Below are positions 1-47,045 of a stretch of 47,045 bases of DNA, piece by piece (the first letter of the stretch is position 1; each line of letters begins with the position of its first letter). The notes beneath the pieces were generated by a model. That model searched no databases, was not told the DNA's origin, and saw only the letters and a list, made by a program, of their open reading frames with translations. Source of the DNA: Bacteroidota bacterium (GTDB lineage: Bacteria; Bacteroidota; Bacteroidia; UKL13-3); NCBI GenBank assembly GCA_947507965.1, contig CANNQU010000018.1, positions 1-47,045 on the forward strand, read 5' to 3'. Made by a program: the position numbers and the translations under genes.

Positions 1-17
1 TTAAATTAATATCATTA

Positions 18-47
18 TTTGCTTTTCATCTAAAATAGATACCTTTG
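18..47 (+). promoter_or_regulatory. Bacteroidota-type promoter at the lipoprotein gene
   Basis: TACCTTTG at 40-47 matches the Bacteroidota -7 consensus TAnnTTTG exactly, and TTTG at 18-21 lies 18 nt upstream, slightly shorter than the usual 19-21 nt to the -33 element. If the usual geometry holds, transcription would begin at or next to the ATG at 52, so the message would be leaderless or nearly so. Confidence 0.5.
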
Positions 48-51
48 ATTT

Positions 52-753
52 ATGAAAAATATTTTCTATCTCGCCTTCTTGCTCCTCACCTTGATTATTT
101 CTTCATGTGGAACCTATGCTTACAAATCGGTAAGCGCTAAAACGCCACTCCTTTCAAAACAAAATGATTTCGTAGGGCAATTAAGTCTGGGTGGCTCCGG
201 TGGTGAAATTTATGCTGCTTATGCTCCCATCAATTACCTAGGACTCTCGCTCTCCTATGCAGCAATGAAAATAAATCGCGACTCTTCCTTATCTAGTTAT
301 GGTCGTAATTTCAAAGATTTTGAAATAGCCGCCATACCCTTTTATGCTTATGAAGAAATGCGTTTCGAGATGCCCTTAGGAATTGGATATACAAGAAGTA
401 CCGGATTGAACAATTCTTTGGCTTCCTTCTCCCCTTATTTCCGCTCCTTCTTTCAGCCAACGATTGGGTATCATTGGGATAATTTTGAATTAGCTGGCTT
501 CATGCGCGTTACCAGTATCGACTACTATTATTCGAAATGGGGTGTCGATACACGTTATGAACCCGGCATCATGCTAAGAGGAGGTTCTGAACTAATAAAG
601 GTTATGCTGCAAATGAGGTATGACTACGGATCCAATTACAGCTATACCACAGCCGCTAATTTAGGACTTTATGAACGGGTGGAGTATCTCCCATTTCACA
701 TCTCTTTTGGTGCCAACATTACCCTTAATTTCAATAAAGAGAAGACGGAATAA
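52..753 (+). CDS. Small beta-rich lipoprotein of unknown function
   Basis: A 233-residue protein opens with a lipoprotein signal peptide: a basic start, a hydrophobic run, and an I-S-S-C lipobox with Cys19 as the likely lipidated residue. The rest is rich in alternating aromatic and polar residues and short Gly/Ser turns, as in small outer-membrane beta-barrel or barrel-like proteins, and it closes with an aromatic-rich strand near the C-terminus. I do not recognise a named family. Its position in the outer membrane or at the cell surface is inferred from the lipobox only. It is a single-gene unit, convergent with the DUF58 gene at 815-2152, and has its own promoter match just upstream. Confidence 0.75.
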   Translation: MKNIFYLAFLLLTLIISSCGTYAYKSVSAKTPLLSKQNDFVGQLSLGGSGGEIYAAYAPINYLGLSLSYAAMKINRDSSLSSYGRNFKDFEIAAIPFYAYEEMRFEMPLGIGYTRSTGLNNSLASFSPYFRSFFQPTIGYHWDNFELAGFMRVTSIDYYYSKWGVDTRYEPGIMLRGGSELIKVMLQMRYDYGSNYSYTTAANLGLYERVEYLPFHISFGANITLNFNKEKTE

Positions 754-814
754 CAAAAAAAGCTATTCTGGGCACTTATTAGCACTTCACGCAGCCATTT
801 TTTCCTTCCTATAA

Positions 815-2152
815 TTATAATACGCCTCTTGCTTTCAGTTCCAAATATTTATTGATGGCATTCACCGTCAAATTTTCGGGAGGCGTTAAGATGCTATGGA
901 TTCCATATTTTTGCAGCTCAAGTACAATTTGCTTTTTCTCGAAAGCAAATTTCTCAGCGATGGTTTTAATGTAAATCTCCTCCGATGTTCTGGCCGGTTC
1001 GTCAAGCAAGGCCTTTATTTCCGTATTTACAAAAAACACCACAACCAAGGTATGATGCCGTGCCATGCCTACCATCGACCTTAAGTTGCGCTGCATACTA
1101 CTTAAACTCTCGAAATTGGTAAACAACAAACATAGGCTTCGCTGATTCATCAATCGGCGCATTTGAATATACAATGCCTCATAATTGCTTTCCAGATACC
1201 GTGTTTTTTGCTGGTGTAACATTTCGGCAATACGCATCATTTGACTATTTCTGTTTTCCGCTTTCAGAAACTGAATCTTGTTTTCATTAAAGGTTATGAT
1301 ACCTGCCTTATCGCTTTTACGTATGGCAATATTACATAATGCCAAGGAGGCATTAATGCTGTAATCGAGTAAGGATAATTTCTCAAAAGGCATCTTCATC
1401 ATCCTGCCCTTATCTAAAATGCAGTAAATGTTTTGAGAGCGCTCATCTTGATATTGATTCACCATTAAACTACCTTTACGTGCCGTGGCTTTCCAGTTTA
1501 GGGTACGATAATCATCTCCTTGAACATATTCCTTTATTTGCTCAAACTCAGCGTTATTTCCTATTCGACGAATTTTCTTAATACCCGCCATTTGCAACCG
1601 ATTATGGATGGCCAAAAATTCATACTTGCGCATCTGAATAAACGAAGGATAAACCGGTAAGTTCAACTCTTGATCGAGCTTATATCGCCGTACGGCCATG
1701 CCAAGCACCGTATGCACATATACGTTTAACGCACCGAAATTATAATTGCCACGTTTCAATGGCCGTAACTCATAATGAATCTTCACGCTACCGTGAGCCC
1801 CTATTTTTCTACTGAAGTAAGTATCCCGCAACTGAAATTGTGCCGGCAATTCATCATAAACGTTTACATCAATGGGGAAAGGATATAAATTATGCAACTC
1901 CATCATGAACGGGTTATGATCGCCATTAGAAAGTTTCTCTGCTGCTATCCGTTGGGCCTCCATGGCATTTCTGAAACCATAGAGTAGAATAACATCGATA
2001 ATAAAAACAAGAACAAGAACATTAAAAACAGTTTTTATGATGGCAAATAGTGCGATAAAAAAATAACTACCAACGAATAATACGCCTAGTATTCCTAAGA
2101 CCATAAAAAAGCGATTGCTTAAATAAAAGGATGAAATAAATCGTTTGATCAT
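815..2152 (-). CDS. DUF58 domain membrane protein
   Basis: 445 residues. Two hydrophobic segments (about 14-38 and 41-60) anchor the protein; the rest is predicted to be soluble. The DUF58 signature is present at about 204-225, including G-D-D-Y-R-T-L-N-W-K-A-T-A-R, followed by a von Willebrand A-like domain. The usual metal-site motif DxSxS at the start of that domain reads D247-K-G-R-M here, so the metal site looks degenerate. DUF58 proteins are commonly encoded next to MoxR ATPases and are thought to act with them as a chaperone or assembly module; the exact role is unknown. This is the last gene of the minus-strand cluster; its start codon directly follows the MoxR stop. Confidence 0.9.
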   Translation of the reverse strand: MIKRFISSFYLSNRFFMVLGILGVLFVGSYFFIALFAIIKTVFNVLVLVFIIDVILLYGFRNAMEAQRIAAEKLSNGDHNPFMMELHNLYPFPIDVNVYDELPAQFQLRDTYFSRKIGAHGSVKIHYELRPLKRGNYNFGALNVYVHTVLGMAVRRYKLDQELNLPVYPSFIQMRKYEFLAIHNRLQMAGIKKIRRIGNNAEFEQIKEYVQGDDYRTLNWKATARKGSLMVNQYQDERSQNIYCILDKGRMMKMPFEKLSLLDYSINASLALCNIAIRKSDKAGIITFNENKIQFLKAENRNSQMMRIAEMLHQQKTRYLESNYEALYIQMRRLMNQRSLCLLFTNFESLSSMQRNLRSMVGMARHHTLVVVFFVNTEIKALLDEPARTSEEIYIKTIAEKFAFEKKQIVLELQKYGIHSILTPPENLTVNAINKYLELKARGVL

Positions 2153-3124
2153 TTAACGCGGCACTTCAACTTTTTCTAAAATTTGCTTTATCGTATCATT
2201 GGTGGTAGTGCCTTCCATTTCCTTATCGGGCGTGAGTATGAGTCTGTGCCTTAACACCGGAAAAGTCATACGTTGTACGTCATCAGGGGTTATAAAATCG
2301 CGGCCTTGCATAGCAGCACTTGCTTTGGCAGCCTGCAAAATCCAATACGAAGCTCGAGGGGAGGCACCTAAATACAAACTTGGGAAATTACGCGTCTGAG
2401 TTACAATTTTTGTTATGTATTGAAGCAGGGTCTCCTCTGCATGAATTGCTTGAACTGTTTTTTGAAATTCGAAAATCTCCTCTCTTGAAATAACTTTTTC
2501 AATATCATGTAACTGGTTTTGTGACTTTCGCTCATGATGATTTCGCAAAATAATCAATTCTTCATCGTCGGTAGGATACGCCACTTCAATCTTGAACATA
2601 AAACGATCCAGTTGTGCTTCCGGCAAACGGTAGGTGCCCTCCTGTTCAATGGGGTTTTGGGTGGCGAATACGAGAAAAGGAAACTGCATATCGTATTGCT
2701 TCCCATCGAGTGTAATCTGTCGTTCTTCCATCACTTCAAACAGTGCGGCCTGCGTTTTCGCCGGCGCGCGGTTAATTTCATCAATCAATACCAGATTACT
2801 AAATATGGGCCCTTGTTTGAATTCAAATGCTGTTGTTTTTTGATTAAAAACCGAAGTGCCTAAGATATCCGACGGCATCAAATCGGGGGTAAATTGAATA
2901 CGCGAAAAATGAGAAGAAATACTGTGTGCCAATAACTTGGCGGAGAGGGTTTTGGCAACTCCAGGAACACCTTCAATGAGTGCATGGCCATTACTTAACA
3001 CACACACGATTAGTTGGTCAATTAAGTCGTTCTGCCCCACAATTACTTTGCGAAGTTCGTGGCGTAAACGTTCCACCCCTTGATGTAGGGGAGCTAAATC
3101 TATTCTTGAGGTAAATTCGTTCAT
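2153..3124 (-). CDS. MoxR-family AAA+ ATPase
   Basis: 323 residues, normal for MoxR. The Walker A motif is G-V-P-G-V-A-K-T at 52-59, Walker B is L-V-L-I-D-E at 111-116, sensor 1 is in F-A-T-Q-N-P (153-158), and the L-P-E-A-Q-L-D-R-F segment near 168-175 carries a conserved arginine. MoxR ATPases are cytoplasmic and are believed to remodel or load cofactors into partner proteins, often with vWA-type partners. The partner here is probably the DUF58 protein whose gene abuts this one. There is a 20-nt gap from the DUF4350 gene upstream, so cotranscription is very likely. Confidence 0.95.
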   Translation of the reverse strand: MNEFTSRIDLAPLHQGVERLRHELRKVIVGQNDLIDQLIVCVLSNGHALIEGVPGVAKTLSAKLLAHSISSHFSRIQFTPDLMPSDILGTSVFNQKTTAFEFKQGPIFSNLVLIDEINRAPAKTQAALFEVMEERQITLDGKQYDMQFPFLVFATQNPIEQEGTYRLPEAQLDRFMFKIEVAYPTDDEELIILRNHHERKSQNQLHDIEKVISREEIFEFQKTVQAIHAEETLLQYITKIVTQTRNFPSLYLGASPRASYWILQAAKASAAMQGRDFITPDDVQRMTFPVLRHRLILTPDKEMEGTTTNDTIKQILEKVEVPR

Positions 3125-3144
3125 AGGGCTATTCTAAATTTATT

Positions 3145-4362
3145 TTATTTTGGTTGGGTAGTGGCTTTAAAGGTTTCAATAAGGGTATTCAAATAAATCA
3201 ACTCTTTCTCGGTAATAGAAGCGGCGTTCTCTAAATAGGTGATATAGCTATAGAGCATTTTAATTTCACCTTCCGACTTTCCAGATTTCTCACTCAAGTG
3301 TTTCAAGAATTCTTCTCTACTCCGCTTTATTTCGTAGGTAACATTAATAAAATAATTTGTTCTTATGTATTCCGCAAAGTACTTTATCTTCTTATGTGCG
3401 ATATCCAGATGGTCGCCTTTCTCGAAATACACCTGCCCTACGGTTTCCGCAAATTCGAGGGAAGCATTTCGCATTGGATCCAGCATTGGAATTACCCTTT
3501 GGCGACGCTTACCCATAAATACTACGAACAAAACCAACCCCGATAAGCCAAGGTAGTACGCCCATCTCAAGCCTTTCTTGCGAAGTATAAAACGAAAGGC
3601 CGTGTCTTCATTTTCCTTGTTCTTGTAATGCTCATCCCACCAAACTTTCTGTGCCGGAAATCGAGTTAATGTTTTTACCACAAAATCGAGTGTTGCGGGC
3701 TTGAGCATATAATAGTTTGTAAAGATAAAGGGCATACTACACAATATTATTTTCCCGTCGCCCCAGGCCACCTCGGTTAAAACACAACGGTGTAAGCCAT
3801 CTGTTGCAAGTGATTTTTTATAGTCTTGAATAGAATCAAAATATGAATTTACCTGATCGTAATCATTTCGAATGGTGTATCCCGAATCGATGCTTTGGAG
3901 GTTAGTACAAAAATTAAATTGAAATAATGAATCCTTATAGGAGTAATACTTACTGTTGTTTAAGTACTCTTGCTTTAATCCAAGAGAATTAAGTAACGTA
4001 TCAGAAAAACGAGTAGAAGCGATAAAAACGTTATTGCCATTATTTACAAAGTTAAGCAAGGAAACGGTTTCGTATTCATTCCAAGAAATCTCTTGTCCGA
4101 TAAAAATATAGTTGACTTTTAAGTCTTTTGAAAACAACTCCTCGTTGAGTTGCTCCGTAATACTGTATCTGATGGTTTCAATTTTCTGATCTTTGAATAA
4201 CTCGGGCAGTAGCTCGAAAAGCAGATAACTTCCATACGGTTTCTTTTCTGTTTTACCAAAACCTGGGGTCCAATCAATGGGCTCCTCTGTATTATATTCT
4301 ATAACAAATAGCAATATAAACAACACACTTAAAGCAACAATAAATCGCGAGGATGACTTCAT
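3145..4362 (-). CDS. DUF4350 domain membrane protein
   Basis: 405 residues. An N-terminal membrane segment (about 7-22) is followed by an extracytoplasmic DUF4350-type region (about 30-240, with the F-G-K-T-E-K-K-P-Y-G-S-Y-L-L-F-E-L start typical of this family), then a second membrane helix (about 268-285) with a basic R-R-Q-R border, and a cytoplasmic tail of about 115 residues. DUF4350 resembles glutamine-amidotransferase-like sensor domains but has no proven activity. It sits between the DUF4129 and MoxR genes, as in many Bacteroidota genomes, and the start lies 4 nt from the DUF4129 stop. Confidence 0.85.
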   Translation of the reverse strand: MKSSSRFIVALSVLFILLFVIEYNTEEPIDWTPGFGKTEKKPYGSYLLFELLPELFKDQKIETIRYSITEQLNEELFSKDLKVNYIFIGQEISWNEYETVSLLNFVNNGNNVFIASTRFSDTLLNSLGLKQEYLNNSKYYSYKDSLFQFNFCTNLQSIDSGYTIRNDYDQVNSYFDSIQDYKKSLATDGLHRCVLTEVAWGDGKIILCSMPFIFTNYYMLKPATLDFVVKTLTRFPAQKVWWDEHYKNKENEDTAFRFILRKKGLRWAYYLGLSGLVLFVVFMGKRRQRVIPMLDPMRNASLEFAETVGQVYFEKGDHLDIAHKKIKYFAEYIRTNYFINVTYEIKRSREEFLKHLSEKSGKSEGEIKMLYSYITYLENAASITEKELIYLNTLIETFKATTQPK

Positions 4363-4366
4363 GCTT

Positions 4367-5182
4367 TTAAACTTTATTTTTGATCTCCTTTAAAATTATT
4401 TCTGCCTCGGTATAGCTTGATATCCCGCCTTTAAAATTCCCATAATGGGTGCATTCGAATAGCTGAGTTAGTTTCAAGAAGGATTCCTTTAATAATGCAT
4501 TCTTCAATTCTAAATAGTAATCATAATTCGTTTTATCCTGTCTTATTTGGATTTCGTTATTCTCCGCCATGATCTTAATGCATTTAATGTAAACCCATCG
4601 GATCGCTAAAGAATAATTTTGACGGCTCAAGGCATCTCTTATTTGCGTATCAATATCATTTTCACTTCTCTCGGTTTCCCTAAAAAGTTCATTATCAATA
4701 CGGGTAGCACGTTGCAAAGGCATGCCAAAAAACTCACTTTGATAGAGCCAATAGGACACGATACCAATAGCCAAAATAGCGATTAGCCAATAGATTATTC
4801 TCTGCGTCTTTACAGCAGTTTCCTCGGTAAGATTACCAAAAAGCTTACGAATGATCCAATTCTTAAAACTCGACCAAAACGATGATGCTTCATCTTTTGT
4901 TGTTCGAGAATATTGAAAATCCTTTTCCGCTTTATGCTCTTCTAATATATTGGTATTAACCGGTCTTTGCGCCATGGCAGAGGCCTTTTGGGCCTCCGTA
5001 CATTGGCAGAAATTAATTCTAGAATATTGCAGTTCATTTCCATTACCATCACCTACCTTTAAATTTCTAAGTAAATTATAATTACTATCGATGATATAGG
5101 CCTTTATTGGCCTCGATGGACATAGTAATACGATAGCCGAAAAGAAAAACCATGGAAAATAAAATAACTTAAAACTCTTCAT
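4367..5182 (-). CDS. DUF4129 domain membrane protein
   Basis: 271 residues from the chosen ATG at 5182. The open frame extends to 5293, but that would overlap the upstream gene by 125 nt and put a Lys-rich stretch before the signal sequence; starting at 5182 gives a clean N-terminal hydrophobic segment (about 5-22) and a 14-nt overlap. A second membrane helix lies at about 130-148. The C-terminal about 90 residues, with R-Q-N-Y-S-L-A-I-R-W-V-Y-I-K and the following Y-Y-L-E-L region, match DUF4129, which is often found at the C-terminus of transglutaminase-like membrane proteins. Function unknown; it belongs to the MoxR cluster. Confidence 0.8.
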   Translation of the reverse strand: MKSFKLFYFPWFFFSAIVLLCPSRPIKAYIIDSNYNLLRNLKVGDGNGNELQYSRINFCQCTEAQKASAMAQRPVNTNILEEHKAEKDFQYSRTTKDEASSFWSSFKNWIIRKLFGNLTEETAVKTQRIIYWLIAILAIGIVSYWLYQSEFFGMPLQRATRIDNELFRETERSENDIDTQIRDALSRQNYSLAIRWVYIKCIKIMAENNEIQIRQDKTNYDYYLELKNALLKESFLKLTQLFECTHYGNFKGGISSYTEAEIILKEIKNKV

Positions 5183-6197
5183 CGGTCTTTTCTTGAGTGT
5201 ATTGTTGGTTGTTTCGTTCGACATGAATAGCAGCTTCCGTTTCATTATGGTTACCACCACCAAGAGATTGTATCTTTTCAAGTAAGCCAACACTGTCTTT
5301 CAACTCCACATAACTATAATACATGACGCTGTTTTTTATAATAAAAAAACAGAAAATCATATACGAATAAATTATCGCCAGCACACTCCCACTGATAACC
5401 GCAATTGAGATAATGAAATTAGAAGTGCCAGAGCCCAGAAGGGTTCTTCCAGCACCTACAACAAAAGCACCCATCACCGTAACGAGAAGGGTAAGTACAT
5501 AGCATAACATGAGTAGGATAAAAGAAATGCCAAAGGTAAACCACCATCTTCCTTTCACTAAATAAAAGGTACGCCCAAAGGCATCCATAACATTTACCTC
5601 ATCTTCATTTATGATGACCGGAAAATAAAGGTATAAATAATAGATAAGTGCATACGATCCGAGCAGAAGAAAGAAATACGCCACACCGCTCACACTTGCC
5701 GAAAAAATGACCATCGCATTTACCACAAGCATTACAACAAAAAAGAGAATACTTGCGCCGATATATTTCCATAATTTATACTTTACTTCTTCCCATACCT
5801 CTTTCGTGGTTATTTCCTGAAGCTTACCTCTGCTTACATAAATTTTCATATAACTGTAAACGGTTAGGTAGGTAAATAAAAGAGAAAACAACAAAATTAA
5901 TGTCCCACCCAAAAGATACCAGAGGTTCATTCCACGAATCAAATAGGCCATTACATCACTCCCTTCATCAAAGCCTGACGGAGCTTTGATGGTGCCAATT
6001 AAATTATTTATAAATTTATAAAACCAAAAAGAGAGCAAACCCATAGAGAGCACAAAAGAAGATCCGGAGATGGCAAATACCGTCTTGAAAAAGTTACCGA
6101 AATTGGCAAATAAAAAATCGAAACTCGTACTAATTACTTGTCCGAAGTCCTGATGTTGCCTTAGTTCGATGTATTTTTTATTTTGTGCTGCCATCAT
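5169..6197 (-). CDS. Six-helix membrane protein of the MoxR/DUF58 cluster
   Basis: 342 residues with about six predicted membrane helices (roughly 40-62, 90-117, 144-166, 168-198, 217-248 and 258-288) and soluble ends. The layout resembles the large, poorly characterised group of Bacteroidota integral membrane proteins related to the glycerophosphodiesterase membrane-domain family, but I cannot assign a function. It overlaps the SpoIIM-like gene by 20 nt and the DUF4129 gene by 14 nt, which suggests translational coupling. Two adjacent ATG codons (6197 and 6194) could both start it. Confidence 0.75.
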   Translation of the reverse strand: MMAAQNKKYIELRQHQDFGQVISTSFDFLFANFGNFFKTVFAISGSSFVLSMGLLSFWFYKFINNLIGTIKAPSGFDEGSDVMAYLIRGMNLWYLLGGTLILLFSLLFTYLTVYSYMKIYVSRGKLQEITTKEVWEEVKYKLWKYIGASILFFVVMLVVNAMVIFSASVSGVAYFFLLLGSYALIYYLYLYFPVIINEDEVNVMDAFGRTFYLVKGRWWFTFGISFILLMLCYVLTLLVTVMGAFVVGAGRTLLGSGTSNFIISIAVISGSVLAIIYSYMIFCFFIIKNSVMYYSYVELKDSVGLLEKIQSLGGGNHNETEAAIHVERNNQQYTQEKTDEEF

Positions 6198-7134
6198 TAA
6201 ATTTCATCGGGTAAATTACAAAATACCAAACCACAAAGGCTAGTGATGGAGCAATAAAAAGGATTGACCAGTAACCTAAAAACTGATAATGCCGAGTGAT
6301 ATAACTTTCGAAAAATGCGGCAATTAAAAACATAGGTATCAATCCAATAATAATTTTCACCCCGTCCTTAGCACCCATCAAAACCGATTGCCTCCTTTGG
6401 TAGGTTCCTGGAAATAGCAGCCCGGCTCCGAACACAAAACCTGCTCCACAGGCGATGATAATAGCACTTATTTCTAAGGTGCCATGTATCCAAATTGCCA
6501 GAATGGAGGTGGTGAGTAAATGGTATTTAAAGAAAAAATACTGAAACGCACCGAGCATAATAGCATTTTGCATTTCGTTGATTAAAGTATAGATGGCGGC
6601 ACCTATCCCCGTAATATATTGAAAAAATGACACCCGAATATTATTAAATGCTATCTGAAAAAACATATCCGTCTCTCGTGCCTGACCATATACCCCCAAG
6701 GGCTTTCCATCCTTAATATTCTGGATGGTCATATCAACATAATCATCCCCTAAAATAAGCCGTACAAATTGGTCGTCGTTGGCGGCACTTAACACCCCGA
6801 TACCCGTTGCTAAAAGGAAAACAATAAGAGAAAACAACATTTTTTTTCGATGACGATACAGTACATCCGGAAGCTCAAATTGCCAGAACGTAATCATACG
6901 GCTTACCTTCTCTTTTTTGTTTCTATAAACTTTACTATGAATTTTTACCGCCAGCCCATTCAAATATCGAAAGGATTTACTATCGGGATAAAACGTTCGC
7001 GCATAGGCCAGGTCATCCGTTACTTTTACATACAACTCGGCAAGTACATCGGCACTGGCTTCAGGGTTATGTAATTGCTGCTCCAGCTCTTCCCATTTTT
7101 GTTGGTTTTGTTGTAAAAATAAGGCTTCACGCAT
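6178..7134 (-). CDS. SpoIIM-like (stage II sporulation protein M family) membrane protein
   Basis: 318 residues. A soluble helical N-terminal region (about 1-95, with T-F-Y-P-D-S-K-S-F-R-Y-L-N) precedes about five membrane helices starting near residue 103. The pattern, including the A-F-N-N-I-R-V-S-F segment and the G-T-L-E-I-S-A-I-I motif, is that of the SpoIIM/DUF95 family. The name comes from Bacillus; Bacteroidota do not sporulate, and in this phylum the gene is a standard member of the MoxR-DUF58-DUF4129-DUF4350 neighbourhood. I see no RDD-domain gene, which often lies next to it in related genomes. Its start is 104 nt downstream of the secreted protein gene ending at 7239. Confidence 0.85.
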   Translation of the reverse strand: MREALFLQQNQQKWEELEQQLHNPEASADVLAELYVKVTDDLAYARTFYPDSKSFRYLNGLAVKIHSKVYRNKKEKVSRMITFWQFELPDVLYRHRKKMLFSLIVFLLATGIGVLSAANDDQFVRLILGDDYVDMTIQNIKDGKPLGVYGQARETDMFFQIAFNNIRVSFFQYITGIGAAIYTLINEMQNAIMLGAFQYFFFKYHLLTTSILAIWIHGTLEISAIIIACGAGFVFGAGLLFPGTYQRRQSVLMGAKDGVKIIIGLIPMFLIAAFFESYITRHYQFLGYWSILFIAPSLAFVVWYFVIYPMKFNDGSTK

Positions 7135-7238
7135 GAGGTTGCAATATAGTAGAAATGGATGGAACTATTGATAAAGAACCTTTCCTGTTTGTCGGATCAT
7201 TTGCAAGGAGAACCTCTAATTCATTTTTCTTTTGTAAC

Positions 7239-9014
7239 TTATTGAAGTGTAAGCGTTATATATATATCCGTTTGAGTTTCGATAGTGGCAGTTTTCTCAT
7301 ACGAGCGTGCCTTAATAGTAAAGGTTTTCATGCCTATGGGGTTTCTCAGGTAATTCATTAATTCAACTTCCGGGATAATAGGATTTATATAAACCCGCTC
7401 ATTTCCTTCTTCCTTAATCGACTTGCCTCCTTCTATGAGAAATGAAAAACCGGGTATTTTTATTCCGTCCTCGGTGGAGTTCACCCATTTTTTATCCTGG
7501 CAGTTGTAGTTCCTTATGTTAACCACTCCTGGCGATGGCCTGAAGCTTCCGGCCTCAAGACTAAGCTGAGCAAAATGACTCGCATTCGTAAGAGGTACCG
7601 GAATAATATCTTCCCTATCTTTATCGTTTTGTACTAATGGCGTGGGCTTAAAATCATCTTTCGAAGGATCATATTTATAAATACTAATCATGGTAGTAAC
7701 AATATAATCGCTTATGGTTCCACCTCCATCGGAAGTGCTTACAAGTAGGAATTTATCATCACATATTGAATATGCCTTTCTAGAAAAAGAACACGTTACC
7801 GGCGCGTGCATAATACCGGTAGGTTGGGCGGCTGTTGGCTTAAACAAATCGCTATTCCCATCCATTAAAACACAGCCACCTCTTGTAGTACAATAGTCAA
7901 TATTTTGAGTTTTCTCTTCCAACCTATTGAACAGCACATTGTTAAACGACAACATTTGATCTACGCTATAATCCTGCACCAGCTCTGTTCTAGCAATAAC
8001 TTTTTGGTTATTATCAAACTCTTTTTCAATGGTAACGCCCGTAACCTTAAGCGTTACATTAAATTCTTCCCTAGGCTTGGAAACCTTAATCGCTATATTC
8101 TCATTGAGTTGGTCAGGCCGATCGCTAGGCAGATCGTATTTATAGGATACGTTAATCGATTCCTCGGTGTTTTCATCAGGGGCGGTCCATACAAAATAGG
8201 CAATGCCTTCGGTATTCGTGTGCAACTCCGAATGGTCCACTTTCCCCTTTTGGGCGGTAACCATAATCTTTCGGTCTTTTAATGGAACCCCATCACAATC
8301 TTGCAAAACAAAGGTAATAACCTTTTGTTCGTTGCTTTTCGCCGTATAGCTTTTTTTCATCACTATTTTATTTGCCAAGGTGCTCTCTTGTTCCATAAAA
8401 TCGGGATTAAAAGCCATATTATTAGTACCATCCCTTCTTTCCTTTTCAAATGCATAAATGATTGAGGCGAACGATATTTGACCGTGCCCACCGAGAAGTT
8501 CCAACACCATAGAATTCCCTGCTATCCCTAAATCGCTGGCATAATCAATGGTAAGCAACAATCCATTATGCACTACATGTCGTCGTGCATCCAGAATGAT
8601 CAAGTTGGCTATAAAACGACCCTTATCACTGCTGACTACCTCACCAGAAATGGAATAATCGATTCTCCCTTGTGGTTCTAATGGCATTGGCTGGTTCTTG
8701 TATCTATCCCAATCGGGTCGGGACGGGTTGGAGGCATCCGAATTGATCCCGTTGGAACGGGAACTGTAATCAAGGAACCGGAAACATTCGTGGCCCGATT
8801 TGCCGCTGATAATATTATAAATAGTTGAAATATAATGGTGGGTAAGAGAATGCAACGCATTCCAAGTAATTAATTCCTTGGGGTCGGTGGGCTTAGGCAC
8901 TCTAATAACCACATCATACATGGCGATGGCCCTTTCACGACATATTTTATCGCATTGCGAGTTTGCCTGATCATAAATAAACAAATAAAACAACAAAAGA
9001 GAAAGTAAGCGCAT
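7239..9014 (-). CDS. Secreted protein of unknown function with an Ig-like domain
   Basis: 591 residues from the ATG at 9014, which begins a good signal peptide (M-R-L-L-S-L-L-L-F-Y, cleavage near A-N-S-Q). The frame is open to 9089 but the extension lacks a signal. About residues 225-315 look like a bacterial Ig-like (Big_1-like) domain: V-I-T-F-V-L-Q-D-C-D-G-V-P-L followed by a N-T-E-G-I-A-Y-F-V-W segment. The rest matches nothing I know. Several cysteines suggest disulfides. There is no T9SS sorting domain and no lipobox, so it is probably periplasmic or released. It is codirectional with the MoxR cluster and may be its first gene. Confidence 0.75.
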   Translation of the reverse strand: MRLLSLLLFYLFIYDQANSQCDKICRERAIAMYDVVIRVPKPTDPKELITWNALHSLTHHYISTIYNIISGKSGHECFRFLDYSSRSNGINSDASNPSRPDWDRYKNQPMPLEPQGRIDYSISGEVVSSDKGRFIANLIILDARRHVVHNGLLLTIDYASDLGIAGNSMVLELLGGHGQISFASIIYAFEKERRDGTNNMAFNPDFMEQESTLANKIVMKKSYTAKSNEQKVITFVLQDCDGVPLKDRKIMVTAQKGKVDHSELHTNTEGIAYFVWTAPDENTEESINVSYKYDLPSDRPDQLNENIAIKVSKPREEFNVTLKVTGVTIEKEFDNNQKVIARTELVQDYSVDQMLSFNNVLFNRLEEKTQNIDYCTTRGGCVLMDGNSDLFKPTAAQPTGIMHAPVTCSFSRKAYSICDDKFLLVSTSDGGGTISDYIVTTMISIYKYDPSKDDFKPTPLVQNDKDREDIIPVPLTNASHFAQLSLEAGSFRPSPGVVNIRNYNCQDKKWVNSTEDGIKIPGFSFLIEGGKSIKEEGNERVYINPIIPEVELMNYLRNPIGMKTFTIKARSYEKTATIETQTDIYITLTLQ

Positions 9015-9038
9015 GATAACGTATCGTTTTAAGTTTAA

Positions 9039-9046
9039 CAAATATA
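9039..9046 (-). promoter_or_regulatory. -7 element of the 591-residue secreted protein gene
   Basis: Read on the minus strand, this is TATATTTG, an exact TAnnTTTG match. It predicts a start near 9035 and a leader of about 20 nt before the ATG at 9014. No clear -33 TTG was found. It may drive the whole MoxR cluster downstream. Confidence 0.5.
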
Positions 9047-9228
9047 CTAATTTCGCGGATACGTTACGTATCGATGCTCTATCGTCCAATAATTCTGCAT
9101 TATTCCTGCCATCCTTATTTTCTCCTCAATGCTTCTACCCAGTTGGCTATACTACGTGAATTAGTAATTAGAATGTAAGGTTGAATGCTTCCTTTGAAAT
9201 GTGCCTTATTACAGATGAATGCAAATAG

Positions 9229-9252
9229 AAAAAAGCCCTATTCACTGGGCTC
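9229..9252 (-). terminator. Intrinsic terminator at the end of the CDF transporter gene
   Basis: On the minus strand AGCCC (9238-9234 is the 3' arm as GGGCT) forms a 5-6 bp GC-rich stem around an 8-nt loop and is followed by a run of six T. The stem arms lie at 9234-9238 and 9247-9251, so the hairpin overlaps the stop codon of the transporter gene. Confidence 0.55.
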
Positions 9253-10107
9253 GATATGTATTAACACATGACCCAATTGAGGCATCTCTGCACGTAAGGT
9301 ATCTTTTAATTTATGCGCGATATCATGTCCTTCTTTCACTGTTATCGTGGCATCCACCGACGCATGAAGGTCAACCTGGTATTTCATTCCGGCCTTGCGT
9401 ACAAAGCATTTCTCGGTATCAATAACCCCTTCCACCTTTATGGCCACAACTCTAATCTCGTCAATTAATTCATCATATACATGCTCATCCATAATTTCGC
9501 CAAGCGCCGGCCTGAAAATCAGATAGCTATTATAGAGAATAAAAGCCGAAGCAAAAAGAGCAGCCCAGTCGTCGGCCGTTTCGTAGCCAGTGCCCCCAAG
9601 CAAGGCGATAGATATTCCAATGAAGGCCGCAACTGAGGTTATGGCATCGCTTCGATGATGCCAAGCATCGGCTTTTAAAGAAGAGCTGTTGGTTTCCTTG
9701 CTTTTTTGAACGACCAAACGATAGGAAACCTCTTTCCAAACAATAATAGCTCCCAATACGATGAGTGTCCACGATTTGGGCAAACTATGGGGTGTGCCAA
9801 TATTTTTAATGCTCTCGTAGGCAATAACGGTTGCCGAGGTAATTAAAAAGCCAACGACCAAAAAGGTAATCAGTGGCTCGGCACGCCCATGGCCATAGGG
9901 ATGGTTTTTATCTGCTGGCCTATTGGAATATTTTAATCCGAACAAGACGAGGAAAGATGAAAAAATATCGGTGGTCGATTCAATGGCATCGGCTATCAAG
10001 GCATACGAATTGCCAAAATAACCGGCAATTCCTTTTATTAATGCCAGACTTGTATTTCCTACGATACTGAAATACGTTGTTTTGATGGCTGTTTCTTCGT
10101 TGGTCAT
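9238..10107 (-). CDS. Cation diffusion facilitator (CDF) metal efflux transporter
   Basis: 289 residues, the usual length. CDF proteins exchange divalent metal ions (Zn, Fe, Mn, Co) for protons across the inner membrane as dimers. The two canonical metal-site helices are visible: A-D-A-I-E-S-T-T-D at 39-47 and A-W-H-H-R-S-D at 148-154. By position the transport site would be E43, D47, H150, D154, with Glu where zinc transporters usually have His and YiiP has Asp. The loop H-P-Y-G-H-G-R-A-E (69-77) is also typical. The last about 85 residues form the cytoplasmic metal-sensing domain (D-L-H-A-S-V near 251). Metal specificity cannot be decided from sequence. Confidence 0.92.
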   Translation of the reverse strand: MTNEETAIKTTYFSIVGNTSLALIKGIAGYFGNSYALIADAIESTTDIFSSFLVLFGLKYSNRPADKNHPYGHGRAEPLITFLVVGFLITSATVIAYESIKNIGTPHSLPKSWTLIVLGAIIVWKEVSYRLVVQKSKETNSSSLKADAWHHRSDAITSVAAFIGISIALLGGTGYETADDWAALFASAFILYNSYLIFRPALGEIMDEHVYDELIDEIRVVAIKVEGVIDTEKCFVRKAGMKYQVDLHASVDATITVKEGHDIAHKLKDTLRAEMPQLGHVLIHIEPSE

Positions 10108-10261
10108 TCCCCTGGGTATATTAAGCTACTTTTAAATTCAAATTTCACAAAAAATGTACCGGTAAAAATACTCAAATTTGTGAAACTAAATATTAAACCT
10201 TACCGAATGTAAAAAGGCAGCGGCGTTGTTTTAATTAAAATTTATGAACTGATAAAATGAT

Positions 10262-10269
10262 TATTTTTG
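10262..10269 (+). promoter_or_regulatory. -7 element of the VTT-like gene
   Basis: TATTTTTG is an exact TAnnTTTG match, 28 nt upstream of the ATG at 10298, giving a leader of about 25 nt. No convincing -33 element at the expected distance. Confidence 0.4.
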
Positions 10270-10297
10270 CCATTGTACTAACTTATAAAGTTTAACC

Positions 10298-10891
10298 ATG
10301 TGGTGGCAATATCTTTACGTTTTTTTAGGAGCATTTCTGTTTGATGTCGTTCCATTTCCATTCCCACCGGCATTCACGATCATGGTTTTTTTACAAATTA
10401 TGTTCGGACTTAATATCTGGTGGGTCATCGTTATTGGCGTTGCTGCATCCATTTTAGGCAGATACGTGCTCACCTTATATATTCCTTTCATCGCAGGTAA
10501 AATATTTAAACCTTCTAAAAATGAAGACGTTCAGTTTCTCGGTAAAACATTGAAAGAGAAAGGATGGAAAAGCCAGTCGGTAATACTTGCTTACTCGTTA
10601 TTGCCATTGCCAACAACGCCACTCTTTGTAGCTGGAGGTATGGCTAAAATCAAACCACTTTATATCATACCCGCATTCTTCGTTGGCAAGTTCACCAGCG
10701 ATACGATTGCGGTACATCTCGGAAAATATGCCACCGAAAATGCGGAAAGTATACTTCATGGGGCTGTTTCGTGGCAATCGGTTCTAAGCTTGACGGTTGG
10801 CTTACTTTTAATTAGTGCTTTGCTTTTTATTGATTGGCGATCACTGATACAGAAGAAACAATTCCAACTTAATTTCAGAATCTGGAAATAA
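10298..10891 (+). CDS. VTT/SNARE-associated-like small membrane protein
   Basis: 197 residues with about five hydrophobic segments. The arrangement of a short re-entrant-like Pro-rich segment (F-P-F-P-P-A-F near 21-27), a central G-x-x-x-S-x-L-G-R helix, a basic loop, then Y-S-L-L-P-L-P-T-T-P-L-F-V-A-G-G-M near 101-117 followed by a G-K-x-x-x-D-T-I helix is like the VTT (DedA/YqaA/SNARE-associated) superfamily, whose members include lipid scramblases and flippases. The identification is by overall pattern; a direct family hit was not possible. It is a single-gene unit divergent from the CDF gene. Confidence 0.6.
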   Translation: MWWQYLYVFLGAFLFDVVPFPFPPAFTIMVFLQIMFGLNIWWVIVIGVAASILGRYVLTLYIPFIAGKIFKPSKNEDVQFLGKTLKEKGWKSQSVILAYSLLPLPTTPLFVAGGMAKIKPLYIIPAFFVGKFTSDTIAVHLGKYATENAESILHGAVSWQSVLSLTVGLLLISALLFIDWRSLIQKKQFQLNFRIWK

Positions 10892-11000
10892 GCCTACTCA
10901 TCGCTGATGGCTCGACGCGATGACGACCATAAAAATTAATGCATTTTAAACTTCTAGGCACGGCCACAACACTCCCATGCCCTGCCAAATTATATTCAAA

Positions 11001-11012
11001 ATTAGCGCTAAT
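11001..11012. other. Perfect 12-bp palindrome upstream of gyrB
   Basis: ATTAGCGCTAAT is a perfect palindrome about 150 nt upstream of the gyrB start and about 100 nt upstream of the nearest promoter-like motif (TACCTTCG at 11110-11117, one mismatch from TAnnTTTG). It could be a protein-binding site or chance in AT-rich DNA. Confidence 0.25.
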
Positions 11013-11056
11013 GTATGCGTAATAATCACCGTCGTTAACCCATTAAATTAAGGTGA

Positions 11057-13144
<2,088 letters not shown>

Positions 13145-13222
13145 AAAAAGGAAGCCTTTGCTTTGCCTGCCATTTGAATGGTAATTTAACGATGACTTCC
13201 ATTCTCGCTCGCCTTTTGTATT

Positions 13223-13251
13223 CGAATGCCTAATGTAACGATTAGCATTCG
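13223..13251. other. Hairpin downstream of gyrB without a T-tract
   Basis: CGAATGC at 13223-13229 pairs with GCATTCG at 13245-13251, and the stem extends through CTAAT/ATTAG with one bulged C. No T-run follows, so it is not a standard intrinsic terminator. It lies in the 257-nt gap between convergent gyrB and the CotH gene and may stabilise or end either transcript. Confidence 0.35.
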
Positions 13252-13401
13252 TAACCATTACGATAGATTAAACATGATGCGGAAAGAATAAATGTAGTGA
13301 TGTGTTTCTTTACGCAATAAGCCGACGTTCTGGTATAATTAAGACTCTAATTTCTTTATCATTTTACAAAAAAAAATCGAAATTAGTGCAATTAAAATCC
13401 T

Positions 13402-15669
13402 TCACTCCACCACTATTCTATATCGCGAGCCTTCATTGATTTGCACAAAATATACTCCAGGAGCGATCTTCGACATATCGATGGTTTCGGAAAGAACGCC
13501 TTCATACGCTTTATTAATTAACACAATACCAAGCATATTTTGCACTGAGATGGTTCGAATTAATGCAGAACCGGTGATACTAACATGGCCGTTTATTGGG
13601 TTAGGATAAATACGAAAATCATCTCTACCTTCACTTTTTGCTGAGGAGATCATCAGGGCTTGCGCACAATTATTTTTAGCCTTTGGGGTGGGCTTGGTGA
13701 GCACATAAAATGAACCCACCCCATCATTACATCGACCATAACTACTGTCGGGTTTTTGCGCCTCAAACTGCACGCTATCGAGTACCAAACCATTGGCATA
13801 ACCGATCATTAAAGTTTCACCTGTAGAAGATAATTTAAAGTTGGCATGGAGCCCCAGCTGCGTAATATCGGCATCGAGCCAAACCATCATATAGGCGTTA
13901 GCCGCTAGCTGTGTACCCGACGGAAACGCCCATTTTGCAGGCACGAAGGGATCATCTGAGAGATAAACACCGGAAAGATTGATCGATGCATTCGTGGTGT
14001 TCTTTAACTCAACCCAATCATCAAACTCACCAGCCAGGTCGGCGATAACACTATTATTGGATGCCATCAATTCATTAATCACCACACTCTTTGCAGGAAG
14101 TGGAGGAATAGAGGCCAGTAAGGTGTAAAATTCATGTTCTGCCCTCGCCGGAGAAAATATCCCGGCATTAACATTTTCCGCATAAATATAATACTCCATC
14201 TTACCCGAAGTAACTTTAAAGTATGTGCCGTAAACACCATCTCCTGCAAGGCTATCATGATGTAAACCATCGTCGTACATCGTCCATTTTGTAAAATGTT
14301 TCGCCGTTAAATCTCGTATGCCCAAAGTAGCAAAGTTTGCGTTTATCAATTTCGTACGAATCCAAACGGTATCATTCAAAGAAGGTGTTAATCGATCAAG
14401 TGTAATGGTGGTTATCGCTGGTGGCACCTGAACAAATTCGGTTGTCGATAAGAGGTAATTTTTTCGTGCATCGAGCAGTTGCTTGATTCCTATCTTCAGG
14501 TTAGCGCCTCCGATGGAAGCCGATGTATCTAAATTCGTTTGAAACGCTGAGTAGGTATAGAACTTCAAGCTGTCGGCCTGTACGCTACTATCTATTACGG
14601 TTCGCAAGGATGCGCCTAAGGCGTAATATTGATTCGTGGTAATGGCCTCTGACACCATGGTACGTAGATGTGCTATATATTGTTTCTTATACCTTGGAAT
14701 GGAGAGTAATTTAAGCATTAAGGGGTGAGAAGCAAGTGTTGCATTTGCCATAGGGGCCATTTGCTGCATCTGAATAAAACTTAGTGGCGAGCCTGCAACC
14801 AATTGCACAAAGCCACCCATGCACATATTGATATCCCAAATAATGGAGTTAAATTTATTATAACTATCCATGTATTCGTAATAGTTTTGCGTCGTGCTTC
14901 CGGTATAACTATCCAAATTAATAAAGAGGTTATTAAAAGCAAACATCCACATGGCCCTATCAACATCCCATAAGGTATCGATATTACGCTGTAATTCCAT
15001 CTGGGCCTGTATAAATGGCTTCCACCCCCAGTCACTCTTTATTTCATAAATCCGGGCATAATAGGTAATACTATCCGACATATTGGTGACGGCCGAAGGC
15101 AATAAATTGGGTGAACCGGGAGAGCCCGGTACGGGTTTGTTACATTTAAAAAAAGGTCCGTCTTTTTCGTAGAAATGATTGGCACAAAAAGTTTTCGTGA
15201 TGGCTTCCTGATTCGTATATAACCCCCTATACACCCCATTGACAAATAAATTTACATAATTTCCTTGGGGGCAGTGCATATAATTTCCAAGGATTTCGTA
15301 CCCTATCACTTCTCTCAAAAAAGAGGGGTCGGCAAAGTTATTTCCTAGTTTAATATCCGTAAAGCCTTGATACTCTTGGTTTGTTTTCACATTATCAAGC
15401 TCAATATGCCATGGATTCTTTTTATTGTTTATATTAAAAGAACTATTGCCTTTATATTTAACGCCCACACTATCGAAGCTCACTCCATTAATTTTAACTT
15501 GAGTTGCAATCATAAAGTTCTCGGTAATACCGGTAGAATCCATCTTGGCATCCCAATTACTCATCGGAAAAAAAACTTCTACCTTTTGGATGGTATTGAG
15601 GTCATAGAAATTTTGAGCTCCGGCATTAAAAAACAAAAAAAGAGAAATAACAAAAACACCCGGTTTCAT
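13402..15669 (-). CDS. Secreted CotH-like protein with lamin-tail domain and T9SS sorting domain
   Basis: 755 residues from the ATG at 15669, which starts a signal peptide cleaved near N-A-G-A-Q; the longer open frame to 15738 has a second hydrophobic stretch and is less likely. Residues about 25-410 form a CotH domain (atypical kinase fold; in Bacillus CotH phosphorylates spore coat proteins) with the motif I-I-W-D-I-N-M-C-M-G-G at 276-286. About 420-515 is a beta-rich linker, about 528-660 a lamin-tail domain (V-V-I-N-E-L-M-A-S-N), and about 685-755 a type A T9SS sorting domain beginning I-Y-P-N-P. It should be exported and attached to the surface. Substrate unknown. Confidence 0.88.
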   Translation of the reverse strand: MKPGVFVISLFLFFNAGAQNFYDLNTIQKVEVFFPMSNWDAKMDSTGITENFMIATQVKINGVSFDSVGVKYKGNSSFNINNKKNPWHIELDNVKTNQEYQGFTDIKLGNNFADPSFLREVIGYEILGNYMHCPQGNYVNLFVNGVYRGLYTNQEAITKTFCANHFYEKDGPFFKCNKPVPGSPGSPNLLPSAVTNMSDSITYYARIYEIKSDWGWKPFIQAQMELQRNIDTLWDVDRAMWMFAFNNLFINLDSYTGSTTQNYYEYMDSYNKFNSIIWDINMCMGGFVQLVAGSPLSFIQMQQMAPMANATLASHPLMLKLLSIPRYKKQYIAHLRTMVSEAITTNQYYALGASLRTVIDSSVQADSLKFYTYSAFQTNLDTSASIGGANLKIGIKQLLDARKNYLLSTTEFVQVPPAITTITLDRLTPSLNDTVWIRTKLINANFATLGIRDLTAKHFTKWTMYDDGLHHDSLAGDGVYGTYFKVTSGKMEYYIYAENVNAGIFSPARAEHEFYTLLASIPPLPAKSVVINELMASNNSVIADLAGEFDDWVELKNTTNASINLSGVYLSDDPFVPAKWAFPSGTQLAANAYMMVWLDADITQLGLHANFKLSSTGETLMIGYANGLVLDSVQFEAQKPDSSYGRCNDGVGSFYVLTKPTPKAKNNCAQALMISSAKSEGRDDFRIYPNPINGHVSITGSALIRTISVQNMLGIVLINKAYEGVLSETIDMSKIAPGVYFVQINEGSRYRIVVE

Positions 15670-15689
15670 AAAAAAAAATGAATAGGATA

Positions 15690-15720
15690 CAAAGCTACTA
15701 ATAATTATAATTTGTCGCAA
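15690..15720 (-). promoter_or_regulatory. Promoter of the 755-residue CotH gene
   Basis: On the minus strand TAGCTTTG (15697-15690) matches TAnnTTTG exactly, and TTG (15720-15718) lies 20 nt upstream, the ideal spacing for the Bacteroidota -33 element. The predicted start is near 15686, 17 nt before the ATG at 15669. This is one of the two best full promoter matches in the window. Confidence 0.65.
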
Positions 15721-15834
15721 TAATTCTATTGGCTTCAAGCCAAAGCACTTCTATTGCACCTGCGTTAAGCGCCTACTACAAACCGTCCCTTTTCCGTATC
15801 TTCGCGTTTTAATTACACTCCTTAGAACTAGTTC

Positions 15835-17622
15835 ATGCAGAATATACGTAACTTTTGTATCATAGCCCATATCGATCACGGCAAAAGCACCCTAGCCGAC
15901 CGTCTTTTAGAATACACTAAAACGGTAAGCCAGCGCGACCAAAAAGCACAAATTTTGGACGATATGGATATTGAACGGGAACGTGGCATCACCATAAAAA
16001 GTCATGCCATTCAAATGGACTATAAGTATAAGAACCAAGATTATGTTTTAAATTTAATCGATACTCCGGGCCATGTCGATTTCGCCTACGAAGTTTCGCG
16101 AAGTATTGCGGCCTGCGAAGGGGCCTTGCTCATCGTCGACTCTACACAAGGGATTCAGGCTCAAACCATATCGAACTTATACCTCGCGCTAGAAAATAAC
16201 TTGGAAATTATTCCGGTATTAAATAAAATTGATTTGCCCGGTGCTATGCCCGAAGAGGTGAGCGACCAGATTGTGGCCTTAATTGGTTGCCAATATGAAG
16301 ACATTTTACGTGCCAGTGGGAAAACGGGAGAAGGTGTTTATGATATCATTGATGCTATAATAGAGCGTGTGCCGGCTCCAAAAGGAATAGAAAAGGCTCC
16401 ATTGAAAGCATTAATTTTCGATTCGGTTTTTAACTCTTTTCGCGGTATCATTGCTTATTTTAAAATTGTCGACGGCGAAATGCGTAAAGGCGACCGTGTG
16501 AAATTTGTAAACACAGAGAAAGAATATTTCGCAGAAGAGATTGGCGTATTACGCATTGAAAAAGAACCGAGAGATGTAGTAAAGACGGGCGATGTGGGCT
16601 ATATCATTTCGGGAATTAAAGCAGCAAAAGAGGTGAAAGTTGGTGATACGATAACCAATGTGGCAAACCCTTGTTCGCATTCAATCCAAGGTTTTGAGGA
16701 TGTGAAACCCATGGTATTTGCAGGAATTTACCCCGTAGATACCGACGACTTTGAAGAATTACGTGAGAGTATGTATAAACTCCAACTCAACGATGCTTCT
16801 TTGGTATTCGAGCCAGAATCATCGGCAGCATTGGGCTTTGGATTTCGTTGTGGTTTCTTAGGGATGCTGCACATGGAAATTATTCAGGAACGATTGGAGC
16901 GCGAATTTAATATGACCGTTATTACCACCGTGCCGAATGTAAGCTATAAAGCATTTCTAACCAATGGAGAAGAAGTAACCGTAAACAACCCAAGCGACTT
17001 ACCCGACCCTTCAAAAACAGATTATGTAGAAGAGCCTTATATCAAAGCACAAATTATTACCAAAAGCGAATATATGGGTAATATTATTTCTCTTTGTATT
17101 CAAAAACGAGGCATTATTGGAAATCAACACTTCCTTACCACCGACCGGGTTGAACTCAACTTTGAAATGCCTATGGGCGAAATTGTATTCGACTTCTTCG
17201 ATAAATTAAAATCTATTTCAAGAGGATACGCGTCCTTGGATTACCATCCCATAGGATACCGGGAAAGCCATCTGGTAAAACTCGACATCATGCTTAACAA
17301 AGAGCCTGTTGATGCACTTAGTGCCGTAATTCATCGCGACAAAGCCTACGACTGGGGAAAGAAAATTTGTGAAAAATTAAAAGAACTTATTCCGCGCCAA
17401 CAATTTGAGATAGCCATACAAGCGGCCATTGGCTCCAAAATAATTTCACGGGAAACGATTAGTGCCATGCGTAAAGATGTTACCGCAAAATGTTATGGAG
17501 GAGATATTTCCCGTAAGCGAAAATTACTCGAAAAGCAAAAAGCTGGTAAGAAACGGATGAAGCAAGTGGGTAATGTTGAAATACCACAGTCGGCATTCAT
17601 GGCTGTATTGAAGCTGGATTAA
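15835..17622 (+). CDS. lepA: Elongation factor 4 (LepA), ribosome-associated GTPase
   Basis: 595 residues, the normal LepA length. LepA binds ribosomes in a GTP-dependent way and is implicated in 30S biogenesis and in handling stalled elongation. The GTPase G1 loop is A-H-I-D-H-G-K-S-T (11-19), followed by R-G-I-T-I-K (switch I), D-T-P-G-H (G3) and N-K-I-D (G4). The LepA-specific C-terminal domain is intact, ending with the [17 protein letters not shown] segment typical of LepA. It is followed 60 nt later by tyrS. A near-match to the -7 element (TATCTTCG) lies at 15797-15804. Confidence 0.97.
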
Positions 17623-17660
17623 GCAACGAGAAGTACTATAAATTATTTGATAAATGCCAT

Positions 17661-17668
17661 TATATTTG
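17661..17668 (+). promoter_or_regulatory. -7 element of tyrS
   Basis: TATATTTG is an exact TAnnTTTG match in the 60-nt gap after lepA. It would give a leader of only about 11 nt before the ATG at 17683, so tyrS may have its own promoter besides read-through from lepA. Confidence 0.45.
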
Positions 17669-17682
17669 TTTCTGTTAACCAA

Positions 17683-18972
17683 ATGAGCACGATAAAAAAT
17701 TACATTGAAGAGTTAAAATGGAGAGGCATGCTGCAGGATATCATGCCCGGCACAGAAGAATTACTAAATAAAGGAATGACTACCGGCTATATCGGATTTG
17801 ATCCAACAGCCGACTCTTTAGGTGTTGGGAATTTGGTTCAGATCATGTCGTTACTTCATTTTCAGCGTTGCGGACATAAGCCTATTGCTTTGGTGGGCGG
17901 TGCTACCGGTATGGTAGGCGACCCCAGTGGCAAGAGCGCAGAACGAAATTTACTAGACGAAAACACCTTAAACCACAACCTCCATTGCCAAAAAGCACAG
18001 CTTGAGAAATTCTTAGATTTCAGTGGAGCCAACGCTGCCGTCATCGTCAATAATTATGACTGGTTTAAGCACATAACGTTCCTCGATTTTATACGCGATA
18101 TTGGAAAGCATCTTAGTGTGAATTATATGATGGCAAAAGATTCGGTGAAGTCGCGACTCGAAACAGGCATGAGCTTTACCGAATTTAGTTACCAATTGGT
18201 GCAAGGCTATGACTTTTATTACCTCTGGAAAAATCATCAGGTGATGTTGCAAATGGGGGGCAGCGACCAATGGGGTAACATCGTTACCGGTACCGAATTA
18301 ATTCGCCGGAAAGAAGGTGGTGAAGCCTTCGCCCTTACGACGCCACTGATTAAAAAAGCCGATGGAACCAAGTTCGGAAAAACAGAAGGTGGCAATGTAT
18401 GGCTGGATGCTAAACGAACTTCACCCTATAAATTTTATCAATTCTGGCTCAACGCCGCCGACGCCGATATCGCTACGTATATTCGCATTTTCTCTATCAA
18501 GTCAAAAGAAGAAGTGGAAACCCTCGAGGCAGAACATTTAACAGCTCCCCACTTAAGGCTACTTCAAAAAACATTAGCCGATGAGATTACCATCCGTGTG
18601 CATAGCCATGACGCCTTGCTGCAAGCCAAAGCTGCTTCAGAGGCTCTTTTTGGCAACCTAATGGATGGACTACTTAAATTACATGAAGACACTTTCGCTG
18701 AAGTGGTAGCCAGTATCCCTCAATTCGAATTGGAGCAAAAAATTATTGATGCTGGAGTAGGAATAATGGATTTATTAGCCACTCATGCCACCATTTCAAA
18801 ATCAAAAGGCGATGCCAAAAGGGCAATCGAACAGGGTGGAGTAAGCATTAACAAAACAAAGATAACCGATGTAAACCTGATTATTAATCGAGCTCATATT
18901 GTAAAAGACCACTATATATTGATTCAAAATGGAAAGAAAAATTATTTTGCCTTTAAACTAATAGCAGAGTGA
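17683..18972 (+). CDS. tyrS: Tyrosyl-tRNA synthetase with an altered HIGH motif
   Basis: 429 residues from the ATG at 17683, which gives the conserved start L-K-W-R-G-M; the frame opens at 17647 but the added residues have no counterpart. It charges tRNA-Tyr with tyrosine. A class I catalytic domain (about 1-320) has D-P-T-A-D-S-L (40-46), the G-D-P-S-G-K-S loop (79-85), S-Y-Q-L-V-Q-G-Y-D (169-177), S-D-Q-W-G-N and K-F-G-K-T (230-234, KMSKS equivalent), and an S4 RNA-binding domain closes the protein. The HIGH signature reads G47-V-G-N50: the first His, which with the preceding Thr stabilises ATP in the transition state in Bacillus TyrRS, is Gly, and the second is Asn. Everything else looks functional. 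Confidence 0.95.
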   Translation: MSTIKNYIEELKWRGMLQDIMPGTEELLNKGMTTGYIGFDPTADSLGVGNLVQIMSLLHFQRCGHKPIALVGGATGMVGDPSGKSAERNLLDENTLNHNLHCQKAQLEKFLDFSGANAAVIVNNYDWFKHITFLDFIRDIGKHLSVNYMMAKDSVKSRLETGMSFTEFSYQLVQGYDFYYLWKNHQVMLQMGGSDQWGNIVTGTELIRRKEGGEAFALTTPLIKKADGTKFGKTEGGNVWLDAKRTSPYKFYQFWLNAADADIATYIRIFSIKSKEEVETLEAEHLTAPHLRLLQKTLADEITIRVHSHDALLQAKAASEALFGNLMDGLLKLHEDTFAEVVASIPQFELEQKIIDAGVGIMDLLATHATISKSKGDAKRAIEQGGVSINKTKITDVNLIINRAHIVKDHYILIQNGKKNYFAFKLIAE

Positions 18973-19071
18973 TCAAACAATCTACCTCAATGAAACAATA
19001 CATCCAAAATTTAGACACTTTTCGAATTATAAAACGACCCTAAAATTTACGCCACACAAATACCAACACCT

Positions 19072-19479
19072 ATGAATCGCCCCATACGAGTACTCGTTGC
19101 CAAAGTAGGCCTTGATGGCCACGACCGAGGAGCAAAAGTGATTGCCACCTCCTTGCGCGACGCAGGAATGGAAGTAATATATACCGGCTTACGTCAAACG
19201 GCGGAAATGGTTGTAAATACAGCCTTACAGGAAGATGTGGATGCAATTGGCATTAGCATCCTAAGCGGTGCTCACAATACCGTTTTTCCGAAAATATTAC
19301 AACTGATGCACGATAAAAAGATGAATGATGTGTTGCTTACCGGTGGTGGAATTATTCCAGAAGACGACATGAAAAAACTTAATGAACTCGGCGTCGGACG
19401 CCTATTTCCACCCGGTACTCCCATGCATGAAATAGCCGAATATATTAAAGATTGGACTAAAACGAACCGTAGCTTCTAA
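19072..19479 (+). CDS. Stand-alone cobalamin-binding protein, methylmalonyl-CoA mutase small-domain type
   Basis: 135 residues, which is only the B12-binding Rossmann-like domain. The signature D-x-H-x-x-G is D15-G-H-D-R-G20, with H17 the expected lower axial ligand of cobalt; S-I-L (62-64) and the G-G-G loop (91-93) complete the B12 site. This is the domain found at the C-terminus of methylmalonyl-CoA mutase, or as the separate small subunit of isobutyryl-CoA-type mutases. No mutase large subunit is encoded in the window, so its partner must lie elsewhere. psd follows 34 nt downstream on the same strand; a functional link with phospholipid synthesis is not expected. Confidence 0.88.
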
Positions 19480-19513
19480 CCCATTTACCTTATTATTAAT
19501 AATACCACCCATT

Positions 19514-20164
19514 ATGTTTTTGCACAAAGAAGGATACCCAACCATTTTAATTAGCATCGGAGTGCTTGTATTACTCAGCTACGGCGTTCATTTAATAGCA
19601 CCCGAATGGATTTTTAAGGCCGTGGTTTTAATGAGTATCGGTTTGTTTGTGATCGTACTACAATTTTTTCGTAACCCACTGAGAAATACGGAAGCAACAA
19701 TTAATCAGATTATTGCACCTGCCGATGGTAAAGTAGTCGTTATCGAAGAAGTAGTAGAATCGGAATATTTCAAAGACAAGCGAATCCAAGTGTCTATTTT
19801 TATGTCGCCCTTTAATGTTCACGTAAATCGTTACCCTATCGGTGGAGTGGTTGAGTATGCTAAATACCATCCCGGTAAATTCCTTGTTGCATGGCATCCC
19901 AAATCATCTACCGAAAATGAGCGAACCACGGTGGTCGTGAAAAACGAAGGGAATACGGTGCTTTTCAGACAAATTGCAGGAGCCATGGCTCGGCGTATCG
20001 TTATGTACAGTAAAGTTGGCGATAAAACCACAGCAGGTGGAGAAATGGGTTTTATTAAGTTTGGCTCTCGTGTGGATTTGTTTCTGCCCTTAGGCACTAA
20101 AATCAAGGTTAACCTGCAAGAAGTAGTAAGGGGTGGTGAAACCGTGATTGCCGAATTACAATAA
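19514..20164 (+). CDS. psd: Phosphatidylserine decarboxylase (short, PSD-A type proenzyme)
   Basis: 216 residues, the size of the short PSD-A class. The enzyme converts phosphatidylserine to phosphatidylethanolamine at the inner membrane. Two hydrophobic segments (about 10-29 and 34-52) anchor it. The catalytic features are A-P-A-D-G-K (D71), N-V-H-V-N-R (H103), and the self-cleavage motif F-G-S-R at 183-186, where cleavage between G184 and S185 would create the pyruvoyl group on the small chain. pssA, its usual neighbour, is not present here. Confidence 0.93.
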   Translation: MFLHKEGYPTILISIGVLVLLSYGVHLIAPEWIFKAVVLMSIGLFVIVLQFFRNPLRNTEATINQIIAPADGKVVVIEEVVESEYFKDKRIQVSIFMSPFNVHVNRYPIGGVVEYAKYHPGKFLVAWHPKSSTENERTTVVVKNEGNTVLFRQIAGAMARRIVMYSKVGDKTTAGGEMGFIKFGSRVDLFLPLGTKIKVNLQEVVRGGETVIAELQ

Positions 20165-20232
20165 GGAATGCCATTACTTTTCACTTAACTAAATTTTACA
20201 AAGCTTTTTCGTAATTACAATAATGTTTTAAT

Positions 20233-20240
20233 TATCTTTG
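20233..20240 (+). promoter_or_regulatory. -7 element of the small secreted peptide gene
   Basis: TATCTTTG is an exact TAnnTTTG match, giving a leader of about 41 nt before the ATG at 20285. No clear -33 TTG at 19-21 nt. Confidence 0.5.
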
Positions 20241-20284
20241 CTATATAAATAACTATTAATCTCATTTATCAATCCTATTTAGTC

Positions 20285-20521
20285 ATGAAAAAATTATTAT
20301 CATTAGCCGTAGCCATTTTGTTTGTTGCCTCTATGGCATTCGCTCAAGGACCAACAACAAAGCCAACGAGCACTGAAACAACCACAAAAAAAGAATGTGG
20401 CACTAAAAAATCTTGCTGTAGCAAGGAGAAAAAAACTTGTGGTGATAAAAAATCAACATCTTCAACTTCTACTACAAAACCTGCTCCTACATCAACTGCA
20501 CCTACTCAATCGCCTAAATAA
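20285..20521 (+). CDS. Small secreted Cys/Lys/Thr-rich peptide
   Basis: 78 residues: a strong signal peptide (M-K-K-L-L-S-L-A-V-A, cleavage near A-F-A-Q) leaves a mature chain of about 57 residues made mostly of Thr, Lys, Ser, Pro and five Cys in the pattern C-x5-C-C-x6-C preceded by the E-C-G motif. The tail is a Thr/Ser/Pro linker. Low complexity gives little hope for a homology-based name; the Cys cluster could bind a metal (copper or zinc) or form disulfides. Exported to the periplasm or beyond. Its gene has its own promoter and a strong terminator, so it is probably a real, separately expressed unit. Confidence 0.75.
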   Translation: MKKLLSLAVAILFVASMAFAQGPTTKPTSTETTTKKECGTKKSCCSKEKKTCGDKKSTSSTSTTKPAPTSTAPTQSPK

Positions 20522-20543
20522 AATAGGCAAGACCAAAAATATT

Positions 20544-20577
20544 AAAACTCTCCAAAATTATTGGAGAGTTTTTTTTA
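20544..20577 (+). terminator. Strong intrinsic terminator, likely bidirectional
   Basis: A 12-bp stem (AAAACTCTCCAA at 20544-20555 with TTGGAGAGTTTT at 20561-20572) around a 5-nt loop is followed by a T-run to 20576. On the minus strand the stem is followed by TTTT-AA-TATTTTT, so it may also end the convergent hydrolase transcript. Confidence 0.85.
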
Positions 20578-20602
20578 TGCCGTGTGAATTGCCCTAAACG
20601 AG

Positions 20603-21907
20603 CTATTGATGCAGTATTACGCGGAGGGTTTGTATTGTATTGCCGGATTCAAGTCGTACAAGGTAGAGGCCTTTGTTCCAATTCAAAACAGGTAGTACCA
20701 GGCTACGCCCATTAACGGCTTGACGTAGTACTTCCTTTCCGTTATCATCATAAATGGAAATCAATCCGGATGAAATAGGATTTATAAAATCGAAACGTAG
20801 CACATCACGCGCAGGATTCGGGTAAACTTTAAAACCATTGGCTTCGCTGCCCGAACCCCGTTCGATGCCTGAGGCAAGCGAATCGCAGCTTGCTATTTTC
20901 TTTTGATCGCGATAACGAGAGGAACTGCAGGTATTGCACATCACCCGTTTCAGGAAACAACTGCCATTCTCGATCACATAATTTTGATTGGAGCCACAAT
21001 GGGTGGTTCCCGGATTGATATGCAGTTCGGCACAGCTTCCATTTTGGATGGCCTTCCTATAGATAAGTGCAGAGCCATCTACAGTAAACAAATTATAACA
21101 GTTTCCGGTACAATTGATTACATAGCCATGGTATGCCGGCACGACACAGTCGGACGAATCGTGGAAACTAACCACTGCGATATCAGCGTTATTGGCCATA
21201 ATTGAAGTATCGAAAACGGCACCACAAAAATCAAGAACCCCTTTTATCTTATACCTTTTAGGATAACTATTCCCTGAGGAATCTAAAGATCCTAATAACG
21301 TATGAACCCAACTAAGTTTCGCATCGGCCTCAGCTTGGCTGGTAAAGGCAGCATTCATTGCGGTAATGCTTCCGGCACTACCTCCACTCACAAAAACATA
21401 ATTGGTATCAATTTTATACTTTGCACTTTTAAAACTCAGATAACGCAGCGATGCATTAAAATCTTGAACGGCACGATAGGTAGCATTATACATACTTATA
21501 TAATCGTTACATAAACAAAGCAAGGCAGCGGTGCCATTCACACAGTTCCATCCGACTCGATAATCGATGGTGGCCGCTACATAACCCCGCTTGGCAAATT
21601 CCTTGCAGAAATAGGTGAAATCCGTGCGACTCCCATCAAGGAAACCGCCACCAAAAGCAAAAACAATAAGGGGTCGTTTTGGTAATGTCTCAATGGCATC
21701 ACTTGGATAATAAACATCCATTCGCAAAGAATCCATTACATTACTATTCCAATGTTTTGCTACAGCAAATACAACATTGGTATCTTTCTCTATCTGTGAA
21801 TCAGAAAAAAGCGGCGTTGATGAAAATCGATTTTTTATACAGTAATTTTGAGAAGATGCTGAAAAAATCAAGAGTAAAAAGAAAGTTGCCGTAAGAAAAA
21901 GTTTCAT
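20603..21907 (-). CDS. Secreted alpha/beta hydrolase (esterase-like) with T9SS sorting domain
   Basis: 434 residues from the ATG at 21907, which begins a signal peptide (cleavage near S-A-S-S-Q); the open frame to 22048 adds 47 residues with no signal. The oxyanion-hole-like motif F-G-G-G-F is at 85-89 and the nucleophile elbow G-G-S-A-G-S at 175-180 with S177; the acid is probably D253 (H-D-S-S-D) and the base H303 (T-T-H-C-G). This resembles carboxylesterase/feruloyl esterase-type alpha/beta hydrolases. Residues about 358-434 form a type A T9SS C-terminal domain starting Y-P-N-P. At least a dozen Cys suggest disulfide stabilisation outside the cell. Substrate unknown. Confidence 0.85.
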   Translation of the reverse strand: MKLFLTATFFLLLIFSASSQNYCIKNRFSSTPLFSDSQIEKDTNVVFAVAKHWNSNVMDSLRMDVYYPSDAIETLPKRPLIVFAFGGGFLDGSRTDFTYFCKEFAKRGYVAATIDYRVGWNCVNGTAALLCLCNDYISMYNATYRAVQDFNASLRYLSFKSAKYKIDTNYVFVSGGSAGSITAMNAAFTSQAEADAKLSWVHTLLGSLDSSGNSYPKRYKIKGVLDFCGAVFDTSIMANNADIAVVSFHDSSDCVVPAYHGYVINCTGNCYNLFTVDGSALIYRKAIQNGSCAELHINPGTTHCGSNQNYVIENGSCFLKRVMCNTCSSSRYRDQKKIASCDSLASGIERGSGSEANGFKVYPNPARDVLRFDFINPISSGLISIYDDNGKEVLRQAVNGRSLVLPVLNWNKGLYLVRLESGNTIQTLRVILHQ

Positions 21908-21929
21908 ATAATACAGAAGGTGAATGCTA

Positions 21930-21937
21930 CAAATATA
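21930..21937 (-). promoter_or_regulatory. -7 element of the secreted hydrolase gene
   Basis: TATATTTG on the minus strand, an exact TAnnTTTG match, predicting a start near 21926, 19 nt before the ATG. Confidence 0.5.
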
Positions 21938-22153
21938 TAATTTATACCATAAATTTCGCATGGGTTTATTCTTGGTAAACCATCGAAGGGGGTATTCCGA
22001 ATTTGATGTGCTAGCGAAAATTAAATGATCCGCCAAGACCGTATCCATGATGTTTCGTCATTCCTATTCTGAAGCCCTTTTTTCGCAGATCCTAGATCGA
22101 AGAACAAGGTACCATTGACGTATTTTGATGCTAACGTAATTTCCTTTAAGAAT

Positions 22154-22187
22154 GAGGTCCTTCCTTCGTCAGGATGACAATACAACA
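22154..22187 (-). repeat. REP-like element, copy A (inverted)
   Basis: Its reverse complement reads TGTTGTATTGTCATCCTGAC then GAAGGAAGGACCTC, matching copies B and C in the opposite orientation. The core TCCTGACGAAGGAAGGA resembles dispersed intergenic repeats seen in many Bacteroidota genomes. Confidence 0.65.
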
Positions 22188-22244
22188 CTGATTATTAGGG
22201 ATAATGTAAGCCTGAAGGTTGGAATGTTTTTAGTAAATACACCC

Positions 22245-22275
22245 TGTTGTATTGTCCCGATGAAGGAAGGATCTC
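22245..22275 (+). repeat. REP-like element, copy B
   Basis: TGTTGTATTGTCCCGATGAA then GGAAGGATCTC. It shares the ACCCTGTTGTAT start with copy C and is inverted relative to copy A; A and B could pair to a long imperfect stem enclosing about 57 nt. Confidence 0.7.
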
Positions 22276-22350
22276 AAAAAAAAGCCTATAAATGCCGTTC
22301 ATCTGATGCCATCAATATACTCATGAAGCGACGGAAAAATGGAGGTATTG

Positions 22351-22386
22351 ACCCTGTTGTATCCAGACGAAGGAAGGATCTATTGT
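22351..22386 (+). repeat. REP-like element, copy C
   Basis: ACCCTGTTGTATCCAGACGA then AGGAAGGATCTATTG. Same orientation as copy B, 106 nt downstream of it, with a few bases missing in the middle of the motif. Confidence 0.65.
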
Positions 22387-22564
22387 ATTTCATCTTAAAA
22401 AACTTCCATCCAAGATTAATGACAGAGACCAAGGTTTCTTTGTTGTTACTTGACCAGCACTGGAAATGAAGCTTAACCCAGCACCTTCAAATACTTAATA
22501 ACCCATTAACCAAGTATGCTTTTGCTCACTTTTTATTACTTTTACCGAAAAAAATATTTCATCA

Positions 22565-23437
22565 ATGAAACACGCATTTGTTTTTCCTGGTCAGGGTGCT
22601 CAGTTTGTGGGCATGGGTAAAGAATTATATGAAGGGCAGTATAAAGCCAAAGAAATTTTTGAAAATGCCAACGATATTCTCGGCTTTCGAATCAGCGATA
22701 TTATGTTCGGTGGAAGTGAAGAAGAATTAAAACAAACGAGGGTAACACAGCCTGCCGTGTTTATTCATTCGGTGATAAGCTATCTTGTAAAACAACACCC
22801 TGTTCCCAATATGGTAGCCGGTCATTCGTTGGGCGAGTTTAGTGCGTTGGTAGCCAACCGGTCTCTCAATTTCGAAGATGCTCTCCAACTGGTAAGCTTA
22901 CGTGCGCAAGCCATGCAGAAAGCTTGCGAATTAACGCCTTCTACCATGGCTGCAATTTTAGGGCTCGACGATGAGAAAGTGGAGGAAATATGCCGATCGA
23001 TTACCGATGACATTGTGGTAGCTGCCAATTACAATTGCCCTGGGCAGTTGGTCATCTCCGGGAGTTTAACTGGAATTCAAAGAGCTTGTGAAGCACTAAA
23101 AGCAGCCGGGGCAAAACGGGCACTGGTATTGCAGGTGGGAGGAGCATTCCATTCGCCACTCATGAAACCGGCTGAAGAAGAACTGGCAAAAGCTATTGAA
23201 GCCACCACTTTTCATGAGCCAATCTGTCCAGTGTATCAAAATGCCGTAGCTATTGGGGTACGAAACTCCAACGAAATAAAAAAGAACCTCATCATTCAAC
23301 TTACGGCACCGGTGAAATGGTCGCAATGTGTGCGTGCCATGGTAGCAGATGGAGCCACACAATTTAGCGAATATGGACCGGGCAATGTTTTACAAGGGCT
23401 AATAAAAAAAATTGAGCCCACCGCAGTAATTGTATAA
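22565..23437 (+). CDS. fabD: Malonyl-CoA:ACP transacylase
   Basis: 290 residues, normal for FabD. It moves the malonyl group from CoA to acyl carrier protein for fatty acid synthesis in the cytoplasm. The N-terminal F-P-G-Q-G-A-Q motif (7-13), the nucleophile elbow G-H-S-L-G (S88 at 86-90), R113 in S-L-R-A-Q-A-M, and the catalytic H196 in G-A-F-H-S-P-L-M are all present. It is a monocistronic-looking gene: 76 nt separate it from the downstream flavoprotein. Other fab genes are not nearby. Confidence 0.96.
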   Translation: MKHAFVFPGQGAQFVGMGKELYEGQYKAKEIFENANDILGFRISDIMFGGSEEELKQTRVTQPAVFIHSVISYLVKQHPVPNMVAGHSLGEFSALVANRSLNFEDALQLVSLRAQAMQKACELTPSTMAAILGLDDEKVEEICRSITDDIVVAANYNCPGQLVISGSLTGIQRACEALKAAGAKRALVLQVGGAFHSPLMKPAEEELAKAIEATTFHEPICPVYQNAVAIGVRNSNEIKKNLIIQLTAPVKWSQCVRAMVADGATQFSEYGPGNVLQGLIKKIEPTAVIV

Positions 23438-23513
23438 TATCGCTTGGAAACATAATGCTTTTAAAAAGTATCCCAAACGCTTTACCCTTTACTGCACTTG
23501 AAAGAAACGCCTC

Positions 23514-25067
23514 ATGATTCACTTAGTTGAACTTATCCTCTCCCCAGAACAATGCACTACCGACGAATTACTAAAGCAATCGTTTGCCCGGCATTTAAAA
23601 ATCGACACGGAACAAATTACAGGATTTGAACTTCAAAAAAAATCGATCGATGCACGCAACCGAAACGTGAAATTTCGTTTCGTAGCCAGTATAACCGTCG
23701 ATGAACCATACGCTCCCAAACCTTTCCAATACGACCTAAAAAATGTTACCAATGGCATGCCAGTGCATATCATTGGCTTTGGTCCGGCTGGAATTTTCGC
23801 AGCACTAAAACTCATCACCCATGGTTACAAGCCCATAATTTTTGAACGAGGGAAAGACGTCAAGAGTCGACGTCGCGATTTGGCAGAGATTAACCGCCAC
23901 TTGATTATCAACCCTGATAGCAACTATTGTTTTGGAGAAGGGGGTGCTGGAACCTATAGCGATGGAAAACTTTATACCCGAAGCAATAAACGCGGAAACC
24001 TCCATGAAATTTTACAGCTCTTTGTGATGCATGGTGCCCAACCTGATATTTTATTTGAAGCACATCCACATATAGGTACCAACAAACTACCGCAAATTGT
24101 TACCTCAATGCGTAAAAGCATTGAAGATTGTGGAGGAGAGGTTCATTTTAACAGCAAACTTACCGATATTGAAACATCGTTTGATGAGGTGAAGACCATT
24201 ACCATAAACGACACGTTAAAAATTTCTACTAACAAATTAATTTTAGCCACAGGGCATAGTGCACGCGATATTTTCGAGCTGTTACATCGTAAAAATATTT
24301 TCATCGAATCGAAGTCGCTAGCGATTGGTGTTAGGGTAGAGCATCCCCAACAAATCATTGATGAAGCCCAATACCAATGCAAACGGCGTCCCGACTATTT
24401 ACCCCCAGCATCCTATAGCTTGGTTACACAAGTCGATCAAACCGGAGTGTTTAGTTTCTGCATGTGTCCTGGTGGTATTATCGCTCCTGCTGCCACGGCA
24501 CCTGGAGAAGTGGTAGTCAATGGGTGGAGCCCAAGCAAACGCAACGGATTGTTTGCTAATAGTGGCCTCGTGGTGAGCATCAATGAGAAAGAATTGCAAA
24601 AATATGATTCGTTTGGGCCACTCGCCTCGTTACATTATCAAAAGAAAATCGAGTCGGATAGTTTCATGGCCGCGAATCATTCAATACAAGCTCCTGCTCA
24701 ACGTATCAATGACTTTCTGAATAATCGGTATTCCTCTACCCTGCCTGCTAATAGTTATATCCCAGGGCTTACATCGGCAAACTTACATCATGTTTTGCCT
24801 CCCGAAATTTCGAATAAATTAAAAATAGCATTGCATAATTTCAGTAATAAAATCAAAGGTTACCATTCATCAGAGGCCATCATGGTAGCCACCGAAAGCC
24901 GTACCAGCAGCCCCGTGCGAATTACACGCAATAACCTCACCCTTCAACATGTGCAAATAAAAGGGCTCTACCCTTGTGGTGAAGGAGCGGGCTATGCCGG
25001 AGGAATTGTAAGCGCAGGCATGGATGGCCAAAGAGTAGCTGATGCCATTGCCAATGCTCCGCAATAG
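23514..25067 (+). CDS. COG2509-type FAD-dependent oxidoreductase
   Basis: 517 residues. An N-terminal region of about 80 residues, typical of this family, precedes a dinucleotide-binding fold with G-F-G-P-A-G (88-93) that binds FAD, an F-E-R-G acidic strand end near 109-112, a G-E-G-G-A-G-T-Y-S-D-G-K-L segment near 142-154, and a C-terminal FAD motif G-E-G-A-G-Y-A-G-G-I-V-S-A-G near 488-501. The family is widespread and annotated as uncharacterised FAD-dependent dehydrogenase; its substrate is not known. No membrane segment or signal, so cytoplasmic. Confidence 0.9.
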   Translation: MIHLVELILSPEQCTTDELLKQSFARHLKIDTEQITGFELQKKSIDARNRNVKFRFVASITVDEPYAPKPFQYDLKNVTNGMPVHIIGFGPAGIFAALKLITHGYKPIIFERGKDVKSRRRDLAEINRHLIINPDSNYCFGEGGAGTYSDGKLYTRSNKRGNLHEILQLFVMHGAQPDILFEAHPHIGTNKLPQIVTSMRKSIEDCGGEVHFNSKLTDIETSFDEVKTITINDTLKISTNKLILATGHSARDIFELLHRKNIFIESKSLAIGVRVEHPQQIIDEAQYQCKRRPDYLPPASYSLVTQVDQTGVFSFCMCPGGIIAPAATAPGEVVVNGWSPSKRNGLFANSGLVVSINEKELQKYDSFGPLASLHYQKKIESDSFMAANHSIQAPAQRINDFLNNRYSSTLPANSYIPGLTSANLHHVLPPEISNKLKIALHNFSNKIKGYHSSEAIMVATESRTSSPVRITRNNLTLQHVQIKGLYPCGEGAGYAGGIVSAGMDGQRVADAIANAPQ

Positions 25068-25162
25068 AACGACCGGCCCTCCCATTCGCCTTTCAAAATA
25101 ACCTTAAAAAATGACAACTATTTTCGTTTCTTTTGCCACCGTTATTATAACCTTTAGTATCC

Positions 25163-27214
25163 ATGAAAAAATACCTCTACACGCTCTTAATCTTTGCAAC
25201 TATGATTAGCGCCAGTAATCCTTCATCTACCAATCATACGAACAGCCTAAAAAGTGATTCTACCCAATTCAATGAAAACGAATTTGCGGATTTGCAATTA
25301 CTTCAGTATAAAATAGAAGGATTCGATAAGCTATCCTTGGACCAGAAAATCTTGGCCTATTATTTATATCAAGCGGCACTTAGTGGGCGTGACATGATTT
25401 ATGACCAAAAAGACAAAAATGGATTACTCATTCGTAAAGTGCTTGAAAATATTTACAATACCTATAGCGGCGATAAAAATACTGCCGACTGGATTAACTT
25501 CAAGGAATACTGTGGACGTTTTTGGTTTAGCAATGGCAATCATCACCACTATAGCAATGATAAATTTATACCCAAATGTAGTTCTACCTATTTTATACAA
25601 CTGATGGCAAAAAGCGAGGCGAGCGGATTTAGAATCGGTGGGTACAAAACAGCAGAAGCGTTATTCACCTTCTTAAAACCATCTATTTTCTCGGAAAAAT
25701 TCGAACCGAAGTTGGTTGATCTAACAAAAGATATTGACAACATTAAATCGTCCTCGGTAAATTTTTATGAAGGTGTTACACAAAAAGAAGTAGAAGATTA
25801 TTACTCGAAATTTGAAACGAAAGGCGATGCACCAAGTTGGGGCTTAAACAGCAAAACAATCAAAGAAAACGGAGTGGTAATGGAGAAGATTTGGAAGGTG
25901 GGAGGAATGTATAGCGCCTCCATCGAAAAAATAGTATTCTGGTTAGAAAAAGCGGTGACCGTTGCCGAAAATGAAAAACAAAAAGATGCTTTGCAAAAAC
26001 TGATAAAATATTATAACACCGGCGATGTAAAAGATTTTGATGATTATTGTATCGCCTGGGTGAAAGATTTAGACAGTAAAATAGATGTCGTTAATGGTTT
26101 CATAGAAGTTTATATGGACCCCATTGGTAAAAAAGGTTCGTTCGAAAGCGTGGTGAGCATAAAAGATGAAGTAGCCACCAAAACCATAAAAACGATTGCC
26201 GATAATGCCCAATGGTTTGAAGACCACACCCCACTCCTACCTCAACATAAAAAGAAAGAAGTGAAAGGAATTAGTGCAAAAGCGATCACGGTAATTGTGG
26301 AAAGTGGCGATGGTGCCCCCGCTACTCCCATTGGAATAAACTTACCCAATTCGGACTGGATTCGTGCTTCACATGGCTCCAAATCGGTATCATTAGCTAA
26401 TATACTACATAGTTATAATGAAGCATCGGCAAAAAAAGGACCCTTTAATGAGTTTGCTTTCAGTGAAGAATATATTGAGCTAAATAAAAAATATGGCAGC
26501 TTAGCAGGCGACTTGCATACCGATATGCACGAATGTATTGGGCATGCCAGTGGGCAGCTTGAACCCGGTGTAGAAACCACCGACAAAACCCTTAAAAATT
26601 ATGCCTCTTGCCTAGAAGAAGCTCGTGCCGACTTAATAGGCTTGTATTTTATAATGGATCAAAAACTAATTGATATTGGCGTGATGCCCAATATGGATGT
26701 AGCCAAATGCGAATACAATAACTATATCACAAGTGGACTGATTACCCAATTGACACGCATTGAGCTAGGTAAAAACTTAGAGGAGGCTCACATGAGAAAT
26801 CGTCAATTAGTATCAAAATGGGCCTATGAGCATGGCAAAAAAGACCATGTGATTGAATGGGTAAAACGAGATGGAAAAACTTTCATTAAGGTAAACGACT
26901 ACGCAAAATTACGTACCTTATTTGGTGAATTATTACGTGAAATTCAACGCATCAAATCTCAGGGCGACTATAATGCCGGCTCTGCCTTGGTTGAAGGTTA
27001 CGGTGTAATAGTAGATCAGGTTCTATTGAAAGAAGTAAAAGAACGTTATGCGAAAATGGGTTTAAAGCCTTATAGAGGTTTCATCCAACCTCGTTTAGTC
27101 GCGGTAATGGCCGGAACGAGTATTGTTGATATAATCGTAGAATATCCAGAGAGTTTTTTTGAACAAATGATAGAATACGGTAAAAACTATTCGCTTCTAT
27201 CTGTAATCAATTAA
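25163..27214 (+). CDS. Dipeptidyl-peptidase III family zinc peptidase (M49), exported
   Basis: 683 residues. M49 enzymes remove dipeptides from the N-terminus of peptides. The zinc motif is H456-E-C-I-G-H461 (the six-residue HExxGH form unique to M49), and the second motif E-E-A-R-A-D is at 485-490, supplying the glutamate ligand. The N-terminus (M-K-K-Y-L-Y-T-L-L-I-F-A) is a likely signal peptide cleaved after I-S-A-S, without a lipobox, so the enzyme probably acts in the periplasm in peptide use. Such genes are sometimes misnamed dihydrofolate reductase in Bacteroidota; nothing here supports that. Confidence 0.92.
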   Translation: MKKYLYTLLIFATMISASNPSSTNHTNSLKSDSTQFNENEFADLQLLQYKIEGFDKLSLDQKILAYYLYQAALSGRDMIYDQKDKNGLLIRKVLENIYNTYSGDKNTADWINFKEYCGRFWFSNGNHHHYSNDKFIPKCSSTYFIQLMAKSEASGFRIGGYKTAEALFTFLKPSIFSEKFEPKLVDLTKDIDNIKSSSVNFYEGVTQKEVEDYYSKFETKGDAPSWGLNSKTIKENGVVMEKIWKVGGMYSASIEKIVFWLEKAVTVAENEKQKDALQKLIKYYNTGDVKDFDDYCIAWVKDLDSKIDVVNGFIEVYMDPIGKKGSFESVVSIKDEVATKTIKTIADNAQWFEDHTPLLPQHKKKEVKGISAKAITVIVESGDGAPATPIGINLPNSDWIRASHGSKSVSLANILHSYNEASAKKGPFNEFAFSEEYIELNKKYGSLAGDLHTDMHECIGHASGQLEPGVETTDKTLKNYASCLEEARADLIGLYFIMDQKLIDIGVMPNMDVAKCEYNNYITSGLITQLTRIELGKNLEEAHMRNRQLVSKWAYEHGKKDHVIEWVKRDGKTFIKVNDYAKLRTLFGELLREIQRIKSQGDYNAGSALVEGYGVIVDQVLLKEVKERYAKMGLKPYRGFIQPRLVAVMAGTSIVDIIVEYPESFFEQMIEYGKNYSLLSVIN

Positions 27215-27959
27215 CGCAACCTAGCATTTTTTAGCACCTTTTTTGGATACCTTCCACTGAAAAAATGGAGCATTGGAAACGGTTGAGTCCAACTATTTAA
27301 GTGACGTTTAATTTATACACTCACATGCAGTATACATTATTTCATTTTTAGCGCTTTATTTCAGAAAAGCCATTAACACCAGAAAGCCCTGTTTTCAATG
27401 GTTTGCATGGCCATTTATTGCCACACATCGTAGCCCCAAAAAAGATATATTTATTATATTTTTTGTTTGGAAATGCCCTGTATATCCTCCTATATTTGAA
27501 TCGCAAACCGCAATCAGGATTGCCTTTTGATAACTGATTTTCTCTTCTTCAGTTCAATTGTCCGCTGGTTACTTTTAACCAACTTTTATTAAGCTGTGAG
27601 CAAACTATCATTGCCTCCCTATTTTCAATTTCGCTTTTTGGGTATTATCATTTTATGTGGTTTTACGTATTAACCGAAATGCTCGAAAATGTTAGGTGTC
27701 GCAAATCATTGATACGGAAACACTACCCTGATAAGAATCACGAGTAGCCAATTTTACGGTATCCGATAAATTTCAAGTTTAGTCCGGCTCCCCTGCTTAA
27801 GAATAATCTTCTGAGATAGACGATTAAAAAACACCATTTGTTGTTTTCCATTTCTAAATCATTCTATCCTTTCTATCGCACGAAGAATTAATACAGAACA
27901 GAATATAAACCTATTTGTCTTTTTATGAATCTCGCATAAAATTAAATACCCGGAGGAAA
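27215..27959. other. 745-nt non-coding gap before the RCC1 gene
   Basis: I find no gene, RNA or exact -7 element in this stretch. It is AT-rich. One small hairpin is visible: TGGTTA (27566-27571), loop CTTT, TAACCA (27576-27581), followed by ACTTTTA. A possible Shine-Dalgarno GGAGG (27952-27956) sits just before the RCC1 start. A long leader or regulatory region for the RCC1 gene, or decayed sequence, are both possible. Confidence 0.5.
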
Positions 27960-30719
27960 ATGAAAAACAAAATTATAGCATTACTAATAACGATAGCGCT
28001 CCTGCCTTCAATCGACACGATTGCTCAAATCAATCGGGCCAACATTAAAAAATCAGTCGCTTATAAAGCAAATTACCAAAGAATCGCATCGGGTAGTACA
28101 GCCAATCATACCTTAGAAATAAGAGGCGGCACGCTATGGTCCTGCGGCGCAAATTCAAATGGGCAAATAGGCGATGGAACAACCCTGGACAGGAATAATT
28201 TTGTTCAAATAGGAATAGATAATAAATGGTTGATGGTTACCGCTGGCAGGAGCCATACCGTTGGCTTGAAAACCGATGGGACCCTATGGACTTGGGGGAA
28301 TAATTTGAACGGACAAATTGGCGACGGGACCCTTATCGAAAGGCTAACCCCAACACAGGTAGGCAGCGATAATAAATGGATTGGCATTGCAACAGGCGAC
28401 AGTCTAAGCTTTGCATTGAAATCGAACGGTACCTTATGGGCATGGGGAAACAATACGGATGGCCAATTGGGCGATGGAACCACCACTCACAGAATTGCCC
28501 CACTACAAATAGGTTTCGATAATCAATGGATACTCATTGCATCAGGCTATAACCATACGCTCGGATTAAAATCCGACGGAACTATTTTCACTTGGGGAAA
28601 CAACGACTATGGACAGCTCGGTGATGGCACCACCATTCAAAAAACAAGTCCCATTCAAGTAGGTACCGACACCAAATGGGTTGGTATTTCGGCTGGTGGT
28701 AATCACAGCCTTGGATTAAAATCTGATGGAACGCTATTTGCGTGGGGGAATAATGCAGATGGACAACTCGGTGATGGATCCATCACACAAAAAAACGATC
28801 CGACACCAATAGGTACCAACCATAACTGGGTAGCCATAGCTGCAGGCAGCAATCATACCCTCGGCTTGCAATCAAACGGTACCCTTTGGTCTTGGGGAGA
28901 CAATGCCTATGGACAACTCGGCAATGGTTCCAATTCCAGCCAAACCACCCCTTTGCCATTAGGTAACGACCATAACTGGGTAGCTATTATCGCTGGAGGA
29001 GGCCATAGCATTGGCTTAAAATCGGATGGGGCCGCGATGGCTTGGGGGTTGAATACAAACGGACAGTTGGGTGATGGAACCACCATAAATCGCAATTCCC
29101 CAACGCAAACAGGAACAGATAATAAACTGATGAGTGTGGCGGCCGGTGCGGGTCATAGCTTAAGTTTAAGAGCCAATGGTACACTATGGGCTTGGGGCTT
29201 TAATAATCGAGGGCAGTTAGGCGATGGCACCGACACCAACAGAACTAGCCCCGTACAAGTAGGAACCGATACAAAATGGGTTGGTGTTGCTGCAGGTAAC
29301 TCGCACTCCCTTGCCCTGAAATCGGATGGCACCCTATGGGCCTGGGGCTGGAATGGCAGCGGGCAACTTGGGGATGAAACAAATGCCGATAAAAATAGTC
29401 CGATACAAATTGGTATCGATACGAATTGGGTAAGTATAGCTGCAGGCCAATACACTTCTCTCGCCCTAAAAGCCGATGGAACGCTATGGGCATGGGGCTA
29501 TAATGGTAACGGACAAATTGGAGATGGAACGAATACGGAACGAACGATTCCAACACAAGTGGGCACAGAAGATACATGGATAAGTGTTGCAGGTGGACAA
29601 TTTTATTCCATTGGCCTAAAATCAAATGGAACCATCTGGGCTTGGGGCGACAATACCCAGGGACAATTAGGAGATGGAACGAATATTAGCCGTAATTCAC
29701 CGGTACAACTGGGTACCGATACCAAGTGGGTGGGTATTGCTGCAGCCTATTATCACTGCCTTGGTTTAAAATCTGATGGTACACTTTGGGCTTGGGGTTA
29801 TAATGTTTATGGGCAATTAGGCGATGGTACCCGTTCGGACCAAAACCACCCAATAGCTATTGGATCGGGAAATAATTGGATCGGGATAGCTGGAGGTTAT
29901 CTTCATAGCCTCGGATTAAAATCGGATGGAACCTTTTGGGCATGGGGTTTAAATGCCTACGGGCAATTAGGCGATGGAACCAATGCCGACCAAATAACAC
30001 CAACCCAAATAGGAACTGAAACAAATTGGTTAAGCATCAGTGCAAATGGTCAACACAGTATAGGATTGGGTTCAGAAAGAAACCAGTTTTGTACCACCGG
30101 GTGGAATAATTTTGGGCAGTTGGGGGATGGAACAACGATTAACCAAAATGTTTTTACCTGTAATAGCTTTTCTCCATTACCTATTAAATTGCTCTATTTC
30201 AATGCCACTTGCAACAAGAACAAGGTTAACTTTATATGGGCAACGGCCACCGAAACAAATAATGCGTATTTCACGTTAGAACGTACCACAGATGGAAAAG
30301 AATTTCAGGAAATAGGCAGGATCAAAGGCGCTACTAATAGTATTCAAACGCTTAAATATTCTTTTACCACCAATAATACTCAAAATACAGATTACTACTA
30401 CCGCCTTAAGCAAACCGATTTTAGTGGTCATTTCAAGTATTCAAAAATCACCGCTACCCATTGTTCTGAAAATAACATAGCACGTATATTCCCAAATCCA
30501 AATAAGGGCACCGTTACCATTGAGTCGAATGCTAAAGTCGAATATATGATTCTAAATGAACTCGGCCAAACCATCCAACGGATTGCGTTAAACGCTGATA
30601 ACGCCTACACGATAACCATCGAAAACCTTGCTACTGGAATCTATTTCATTGTCAGCACGAACCCTGCTTACAATGAATCGAATCAACCGATATCGCAAAA
30701 AATGGTGGTGGTAAGATAA
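27960..30719 (+). CDS. Secreted RCC1-repeat beta-propeller protein with T9SS sorting domain
   Basis: 919 residues from the ATG at 27960, which opens a signal peptide (M-K-N-K-I-I-A-L-L-I, cleavage near T-I-A-Q) and follows GGAGG by 3 nt; the frame opens earlier with TTG. Residues about 45-735 hold 14 RCC1 repeats with a period of about 50 residues (core G-Q-L-G-D-G-T and L-K-S-D-G-T-L-W-A-W-G). Since one RCC1 propeller has seven blades, 14 repeats suggest two propellers. About 739-838 is a fibronectin-like domain usual next to T9SS domains (L-P-I-K-L-L-Y-F), and about 842-919 a type A sorting domain (I-F-P-N-P-N). Probably a surface-binding or adhesion protein; ligand unknown. Confidence 0.9.
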   Translation: MKNKIIALLITIALLPSIDTIAQINRANIKKSVAYKANYQRIASGSTANHTLEIRGGTLWSCGANSNGQIGDGTTLDRNNFVQIGIDNKWLMVTAGRSHTVGLKTDGTLWTWGNNLNGQIGDGTLIERLTPTQVGSDNKWIGIATGDSLSFALKSNGTLWAWGNNTDGQLGDGTTTHRIAPLQIGFDNQWILIASGYNHTLGLKSDGTIFTWGNNDYGQLGDGTTIQKTSPIQVGTDTKWVGISAGGNHSLGLKSDGTLFAWGNNADGQLGDGSITQKNDPTPIGTNHNWVAIAAGSNHTLGLQSNGTLWSWGDNAYGQLGNGSNSSQTTPLPLGNDHNWVAIIAGGGHSIGLKSDGAAMAWGLNTNGQLGDGTTINRNSPTQTGTDNKLMSVAAGAGHSLSLRANGTLWAWGFNNRGQLGDGTDTNRTSPVQVGTDTKWVGVAAGNSHSLALKSDGTLWAWGWNGSGQLGDETNADKNSPIQIGIDTNWVSIAAGQYTSLALKADGTLWAWGYNGNGQIGDGTNTERTIPTQVGTEDTWISVAGGQFYSIGLKSNGTIWAWGDNTQGQLGDGTNISRNSPVQLGTDTKWVGIAAAYYHCLGLKSDGTLWAWGYNVYGQLGDGTRSDQNHPIAIGSGNNWIGIAGGYLHSLGLKSDGTFWAWGLNAYGQLGDGTNADQITPTQIGTETNWLSISANGQHSIGLGSERNQFCTTGWNNFGQLGDGTTINQNVFTCNSFSPLPIKLLYFNATCNKNKVNFIWATATETNNAYFTLERTTDGKEFQEIGRIKGATNSIQTLKYSFTTNNTQNTDYYYRLKQTDFSGHFKYSKITATHCSENNIARIFPNPNKGTVTIESNAKVEYMILNELGQTIQRIALNADNAYTITIENLATGIYFIVSTNPAYNESNQPISQKMVVVR
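28158..30145 (+). repeat. 150-nt tandem repeat array inside the RCC1 gene (14 copies)
   Basis: The G-Q-[IL]-G-[DN]-[GE] core recurs 14 times with a spacing close to 150 nt, and phrases such as GATGGAACC and TGGGCNTGGGG recur at DNA level. Copies differ at many third positions, so they are old or diverging; neighbouring copies could still recombine. Confidence 0.85.
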
Positions 30720-30788
30720 AAAAAACGTGATACCCTTGGCATAAGATCATCGTATTAAACGCTAGAGGTACCAAAACACACCTTCGTA

Positions 30789-31769
30789 TTAGGCTATGAT
30801 CCAGCTAAACTTATGCTCTATGGTTGGGTTACGCATCCGTTCTGCAATTCGCAATAAGCGGTCGGGAAGCGACATAATATAGTCTCTGGCTTTTTCCGCT
30901 TCATCCGACAAATGGCCCATTTTCGCTATTTTCCAGTCATTAATAAGATCTTGCATTACTTCAATATAGTCGATGGAAGTATAAACACCAAGCCTTTGTG
31001 CAGCATCACTGAAATTAGCAAAGGTATTTACCTTCTCTCCTACTTCGCGTAGGTACATGGCCGGCATTACAATTTTCTTACGCATCATAAACTCAAAAGC
31101 TTTCATCATCTCGCTAGGGTCGAGTTCGAAAATTCGTTCAACAAACGTTTTATATGCCTTTGCGTGCCTAGCTTCATCGCTAGCTACTAACCCACAAATT
31201 TTAGAAAGCACCAAATTACCACTCTGTTTGGCCAAGGTGCCAACTCTGCGGTGTGATATATTCGTAGCCGTTTCCTGAAAACTAGTATAAACAAAACTCT
31301 TGTATGGATCGTTGCCCGTTTGAATGTCAAAACCATCATTCAGAAGGTATTGCACCGAGGCTTCAAATTTGGGCATATTCACTCTTCCACTTAAATACAA
31401 ATAACGATTAAGCACATCTCCATGCCTGTTCTCTTCCGATGTCCAACCTCGTATCCATTTCATCCACCCTTCACTTTTCTGGGCTTCTACTCCATTCATA
31501 CTCACCAACCATGATTGATAGGTGGGTAAGGCCTCTTCTGTAATCGTATCGCCAATTAATACGGCTAGCAAGTCGTAACTTAAATTTTCCGATTGTCCTT
31601 GTATTACTTGAATCTCCTCTAAAAAACGTTCACTTGATGAATCGGGTAGTAGCTCACCCGGTTGCCAGTTAGAATCAATTGATTTTAAAAATTCGTTGGA
31701 ATATTTATCGATGTCGTTACCCAAATGGGTCATTACTTCTCTTCTTGTGCTGCTCTGTGCTTGGTTCAT
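30789..31769 (-). CDS. Acyl-[acyl-carrier-protein] desaturase (soluble di-iron)
   Basis: 326 residues from the ATG at 31769; the longer frame to 31826 has no homology. The enzyme introduces a cis double bond into acyl-ACP using O2 and reduced ferredoxin, allowing unsaturated fatty acids to be made aerobically. The di-iron ligands are visible in I-T-E-E-A-L-P-T-Y (76-84), E-E-N-R-H-G (112-117), F-Q-E-T-A (164-168) and D-E-A-R-H-A (198-203), as in plant stearoyl-ACP desaturase. The promoter directly upstream has both -33 and -7 elements. Position of the double bond cannot be told from sequence. Confidence 0.93.
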   Translation of the reverse strand: MNQAQSSTRREVMTHLGNDIDKYSNEFLKSIDSNWQPGELLPDSSSERFLEEIQVIQGQSENLSYDLLAVLIGDTITEEALPTYQSWLVSMNGVEAQKSEGWMKWIRGWTSEENRHGDVLNRYLYLSGRVNMPKFEASVQYLLNDGFDIQTGNDPYKSFVYTSFQETATNISHRRVGTLAKQSGNLVLSKICGLVASDEARHAKAYKTFVERIFELDPSEMMKAFEFMMRKKIVMPAMYLREVGEKVNTFANFSDAAQRLGVYTSIDYIEVMQDLINDWKIAKMGHLSDEAEKARDYIMSLPDRLLRIAERMRNPTIEHKFSWIIA

Positions 31770-31786
31770 TATTTTTTTGCAAAAAG

Positions 31787-31818
31787 CAAAGGTACACTTA
31801 TTTGGTAAATGAAGCCAA
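31787..31818 (-). promoter_or_regulatory. Promoter of the acyl-ACP desaturase gene
   Basis: On the minus strand TTGG begins at 31818 and TACCTTTG spans 31794-31787, separated by 20-21 nt, which fits the Bacteroidota TTTG-N19-21-TAnnTTTG consensus. Predicted start near 31783, leader about 14 nt. Confidence 0.65.
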
Positions 31819-31868
31819 GGTAACATCTCAGAAAACGATAAACTTCAAAATCCCTATCAACGAAAAGG

Positions 31869-32927
31869 CTATAATGGATTGATGAATGCTGGATTATGAA
31901 TAAAAGTAGTATCGGTAAGTGTCTTTAAAAATTTAACAAGATTGGCTTTTTGAGTTGAAGAAAGATTGAGTCCATATTTCTTTGCTGCTTTGGTCATTAG
32001 TGGATCAATATTGGGTGAGTTCCAGTGCACTCCAGCGTTATAAAAATCCACCACTTCCTCAAGACTTTGGAATCGGCCATCGTGCATATAGGGTGCTGTA
32101 AGTTCTATATTACGTAGGGTTGGAGCACTAAATTTACCTTTATCAAAATCATTTTTGGTAACGATAAAGAGTCCTAAATCGGCTCCTAAATGAATTGAAT
32201 CTAATCCATTATTATTAAAGGTATTACTCGTAAACAAGGGGTATCCATGGCAATGAAAACAATCCCCGACTTCGGTGGAAAAGGTTTGGTAGCCATCCAT
32301 CTCTTCCGATGTTAAATTGGCTTCATGACGTATCATTTTATCAAACTTTGAATTGGAGGATATCATGGTACGCATAAATTGGGAGAGCGCATATACAATT
32401 TTTAGTTGCAGCTCGTCGCTAGTTAATTGTGCAACATCATCGATATTAAATGCCTGCTTAAACATCAAAGGGTACTTCGGATGATTTTTTATTTTCTGCA
32501 CTAAATCAGGCATATTGGTATTGAAAAAATCAGGGCCAAAGTCGGCCAATGGAAGAAGGTCCAATTTAGGTGCTGTCCCGTCCCAATTATACTCAGGATT
32601 CCACGCTAAGTTAACATGTGGAGGCACACTTATTTTAACACCTGTTTTAGATATAAAAAGTGGCGAAGAAAACGACTTATCGTTAAAATGGCAAGAGTTA
32701 CACGTCTTTCCATTGCTCGAGAGTATTGGATCGTAATAGAGCATATGCCCCAAACTCACGCCTTCTACTGTTAATGGATTTTCAAGCGGAACAACGGGTG
32801 TGGGGAAGCCTTTCGGCACTTTTAATTCATAGGGTGTTGGCGTAAAACTACTCGGTAAAGATACTTTTTTACGACAGGCAATTACGATAATAGTAAACGC
32901 AACAAGTACAATAATATATTTCTTCAT
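31869..32927 (-). CDS. Di-haem cytochrome c peroxidase/MauG-family lipoprotein, MbnH-like
   Basis: 352 residues from the ATG at 32927, 4 nt after the stop of the MbnP-like gene; the frame to 32948 would overlap it. A lipoprotein signal ends in V-I-A-C18. Two haem c sites are present: C-N-S-C-H (76-80) and C-F-H-C-H (223-227), plus the family motif A-P-Y-M-H-D-G-R-F (278-286). Di-haem enzymes of this kind are peroxidases or, like MauG and MbnH, oxidise residues of a partner protein. The immediately upstream MbnP-family gene points to the MbnH role: forming kynurenine from a tryptophan of MbnP. A plain cytochrome c peroxidase remains possible. Confidence 0.85.
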   Translation of the reverse strand: MKKYIIVLVAFTIIVIACRKKVSLPSSFTPTPYELKVPKGFPTPVVPLENPLTVEGVSLGHMLYYDPILSSNGKTCNSCHFNDKSFSSPLFISKTGVKISVPPHVNLAWNPEYNWDGTAPKLDLLPLADFGPDFFNTNMPDLVQKIKNHPKYPLMFKQAFNIDDVAQLTSDELQLKIVYALSQFMRTMISSNSKFDKMIRHEANLTSEEMDGYQTFSTEVGDCFHCHGYPLFTSNTFNNNGLDSIHLGADLGLFIVTKNDFDKGKFSAPTLRNIELTAPYMHDGRFQSLEEVVDFYNAGVHWNSPNIDPLMTKAAKKYGLNLSSTQKANLVKFLKTLTDTTFIHNPAFINPL

Positions 32928-32931
32928 GGTA

Positions 32932-33663
32932 TTAAAAACTAAAAACATCGACTCCGTTTTTTGAGATTTTCATCATATTGGTAATGTTACCCATTATATA
33001 ATTTCCATCTATATTAAAATCAAATTGGTTTGGATTTCGAAACCACTCATTAATATTCATTTTAAGATGGATTGCCGTTTTTGCATCCTTGATGATGGAA
33101 ATCGACTTAAATAGTTTCACCGGCACAAGACAGGTATCCGTACCGAGATGCATAGCAAAGCCATAGGTACCTGACAGGTCTTTATAGTTGCCCTCCAGCT
33201 TCATCATGTGATAACCACCGCCCATCATATCGGGCCATTGCATGTTAACATTTTCTGTTGTCGAAGGCAAGGCAAACGATTTATTATGAATGGCATCAAG
33301 CCCAATATTAAATTTCAAGCCAATATAGTTGCCCACCGGAATATCTTTTAATGATAGTTGATTCGTTGCACTAGAAAGTGCATCAAGATATTGATAGTCT
33401 TTTATTAATACGTTACTACTATCTGCTTTGATTAAATTCACCTCCGAGATGTAATAAACCAATGTGGTTAAGTTATACGAATATCCAGCTTGAGTGCTAT
33501 AGATAAAGGAGTTCGTAACGAAAGGAGCATTATCAACATGATAACTAATATTGAGATCAATGCCTTGTGGTGGCTTTACCACCGGTGGCACGATATGATC
33601 ATCTTTGGTGCAGGAAACAAAAAGTAGTACTGTGGCAATGGCAATAACAAAAGGATATTTCAT
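32932..33663 (-). CDS. MbnP-family lipoprotein (copper-associated)
   Basis: 243 residues from the ATG at 33663 (another ATG lies 9 nt upstream). Lipobox F-V-S-C18. The region Y-Y-I-S-E-V-N-L (70-77) and the later N-I-G-L-D (119-123) are typical of MbnP-like proteins, and the segment M-Q-W-P-D-M-M-G-G-G-Y-H-M-M-K-L-E-G (141-158) holds the single central tryptophan W143 and four Met after it. In Methylosinus MbnP a tryptophan is converted to kynurenine by MbnH and the protein binds copper(I). W143 is the obvious candidate here. The gene is followed 4 nt later by the MbnH-like gene, and both are probably one operon with its own promoter. Confidence 0.82.
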   Translation of the reverse strand: MKYPFVIAIATVLLFVSCTKDDHIVPPVVKPPQGIDLNISYHVDNAPFVTNSFIYSTQAGYSYNLTTLVYYISEVNLIKADSSNVLIKDYQYLDALSSATNQLSLKDIPVGNYIGLKFNIGLDAIHNKSFALPSTTENVNMQWPDMMGGGYHMMKLEGNYKDLSGTYGFAMHLGTDTCLVPVKLFKSISIIKDAKTAIHLKMNINEWFRNPNQFDFNIDGNYIMGNITNMMKISKNGVDVFSF

Positions 33664-33688
33664 AGATAGCATTTTTAACTGCTAAGAG

Positions 33689-33696
33689 CAAATATA
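33689..33696 (-). promoter_or_regulatory. -7 element of the mbnP-mbnH-like operon
   Basis: TATATTTG on the minus strand, exact TAnnTTTG. Predicted start near 33685, leader about 22 nt. Its presence in the 87-nt gap after mrdA argues that the MbnP/MbnH pair is transcribed separately from the mre operon. Confidence 0.5.
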
Positions 33697-33750
33697 CCGT
33701 TTTACCGTTTTGTAAAACATGATTAAAATCACAAAAAAATATTTTTCCCA

Positions 33751-35640
33751 TTATTCATTTGCCTTCTTGGGTTCTATGGCCTTCGGTGATTCCTTTGCAT
33801 TCTCTTTTCTTCGATCACGGTAATATACTTCGGGCATTAAATTTCCTTTCTTCATCCGATCATCCATACTCATTCGTGAAACAGAATCGGTTAAATACTT
33901 TTCAATCATAAGACTTGCTATAGGGCCCGCCCAATCAGCACCAAATCCAGCATTCTCCACCACACATGCAATAGCTATTTTCGGATTGTCGCGAGGCGCG
34001 AAAGCAACAAATACCGAATGATCCTTACCATGTGGGTTTTGTGCCGTTCCGGTTTTAGCACAGTATGGCACGCCTGGAATTTTACAGTTCGAGGCCGTAC
34101 CATTTTGCACCACCTGATACATTCCTTCAATTACATATTCAAAATATTTATTTTCTACTGCCACACGATGGGTTTCCTTAAATTTATTTTCAATATCCCC
34201 ACTCTCTCCTATTTTCTTTACCGCGTGCGGAATAAAATAGTGGCCTCTATTAGCAATGATACACACCACATTCGCCATTTGCATTGGGGTAATACCTAGT
34301 TCTCCTTGACCAATGGCAAGAGAAATTAAATTGGATGACTTCCAGCTTCTTTTCCCATATACTTTATCATAATATTCAACCGACCGCAAGATACCCGCGT
34401 TTTCAAATGGCAAATCAACACCTAACTTTTGTCCCACACCAAACTGCTTTATTTTATTATACCAATTTCGATAACCATCTTCAATATTGTTAAAACGCTT
34501 TTCATCAACAATACTGCGAAAAACATAGCAATAATATGAATTACAGGAGTATGCTACACTTTGAATTAAGTTAAGTGGAGAAGGATGTGAATGACACCCC
34601 GGTTTTCCGCCCATCACCGGATAGCCCCGGTTACAGGGGTAACGCGTATCTTCAAACAGCACCCCCTCTTGCTGCCCTATCAAGGCTTGCATACTTTTAA
34701 ATATAGATCCCGGAGGATACGTCGCATCTAACGGGCGATTATATAAAACTTTTGCAGGGTCATCGTTCAATACCGCATAGTTTTTATTTTTTTCTCTGCC
34801 AATTAATAAGTTTGGATCATATCCCGGACTGCTAATCATCGCAAGAATTTCCCCCGTTTCGGGTTCAATGGCAACAATACTCCCTACTTTATTCTGCATG
34901 AGCTCTTCACCGTAATTTTGAAGTTTCACCGAGATCGATAGATATAAATCGATTCCTGGAATGGCAGGAATATCGTTTTTTCCCTCCTTATAAGCTCCTT
35001 TTTTGGTGCCTGCAACATCTTGAATAAAAAAACTCATCCCCTTACGCCCCCGGAGGGTATCCTGGTAACTCTTTTCTAACCCCGACTTTCCAATAGCCTC
35101 TCCTTTCAGATATGAATTTTTTGAATTTAATATATCCTGTTCACTCACCTCTCGAATGAAGCCAAGTAAGTGTGCTCCACTGGCATGATGGTATTTCCTG
35201 TCGGTTCGGGTTTGGATGGTTAGACAGGAAAACCGATACCTGTTTTCCTGCAGCGTAGCATACATTCTTTCCGATAACTCCTTTTCGAGTACATAGGGTT
35301 TTGTACTTTTGTAATGTAAGGTATCGTGTACAATGGCAGTAATTCTTGCCACAAACTCCGATTTGTTGATACCCAGAATCTCGCAGAGATTTATGGTATC
35401 AATGTTCTTTGCCTGTCTAGGATAAATCATTAAATCATAGATAGCATCATTATAAACCATCAATTCACCATACCGGTCATAAATTAATCCCCGAGAAGGA
35501 TAAATGGTTTCTTCCAGCCTTCCGGCTTCCACCACACGCGTATTTACTACCTGAAGAAAAAATAATCGAATCAAAAAAATAAATGCTACCAGCAAAAAGA
35601 TGACATAGAAGGTAATTTTACGCTGATCGAGATTTTGCAT
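33751..35640 (-). CDS. mrdA: Penicillin-binding protein 2 (elongation transpeptidase)
   Basis: 629 residues. PBP2 crosslinks lateral-wall peptidoglycan with MreBCD and RodA. An N-terminal membrane helix (about 8-30) precedes the dimerisation domain (R50-G-L-I-Y-D) and the transpeptidase domain with S312-I-F-K315 (SxxK nucleophile), Y-S-C-N (364-367, SxN) and K-T-G-T-A-Q near 534. It begins 3 nt after the mreD stop, so it is coupled to the mre operon. rodA, which normally follows, is missing here: the next gene is MbnP-like. Confidence 0.95.
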   Translation of the reverse strand: MQNLDQRKITFYVIFLLVAFIFLIRLFFLQVVNTRVVEAGRLEETIYPSRGLIYDRYGELMVYNDAIYDLMIYPRQAKNIDTINLCEILGINKSEFVARITAIVHDTLHYKSTKPYVLEKELSERMYATLQENRYRFSCLTIQTRTDRKYHHASGAHLLGFIREVSEQDILNSKNSYLKGEAIGKSGLEKSYQDTLRGRKGMSFFIQDVAGTKKGAYKEGKNDIPAIPGIDLYLSISVKLQNYGEELMQNKVGSIVAIEPETGEILAMISSPGYDPNLLIGREKNKNYAVLNDDPAKVLYNRPLDATYPPGSIFKSMQALIGQQEGVLFEDTRYPCNRGYPVMGGKPGCHSHPSPLNLIQSVAYSCNSYYCYVFRSIVDEKRFNNIEDGYRNWYNKIKQFGVGQKLGVDLPFENAGILRSVEYYDKVYGKRSWKSSNLISLAIGQGELGITPMQMANVVCIIANRGHYFIPHAVKKIGESGDIENKFKETHRVAVENKYFEYVIEGMYQVVQNGTASNCKIPGVPYCAKTGTAQNPHGKDHSVFVAFAPRDNPKIAIACVVENAGFGADWAGPIASLMIEKYLTDSVSRMSMDDRMKKGNLMPEVYYRDRRKENAKESPKAIEPKKANE

Positions 35641-35642
35641 GC

Positions 35643-36161
35643 TTAGACTTTCTTGGATGTTGGCATAAACAAATATTCGATGAGTATGATAATCAAAACA
35701 GAAGTGAAAGCACTTAACACCGCTTTTAAAAAGGTGAAGAAAAATTCACTGAACGTAAATACCTCTAAAAAATACAAGACAAAATGATGAATAAACAAAA
35801 GTATCAACGCATAAATTGAAAACCAAGCGACACCTTTCTCCTTTATATTGGGATCAATATTTTTCTCGTAATTTTCTTTACTTAAAGAGAAACGTAAAAA
35901 AAAGATTCGGAGAAACCCTGTTAAAACAGTAGCTGCGGCATGGATACCCGAAGTGAACTGCAATAAATCAACAAAAAAACCAATGCAGAAACTAAGTGAT
36001 AATAGCAAAAAGTACGACGTATTTACAGGAAGTAATAAAATAAACAAAGGGTAGATATAGGGATTAACTCCATTGTAGTGTAACATTTGATTAACCACAA
36101 ATACTTGCAGAAACACAAGGAAAAAGAATCGAATGGTTTGTATAAGTATGTCGCGATACAC
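35643..36161 (-). CDS. mreD: Rod shape-determining protein MreD
   Basis: 172 residues, about five membrane helices, no soluble domain. MreD links MreC to the elongation machinery in the inner membrane. Sequence conservation in MreD is low, and the assignment rests on its size, helices (for instance L-S-F-C-I-G-F-F-V-D-L-L-Q near 56-68, a typical MreD segment) and its place 10 nt after mreC and 3 nt before mrdA. Confidence 0.88.
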   Translation of the reverse strand: MYRDILIQTIRFFFLVFLQVFVVNQMLHYNGVNPYIYPLFILLLPVNTSYFLLLSLSFCIGFFVDLLQFTSGIHAAATVLTGFLRIFFLRFSLSKENYEKNIDPNIKEKGVAWFSIYALILLFIHHFVLYFLEVFTFSEFFFTFLKAVLSAFTSVLIIILIEYLFMPTSKKV

Positions 36162-36171
36162 TTTAATATAT

Positions 36172-36999
36172 TTATTTTATACTGTTAGATAGTTTCTGTT
36201 GCTCTTCAACGTCGAGGTTTTTAACCACATACACCTTATACAGTGTTTCAAATGAGGTGGAAAGTTTTACCGTGATATTATTCGTGTTTCCCACTATTTT
36301 CGATTCAAATACATTTCCAATGGTTACATTCCGAGGGAAAAAATAATTTAAACCACTCGTGGAAATTCGTTGTTCCGCTTCCACTTTTACATGTTTATTA
36401 ATATCGTTGATCTGAGCGAATTCCGGACTTCGGCCATCCCATAGTAAAGTGCCCGTATTATTGATACTGTCCAATTTAGAACTAATTCGTACATTGCTAT
36501 TTAATAATGAAATGACGGTGCAAAAATGCTCGCTTACATCCAAAACAATTCCAACCACACCTTCATTACACACCACCCCACATTGCTTGGTAACGCCATT
36601 GGCAGAGCCCACATTGAGCATTAAGTAATTATTACTGCTTGCTGTAGAATTACGTACAACATCAGCCGCTATATAAACAAAACGACCGACATAATGGTTG
36701 GCCGTATCAATAGAAAGAAGCGTATCAGCCTTATGCGTACTTGAATCGCTTTTATATAAGGCAGAATAAAGCCTTGCATTTTCTTCCGCCAAGCTGTCAT
36801 TGATTCGACGCAAATGAAAATATTGATTGATCGAATTAGAAACAGCATAAATACTTCCCGTAAAACCATTGGCCGTATTAACATAACTTGCTTTGTGGTA
36901 AGGGCTGCTATTAAACACCAACACCAATGACAGAGCCTCAAAAAATATAAAAACCCAAAAGATTTTATATCGTATGAAGAAATAAAAAAGTTGTTGCAT
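36172..36999 (-). CDS. mreC: Rod shape-determining protein MreC
   Basis: 275 residues. A short cytoplasmic tail and one membrane helix (about 10-30) are followed by a coiled-coil-like stretch (about 60-85, L-R-R-I-N-D-S-L-A-E-E-N-A-R-L) and two beta-barrel domains of the periplasmic MreC core (A-A-D-V-V-R-N, G-V-V-G-I-V, T-S-G-L-N-Y-F-F-P-R-N-V-T-I-G). MreC scaffolds PBP2 in the periplasm. The gap from mreB is 144 nt, longer than the rest of the operon. Confidence 0.93.
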   Translation of the reverse strand: MQQLFYFFIRYKIFWVFIFFEALSLVLVFNSSPYHKASYVNTANGFTGSIYAVSNSINQYFHLRRINDSLAEENARLYSALYKSDSSTHKADTLLSIDTANHYVGRFVYIAADVVRNSTASSNNYLMLNVGSANGVTKQCGVVCNEGVVGIVLDVSEHFCTVISLLNSNVRISSKLDSINNTGTLLWDGRSPEFAQINDINKHVKVEAEQRISTSGLNYFFPRNVTIGNVFESKIVGNTNNITVKLSTSFETLYKVYVVKNLDVEEQQKLSNSIK

Positions 37000-37143
37000 G
37001 GGTAAATTGAAATAGAAAACTGGAGGGAGTATTTCGTTAAAAGTATTTAGTAAATTGAAATAAGTTAATCCTATCCGGCTAATTTACAATTCAATATTCT
37101 GTTAATCATCGATCGCCCGGTTGAACCAAAACAAAGTGTAAAA

Positions 37144-38166
37144 TTATTGCATTAAAAACTTGAACGTGGCAATATTCTTTAGTGCAATACCAGTACCTCG
37201 CACGACGGCACGCAAAGGATCTTCAGCTACGTAAACCGGCAATTTAGTTTTCTGCGCAATTCTTTTATCCAAGCCTCGTATGAGTGCACCACCGCCGGTA
37301 AGGTAAAGACCGGTTTGATAAATATCGGCTGAAAGTTCGGGAGGAGTAAGTTCCAATGCACGTAAAATCGCTTCTTCAATTTTCGATATCGACTTATCTA
37401 AACATTGTGCAATTTCACTGTAAGATACCGTCACCTGCTTCGGAACGCCAGTCATTAAGTCGCGGCCATTCACTGCAAAGTCAGACGGTGGTTTTTCTAA
37501 TTCGGTGAGTGCTGATCCCACTTCTATTTTTATCCTCTCGGCTGAACGCTCTCCAAGAAGCAAATTATGCTGGCGACGCATATATTCAATAATGTCTTCC
37601 GTAAATTCATCCCCTGCCACTCGAATCGATTGATCACATACAATACCACTTAACGCAATAACGGCAATTTCGGTGGTTCCACCCCCAATATCAATGATCA
37701 TATTCCCTTTGGGTTCACTTACGTCAATACCTATTCCAATGGCTGCTGCCATCGGCTCATGAATCATATAAACTTCTTTTCCACCGGCCTTCTCAGCGCT
37801 ATCACGCACCGCTCTTTTTTCTACTTCGGTAATGCCACTCGGAATGCAAATCACCATTCGTAATTGAGGGGGGAATAATCTCCTTCCGGTGTTAATCATC
37901 TTAATCATCCCTTTAATCATCTCCTCAGCAGCCTGAAAATCAGCAATAACACCATCTTTTAATGGTCTTATGGTTCGAATGTTGTCGTGGGTTTTGCCAT
38001 GCATCTGCATCGCCTGATTGCCTATGGCGACGACCTCACCAGTGGTTCGGTTTTTTGCAATTATTGATGGTTCATCAACCACCACCTTGTCTTTAAAAAT
38101 AATTAAAGTATTCGCTGTACCTAAATCAATAGCCAGTTCCTGAGTTAAAAAATTAAATATTCCCAT
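37144..38166 (-). CDS. mreB: Rod shape-determining actin homologue MreB
   Basis: 340 residues. MreB forms membrane-bound filaments that direct lateral wall synthesis. The actin-fold motifs are intact: D-L-G-T-A-N-T near the N-terminus, I-D-I-G-G-G-T-T-E-I (about 158-167), and G-G-G-A-L-I-R-G (about 303-310). A -7 element lies 69 nt upstream. First gene of the mreBCD-mrdA operon; divergent from the giant CotH gene. Confidence 0.97.
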   Translation of the reverse strand: MGIFNFLTQELAIDLGTANTLIIFKDKVVVDEPSIIAKNRTTGEVVAIGNQAMQMHGKTHDNIRTIRPLKDGVIADFQAAEEMIKGMIKMINTGRRLFPPQLRMVICIPSGITEVEKRAVRDSAEKAGGKEVYMIHEPMAAAIGIGIDVSEPKGNMIIDIGGGTTEIAVIALSGIVCDQSIRVAGDEFTEDIIEYMRRQHNLLLGERSAERIKIEVGSALTELEKPPSDFAVNGRDLMTGVPKQVTVSYSEIAQCLDKSISKIEEAILRALELTPPELSADIYQTGLYLTGGGALIRGLDKRIAQKTKLPVYVAEDPLRAVVRGTGIALKNIATFKFLMQ

Positions 38167-38234
38167 GAAGAATGATATGTCGAAATGGCATCTACCTAAT
38201 GCTGTGCGAATTTATTAAACGATTCACGCAATTA

Positions 38235-38242
38235 CAAATTTA
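38235..38242 (-). promoter_or_regulatory. -7 element of the mreBCD-mrdA operon
   Basis: TAAATTTG on the minus strand, exact TAnnTTTG, predicting a leader of about 65 nt before mreB. A TTG lies about 24 nt further upstream, a little beyond the usual spacing. The 238-nt gap is shared with the divergent CotH gene. Confidence 0.5.
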
Positions 38243-38404
38243 GTTTCGTGATTTTTAGAGCCCACGCAATTTCCACCCTGTTCAATCGAGCGTTTATTGA
38301 TGAAGCTTCTGGAGGCAAGGGCCAGGTCAAGGCAATATCCTATCGATTATAGAAAAATAAATTCTCAAATTAATATCGTAATATTGTCAAAAGATTTCAT
38401 TTTG

Positions 38405-41400
38405 ATGAAAAACATCTACCTCCTTCTCTGTGCCTTAATTCTTGCCATTAGCTCCGACGCACAGAATACCTATTTTTATTCCAACACGGTGCATCACTTT
38501 GAAACAGTCGTCAATGGTAATCAGCAATGGAAATATTTTGTAGGCCTCTCCGAGCCAGACAGTAATTGGCGAAAGCTAAACTTTAATGATGCTTCCTGGT
38601 CATCGGGCAATGGCGGAATCGGCTACGGCGACAATGACGACGCCACGGTTACGGCCAATTGCAGCAGTCTTTTTATGCGTAAACAATTTTCAATTACCGA
38701 TACCTCAAAAATAATCGAATTGCTCTTAAGTATCGATTACGATGATGGCTTTGTGGCATATATCAATAATGTAGAAGTAAAACGTAAAAACATCGGTGTT
38801 GTTGGCGTAATTCCAACGTATAATACCCTCGCCACTGCCGCTCACGAAGCTGGTTTGTATCGAGGTGTAAAAGCCGAATACTTCTTTATCGATAAAGAAA
38901 CCATCAAGGCTCTAGTAAAAAACGGCACTAATGTATTCTGTATACAAATCCATAACAATACCACCAGTGGTGGCGATAATGACCTCTCAGCGCTGCCTTA
39001 CCTAATGGTAGGATTAAACAATAGCAGCGTCGTTTATGGAGCAAACCCTACTTGGTTTGCCCCCCCATTTTACAGCCATCTGCCCATCGTACAAATACTC
39101 ACCAATAATCAAGTTATTATTAATGAGCCAAAGAAAACAATGTGGATGCGTATTATATCGAATGGAAACAAACAAAATCACATGACCGATTCGGCTACCG
39201 AATATAGTGGAAAAGCCGGGGTGGAACTGCATGGAGCCTCTTCTATAAATTTTCCTCAAAAGTCGTATGGCGTTACCACCTACGATTCGATGGCATTACC
39301 CGATAATGTGAAAATTTTTGATTTCCCGAAAGAAAGCGACTTTATACTCTACGCGCCGTGGAATGACAAAACCTTGATGCGTAACGTGATGATCTATGAC
39401 TTAGCAAGAAAAATGGGCTGGTATGGGCCACGATGTAAATTTGTAGAAGTGTTTCTCGACACCCAATATGTAGGGGTTTATGTGATGATGGAGAAAATAA
39501 AAATTGACAAAGAAAGAGTTGCGATTTCACAAATAAAACCAAATCATAATGCCGGCGACTCCCTCACCGGGGGATACATTTTCAAAGTAGATTGGAACGC
39601 GGATCCTGGCTTAGGCACTTGGAATTCACATATTGTTACCTATAACGGACAAGCCAAGAGTGTGCGATTTCAAACCTCTGATCCCAATGGACTGGATATC
39701 ACCGGCGCACAGCGTAACTATATTGAGAATTATATCGACTCGTTTGAACAAAATTTAATCGGCACTAATTTAACCAATCTAACAACAGGTTATCGGAAAT
39801 ATATTGATGTCGGTTCTTTCATCGACTATTTTATTCTATCTGAAATTACGCATAATGTTGATGCCTATAGGGCAAGCACCTATTTCTTCAAAAATAAAGA
39901 TTCACAAGGGGGGAAATTAGTTATGGGTCCGGTATGGGATTATAACTTCAGTTTGGGAAATGCCTCCTTCTGTAACTCCAATGATACCAGTGGCTGGTCG
40001 GGCTGTACCGCCAACAATACGCTCTGGTGGTTCGATCGGTTGAACTCAGAAAACTATTACCGCGATCAATTACGATGTCGATGGACGAGTTTATACTACT
40101 CGTTACTTTCGACAGAAAATATCAACTCCTATGTCGACTCCATTGCAGCCTACCTTTACGTTCCTCAGCTACGCCATTTTACACGTTGGGTAATATTGGG
40201 CAGTGACCTCAATAACGGCCATGTCAGTACCGCCTATAGCCAAGAAATATCGTGGCTAAAAAACTGGTATCGAGGTCGAAGCACATGGCTCAACTTATAT
40301 ATGCCTGGGTGGCATAACCCCTGTGCCGAATCGCCTGCGGCCAACAGACTCCTGGTTTCAGAACTAAACTACAATTCTGATAAAAACCTGGATGGTGGTA
40401 ACTGGATTGAATTTTACAATAACTCTTCAGGTGCACTCAATCTGATAAATTCTGTTTTTTCAGCAAATGGTGGGGCTACTTCGAGAAAATTTCCGAATAT
40501 TTCTATCCCTAGTTTCTCCTATCTCGTCATTTGTGAAGACACCGTTCTCTTCAATAAAGTTTATCCCAATGTAAAAAACAAACTGGGGAATCTGGGTTTT
40601 GGCTTTAATAATAATGAAGGAAGGTTAACCCTATATGACATGAATTCATATCCCATTTTTAGCTTTATTTACTCTAACCAATGGCCATGGCCACAGGGTG
40701 CGAATGGAGCAGGGAAAACATTGGAACATTTCGGAATAAACAATTCGTATAGCAGTGCTACCGATTGGTTTGAAGGCTGTATTGGAGGTTCCCCCGGGAG
40801 AGCCTACGGTCGATGCATGCAGGATGTGAATGTGACTGAAATAAACTATACAGCAGCAACTACTCATAATAACGGCGACTGGTTTGAGTTAAAAAACAAT
40901 AGCAATAGCCCTAAAAATATTGGAGGCTATGTATTCAAAGATGAAGATAGCTCTCATAGTTTCGTTTTCCCTCCTAACCTTACGATACAACCCCACGATT
41001 ACTTAATCGTATGTTCGGATACCACCAAGTTTAAATCCTTTAACCCTACGTTTAAAAACCGTATCGGAAATTTCAATTTCGGCATTAGCAATAAAAGCGA
41101 TGCCATACGATTATTTACCAATACCAATTTATTGTACCAGAACATCTATTATACCGACACCGCAGCCCCATGGCCCAATGGTGCCAATGGTACAGGTTAT
41201 ACCATCGAACTAAAAAACGACACCCTCCAATGCGACGTAGGAGGCAACTGGACGCTGGGTTGTTTGTACGGAAGCCCCGGTAAACGCTATCACAAGGTAT
41301 GCAATCCAGGATTAACGGCAAAGGTATCGGTAAGCGAACTTAACCTAAATCCACCATTATACGCCGATGATGGCGGTTGGATAGAGCTTCACAATTTCGA

Positions 41401-44400
41401 CACCTTGGATTTAGACCTTACCGATTTCACCCTTGCACATACTGCGGCAAGCGATACCTCCTATGTTCTAAAAGAAGGAACTATTTTAAAGAAAAACGAC
41501 TATGTAGTGCTTTGTAATGACCTGGTTAAATTCAAGAAATGGCATCCTTTAATTACTAAAACCTATGCCCTCGACAAGTGGAAATTCATTGCCAATGGAG
41601 ACTCTATCGTATTAAAAGATTTTAACGGCAACAGCATCATAAAGATGAAGTCGGCCTTAAATGCCACACTTCTAACAGAAGCCAACGGACTTGGGAAAAC
41701 ATTAGAACTCAAAAAAGACACCTCCAACCTTAATTCGGCATCCAGCTGGTTTGATGGTTGTTTTGCCGGTTCTCCAGGCACTGCATTTAAAAACTGTAAT
41801 AAATCCAAATTGAATTTCTCTGAAATAAATTACAACGCTGATTTAAATTTCAATCAAGGCTTTTGGTTTGAAATAATAAACACCGATACCGTTTCCGTTA
41901 ACTTGGATAACTATTATTTCAGAAAAGCTTTCGACACCACCATTTATCGCTTTCGCAAGAATGTAATACTGGCTCCTAAACAATTCTATGCCATTTCCTT
42001 CGACTCCTCTAAATTTTGTGACGCCAATCCTTTTGTGCAGAACGCCATTTTCATGGCTAATCCAGGCTTCAATATAAAGGGTGATATCATTCAACTTTTC
42101 GACCTCAATGAGCAATGGTTAAATTTACGTTACAAAGATACCTTACCTTTTCCCTTGGCCGCCAACGGAGCGGGTTACACACTAGAAATGATAAACGACA
42201 GCTTGAACCCATTTGAGGCTAGTAGTTTCGCAACCCGTTGTTATGGCGGTTCTCCTGGTACATCATCAATCCTACCTTGTAACCCGGCCCTCACCAGCGA
42301 CATCCATATTACCGAAATAAATTATTTATCAGACGCCAATAGCAATAGCGGATTTTGGTTTGAACTAGAGAACCAATCGACTACTGCACTGCCCTTGTTA
42401 AACTGGCATTTAGCTGGTTTCGATTTAAAAAGAAGCTACCCAATAAATAAAAACATAATGGTGCCGGCAAAAGGTTATTGGGTGTTCGCCACCGACTCCG
42501 TTAAATTCAAGCAGCAGTTTCCTTTGGTAACCAATGTAGCTTTTATACCCCCTCTTCTTTTCACGACCACCGGCGACTCCATAAAACTAGTTGACTATCG
42601 AGGATTCTTGGCTTGTAAAGCTTTTTTCAGTAACGATTCTTTATGGTCGCAAGGGCCCAATGGCTTAGGCTATACGTTGGAAAAAAGAAATACTGTTAAA
42701 AATCCAATCACGCCCCTCGATTGGCAGAGTGGATGCTTAAAAGGCTCTCCGGGAAAGGCCTTTACACCTTGCACGAAACCAACTCTTATCATCTCCGAAA
42801 TAAATTACAAATCGAATAAAACAATGAATTCGGGGCAATGGTTTGAACTTAAAAACACCACGAGCAACGCCCTGAATTTGAGTAGTTATACCTTTAAATT
42901 TAATGCCACCGACTCCTTGAAAATAGGTTACACCCTTCCGGCAAACGATTATATAACCATTGTAAACGATTCCAACTTATTTAAACAACAACATCCCTTT
43001 AGTAGAAACTTTAAATGGATTTCATTCAAGCTGGATACGATAAAAAACGCAATGAAAATTTATGATAATACGGTGCTTATGAACAGTGCTTATTATACAA
43101 TACAAAATGCGACATGGCCTTTGGCCAATGGAGGAGGGTATACACTTGAACTTATTCATGACACGCTAAATGAAGCCGACACGCAATCATGGACTACAGG
43201 ATGTTTAAATGGATCTCCCGGCACGCCGATGCTTTTCCCGTGCAATCCAGCACTAACCTCCGACCTTAGTTTTTCAGAAATAAATTATTTGTCGGATACC
43301 TTTAATAATAGTGGTCAATGGGTGGAACTATTCAATAGATCAAATCAGCCCATTAGTCTTCAAAACTGGGTGGTGCAAAATAGCAGCTTAAATTATTTCG
43401 TATTTACCGAGCCCTTTAGTATTGCGGCTAAGAGTTATATGGTTTTGAGTAATGACACTTCAGCATTTCATGCCATTTATCCTGCGGTGCAACAGGTACA
43501 CTATTTGAATTTAAAACTTTCGGTCATTTCCGATAGTATTTCCTTACGCGATTATGCACAAACTACGGCATGTAAAGCATTTTACAGTAATGCGGCAAAC
43601 TGGTATCAGGGAGCCAATGGAAACGGAAGAACCTTGGAGAGCCTTACAGAATCGAAAAACAACAGCACCGTGGTTGATTGGAAGGAAGGTTGTATTCAAG
43701 GTTCACCGGGCAAAGCCCAGAGTAACTGTGTCGATCGAGTGCTGATAAGTGAATTAAACTACGCCCCACAAAACTCAACCAACGATGGCCAATGGATTGA
43801 GCTCTTCATCACTTCCAATAACACCACCAACATTAGCAAGTTTAGCTTTCGGTCGAACAACACATTAAACTCCTTTGTAGCCACAAAACCAACCCTAAGC
43901 AATACGTATTTGGTTTTATCGGCCGATACAGCAGCCTTTAATAATTATCATTCGTATATAGCAAACAAAGAGCAATTCAGCGCTTTAAGCCTTTCGAACG
44001 GAACTTACCCCTTGGTAATTTACGATCAAAACAATAGAATTCTTCAGTCGATTCAATACAGCTCAATACCACCTTGGGATACATTAGCCAATGGGAAAGG
44101 ATATACTTTAGAATTAATGAAGGACTCTACCAATTTTAGCCGCTCCAATAACTGGAAATCATACTGTAAACGTGGCTCACCTGGAGGTGCAACGGTATCC
44201 CCTTGCGGAAATGCTTTCGGTGTTCCAATACGCAACGTTTTGACGACCCCATTAATTTACCCGAACCCTGCAGGAAATGTGCTAACCATTATTCGAGACC
44301 ATCAGAAGGTAGAGAAGGAAGAATATCGTATTTATGACCTTTTGGGCCGAACACTCGGCTCCGGAAGTTTAATTCATTCAACCACCAATATTGATATTTC

Positions 44401-44470
44401 GCACTTTTTACCGGGTATCTACTTTATACAAATAGAAAACATCCAAGCCCTGAAATTTGTAAAAGAATAG
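38405..44470 (+). CDS. Giant secreted CotH protein with eight lamin-tail repeats and T9SS sorting domain
   Basis: 2021 residues from the ATG at 38405; the frame opens with TTG at 38297 but only the later ATG begins a signal peptide (M-K-N-I-Y-L-L-L-C-A, cleavage near S-D-A-Q). About residues 25-205 form a beta-rich N-terminal domain (S-I-D-Y-D-D-G-F-V-A-Y), about 225-640 a CotH domain (M-M-E-K-I-K-I-D-K-E-R and G-P-V-W-D-Y-N-F-S-L-G at 508-518), about 645-1935 eight lamin-tail repeats (entered separately), and the last about 85 residues a type A T9SS domain (I-Y-P-N-P). It must be a surface protein. Its CotH domain may phosphorylate other exported proteins, or may be only structural. Confidence 0.88.
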   Translation: MKNIYLLLCALILAISSDAQNTYFYSNTVHHFETVVNGNQQWKYFVGLSEPDSNWRKLNFNDASWSSGNGGIGYGDNDDATVTANCSSLFMRKQFSITDTSKIIELLLSIDYDDGFVAYINNVEVKRKNIGVVGVIPTYNTLATAAHEAGLYRGVKAEYFFIDKETIKALVKNGTNVFCIQIHNNTTSGGDNDLSALPYLMVGLNNSSVVYGANPTWFAPPFYSHLPIVQILTNNQVIINEPKKTMWMRIISNGNKQNHMTDSATEYSGKAGVELHGASSINFPQKSYGVTTYDSMALPDNVKIFDFPKESDFILYAPWNDKTLMRNVMIYDLARKMGWYGPRCKFVEVFLDTQYVGVYVMMEKIKIDKERVAISQIKPNHNAGDSLTGGYIFKVDWNADPGLGTWNSHIVTYNGQAKSVRFQTSDPNGLDITGAQRNYIENYIDSFEQNLIGTNLTNLTTGYRKYIDVGSFIDYFILSEITHNVDAYRASTYFFKNKDSQGGKLVMGPVWDYNFSLGNASFCNSNDTSGWSGCTANNTLWWFDRLNSENYYRDQLRCRWTSLYYSLLSTENINSYVDSIAAYLYVPQLRHFTRWVILGSDLNNGHVSTAYSQEISWLKNWYRGRSTWLNLYMPGWHNPCAESPAANRLLVSELNYNSDKNLDGGNWIEFYNNSSGALNLINSVFSANGGATSRKFPNISIPSFSYLVICEDTVLFNKVYPNVKNKLGNLGFGFNNNEGRLTLYDMNSYPIFSFIYSNQWPWPQGANGAGKTLEHFGINNSYSSATDWFEGCIGGSPGRAYGRCMQDVNVTEINYTAATTHNNGDWFELKNNSNSPKNIGGYVFKDEDSSHSFVFPPNLTIQPHDYLIVCSDTTKFKSFNPTFKNRIGNFNFGISNKSDAIRLFTNTNLLYQNIYYTDTAAPWPNGANGTGYTIELKNDTLQCDVGGNWTLGCLYGSPGKRYHKVCNPGLTAKVSVSELNLNPPLYADDGGWIELHNFDTLDLDLTDFTLAHTAASDTSYVLKEGTILKKNDYVVLCNDLVKFKKWHPLITKTYALDKWKFIANGDSIVLKDFNGNSIIKMKSALNATLLTEANGLGKTLELKKDTSNLNSASSWFDGCFAGSPGTAFKNCNKSKLNFSEINYNADLNFNQGFWFEIINTDTVSVNLDNYYFRKAFDTTIYRFRKNVILAPKQFYAISFDSSKFCDANPFVQNAIFMANPGFNIKGDIIQLFDLNEQWLNLRYKDTLPFPLAANGAGYTLEMINDSLNPFEASSFATRCYGGSPGTSSILPCNPALTSDIHITEINYLSDANSNSGFWFELENQSTTALPLLNWHLAGFDLKRSYPINKNIMVPAKGYWVFATDSVKFKQQFPLVTNVAFIPPLLFTTTGDSIKLVDYRGFLACKAFFSNDSLWSQGPNGLGYTLEKRNTVKNPITPLDWQSGCLKGSPGKAFTPCTKPTLIISEINYKSNKTMNSGQWFELKNTTSNALNLSSYTFKFNATDSLKIGYTLPANDYITIVNDSNLFKQQHPFSRNFKWISFKLDTIKNAMKIYDNTVLMNSAYYTIQNATWPLANGGGYTLELIHDTLNEADTQSWTTGCLNGSPGTPMLFPCNPALTSDLSFSEINYLSDTFNNSGQWVELFNRSNQPISLQNWVVQNSSLNYFVFTEPFSIAAKSYMVLSNDTSAFHAIYPAVQQVHYLNLKLSVISDSISLRDYAQTTACKAFYSNAANWYQGANGNGRTLESLTESKNNSTVVDWKEGCIQGSPGKAQSNCVDRVLISELNYAPQNSTNDGQWIELFITSNNTTNISKFSFRSNNTLNSFVATKPTLSNTYLVLSADTAAFNNYHSYIANKEQFSALSLSNGTYPLVIYDQNNRILQSIQYSSIPPWDTLANGKGYTLELMKDSTNFSRSNNWKSYCKRGSPGGATVSPCGNAFGVPIRNVLTTPLIYPNPAGNVLTIIRDHQKVEKEEYRIYDLLGRTLGSGSLIHSTTNIDISHFLPGIYFIQIENIQALKFVKE
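40337..44209 (+). repeat. Eight tandem lamin-tail domain repeats (about 160 residues each)
   Basis: Each unit starts with a strand like I-S-E-I-N-Y followed by G-x-W-[FIV]-E-L, and ends with G-x-G-x-T-L-E-L, W-x-x-G-C and G-S-P-G. The starts fall near 40348, 40827, 41321, 41809, 42303, 42784, 43264 and 43739, spacing 475-495 nt. Divergence between units is high at DNA level. The Cys pair in each (W-x-x-G-C and the following C about 10-13 residues on) may form one disulfide per repeat. Confidence 0.85.
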
Positions 44471-44553
44471 CTATTAATGGATGGATACTGCATGATTAAC
44501 CTTTATTCGGTTTTTCTTAAGTACTCCATTATTTGCAATATCATCAACTGCTT

Positions 44554-45780
44554 ATGTATCGCTTACTTCATTTATATAGAGATTCATTTGCCAATATTCA
44601 AAAAAATATATGGATCTTATCCTTCACGATGTTCATCAATCGTAGCGGATCGATGGTACTACTTTTCACCTCTCTTTACCTTACCAAAGAATTACATTTC
44701 ACCATAGCCGAGGCAGGCATCGCCATGAGTTTTTACGGAATCGGGAGCGTATTAGGCTCTTATGCTGGAGGTTGGTTAACCGATAGAAAGAGCTTTTTTG
44801 ATATCATGATTTTATCCCTCGTAAGCAGCGGCTTGATATTACTAATCCTGCTCGCCGTTACCACTCCTTTTCTCATCGCCTGTGTTATTTTTGCTTATGC
44901 CTTTTCCTCCGACCTTTTTCGTCCTGCAAACGCTAAAGCCATTGCGTTATATAGTACGCCCTTAAACCGAACCCGCTCCGTTTCTTTAGTTCGACTTGCC
45001 ATTAACTTAGGCTTCTCCGTTGGTCCTGCTGCTGGAGGATTTATAGCCTACTATTTAGGATATAAATGGCTTTTTGTGGTAGACGCTATGACCAGTATGG
45101 GGGCAGCATTTATTTTATATTACTATCTACCCCGACCCAAAGATGAGCCAAAAAGCTTGACATCAACGATACTGGGCGACCGAAGTACATCAGCTTACCG
45201 CGATTATACCTATTTACTATTTATATTATTCGTTGCCCTCTTCGGCATTTGTTTCTTCCAACTTTTTGCAAGCATCCCACAATACTTTAATACCGTGAGT
45301 CATTATGATGAAGGCACCATTGGATTATTACTGGCACTTAATGGAATATTGGTGGTACTAATTGAAATGCCTTTCATTGCCTTTCTGGAGAAAAAACAAA
45401 AAATATTTCCTTTCATAATTGCCGGAGTATTATGTATACCGATATCCTTTGGAATTTTACAATTCGGACATCATTTGATGATCTCGGCCATAATCTACAC
45501 CTTCATTATAACGATGTCTGAAATTTTTGCCATGCCATTTATGATGAACTATTCACTTTCAAGAGCAAGCAAAGAAAGACAAGGACAGTATTCTGCACTC
45601 TATTCTATTTCTTACGGATTGGCCAATATTGCAGCTCCTTTATTGGGCCTTGGCATCGCAAGCAGATACGGATTCAACACCATGTTTGATTTTTTTATAG
45701 CACTGAGTTTACTTACTGCCTTGGGCTTTTTGTTGTTAAGTAAACATGCTTCCAAAACAATAACGATTCCGATCAGATAA
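44554..45780 (+). CDS. MFS transporter, multidrug-efflux-like
   Basis: 408 residues from the ATG at 44554; the frame opens with TTG at 44533. Twelve membrane helices are likely. The loop 2-3 MFS motif is G-S-Y-A-G-G-W-L-T-D-R-K (starting near residue 67), and R-S-V-S-L-V-R-L-A-I-N-L-G-F-S-V-G-P-A-A-G-G near helix 5 is motif C-like, seen in drug/proton antiporters of the MdtH/YttB type. Substrate unknown. It ends 8 nt inside the convergent response-regulator gene, so the two 3' ends overlap. Confidence 0.88.
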   Translation: MYRLLHLYRDSFANIQKNIWILSFTMFINRSGSMVLLFTSLYLTKELHFTIAEAGIAMSFYGIGSVLGSYAGGWLTDRKSFFDIMILSLVSSGLILLILLAVTTPFLIACVIFAYAFSSDLFRPANAKAIALYSTPLNRTRSVSLVRLAINLGFSVGPAAGGFIAYYLGYKWLFVVDAMTSMGAAFILYYYLPRPKDEPKSLTSTILGDRSTSAYRDYTYLLFILFVALFGICFFQLFASIPQYFNTVSHYDEGTIGLLLALNGILVVLIEMPFIAFLEKKQKIFPFIIAGVLCIPISFGILQFGHHLMISAIIYTFIITMSEIFAMPFMMNYSLSRASKERQGQYSALYSISYGLANIAAPLLGLGIASRYGFNTMFDFFIALSLLTALGFLLLSKHASKTITIPIR

Positions 45781-46408
45781 ACTTATTTTCTTTCGCTGTT
45801 TTTATGGCATCAGCCTTACTGTGAACATCAAGTTTCTGATAAATATTTTTAATATGGGTCTTCACCGTCTCCATATCAATAAATAACTCATCGGCGATTC
45901 TTCGACGGCTCTTTCCTAATGCAACATTTTCTAGTACTTCTGTTTCTCGTTTCGATAAAGGTGAGTTCTGATTACGTTGAAAGGAGTTGATGACGAGCCT
46001 CGCAACACCTGCACTCATTGGGGCTCCACCCTCCACAACCTCCCTAATGGCCTCGATAATTTTTGACGACGGCGTATTTTTTGTGAGATAACCGGAGGCT
46101 CCGTTGGTGAGGGCATGAAACACCGTTTCGTTGTTTTCATATACCGTTAGAATTACAATATGTAATTGGGGCAAAATCTTTTTTATTTTGGGTAACGCCT
46201 CAATGCCATTAATTCCTGGCAATTCAACATCAAGTAAAAGTACATCTGGCTTAATCAGTAGTAAATGTTTTACAGCCTCTTCATACGACTTATAGGAGCC
46301 TACCACTTCAAAGCCATCTTCACGGCTAATAAGGTAAGCATAACTTTCTCGTATCATACTGTCGTCTTCGATAATGGCTACGGCTATTTTGTTAGGGGAA
46401 GGTTGCAT
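45773..46408 (-). CDS. NarL/FixJ-type response regulator
   Basis: 211 residues. Receiver domain (about 8-125) with the acidic pair E14-D15, phospho-acceptor D60 (L-L-L-D), T88 and K110, then a LuxR-type helix-turn-helix at about 150-208 (L-S-K-R-E-T-E-V-L and T-V-K-T-H-I-K-N-I-Y). It should be activated by the kinase encoded 1 nt upstream and bind DNA as a dimer. Target genes are unknown; the convergent MFS gene is not obviously one. Confidence 0.94.
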   Translation of the reverse strand: MQPSPNKIAVAIIEDDSMIRESYAYLISREDGFEVVGSYKSYEEAVKHLLLIKPDVLLLDVELPGINGIEALPKIKKILPQLHIVILTVYENNETVFHALTNGASGYLTKNTPSSKIIEAIREVVEGGAPMSAGVARLVINSFQRNQNSPLSKRETEVLENVALGKSRRRIADELFIDMETVKTHIKNIYQKLDVHSKADAIKTAKENKFI

Positions 46409-46409
46409 A

Positions 46410-47045
46410 TTATTGGGGTAAATTTAATATCAGTGTTATTTGGGTACCTATTTGGTTGTCATTGGATATCTTTAGTAATCCGTTCTTGCGTGAGGCGCGT
46501 TGTAACATATTCTGTAATCCGCTGCCCTTTCTCGGTTTCAACGCATCCATACCGATTCCATCATCACTCAATTTAATTTCCAAAATCGAATCATTAATGC
46601 GTTGAGTGCGTAATTCTATATTCTTACAACGACTATGTTTTAGTGCATTATTGATGGCCTCCTTAAATATCATGGTAATATTTCGGTTGTATCCCATCGG
46701 AAGTATTACACCATCCATTTCAGCAGTTTGAATTACGGAATTAAAAACTACGTTACTGTCCTGTACAAGGTTATTTCCAAACGCGACAAGAAATAATAGC
46801 ATTTCGGAGAGATTGTCGTTTTCCGGGTTCAATGCCCAAATAATATCTTTGGTTCCAGTATATAATTCGTTGGTATTCTCTTTTATCTTTTCCGACAACG
46901 AGAGAATACTCTCATCCTCCGTTTTCGACTTTAATATATCGGCTAACAAGCTAATTCGCGTTAATTTGTTTCCCACCTCGTCGTGGAAATCTTCTGCTGT
47001 CCGTTGTCGTACTTTATTCTGCTCCTCTTCCCGTAATTTTTGCAA
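46410..47045 (-). CDS. Sensor histidine kinase, C-terminal part (truncated by window edge)
   Basis: The last 211 codons of a kinase whose N-terminal sensor lies beyond the window; the first codon seen is TTG and is probably an internal Leu. The HisKA_3 dimerisation motif D-F-H-D-E-V-G-N-K-L contains the phospho-accepting His (visible residue 21). The ATPase domain shows E-A-I-N-N-A-L-K-H-S (N box), D-D-G-I-G-M-D (G1) and G-S-G-L-Q-N-M (G2). This is the NarX/DesK-like class that partners NarL-type regulators, matching the gene next to it. The signal it senses cannot be seen here. Confidence 0.9.
   Translation of the reverse strand: MQKLREEEQNKVRQRTAEDFHDEVGNKLTRISLLADILKSKTEDESILSLSEKIKENTNELYTGTKDIIWALNPENDNLSEMLLFLVAFGNNLVQDSNVVFNSVIQTAEMDGVILPMGYNRNITMIFKEAINNALKHSRCKNIELRTQRINDSILEIKLSDDGIGMDALKPRKGSGLQNMLQRASRKNGLLKISNDNQIGTQITLILNLPQ

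Follow-up and report, generated by a model that had tools for sequence, protein, structure and literature searches.

A predicted type IX-secreted CotH-family protein of a Bacteroidota bacterium with eight lamin-tail domains arranged, by sequence comparison, as four two-domain modules

Comparison of the eight lamin-tail domains (LTDs) of P0001, a CotH-family protein encoded in a 47,045-nucleotide stretch of a Bacteroidota genome (here, the window), indicates that they consist of a two-LTD module repeated four times. We propose, giving this reading about an even chance of being right, that P0001 is a surface protein secreted by the type IX system (T9SS), in which a CotH-fold enzyme is carried on a modular LTD stalk and acts outside the cell. 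Its gene (38405-44470, plus strand, 2021 codons and a stop) was judged to be a real open reading frame. A longer reading is possible from a TTG at 38297; the ATG at 38405 is preferred as the start because it results in a signal peptide, as judged by eye. The predicted order of parts is a signal peptide, an N-terminal domain with a glycoside hydrolase family 2 (GH2) fold, a CotH domain, eight LTDs and a type A T9SS tail. These parts, along with another CotH protein encoded in the window, are located as follows:

38405..38461, plus strand: signal peptide of P0001 (residues 1-19), read by eye from the translation
38474..39040, plus strand: N-terminal beta-sandwich domain (residues 24-212), from structural matches (Foldseek, VIA-align) to GH2 enzymes
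39209..40312, plus strand: CotH kinase domain (residues 269-636; Pfam 273-629), PF08757 E 1.8e-56, with profile and structural matches
39380..39382, plus strand: R326, invariant in 18/18 CotH domains of alignment A1
39491..39493, plus strand: E363 (MEKI), invariant in 18/18 in alignment A1, opposite a Glu of 5JD9
39860..39862, plus strand: D486 (NVDAY), opposite the NFDGF aspartate of Bacillus cereus CotH
39938..39940, plus strand: D512 (VWDYN), opposite the PWDYD aspartate of B. cereus CotH
40343..40822, plus strand: LTD1, module 1, odd type, Cys spacing 11
40823..41323, plus strand: LTD2, module 1, even type, Cys spacing 12
41324..41809, plus strand: LTD3, module 2, odd type
41810..42304, plus strand: LTD4, module 2, even type
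42305..42784, plus strand: LTD5, module 3, odd type
42785..43267, plus strand: LTD6, module 3, even type
43268..43741, plus strand: LTD7, module 4, odd type
43742..44209, plus strand: LTD8, module 4, even type, the weakest Pfam match of the eight
44249..44467, plus strand: type A T9SS sorting domain (residues 1949-2021), PF18962 (Por_Secre_tail, 1951-2014) E 7.9e-13 and TIGR04183 E 1.1e-10
13402..15669, minus strand: second CotH protein of the window (755 aa), with CotH, choice-of-anchor X, one LTD and a T9SS tail

A sequence-only reading of the window had placed a CotH domain, eight lamin-tail domains and a T9SS domain in this one protein, and Pfam recovers all three; the domain at about residues 24-212 had been overlooked. 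The LTD family PF00932 matches eight stretches (E 5.7e-75, 249.2 bits for the whole protein against a cut-off of 34.3), with the first and last of the eight rising above the cut-off only together with their neighbours. Cut as in this analysis, the LTDs are 156-167 aa long, in agreement with the repeat length of about 160 residues first given for them. The W-x-x-G-C...C pattern described in the same reading holds in its strict W-x-x-G-C form in six of the eight, with FATRC in LTD4 and WKSYC in LTD8. A pair of cysteines around a GSPG motif, predicted to be disulfide partners, is present in every one of the eight, and all sixteen of these cysteines are kept in 5/5 orthologues.

The cysteine pairs carry a signature of the module. 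Their spacing across GSPG runs 11, 12, 11, 12, 11, 12, 11, 12 in all five eight-LTD proteins, (11, 12) three times in three of the four six-LTD relatives (the fourth, L038, begins with 10 instead of 11) and in the paralogues L042 and L045, and 11, 12 in both two-LTD genes of L062. The long paralogue arrays (L014, L044, L049, L051, L052 and L054) mostly show 11 and switch to 12 in their final one or two LTDs. A tree of 77 LTDs, drawn from the eight- and six-LTD proteins, L062 and a protein on another contig of the source genome (C7), points the same way: a single branch (97/97) divides the odd from the even LTDs of the eight- and six-LTD proteins, with all 32 odd LTDs and one C7 LTD on one side, and all 32 even LTDs, the four of L062 and the other eight of C7 on the other. 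The branch persists (89/80) when the Cys tails are trimmed and the nine C7 rows removed, and among 1400 balanced labellings of the positions, odd/even and its mirror alone were split by a branch, in both trees. Alternating Cys spacing and the split of the tree together suggest that the unit of the array is the LTD pair, rather than the eight equal repeats that had been implied. The pairing may itself be older than the P0001 lineage, since control paralogue arrays show partial parity too (12/15 odd against 0/15 even in one set; 20/20 odd with 8/16 even in another). Support for a duplication from LTD4-5 to LTD6-7 is mixed: LTDs 4 and 6 form a clade (96/89) and LTDs 5 and 7 form none in the best tree, though 5+7 is not rejected when tested (p 0.266), and neither is 4+5, which served as the control (p 0.205). 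No earlier report of a two-LTD module was found in the open-licence literature; its recognition corrects how such arrays are counted and cut for structural work.

Repeats were also counted in relatives, a check that the sequence-only reading had proposed; the count passed over L001-L013 and L018-L037, which cover the same or related loci in shorter pieces. Behind a common N-terminal and CotH core stand eight LTDs in 5/5 genomes of the genus (the window and L058-L061, the latter apparently the genus members G001-G004, as their N-termini agree), six in the family members L038, L039, L040 and L041, two in the distant relative L062, where the arrangement occurs in two tandem neighbouring genes, and none in L063 and L064. 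The first LTD of L062 groups with the even LTDs in the tree, which counts against a simple one-module ancestor. Neighbours of the gene are also shared within the genus: a divergent mreB, a downstream MFS gene and a response regulator are all common to L060, and L059 has mreB and the MFS gene in the matching place by size and order; the sharing appears to reflect common descent of the region and not a functional link. From the copy numbers one could imagine the two-LTD module as a brick and the array as a ruler, with lineages adjusting how far a surface CotH kinase extends through the addition of whole modules (0, 1, 3 or 4 after a shared N-terminal core). We regard this as speculative and rather improbable; if true, the distance between kinase and membrane would be an evolved, quantised trait.

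Secretion, as claimed in the sequence-only reading, is predicted from the type A tail of P0001, which lies above the cut-off for both PF18962 and TIGR04183, and from the source genome, which encodes SprA (2422 bits) and PorU (1211 bits), the two T9SS components looked for, and contains 130 matches to the tail family. Type A cargo is described in an excerpt of PMC10202324 as being cut by PorU and then attached to lipopolysaccharide or released. P0001 is likely to be attached to the surface via lipopolysaccharide, but release by PorU would also be open to it. In the mechanism that we favour, the signal peptide would take P0001 into the periplasm by the Sec route and the type A C-terminal domain would direct its passage through the SprA translocon, after which PorU would cut the tail and could, as in Porphyromonas, link the new C-terminus to surface lipopolysaccharide. 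With the C-terminus at the membrane, the eight LTDs, as four two-LTD modules, would form a rod, the far end of which would carry the CotH-fold kinase beside the carbohydrate-binding-like domain, and the kinase would modify extracellular proteins or glycans. A stalk agrees with the layout, in which a C-terminal anchor places the array between membrane and kinase, with an LTD number that varies (0, 2, 6 or 8) behind a constant N-terminal core, and with the lower conservation of LTD3-8 relative to that core. We infer anchoring over release and a rod-like stacking of the modules. As to the Ig-like fold expected of an LTD, the region around LTD2 in a structure model matches 4Q1Z (Z 11.5); the model of residues 1136-2021, containing LTD4-8, is poor (pLDDT 54.5, pTM 0.28) and gives rod-like stacking no support.

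Conservation within the genus bears on whether the array only spaces. Mean identities (five members, nine of ten pairs, one near-identical pair being omitted) are 27.5% for the signal peptide, 71.7% for the N-terminal domain, 77.7% for CotH, 69.4% for LTD1, 78.2% for LTD2, 59.3% for LTD3, 50-55% for LTD4-8 and 43.4% for the sorting tail. LTD1-2 (69-78%) are hence about as conserved as the N-terminal and CotH core, with LTD3-8 lower, and this likeness to the core suggests that LTD1-2 have a role beyond spacing. It also lends some weight to a different reading, in which the LTDs do the main work as a multivalent adhesin for a polymer (polysaccharide, extracellular DNA or a surface glycan) helped by the GH2-like domain, and CotH is secondary, modifying the target or P0001 itself. 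The fold of the N-terminal domain agrees with this: residues 24-212 resemble the sugar-binding N-terminal domain of many GH2 enzymes (Z about 10-11 over 140-150 residues), and the domain may bind sugars; it is said here only to share that fold, and is not placed in the family, because a Pfam search with residues 20-212 (E up to 0.01) found nothing. LTDs found in salt-tolerant DNases are associated with DNA binding in one paper (PMC4486849, as excerpted), and ExeM without its LTD loses activity in vitro, though the same LTD is dispensable on plates (both from an excerpt of PMC6085458). Also against an adhesin, LTD3-8 change fastest among the LTDs and the number of LTDs differs between relatives. 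Overall, we hold the adhesin to be a possible but clearly less probable account than an enzyme on a stalk.

That enzyme is predicted from both sequence and modelled structure. The PF08757 match of P0001 scores 192.5 bits against a cut-off of 23.8 (E 1.8e-56). An alignment (A1) of 18 CotH domains from the source genome and related genomes has nine invariant columns, including R326, E363, D486 and D512 in P0001 numbering. Single-sequence searches of the PDB were too weak to reach the known CotH structures, with only a chance match for the whole of P0001 by phmmer and a best E of 0.19 for the CotH domain alone in a phmmer-type search, so a profile was required. The profile of the 18 domains matches B. 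cereus CotH (PDB 5JD9/5JDA) at E 6.1e-24 over most of the domain, and places D486 and D512 opposite the aspartates of the NFDGF and PWDYD motifs, respectively. In a structure model of residues 20-1135 (mean pLDDT 67.4), the CotH domain matches 5JD9 with Z 28.5 and an rmsd of 3.7 over 340 residues, and 5JDA with Z 28.4 over 335 residues, at 16% identity in the structural alignment with Bacillus CotH. Kinase activity of CotH is said to have been reported originally by Nguyen et al. in 2016. The B. subtilis CotH mutants D228Q and D251A are inactive according to an excerpt of PMC7821199, and by motif order through the B. cereus alignment we infer that D486 and D512 are the equivalents of D228 and D251. 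No loss of catalytic residues was seen, D486 and D512 being kept in 18/18 domains, and the CotH domain of P0001 appears to be an intact-looking kinase fold and a predicted enzyme with both catalytic aspartates.

Catalysis outside the cell meets a difficulty of its own. ATP is not expected there, and a phosphate donor is for this reason a real problem for a surface kinase. The CotH domain could instead be a pseudokinase serving as a scaffold, or another transferase (transferring AMP, for example) or one using a non-ATP donor. The position two residues after D512 fits such a change, being Asn throughout the genus and in 11/18 domains of alignment A1 including P0001, Asp in 6/18 and Thr in 1/18, unlike the Asp of B. 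cereus CotH; kinase folds with other chemistries also exist, as with SidJ (PMC6858067, as excerpted). Against this stand the retention in 18/18 domains of both aspartates needed in B. subtilis CotH and the fact that CotH is, along with LTD2, the most conserved part of P0001, and we think a pseudokinase or other transferase unlikely. Tandem copies in register, and a copy number that differs between genera, might suggest that the eight repeats are a recent, unstable array varying between strains, an idea that is hardly credible and is rejected within the genus, where the eight LTDs of P0001 are only 24-41% identical to one another, each array position forms its own clade across five genomes, and eight LTDs are present in 5/5.

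P0001 is one of several such proteins in its genome. The source assembly (3.36 Mb, 147 contigs) has five CotH domains, where at least two CotH proteins had been anticipated, and 23 LTD matches. The second CotH protein of the window had been correctly credited with a single LTD; a T9SS tail can now be added, and the gene lies on the minus strand. Eight LTDs had been called a long array, and are not exceptional: the 2250-aa CotH protein on contig C7 (L014) has ten, nine after CotH and one before, and eight is rejected as an exceptional number. With this protein, and with at least one LTD copy in 272/295 genomes of the class, neither LTDs nor long arrays are rare here. The C7 protein shares CotH, an LTD array and a T9SS tail with P0001, and differs from it in having Fn3_assoc and chitobiase C-terminal-like modules and a Cys spacing of 11 in most of its LTDs.

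Phosphorylation outside bacterial cells has been little studied. P0001 offers a defined test case: its kinase core is conserved, its catalytic residues are mapped, and natural relatives bear 0, 2, 6 or 8 LTDs behind that core, a series with which one can examine whether the number of LTDs governs reach, binding or neither.

Proteins of this kind are already known, both CotH-LTD fusions and tandem bacterial LTDs being in print, and the two-LTD module is a small structural finding beside them; on lamin tails together with T9SS, nothing was found in the open-licence literature. The Bacillus spore-coat CotH proteins (5JD9, 5JDA; PF08757) have the kinase fold and both catalytic aspartates in common with P0001, which alone of the two has a T9SS tail, a GH2-like domain and eight LTDs. 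An excerpt of PMC6085458 credits Mans et al. 2004 and Dittmer and Misteli 2011 with noting several LTDs in tandem within one bacterial protein. The prokaryotic proteins of Mans et al. 2004, as cited there, resemble P0001 in having several LTDs each; the array of P0001 differs from them, as far as that excerpt describes them, in being joined to CotH and apparently built of two-LTD modules. Closest in combining CotH and LTDs in one secreted protein is Cthe_0239 of Clostridium thermocellum, listed as cellulosomal with the order LTD, LTD, Fn3, CotH in an excerpt of PMC6083626; by that listing it differs from P0001 in having two LTDs, placed before CotH, an Fn3 domain, and a cellulosomal setting in place of a T9SS tail.

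Other proteins encoded in the window also carry a type IX secretion (T9SS) tail:

27915-30719, + strand: RCC1-repeat protein with a T9SS tail (domain matches; RCC1 repeats E 3.9e-147)
20603-22048, - strand: T9SS-tailed alpha/beta hydrolase (BD-FAE; domain matches)

The RCC1-repeat protein (934 aa, with its repeats in 14 stretches) is a further long, predicted secreted repeat protein of the window. Outside the window, the same genome contains two additional ORFs, one on contig C27 (27699-32522, 1684 aa) and one on contig C2 (49353-54248, 1698 aa), with partial matches to the model of the T9SS sortase PorU; both matches fall under the model cut-off and cover only parts of the model, and these ORFs are possible PorU paralogues.

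Contig C7 of this genome (locus L014, 3173-9922) also encodes a 2250-aa CotH protein with one lamin-tail domain (LTD) before the CotH domain and nine after it, in addition to Fn3_assoc and chitobiase C-terminal-like modules. In the genome of a family member (G008), four LTD-array genes with CotH are found on the 189-kb contig C6 (loci L039, L042 and L043). A 1140-aa protein (locus L017, contig C1, 2730-6149) combines three LTDs with Big_5 domains; the domain search detected no CotH in it, and its match to the CHU_C T9SS signal is slightly under the cut-off. At locus L062, two adjoining genes of common design on one contig (8935-12102 and 12110-15259), each coding for an N-terminal domain, CotH, two LTDs and a T9SS tail, apparently represent a tandem duplication.
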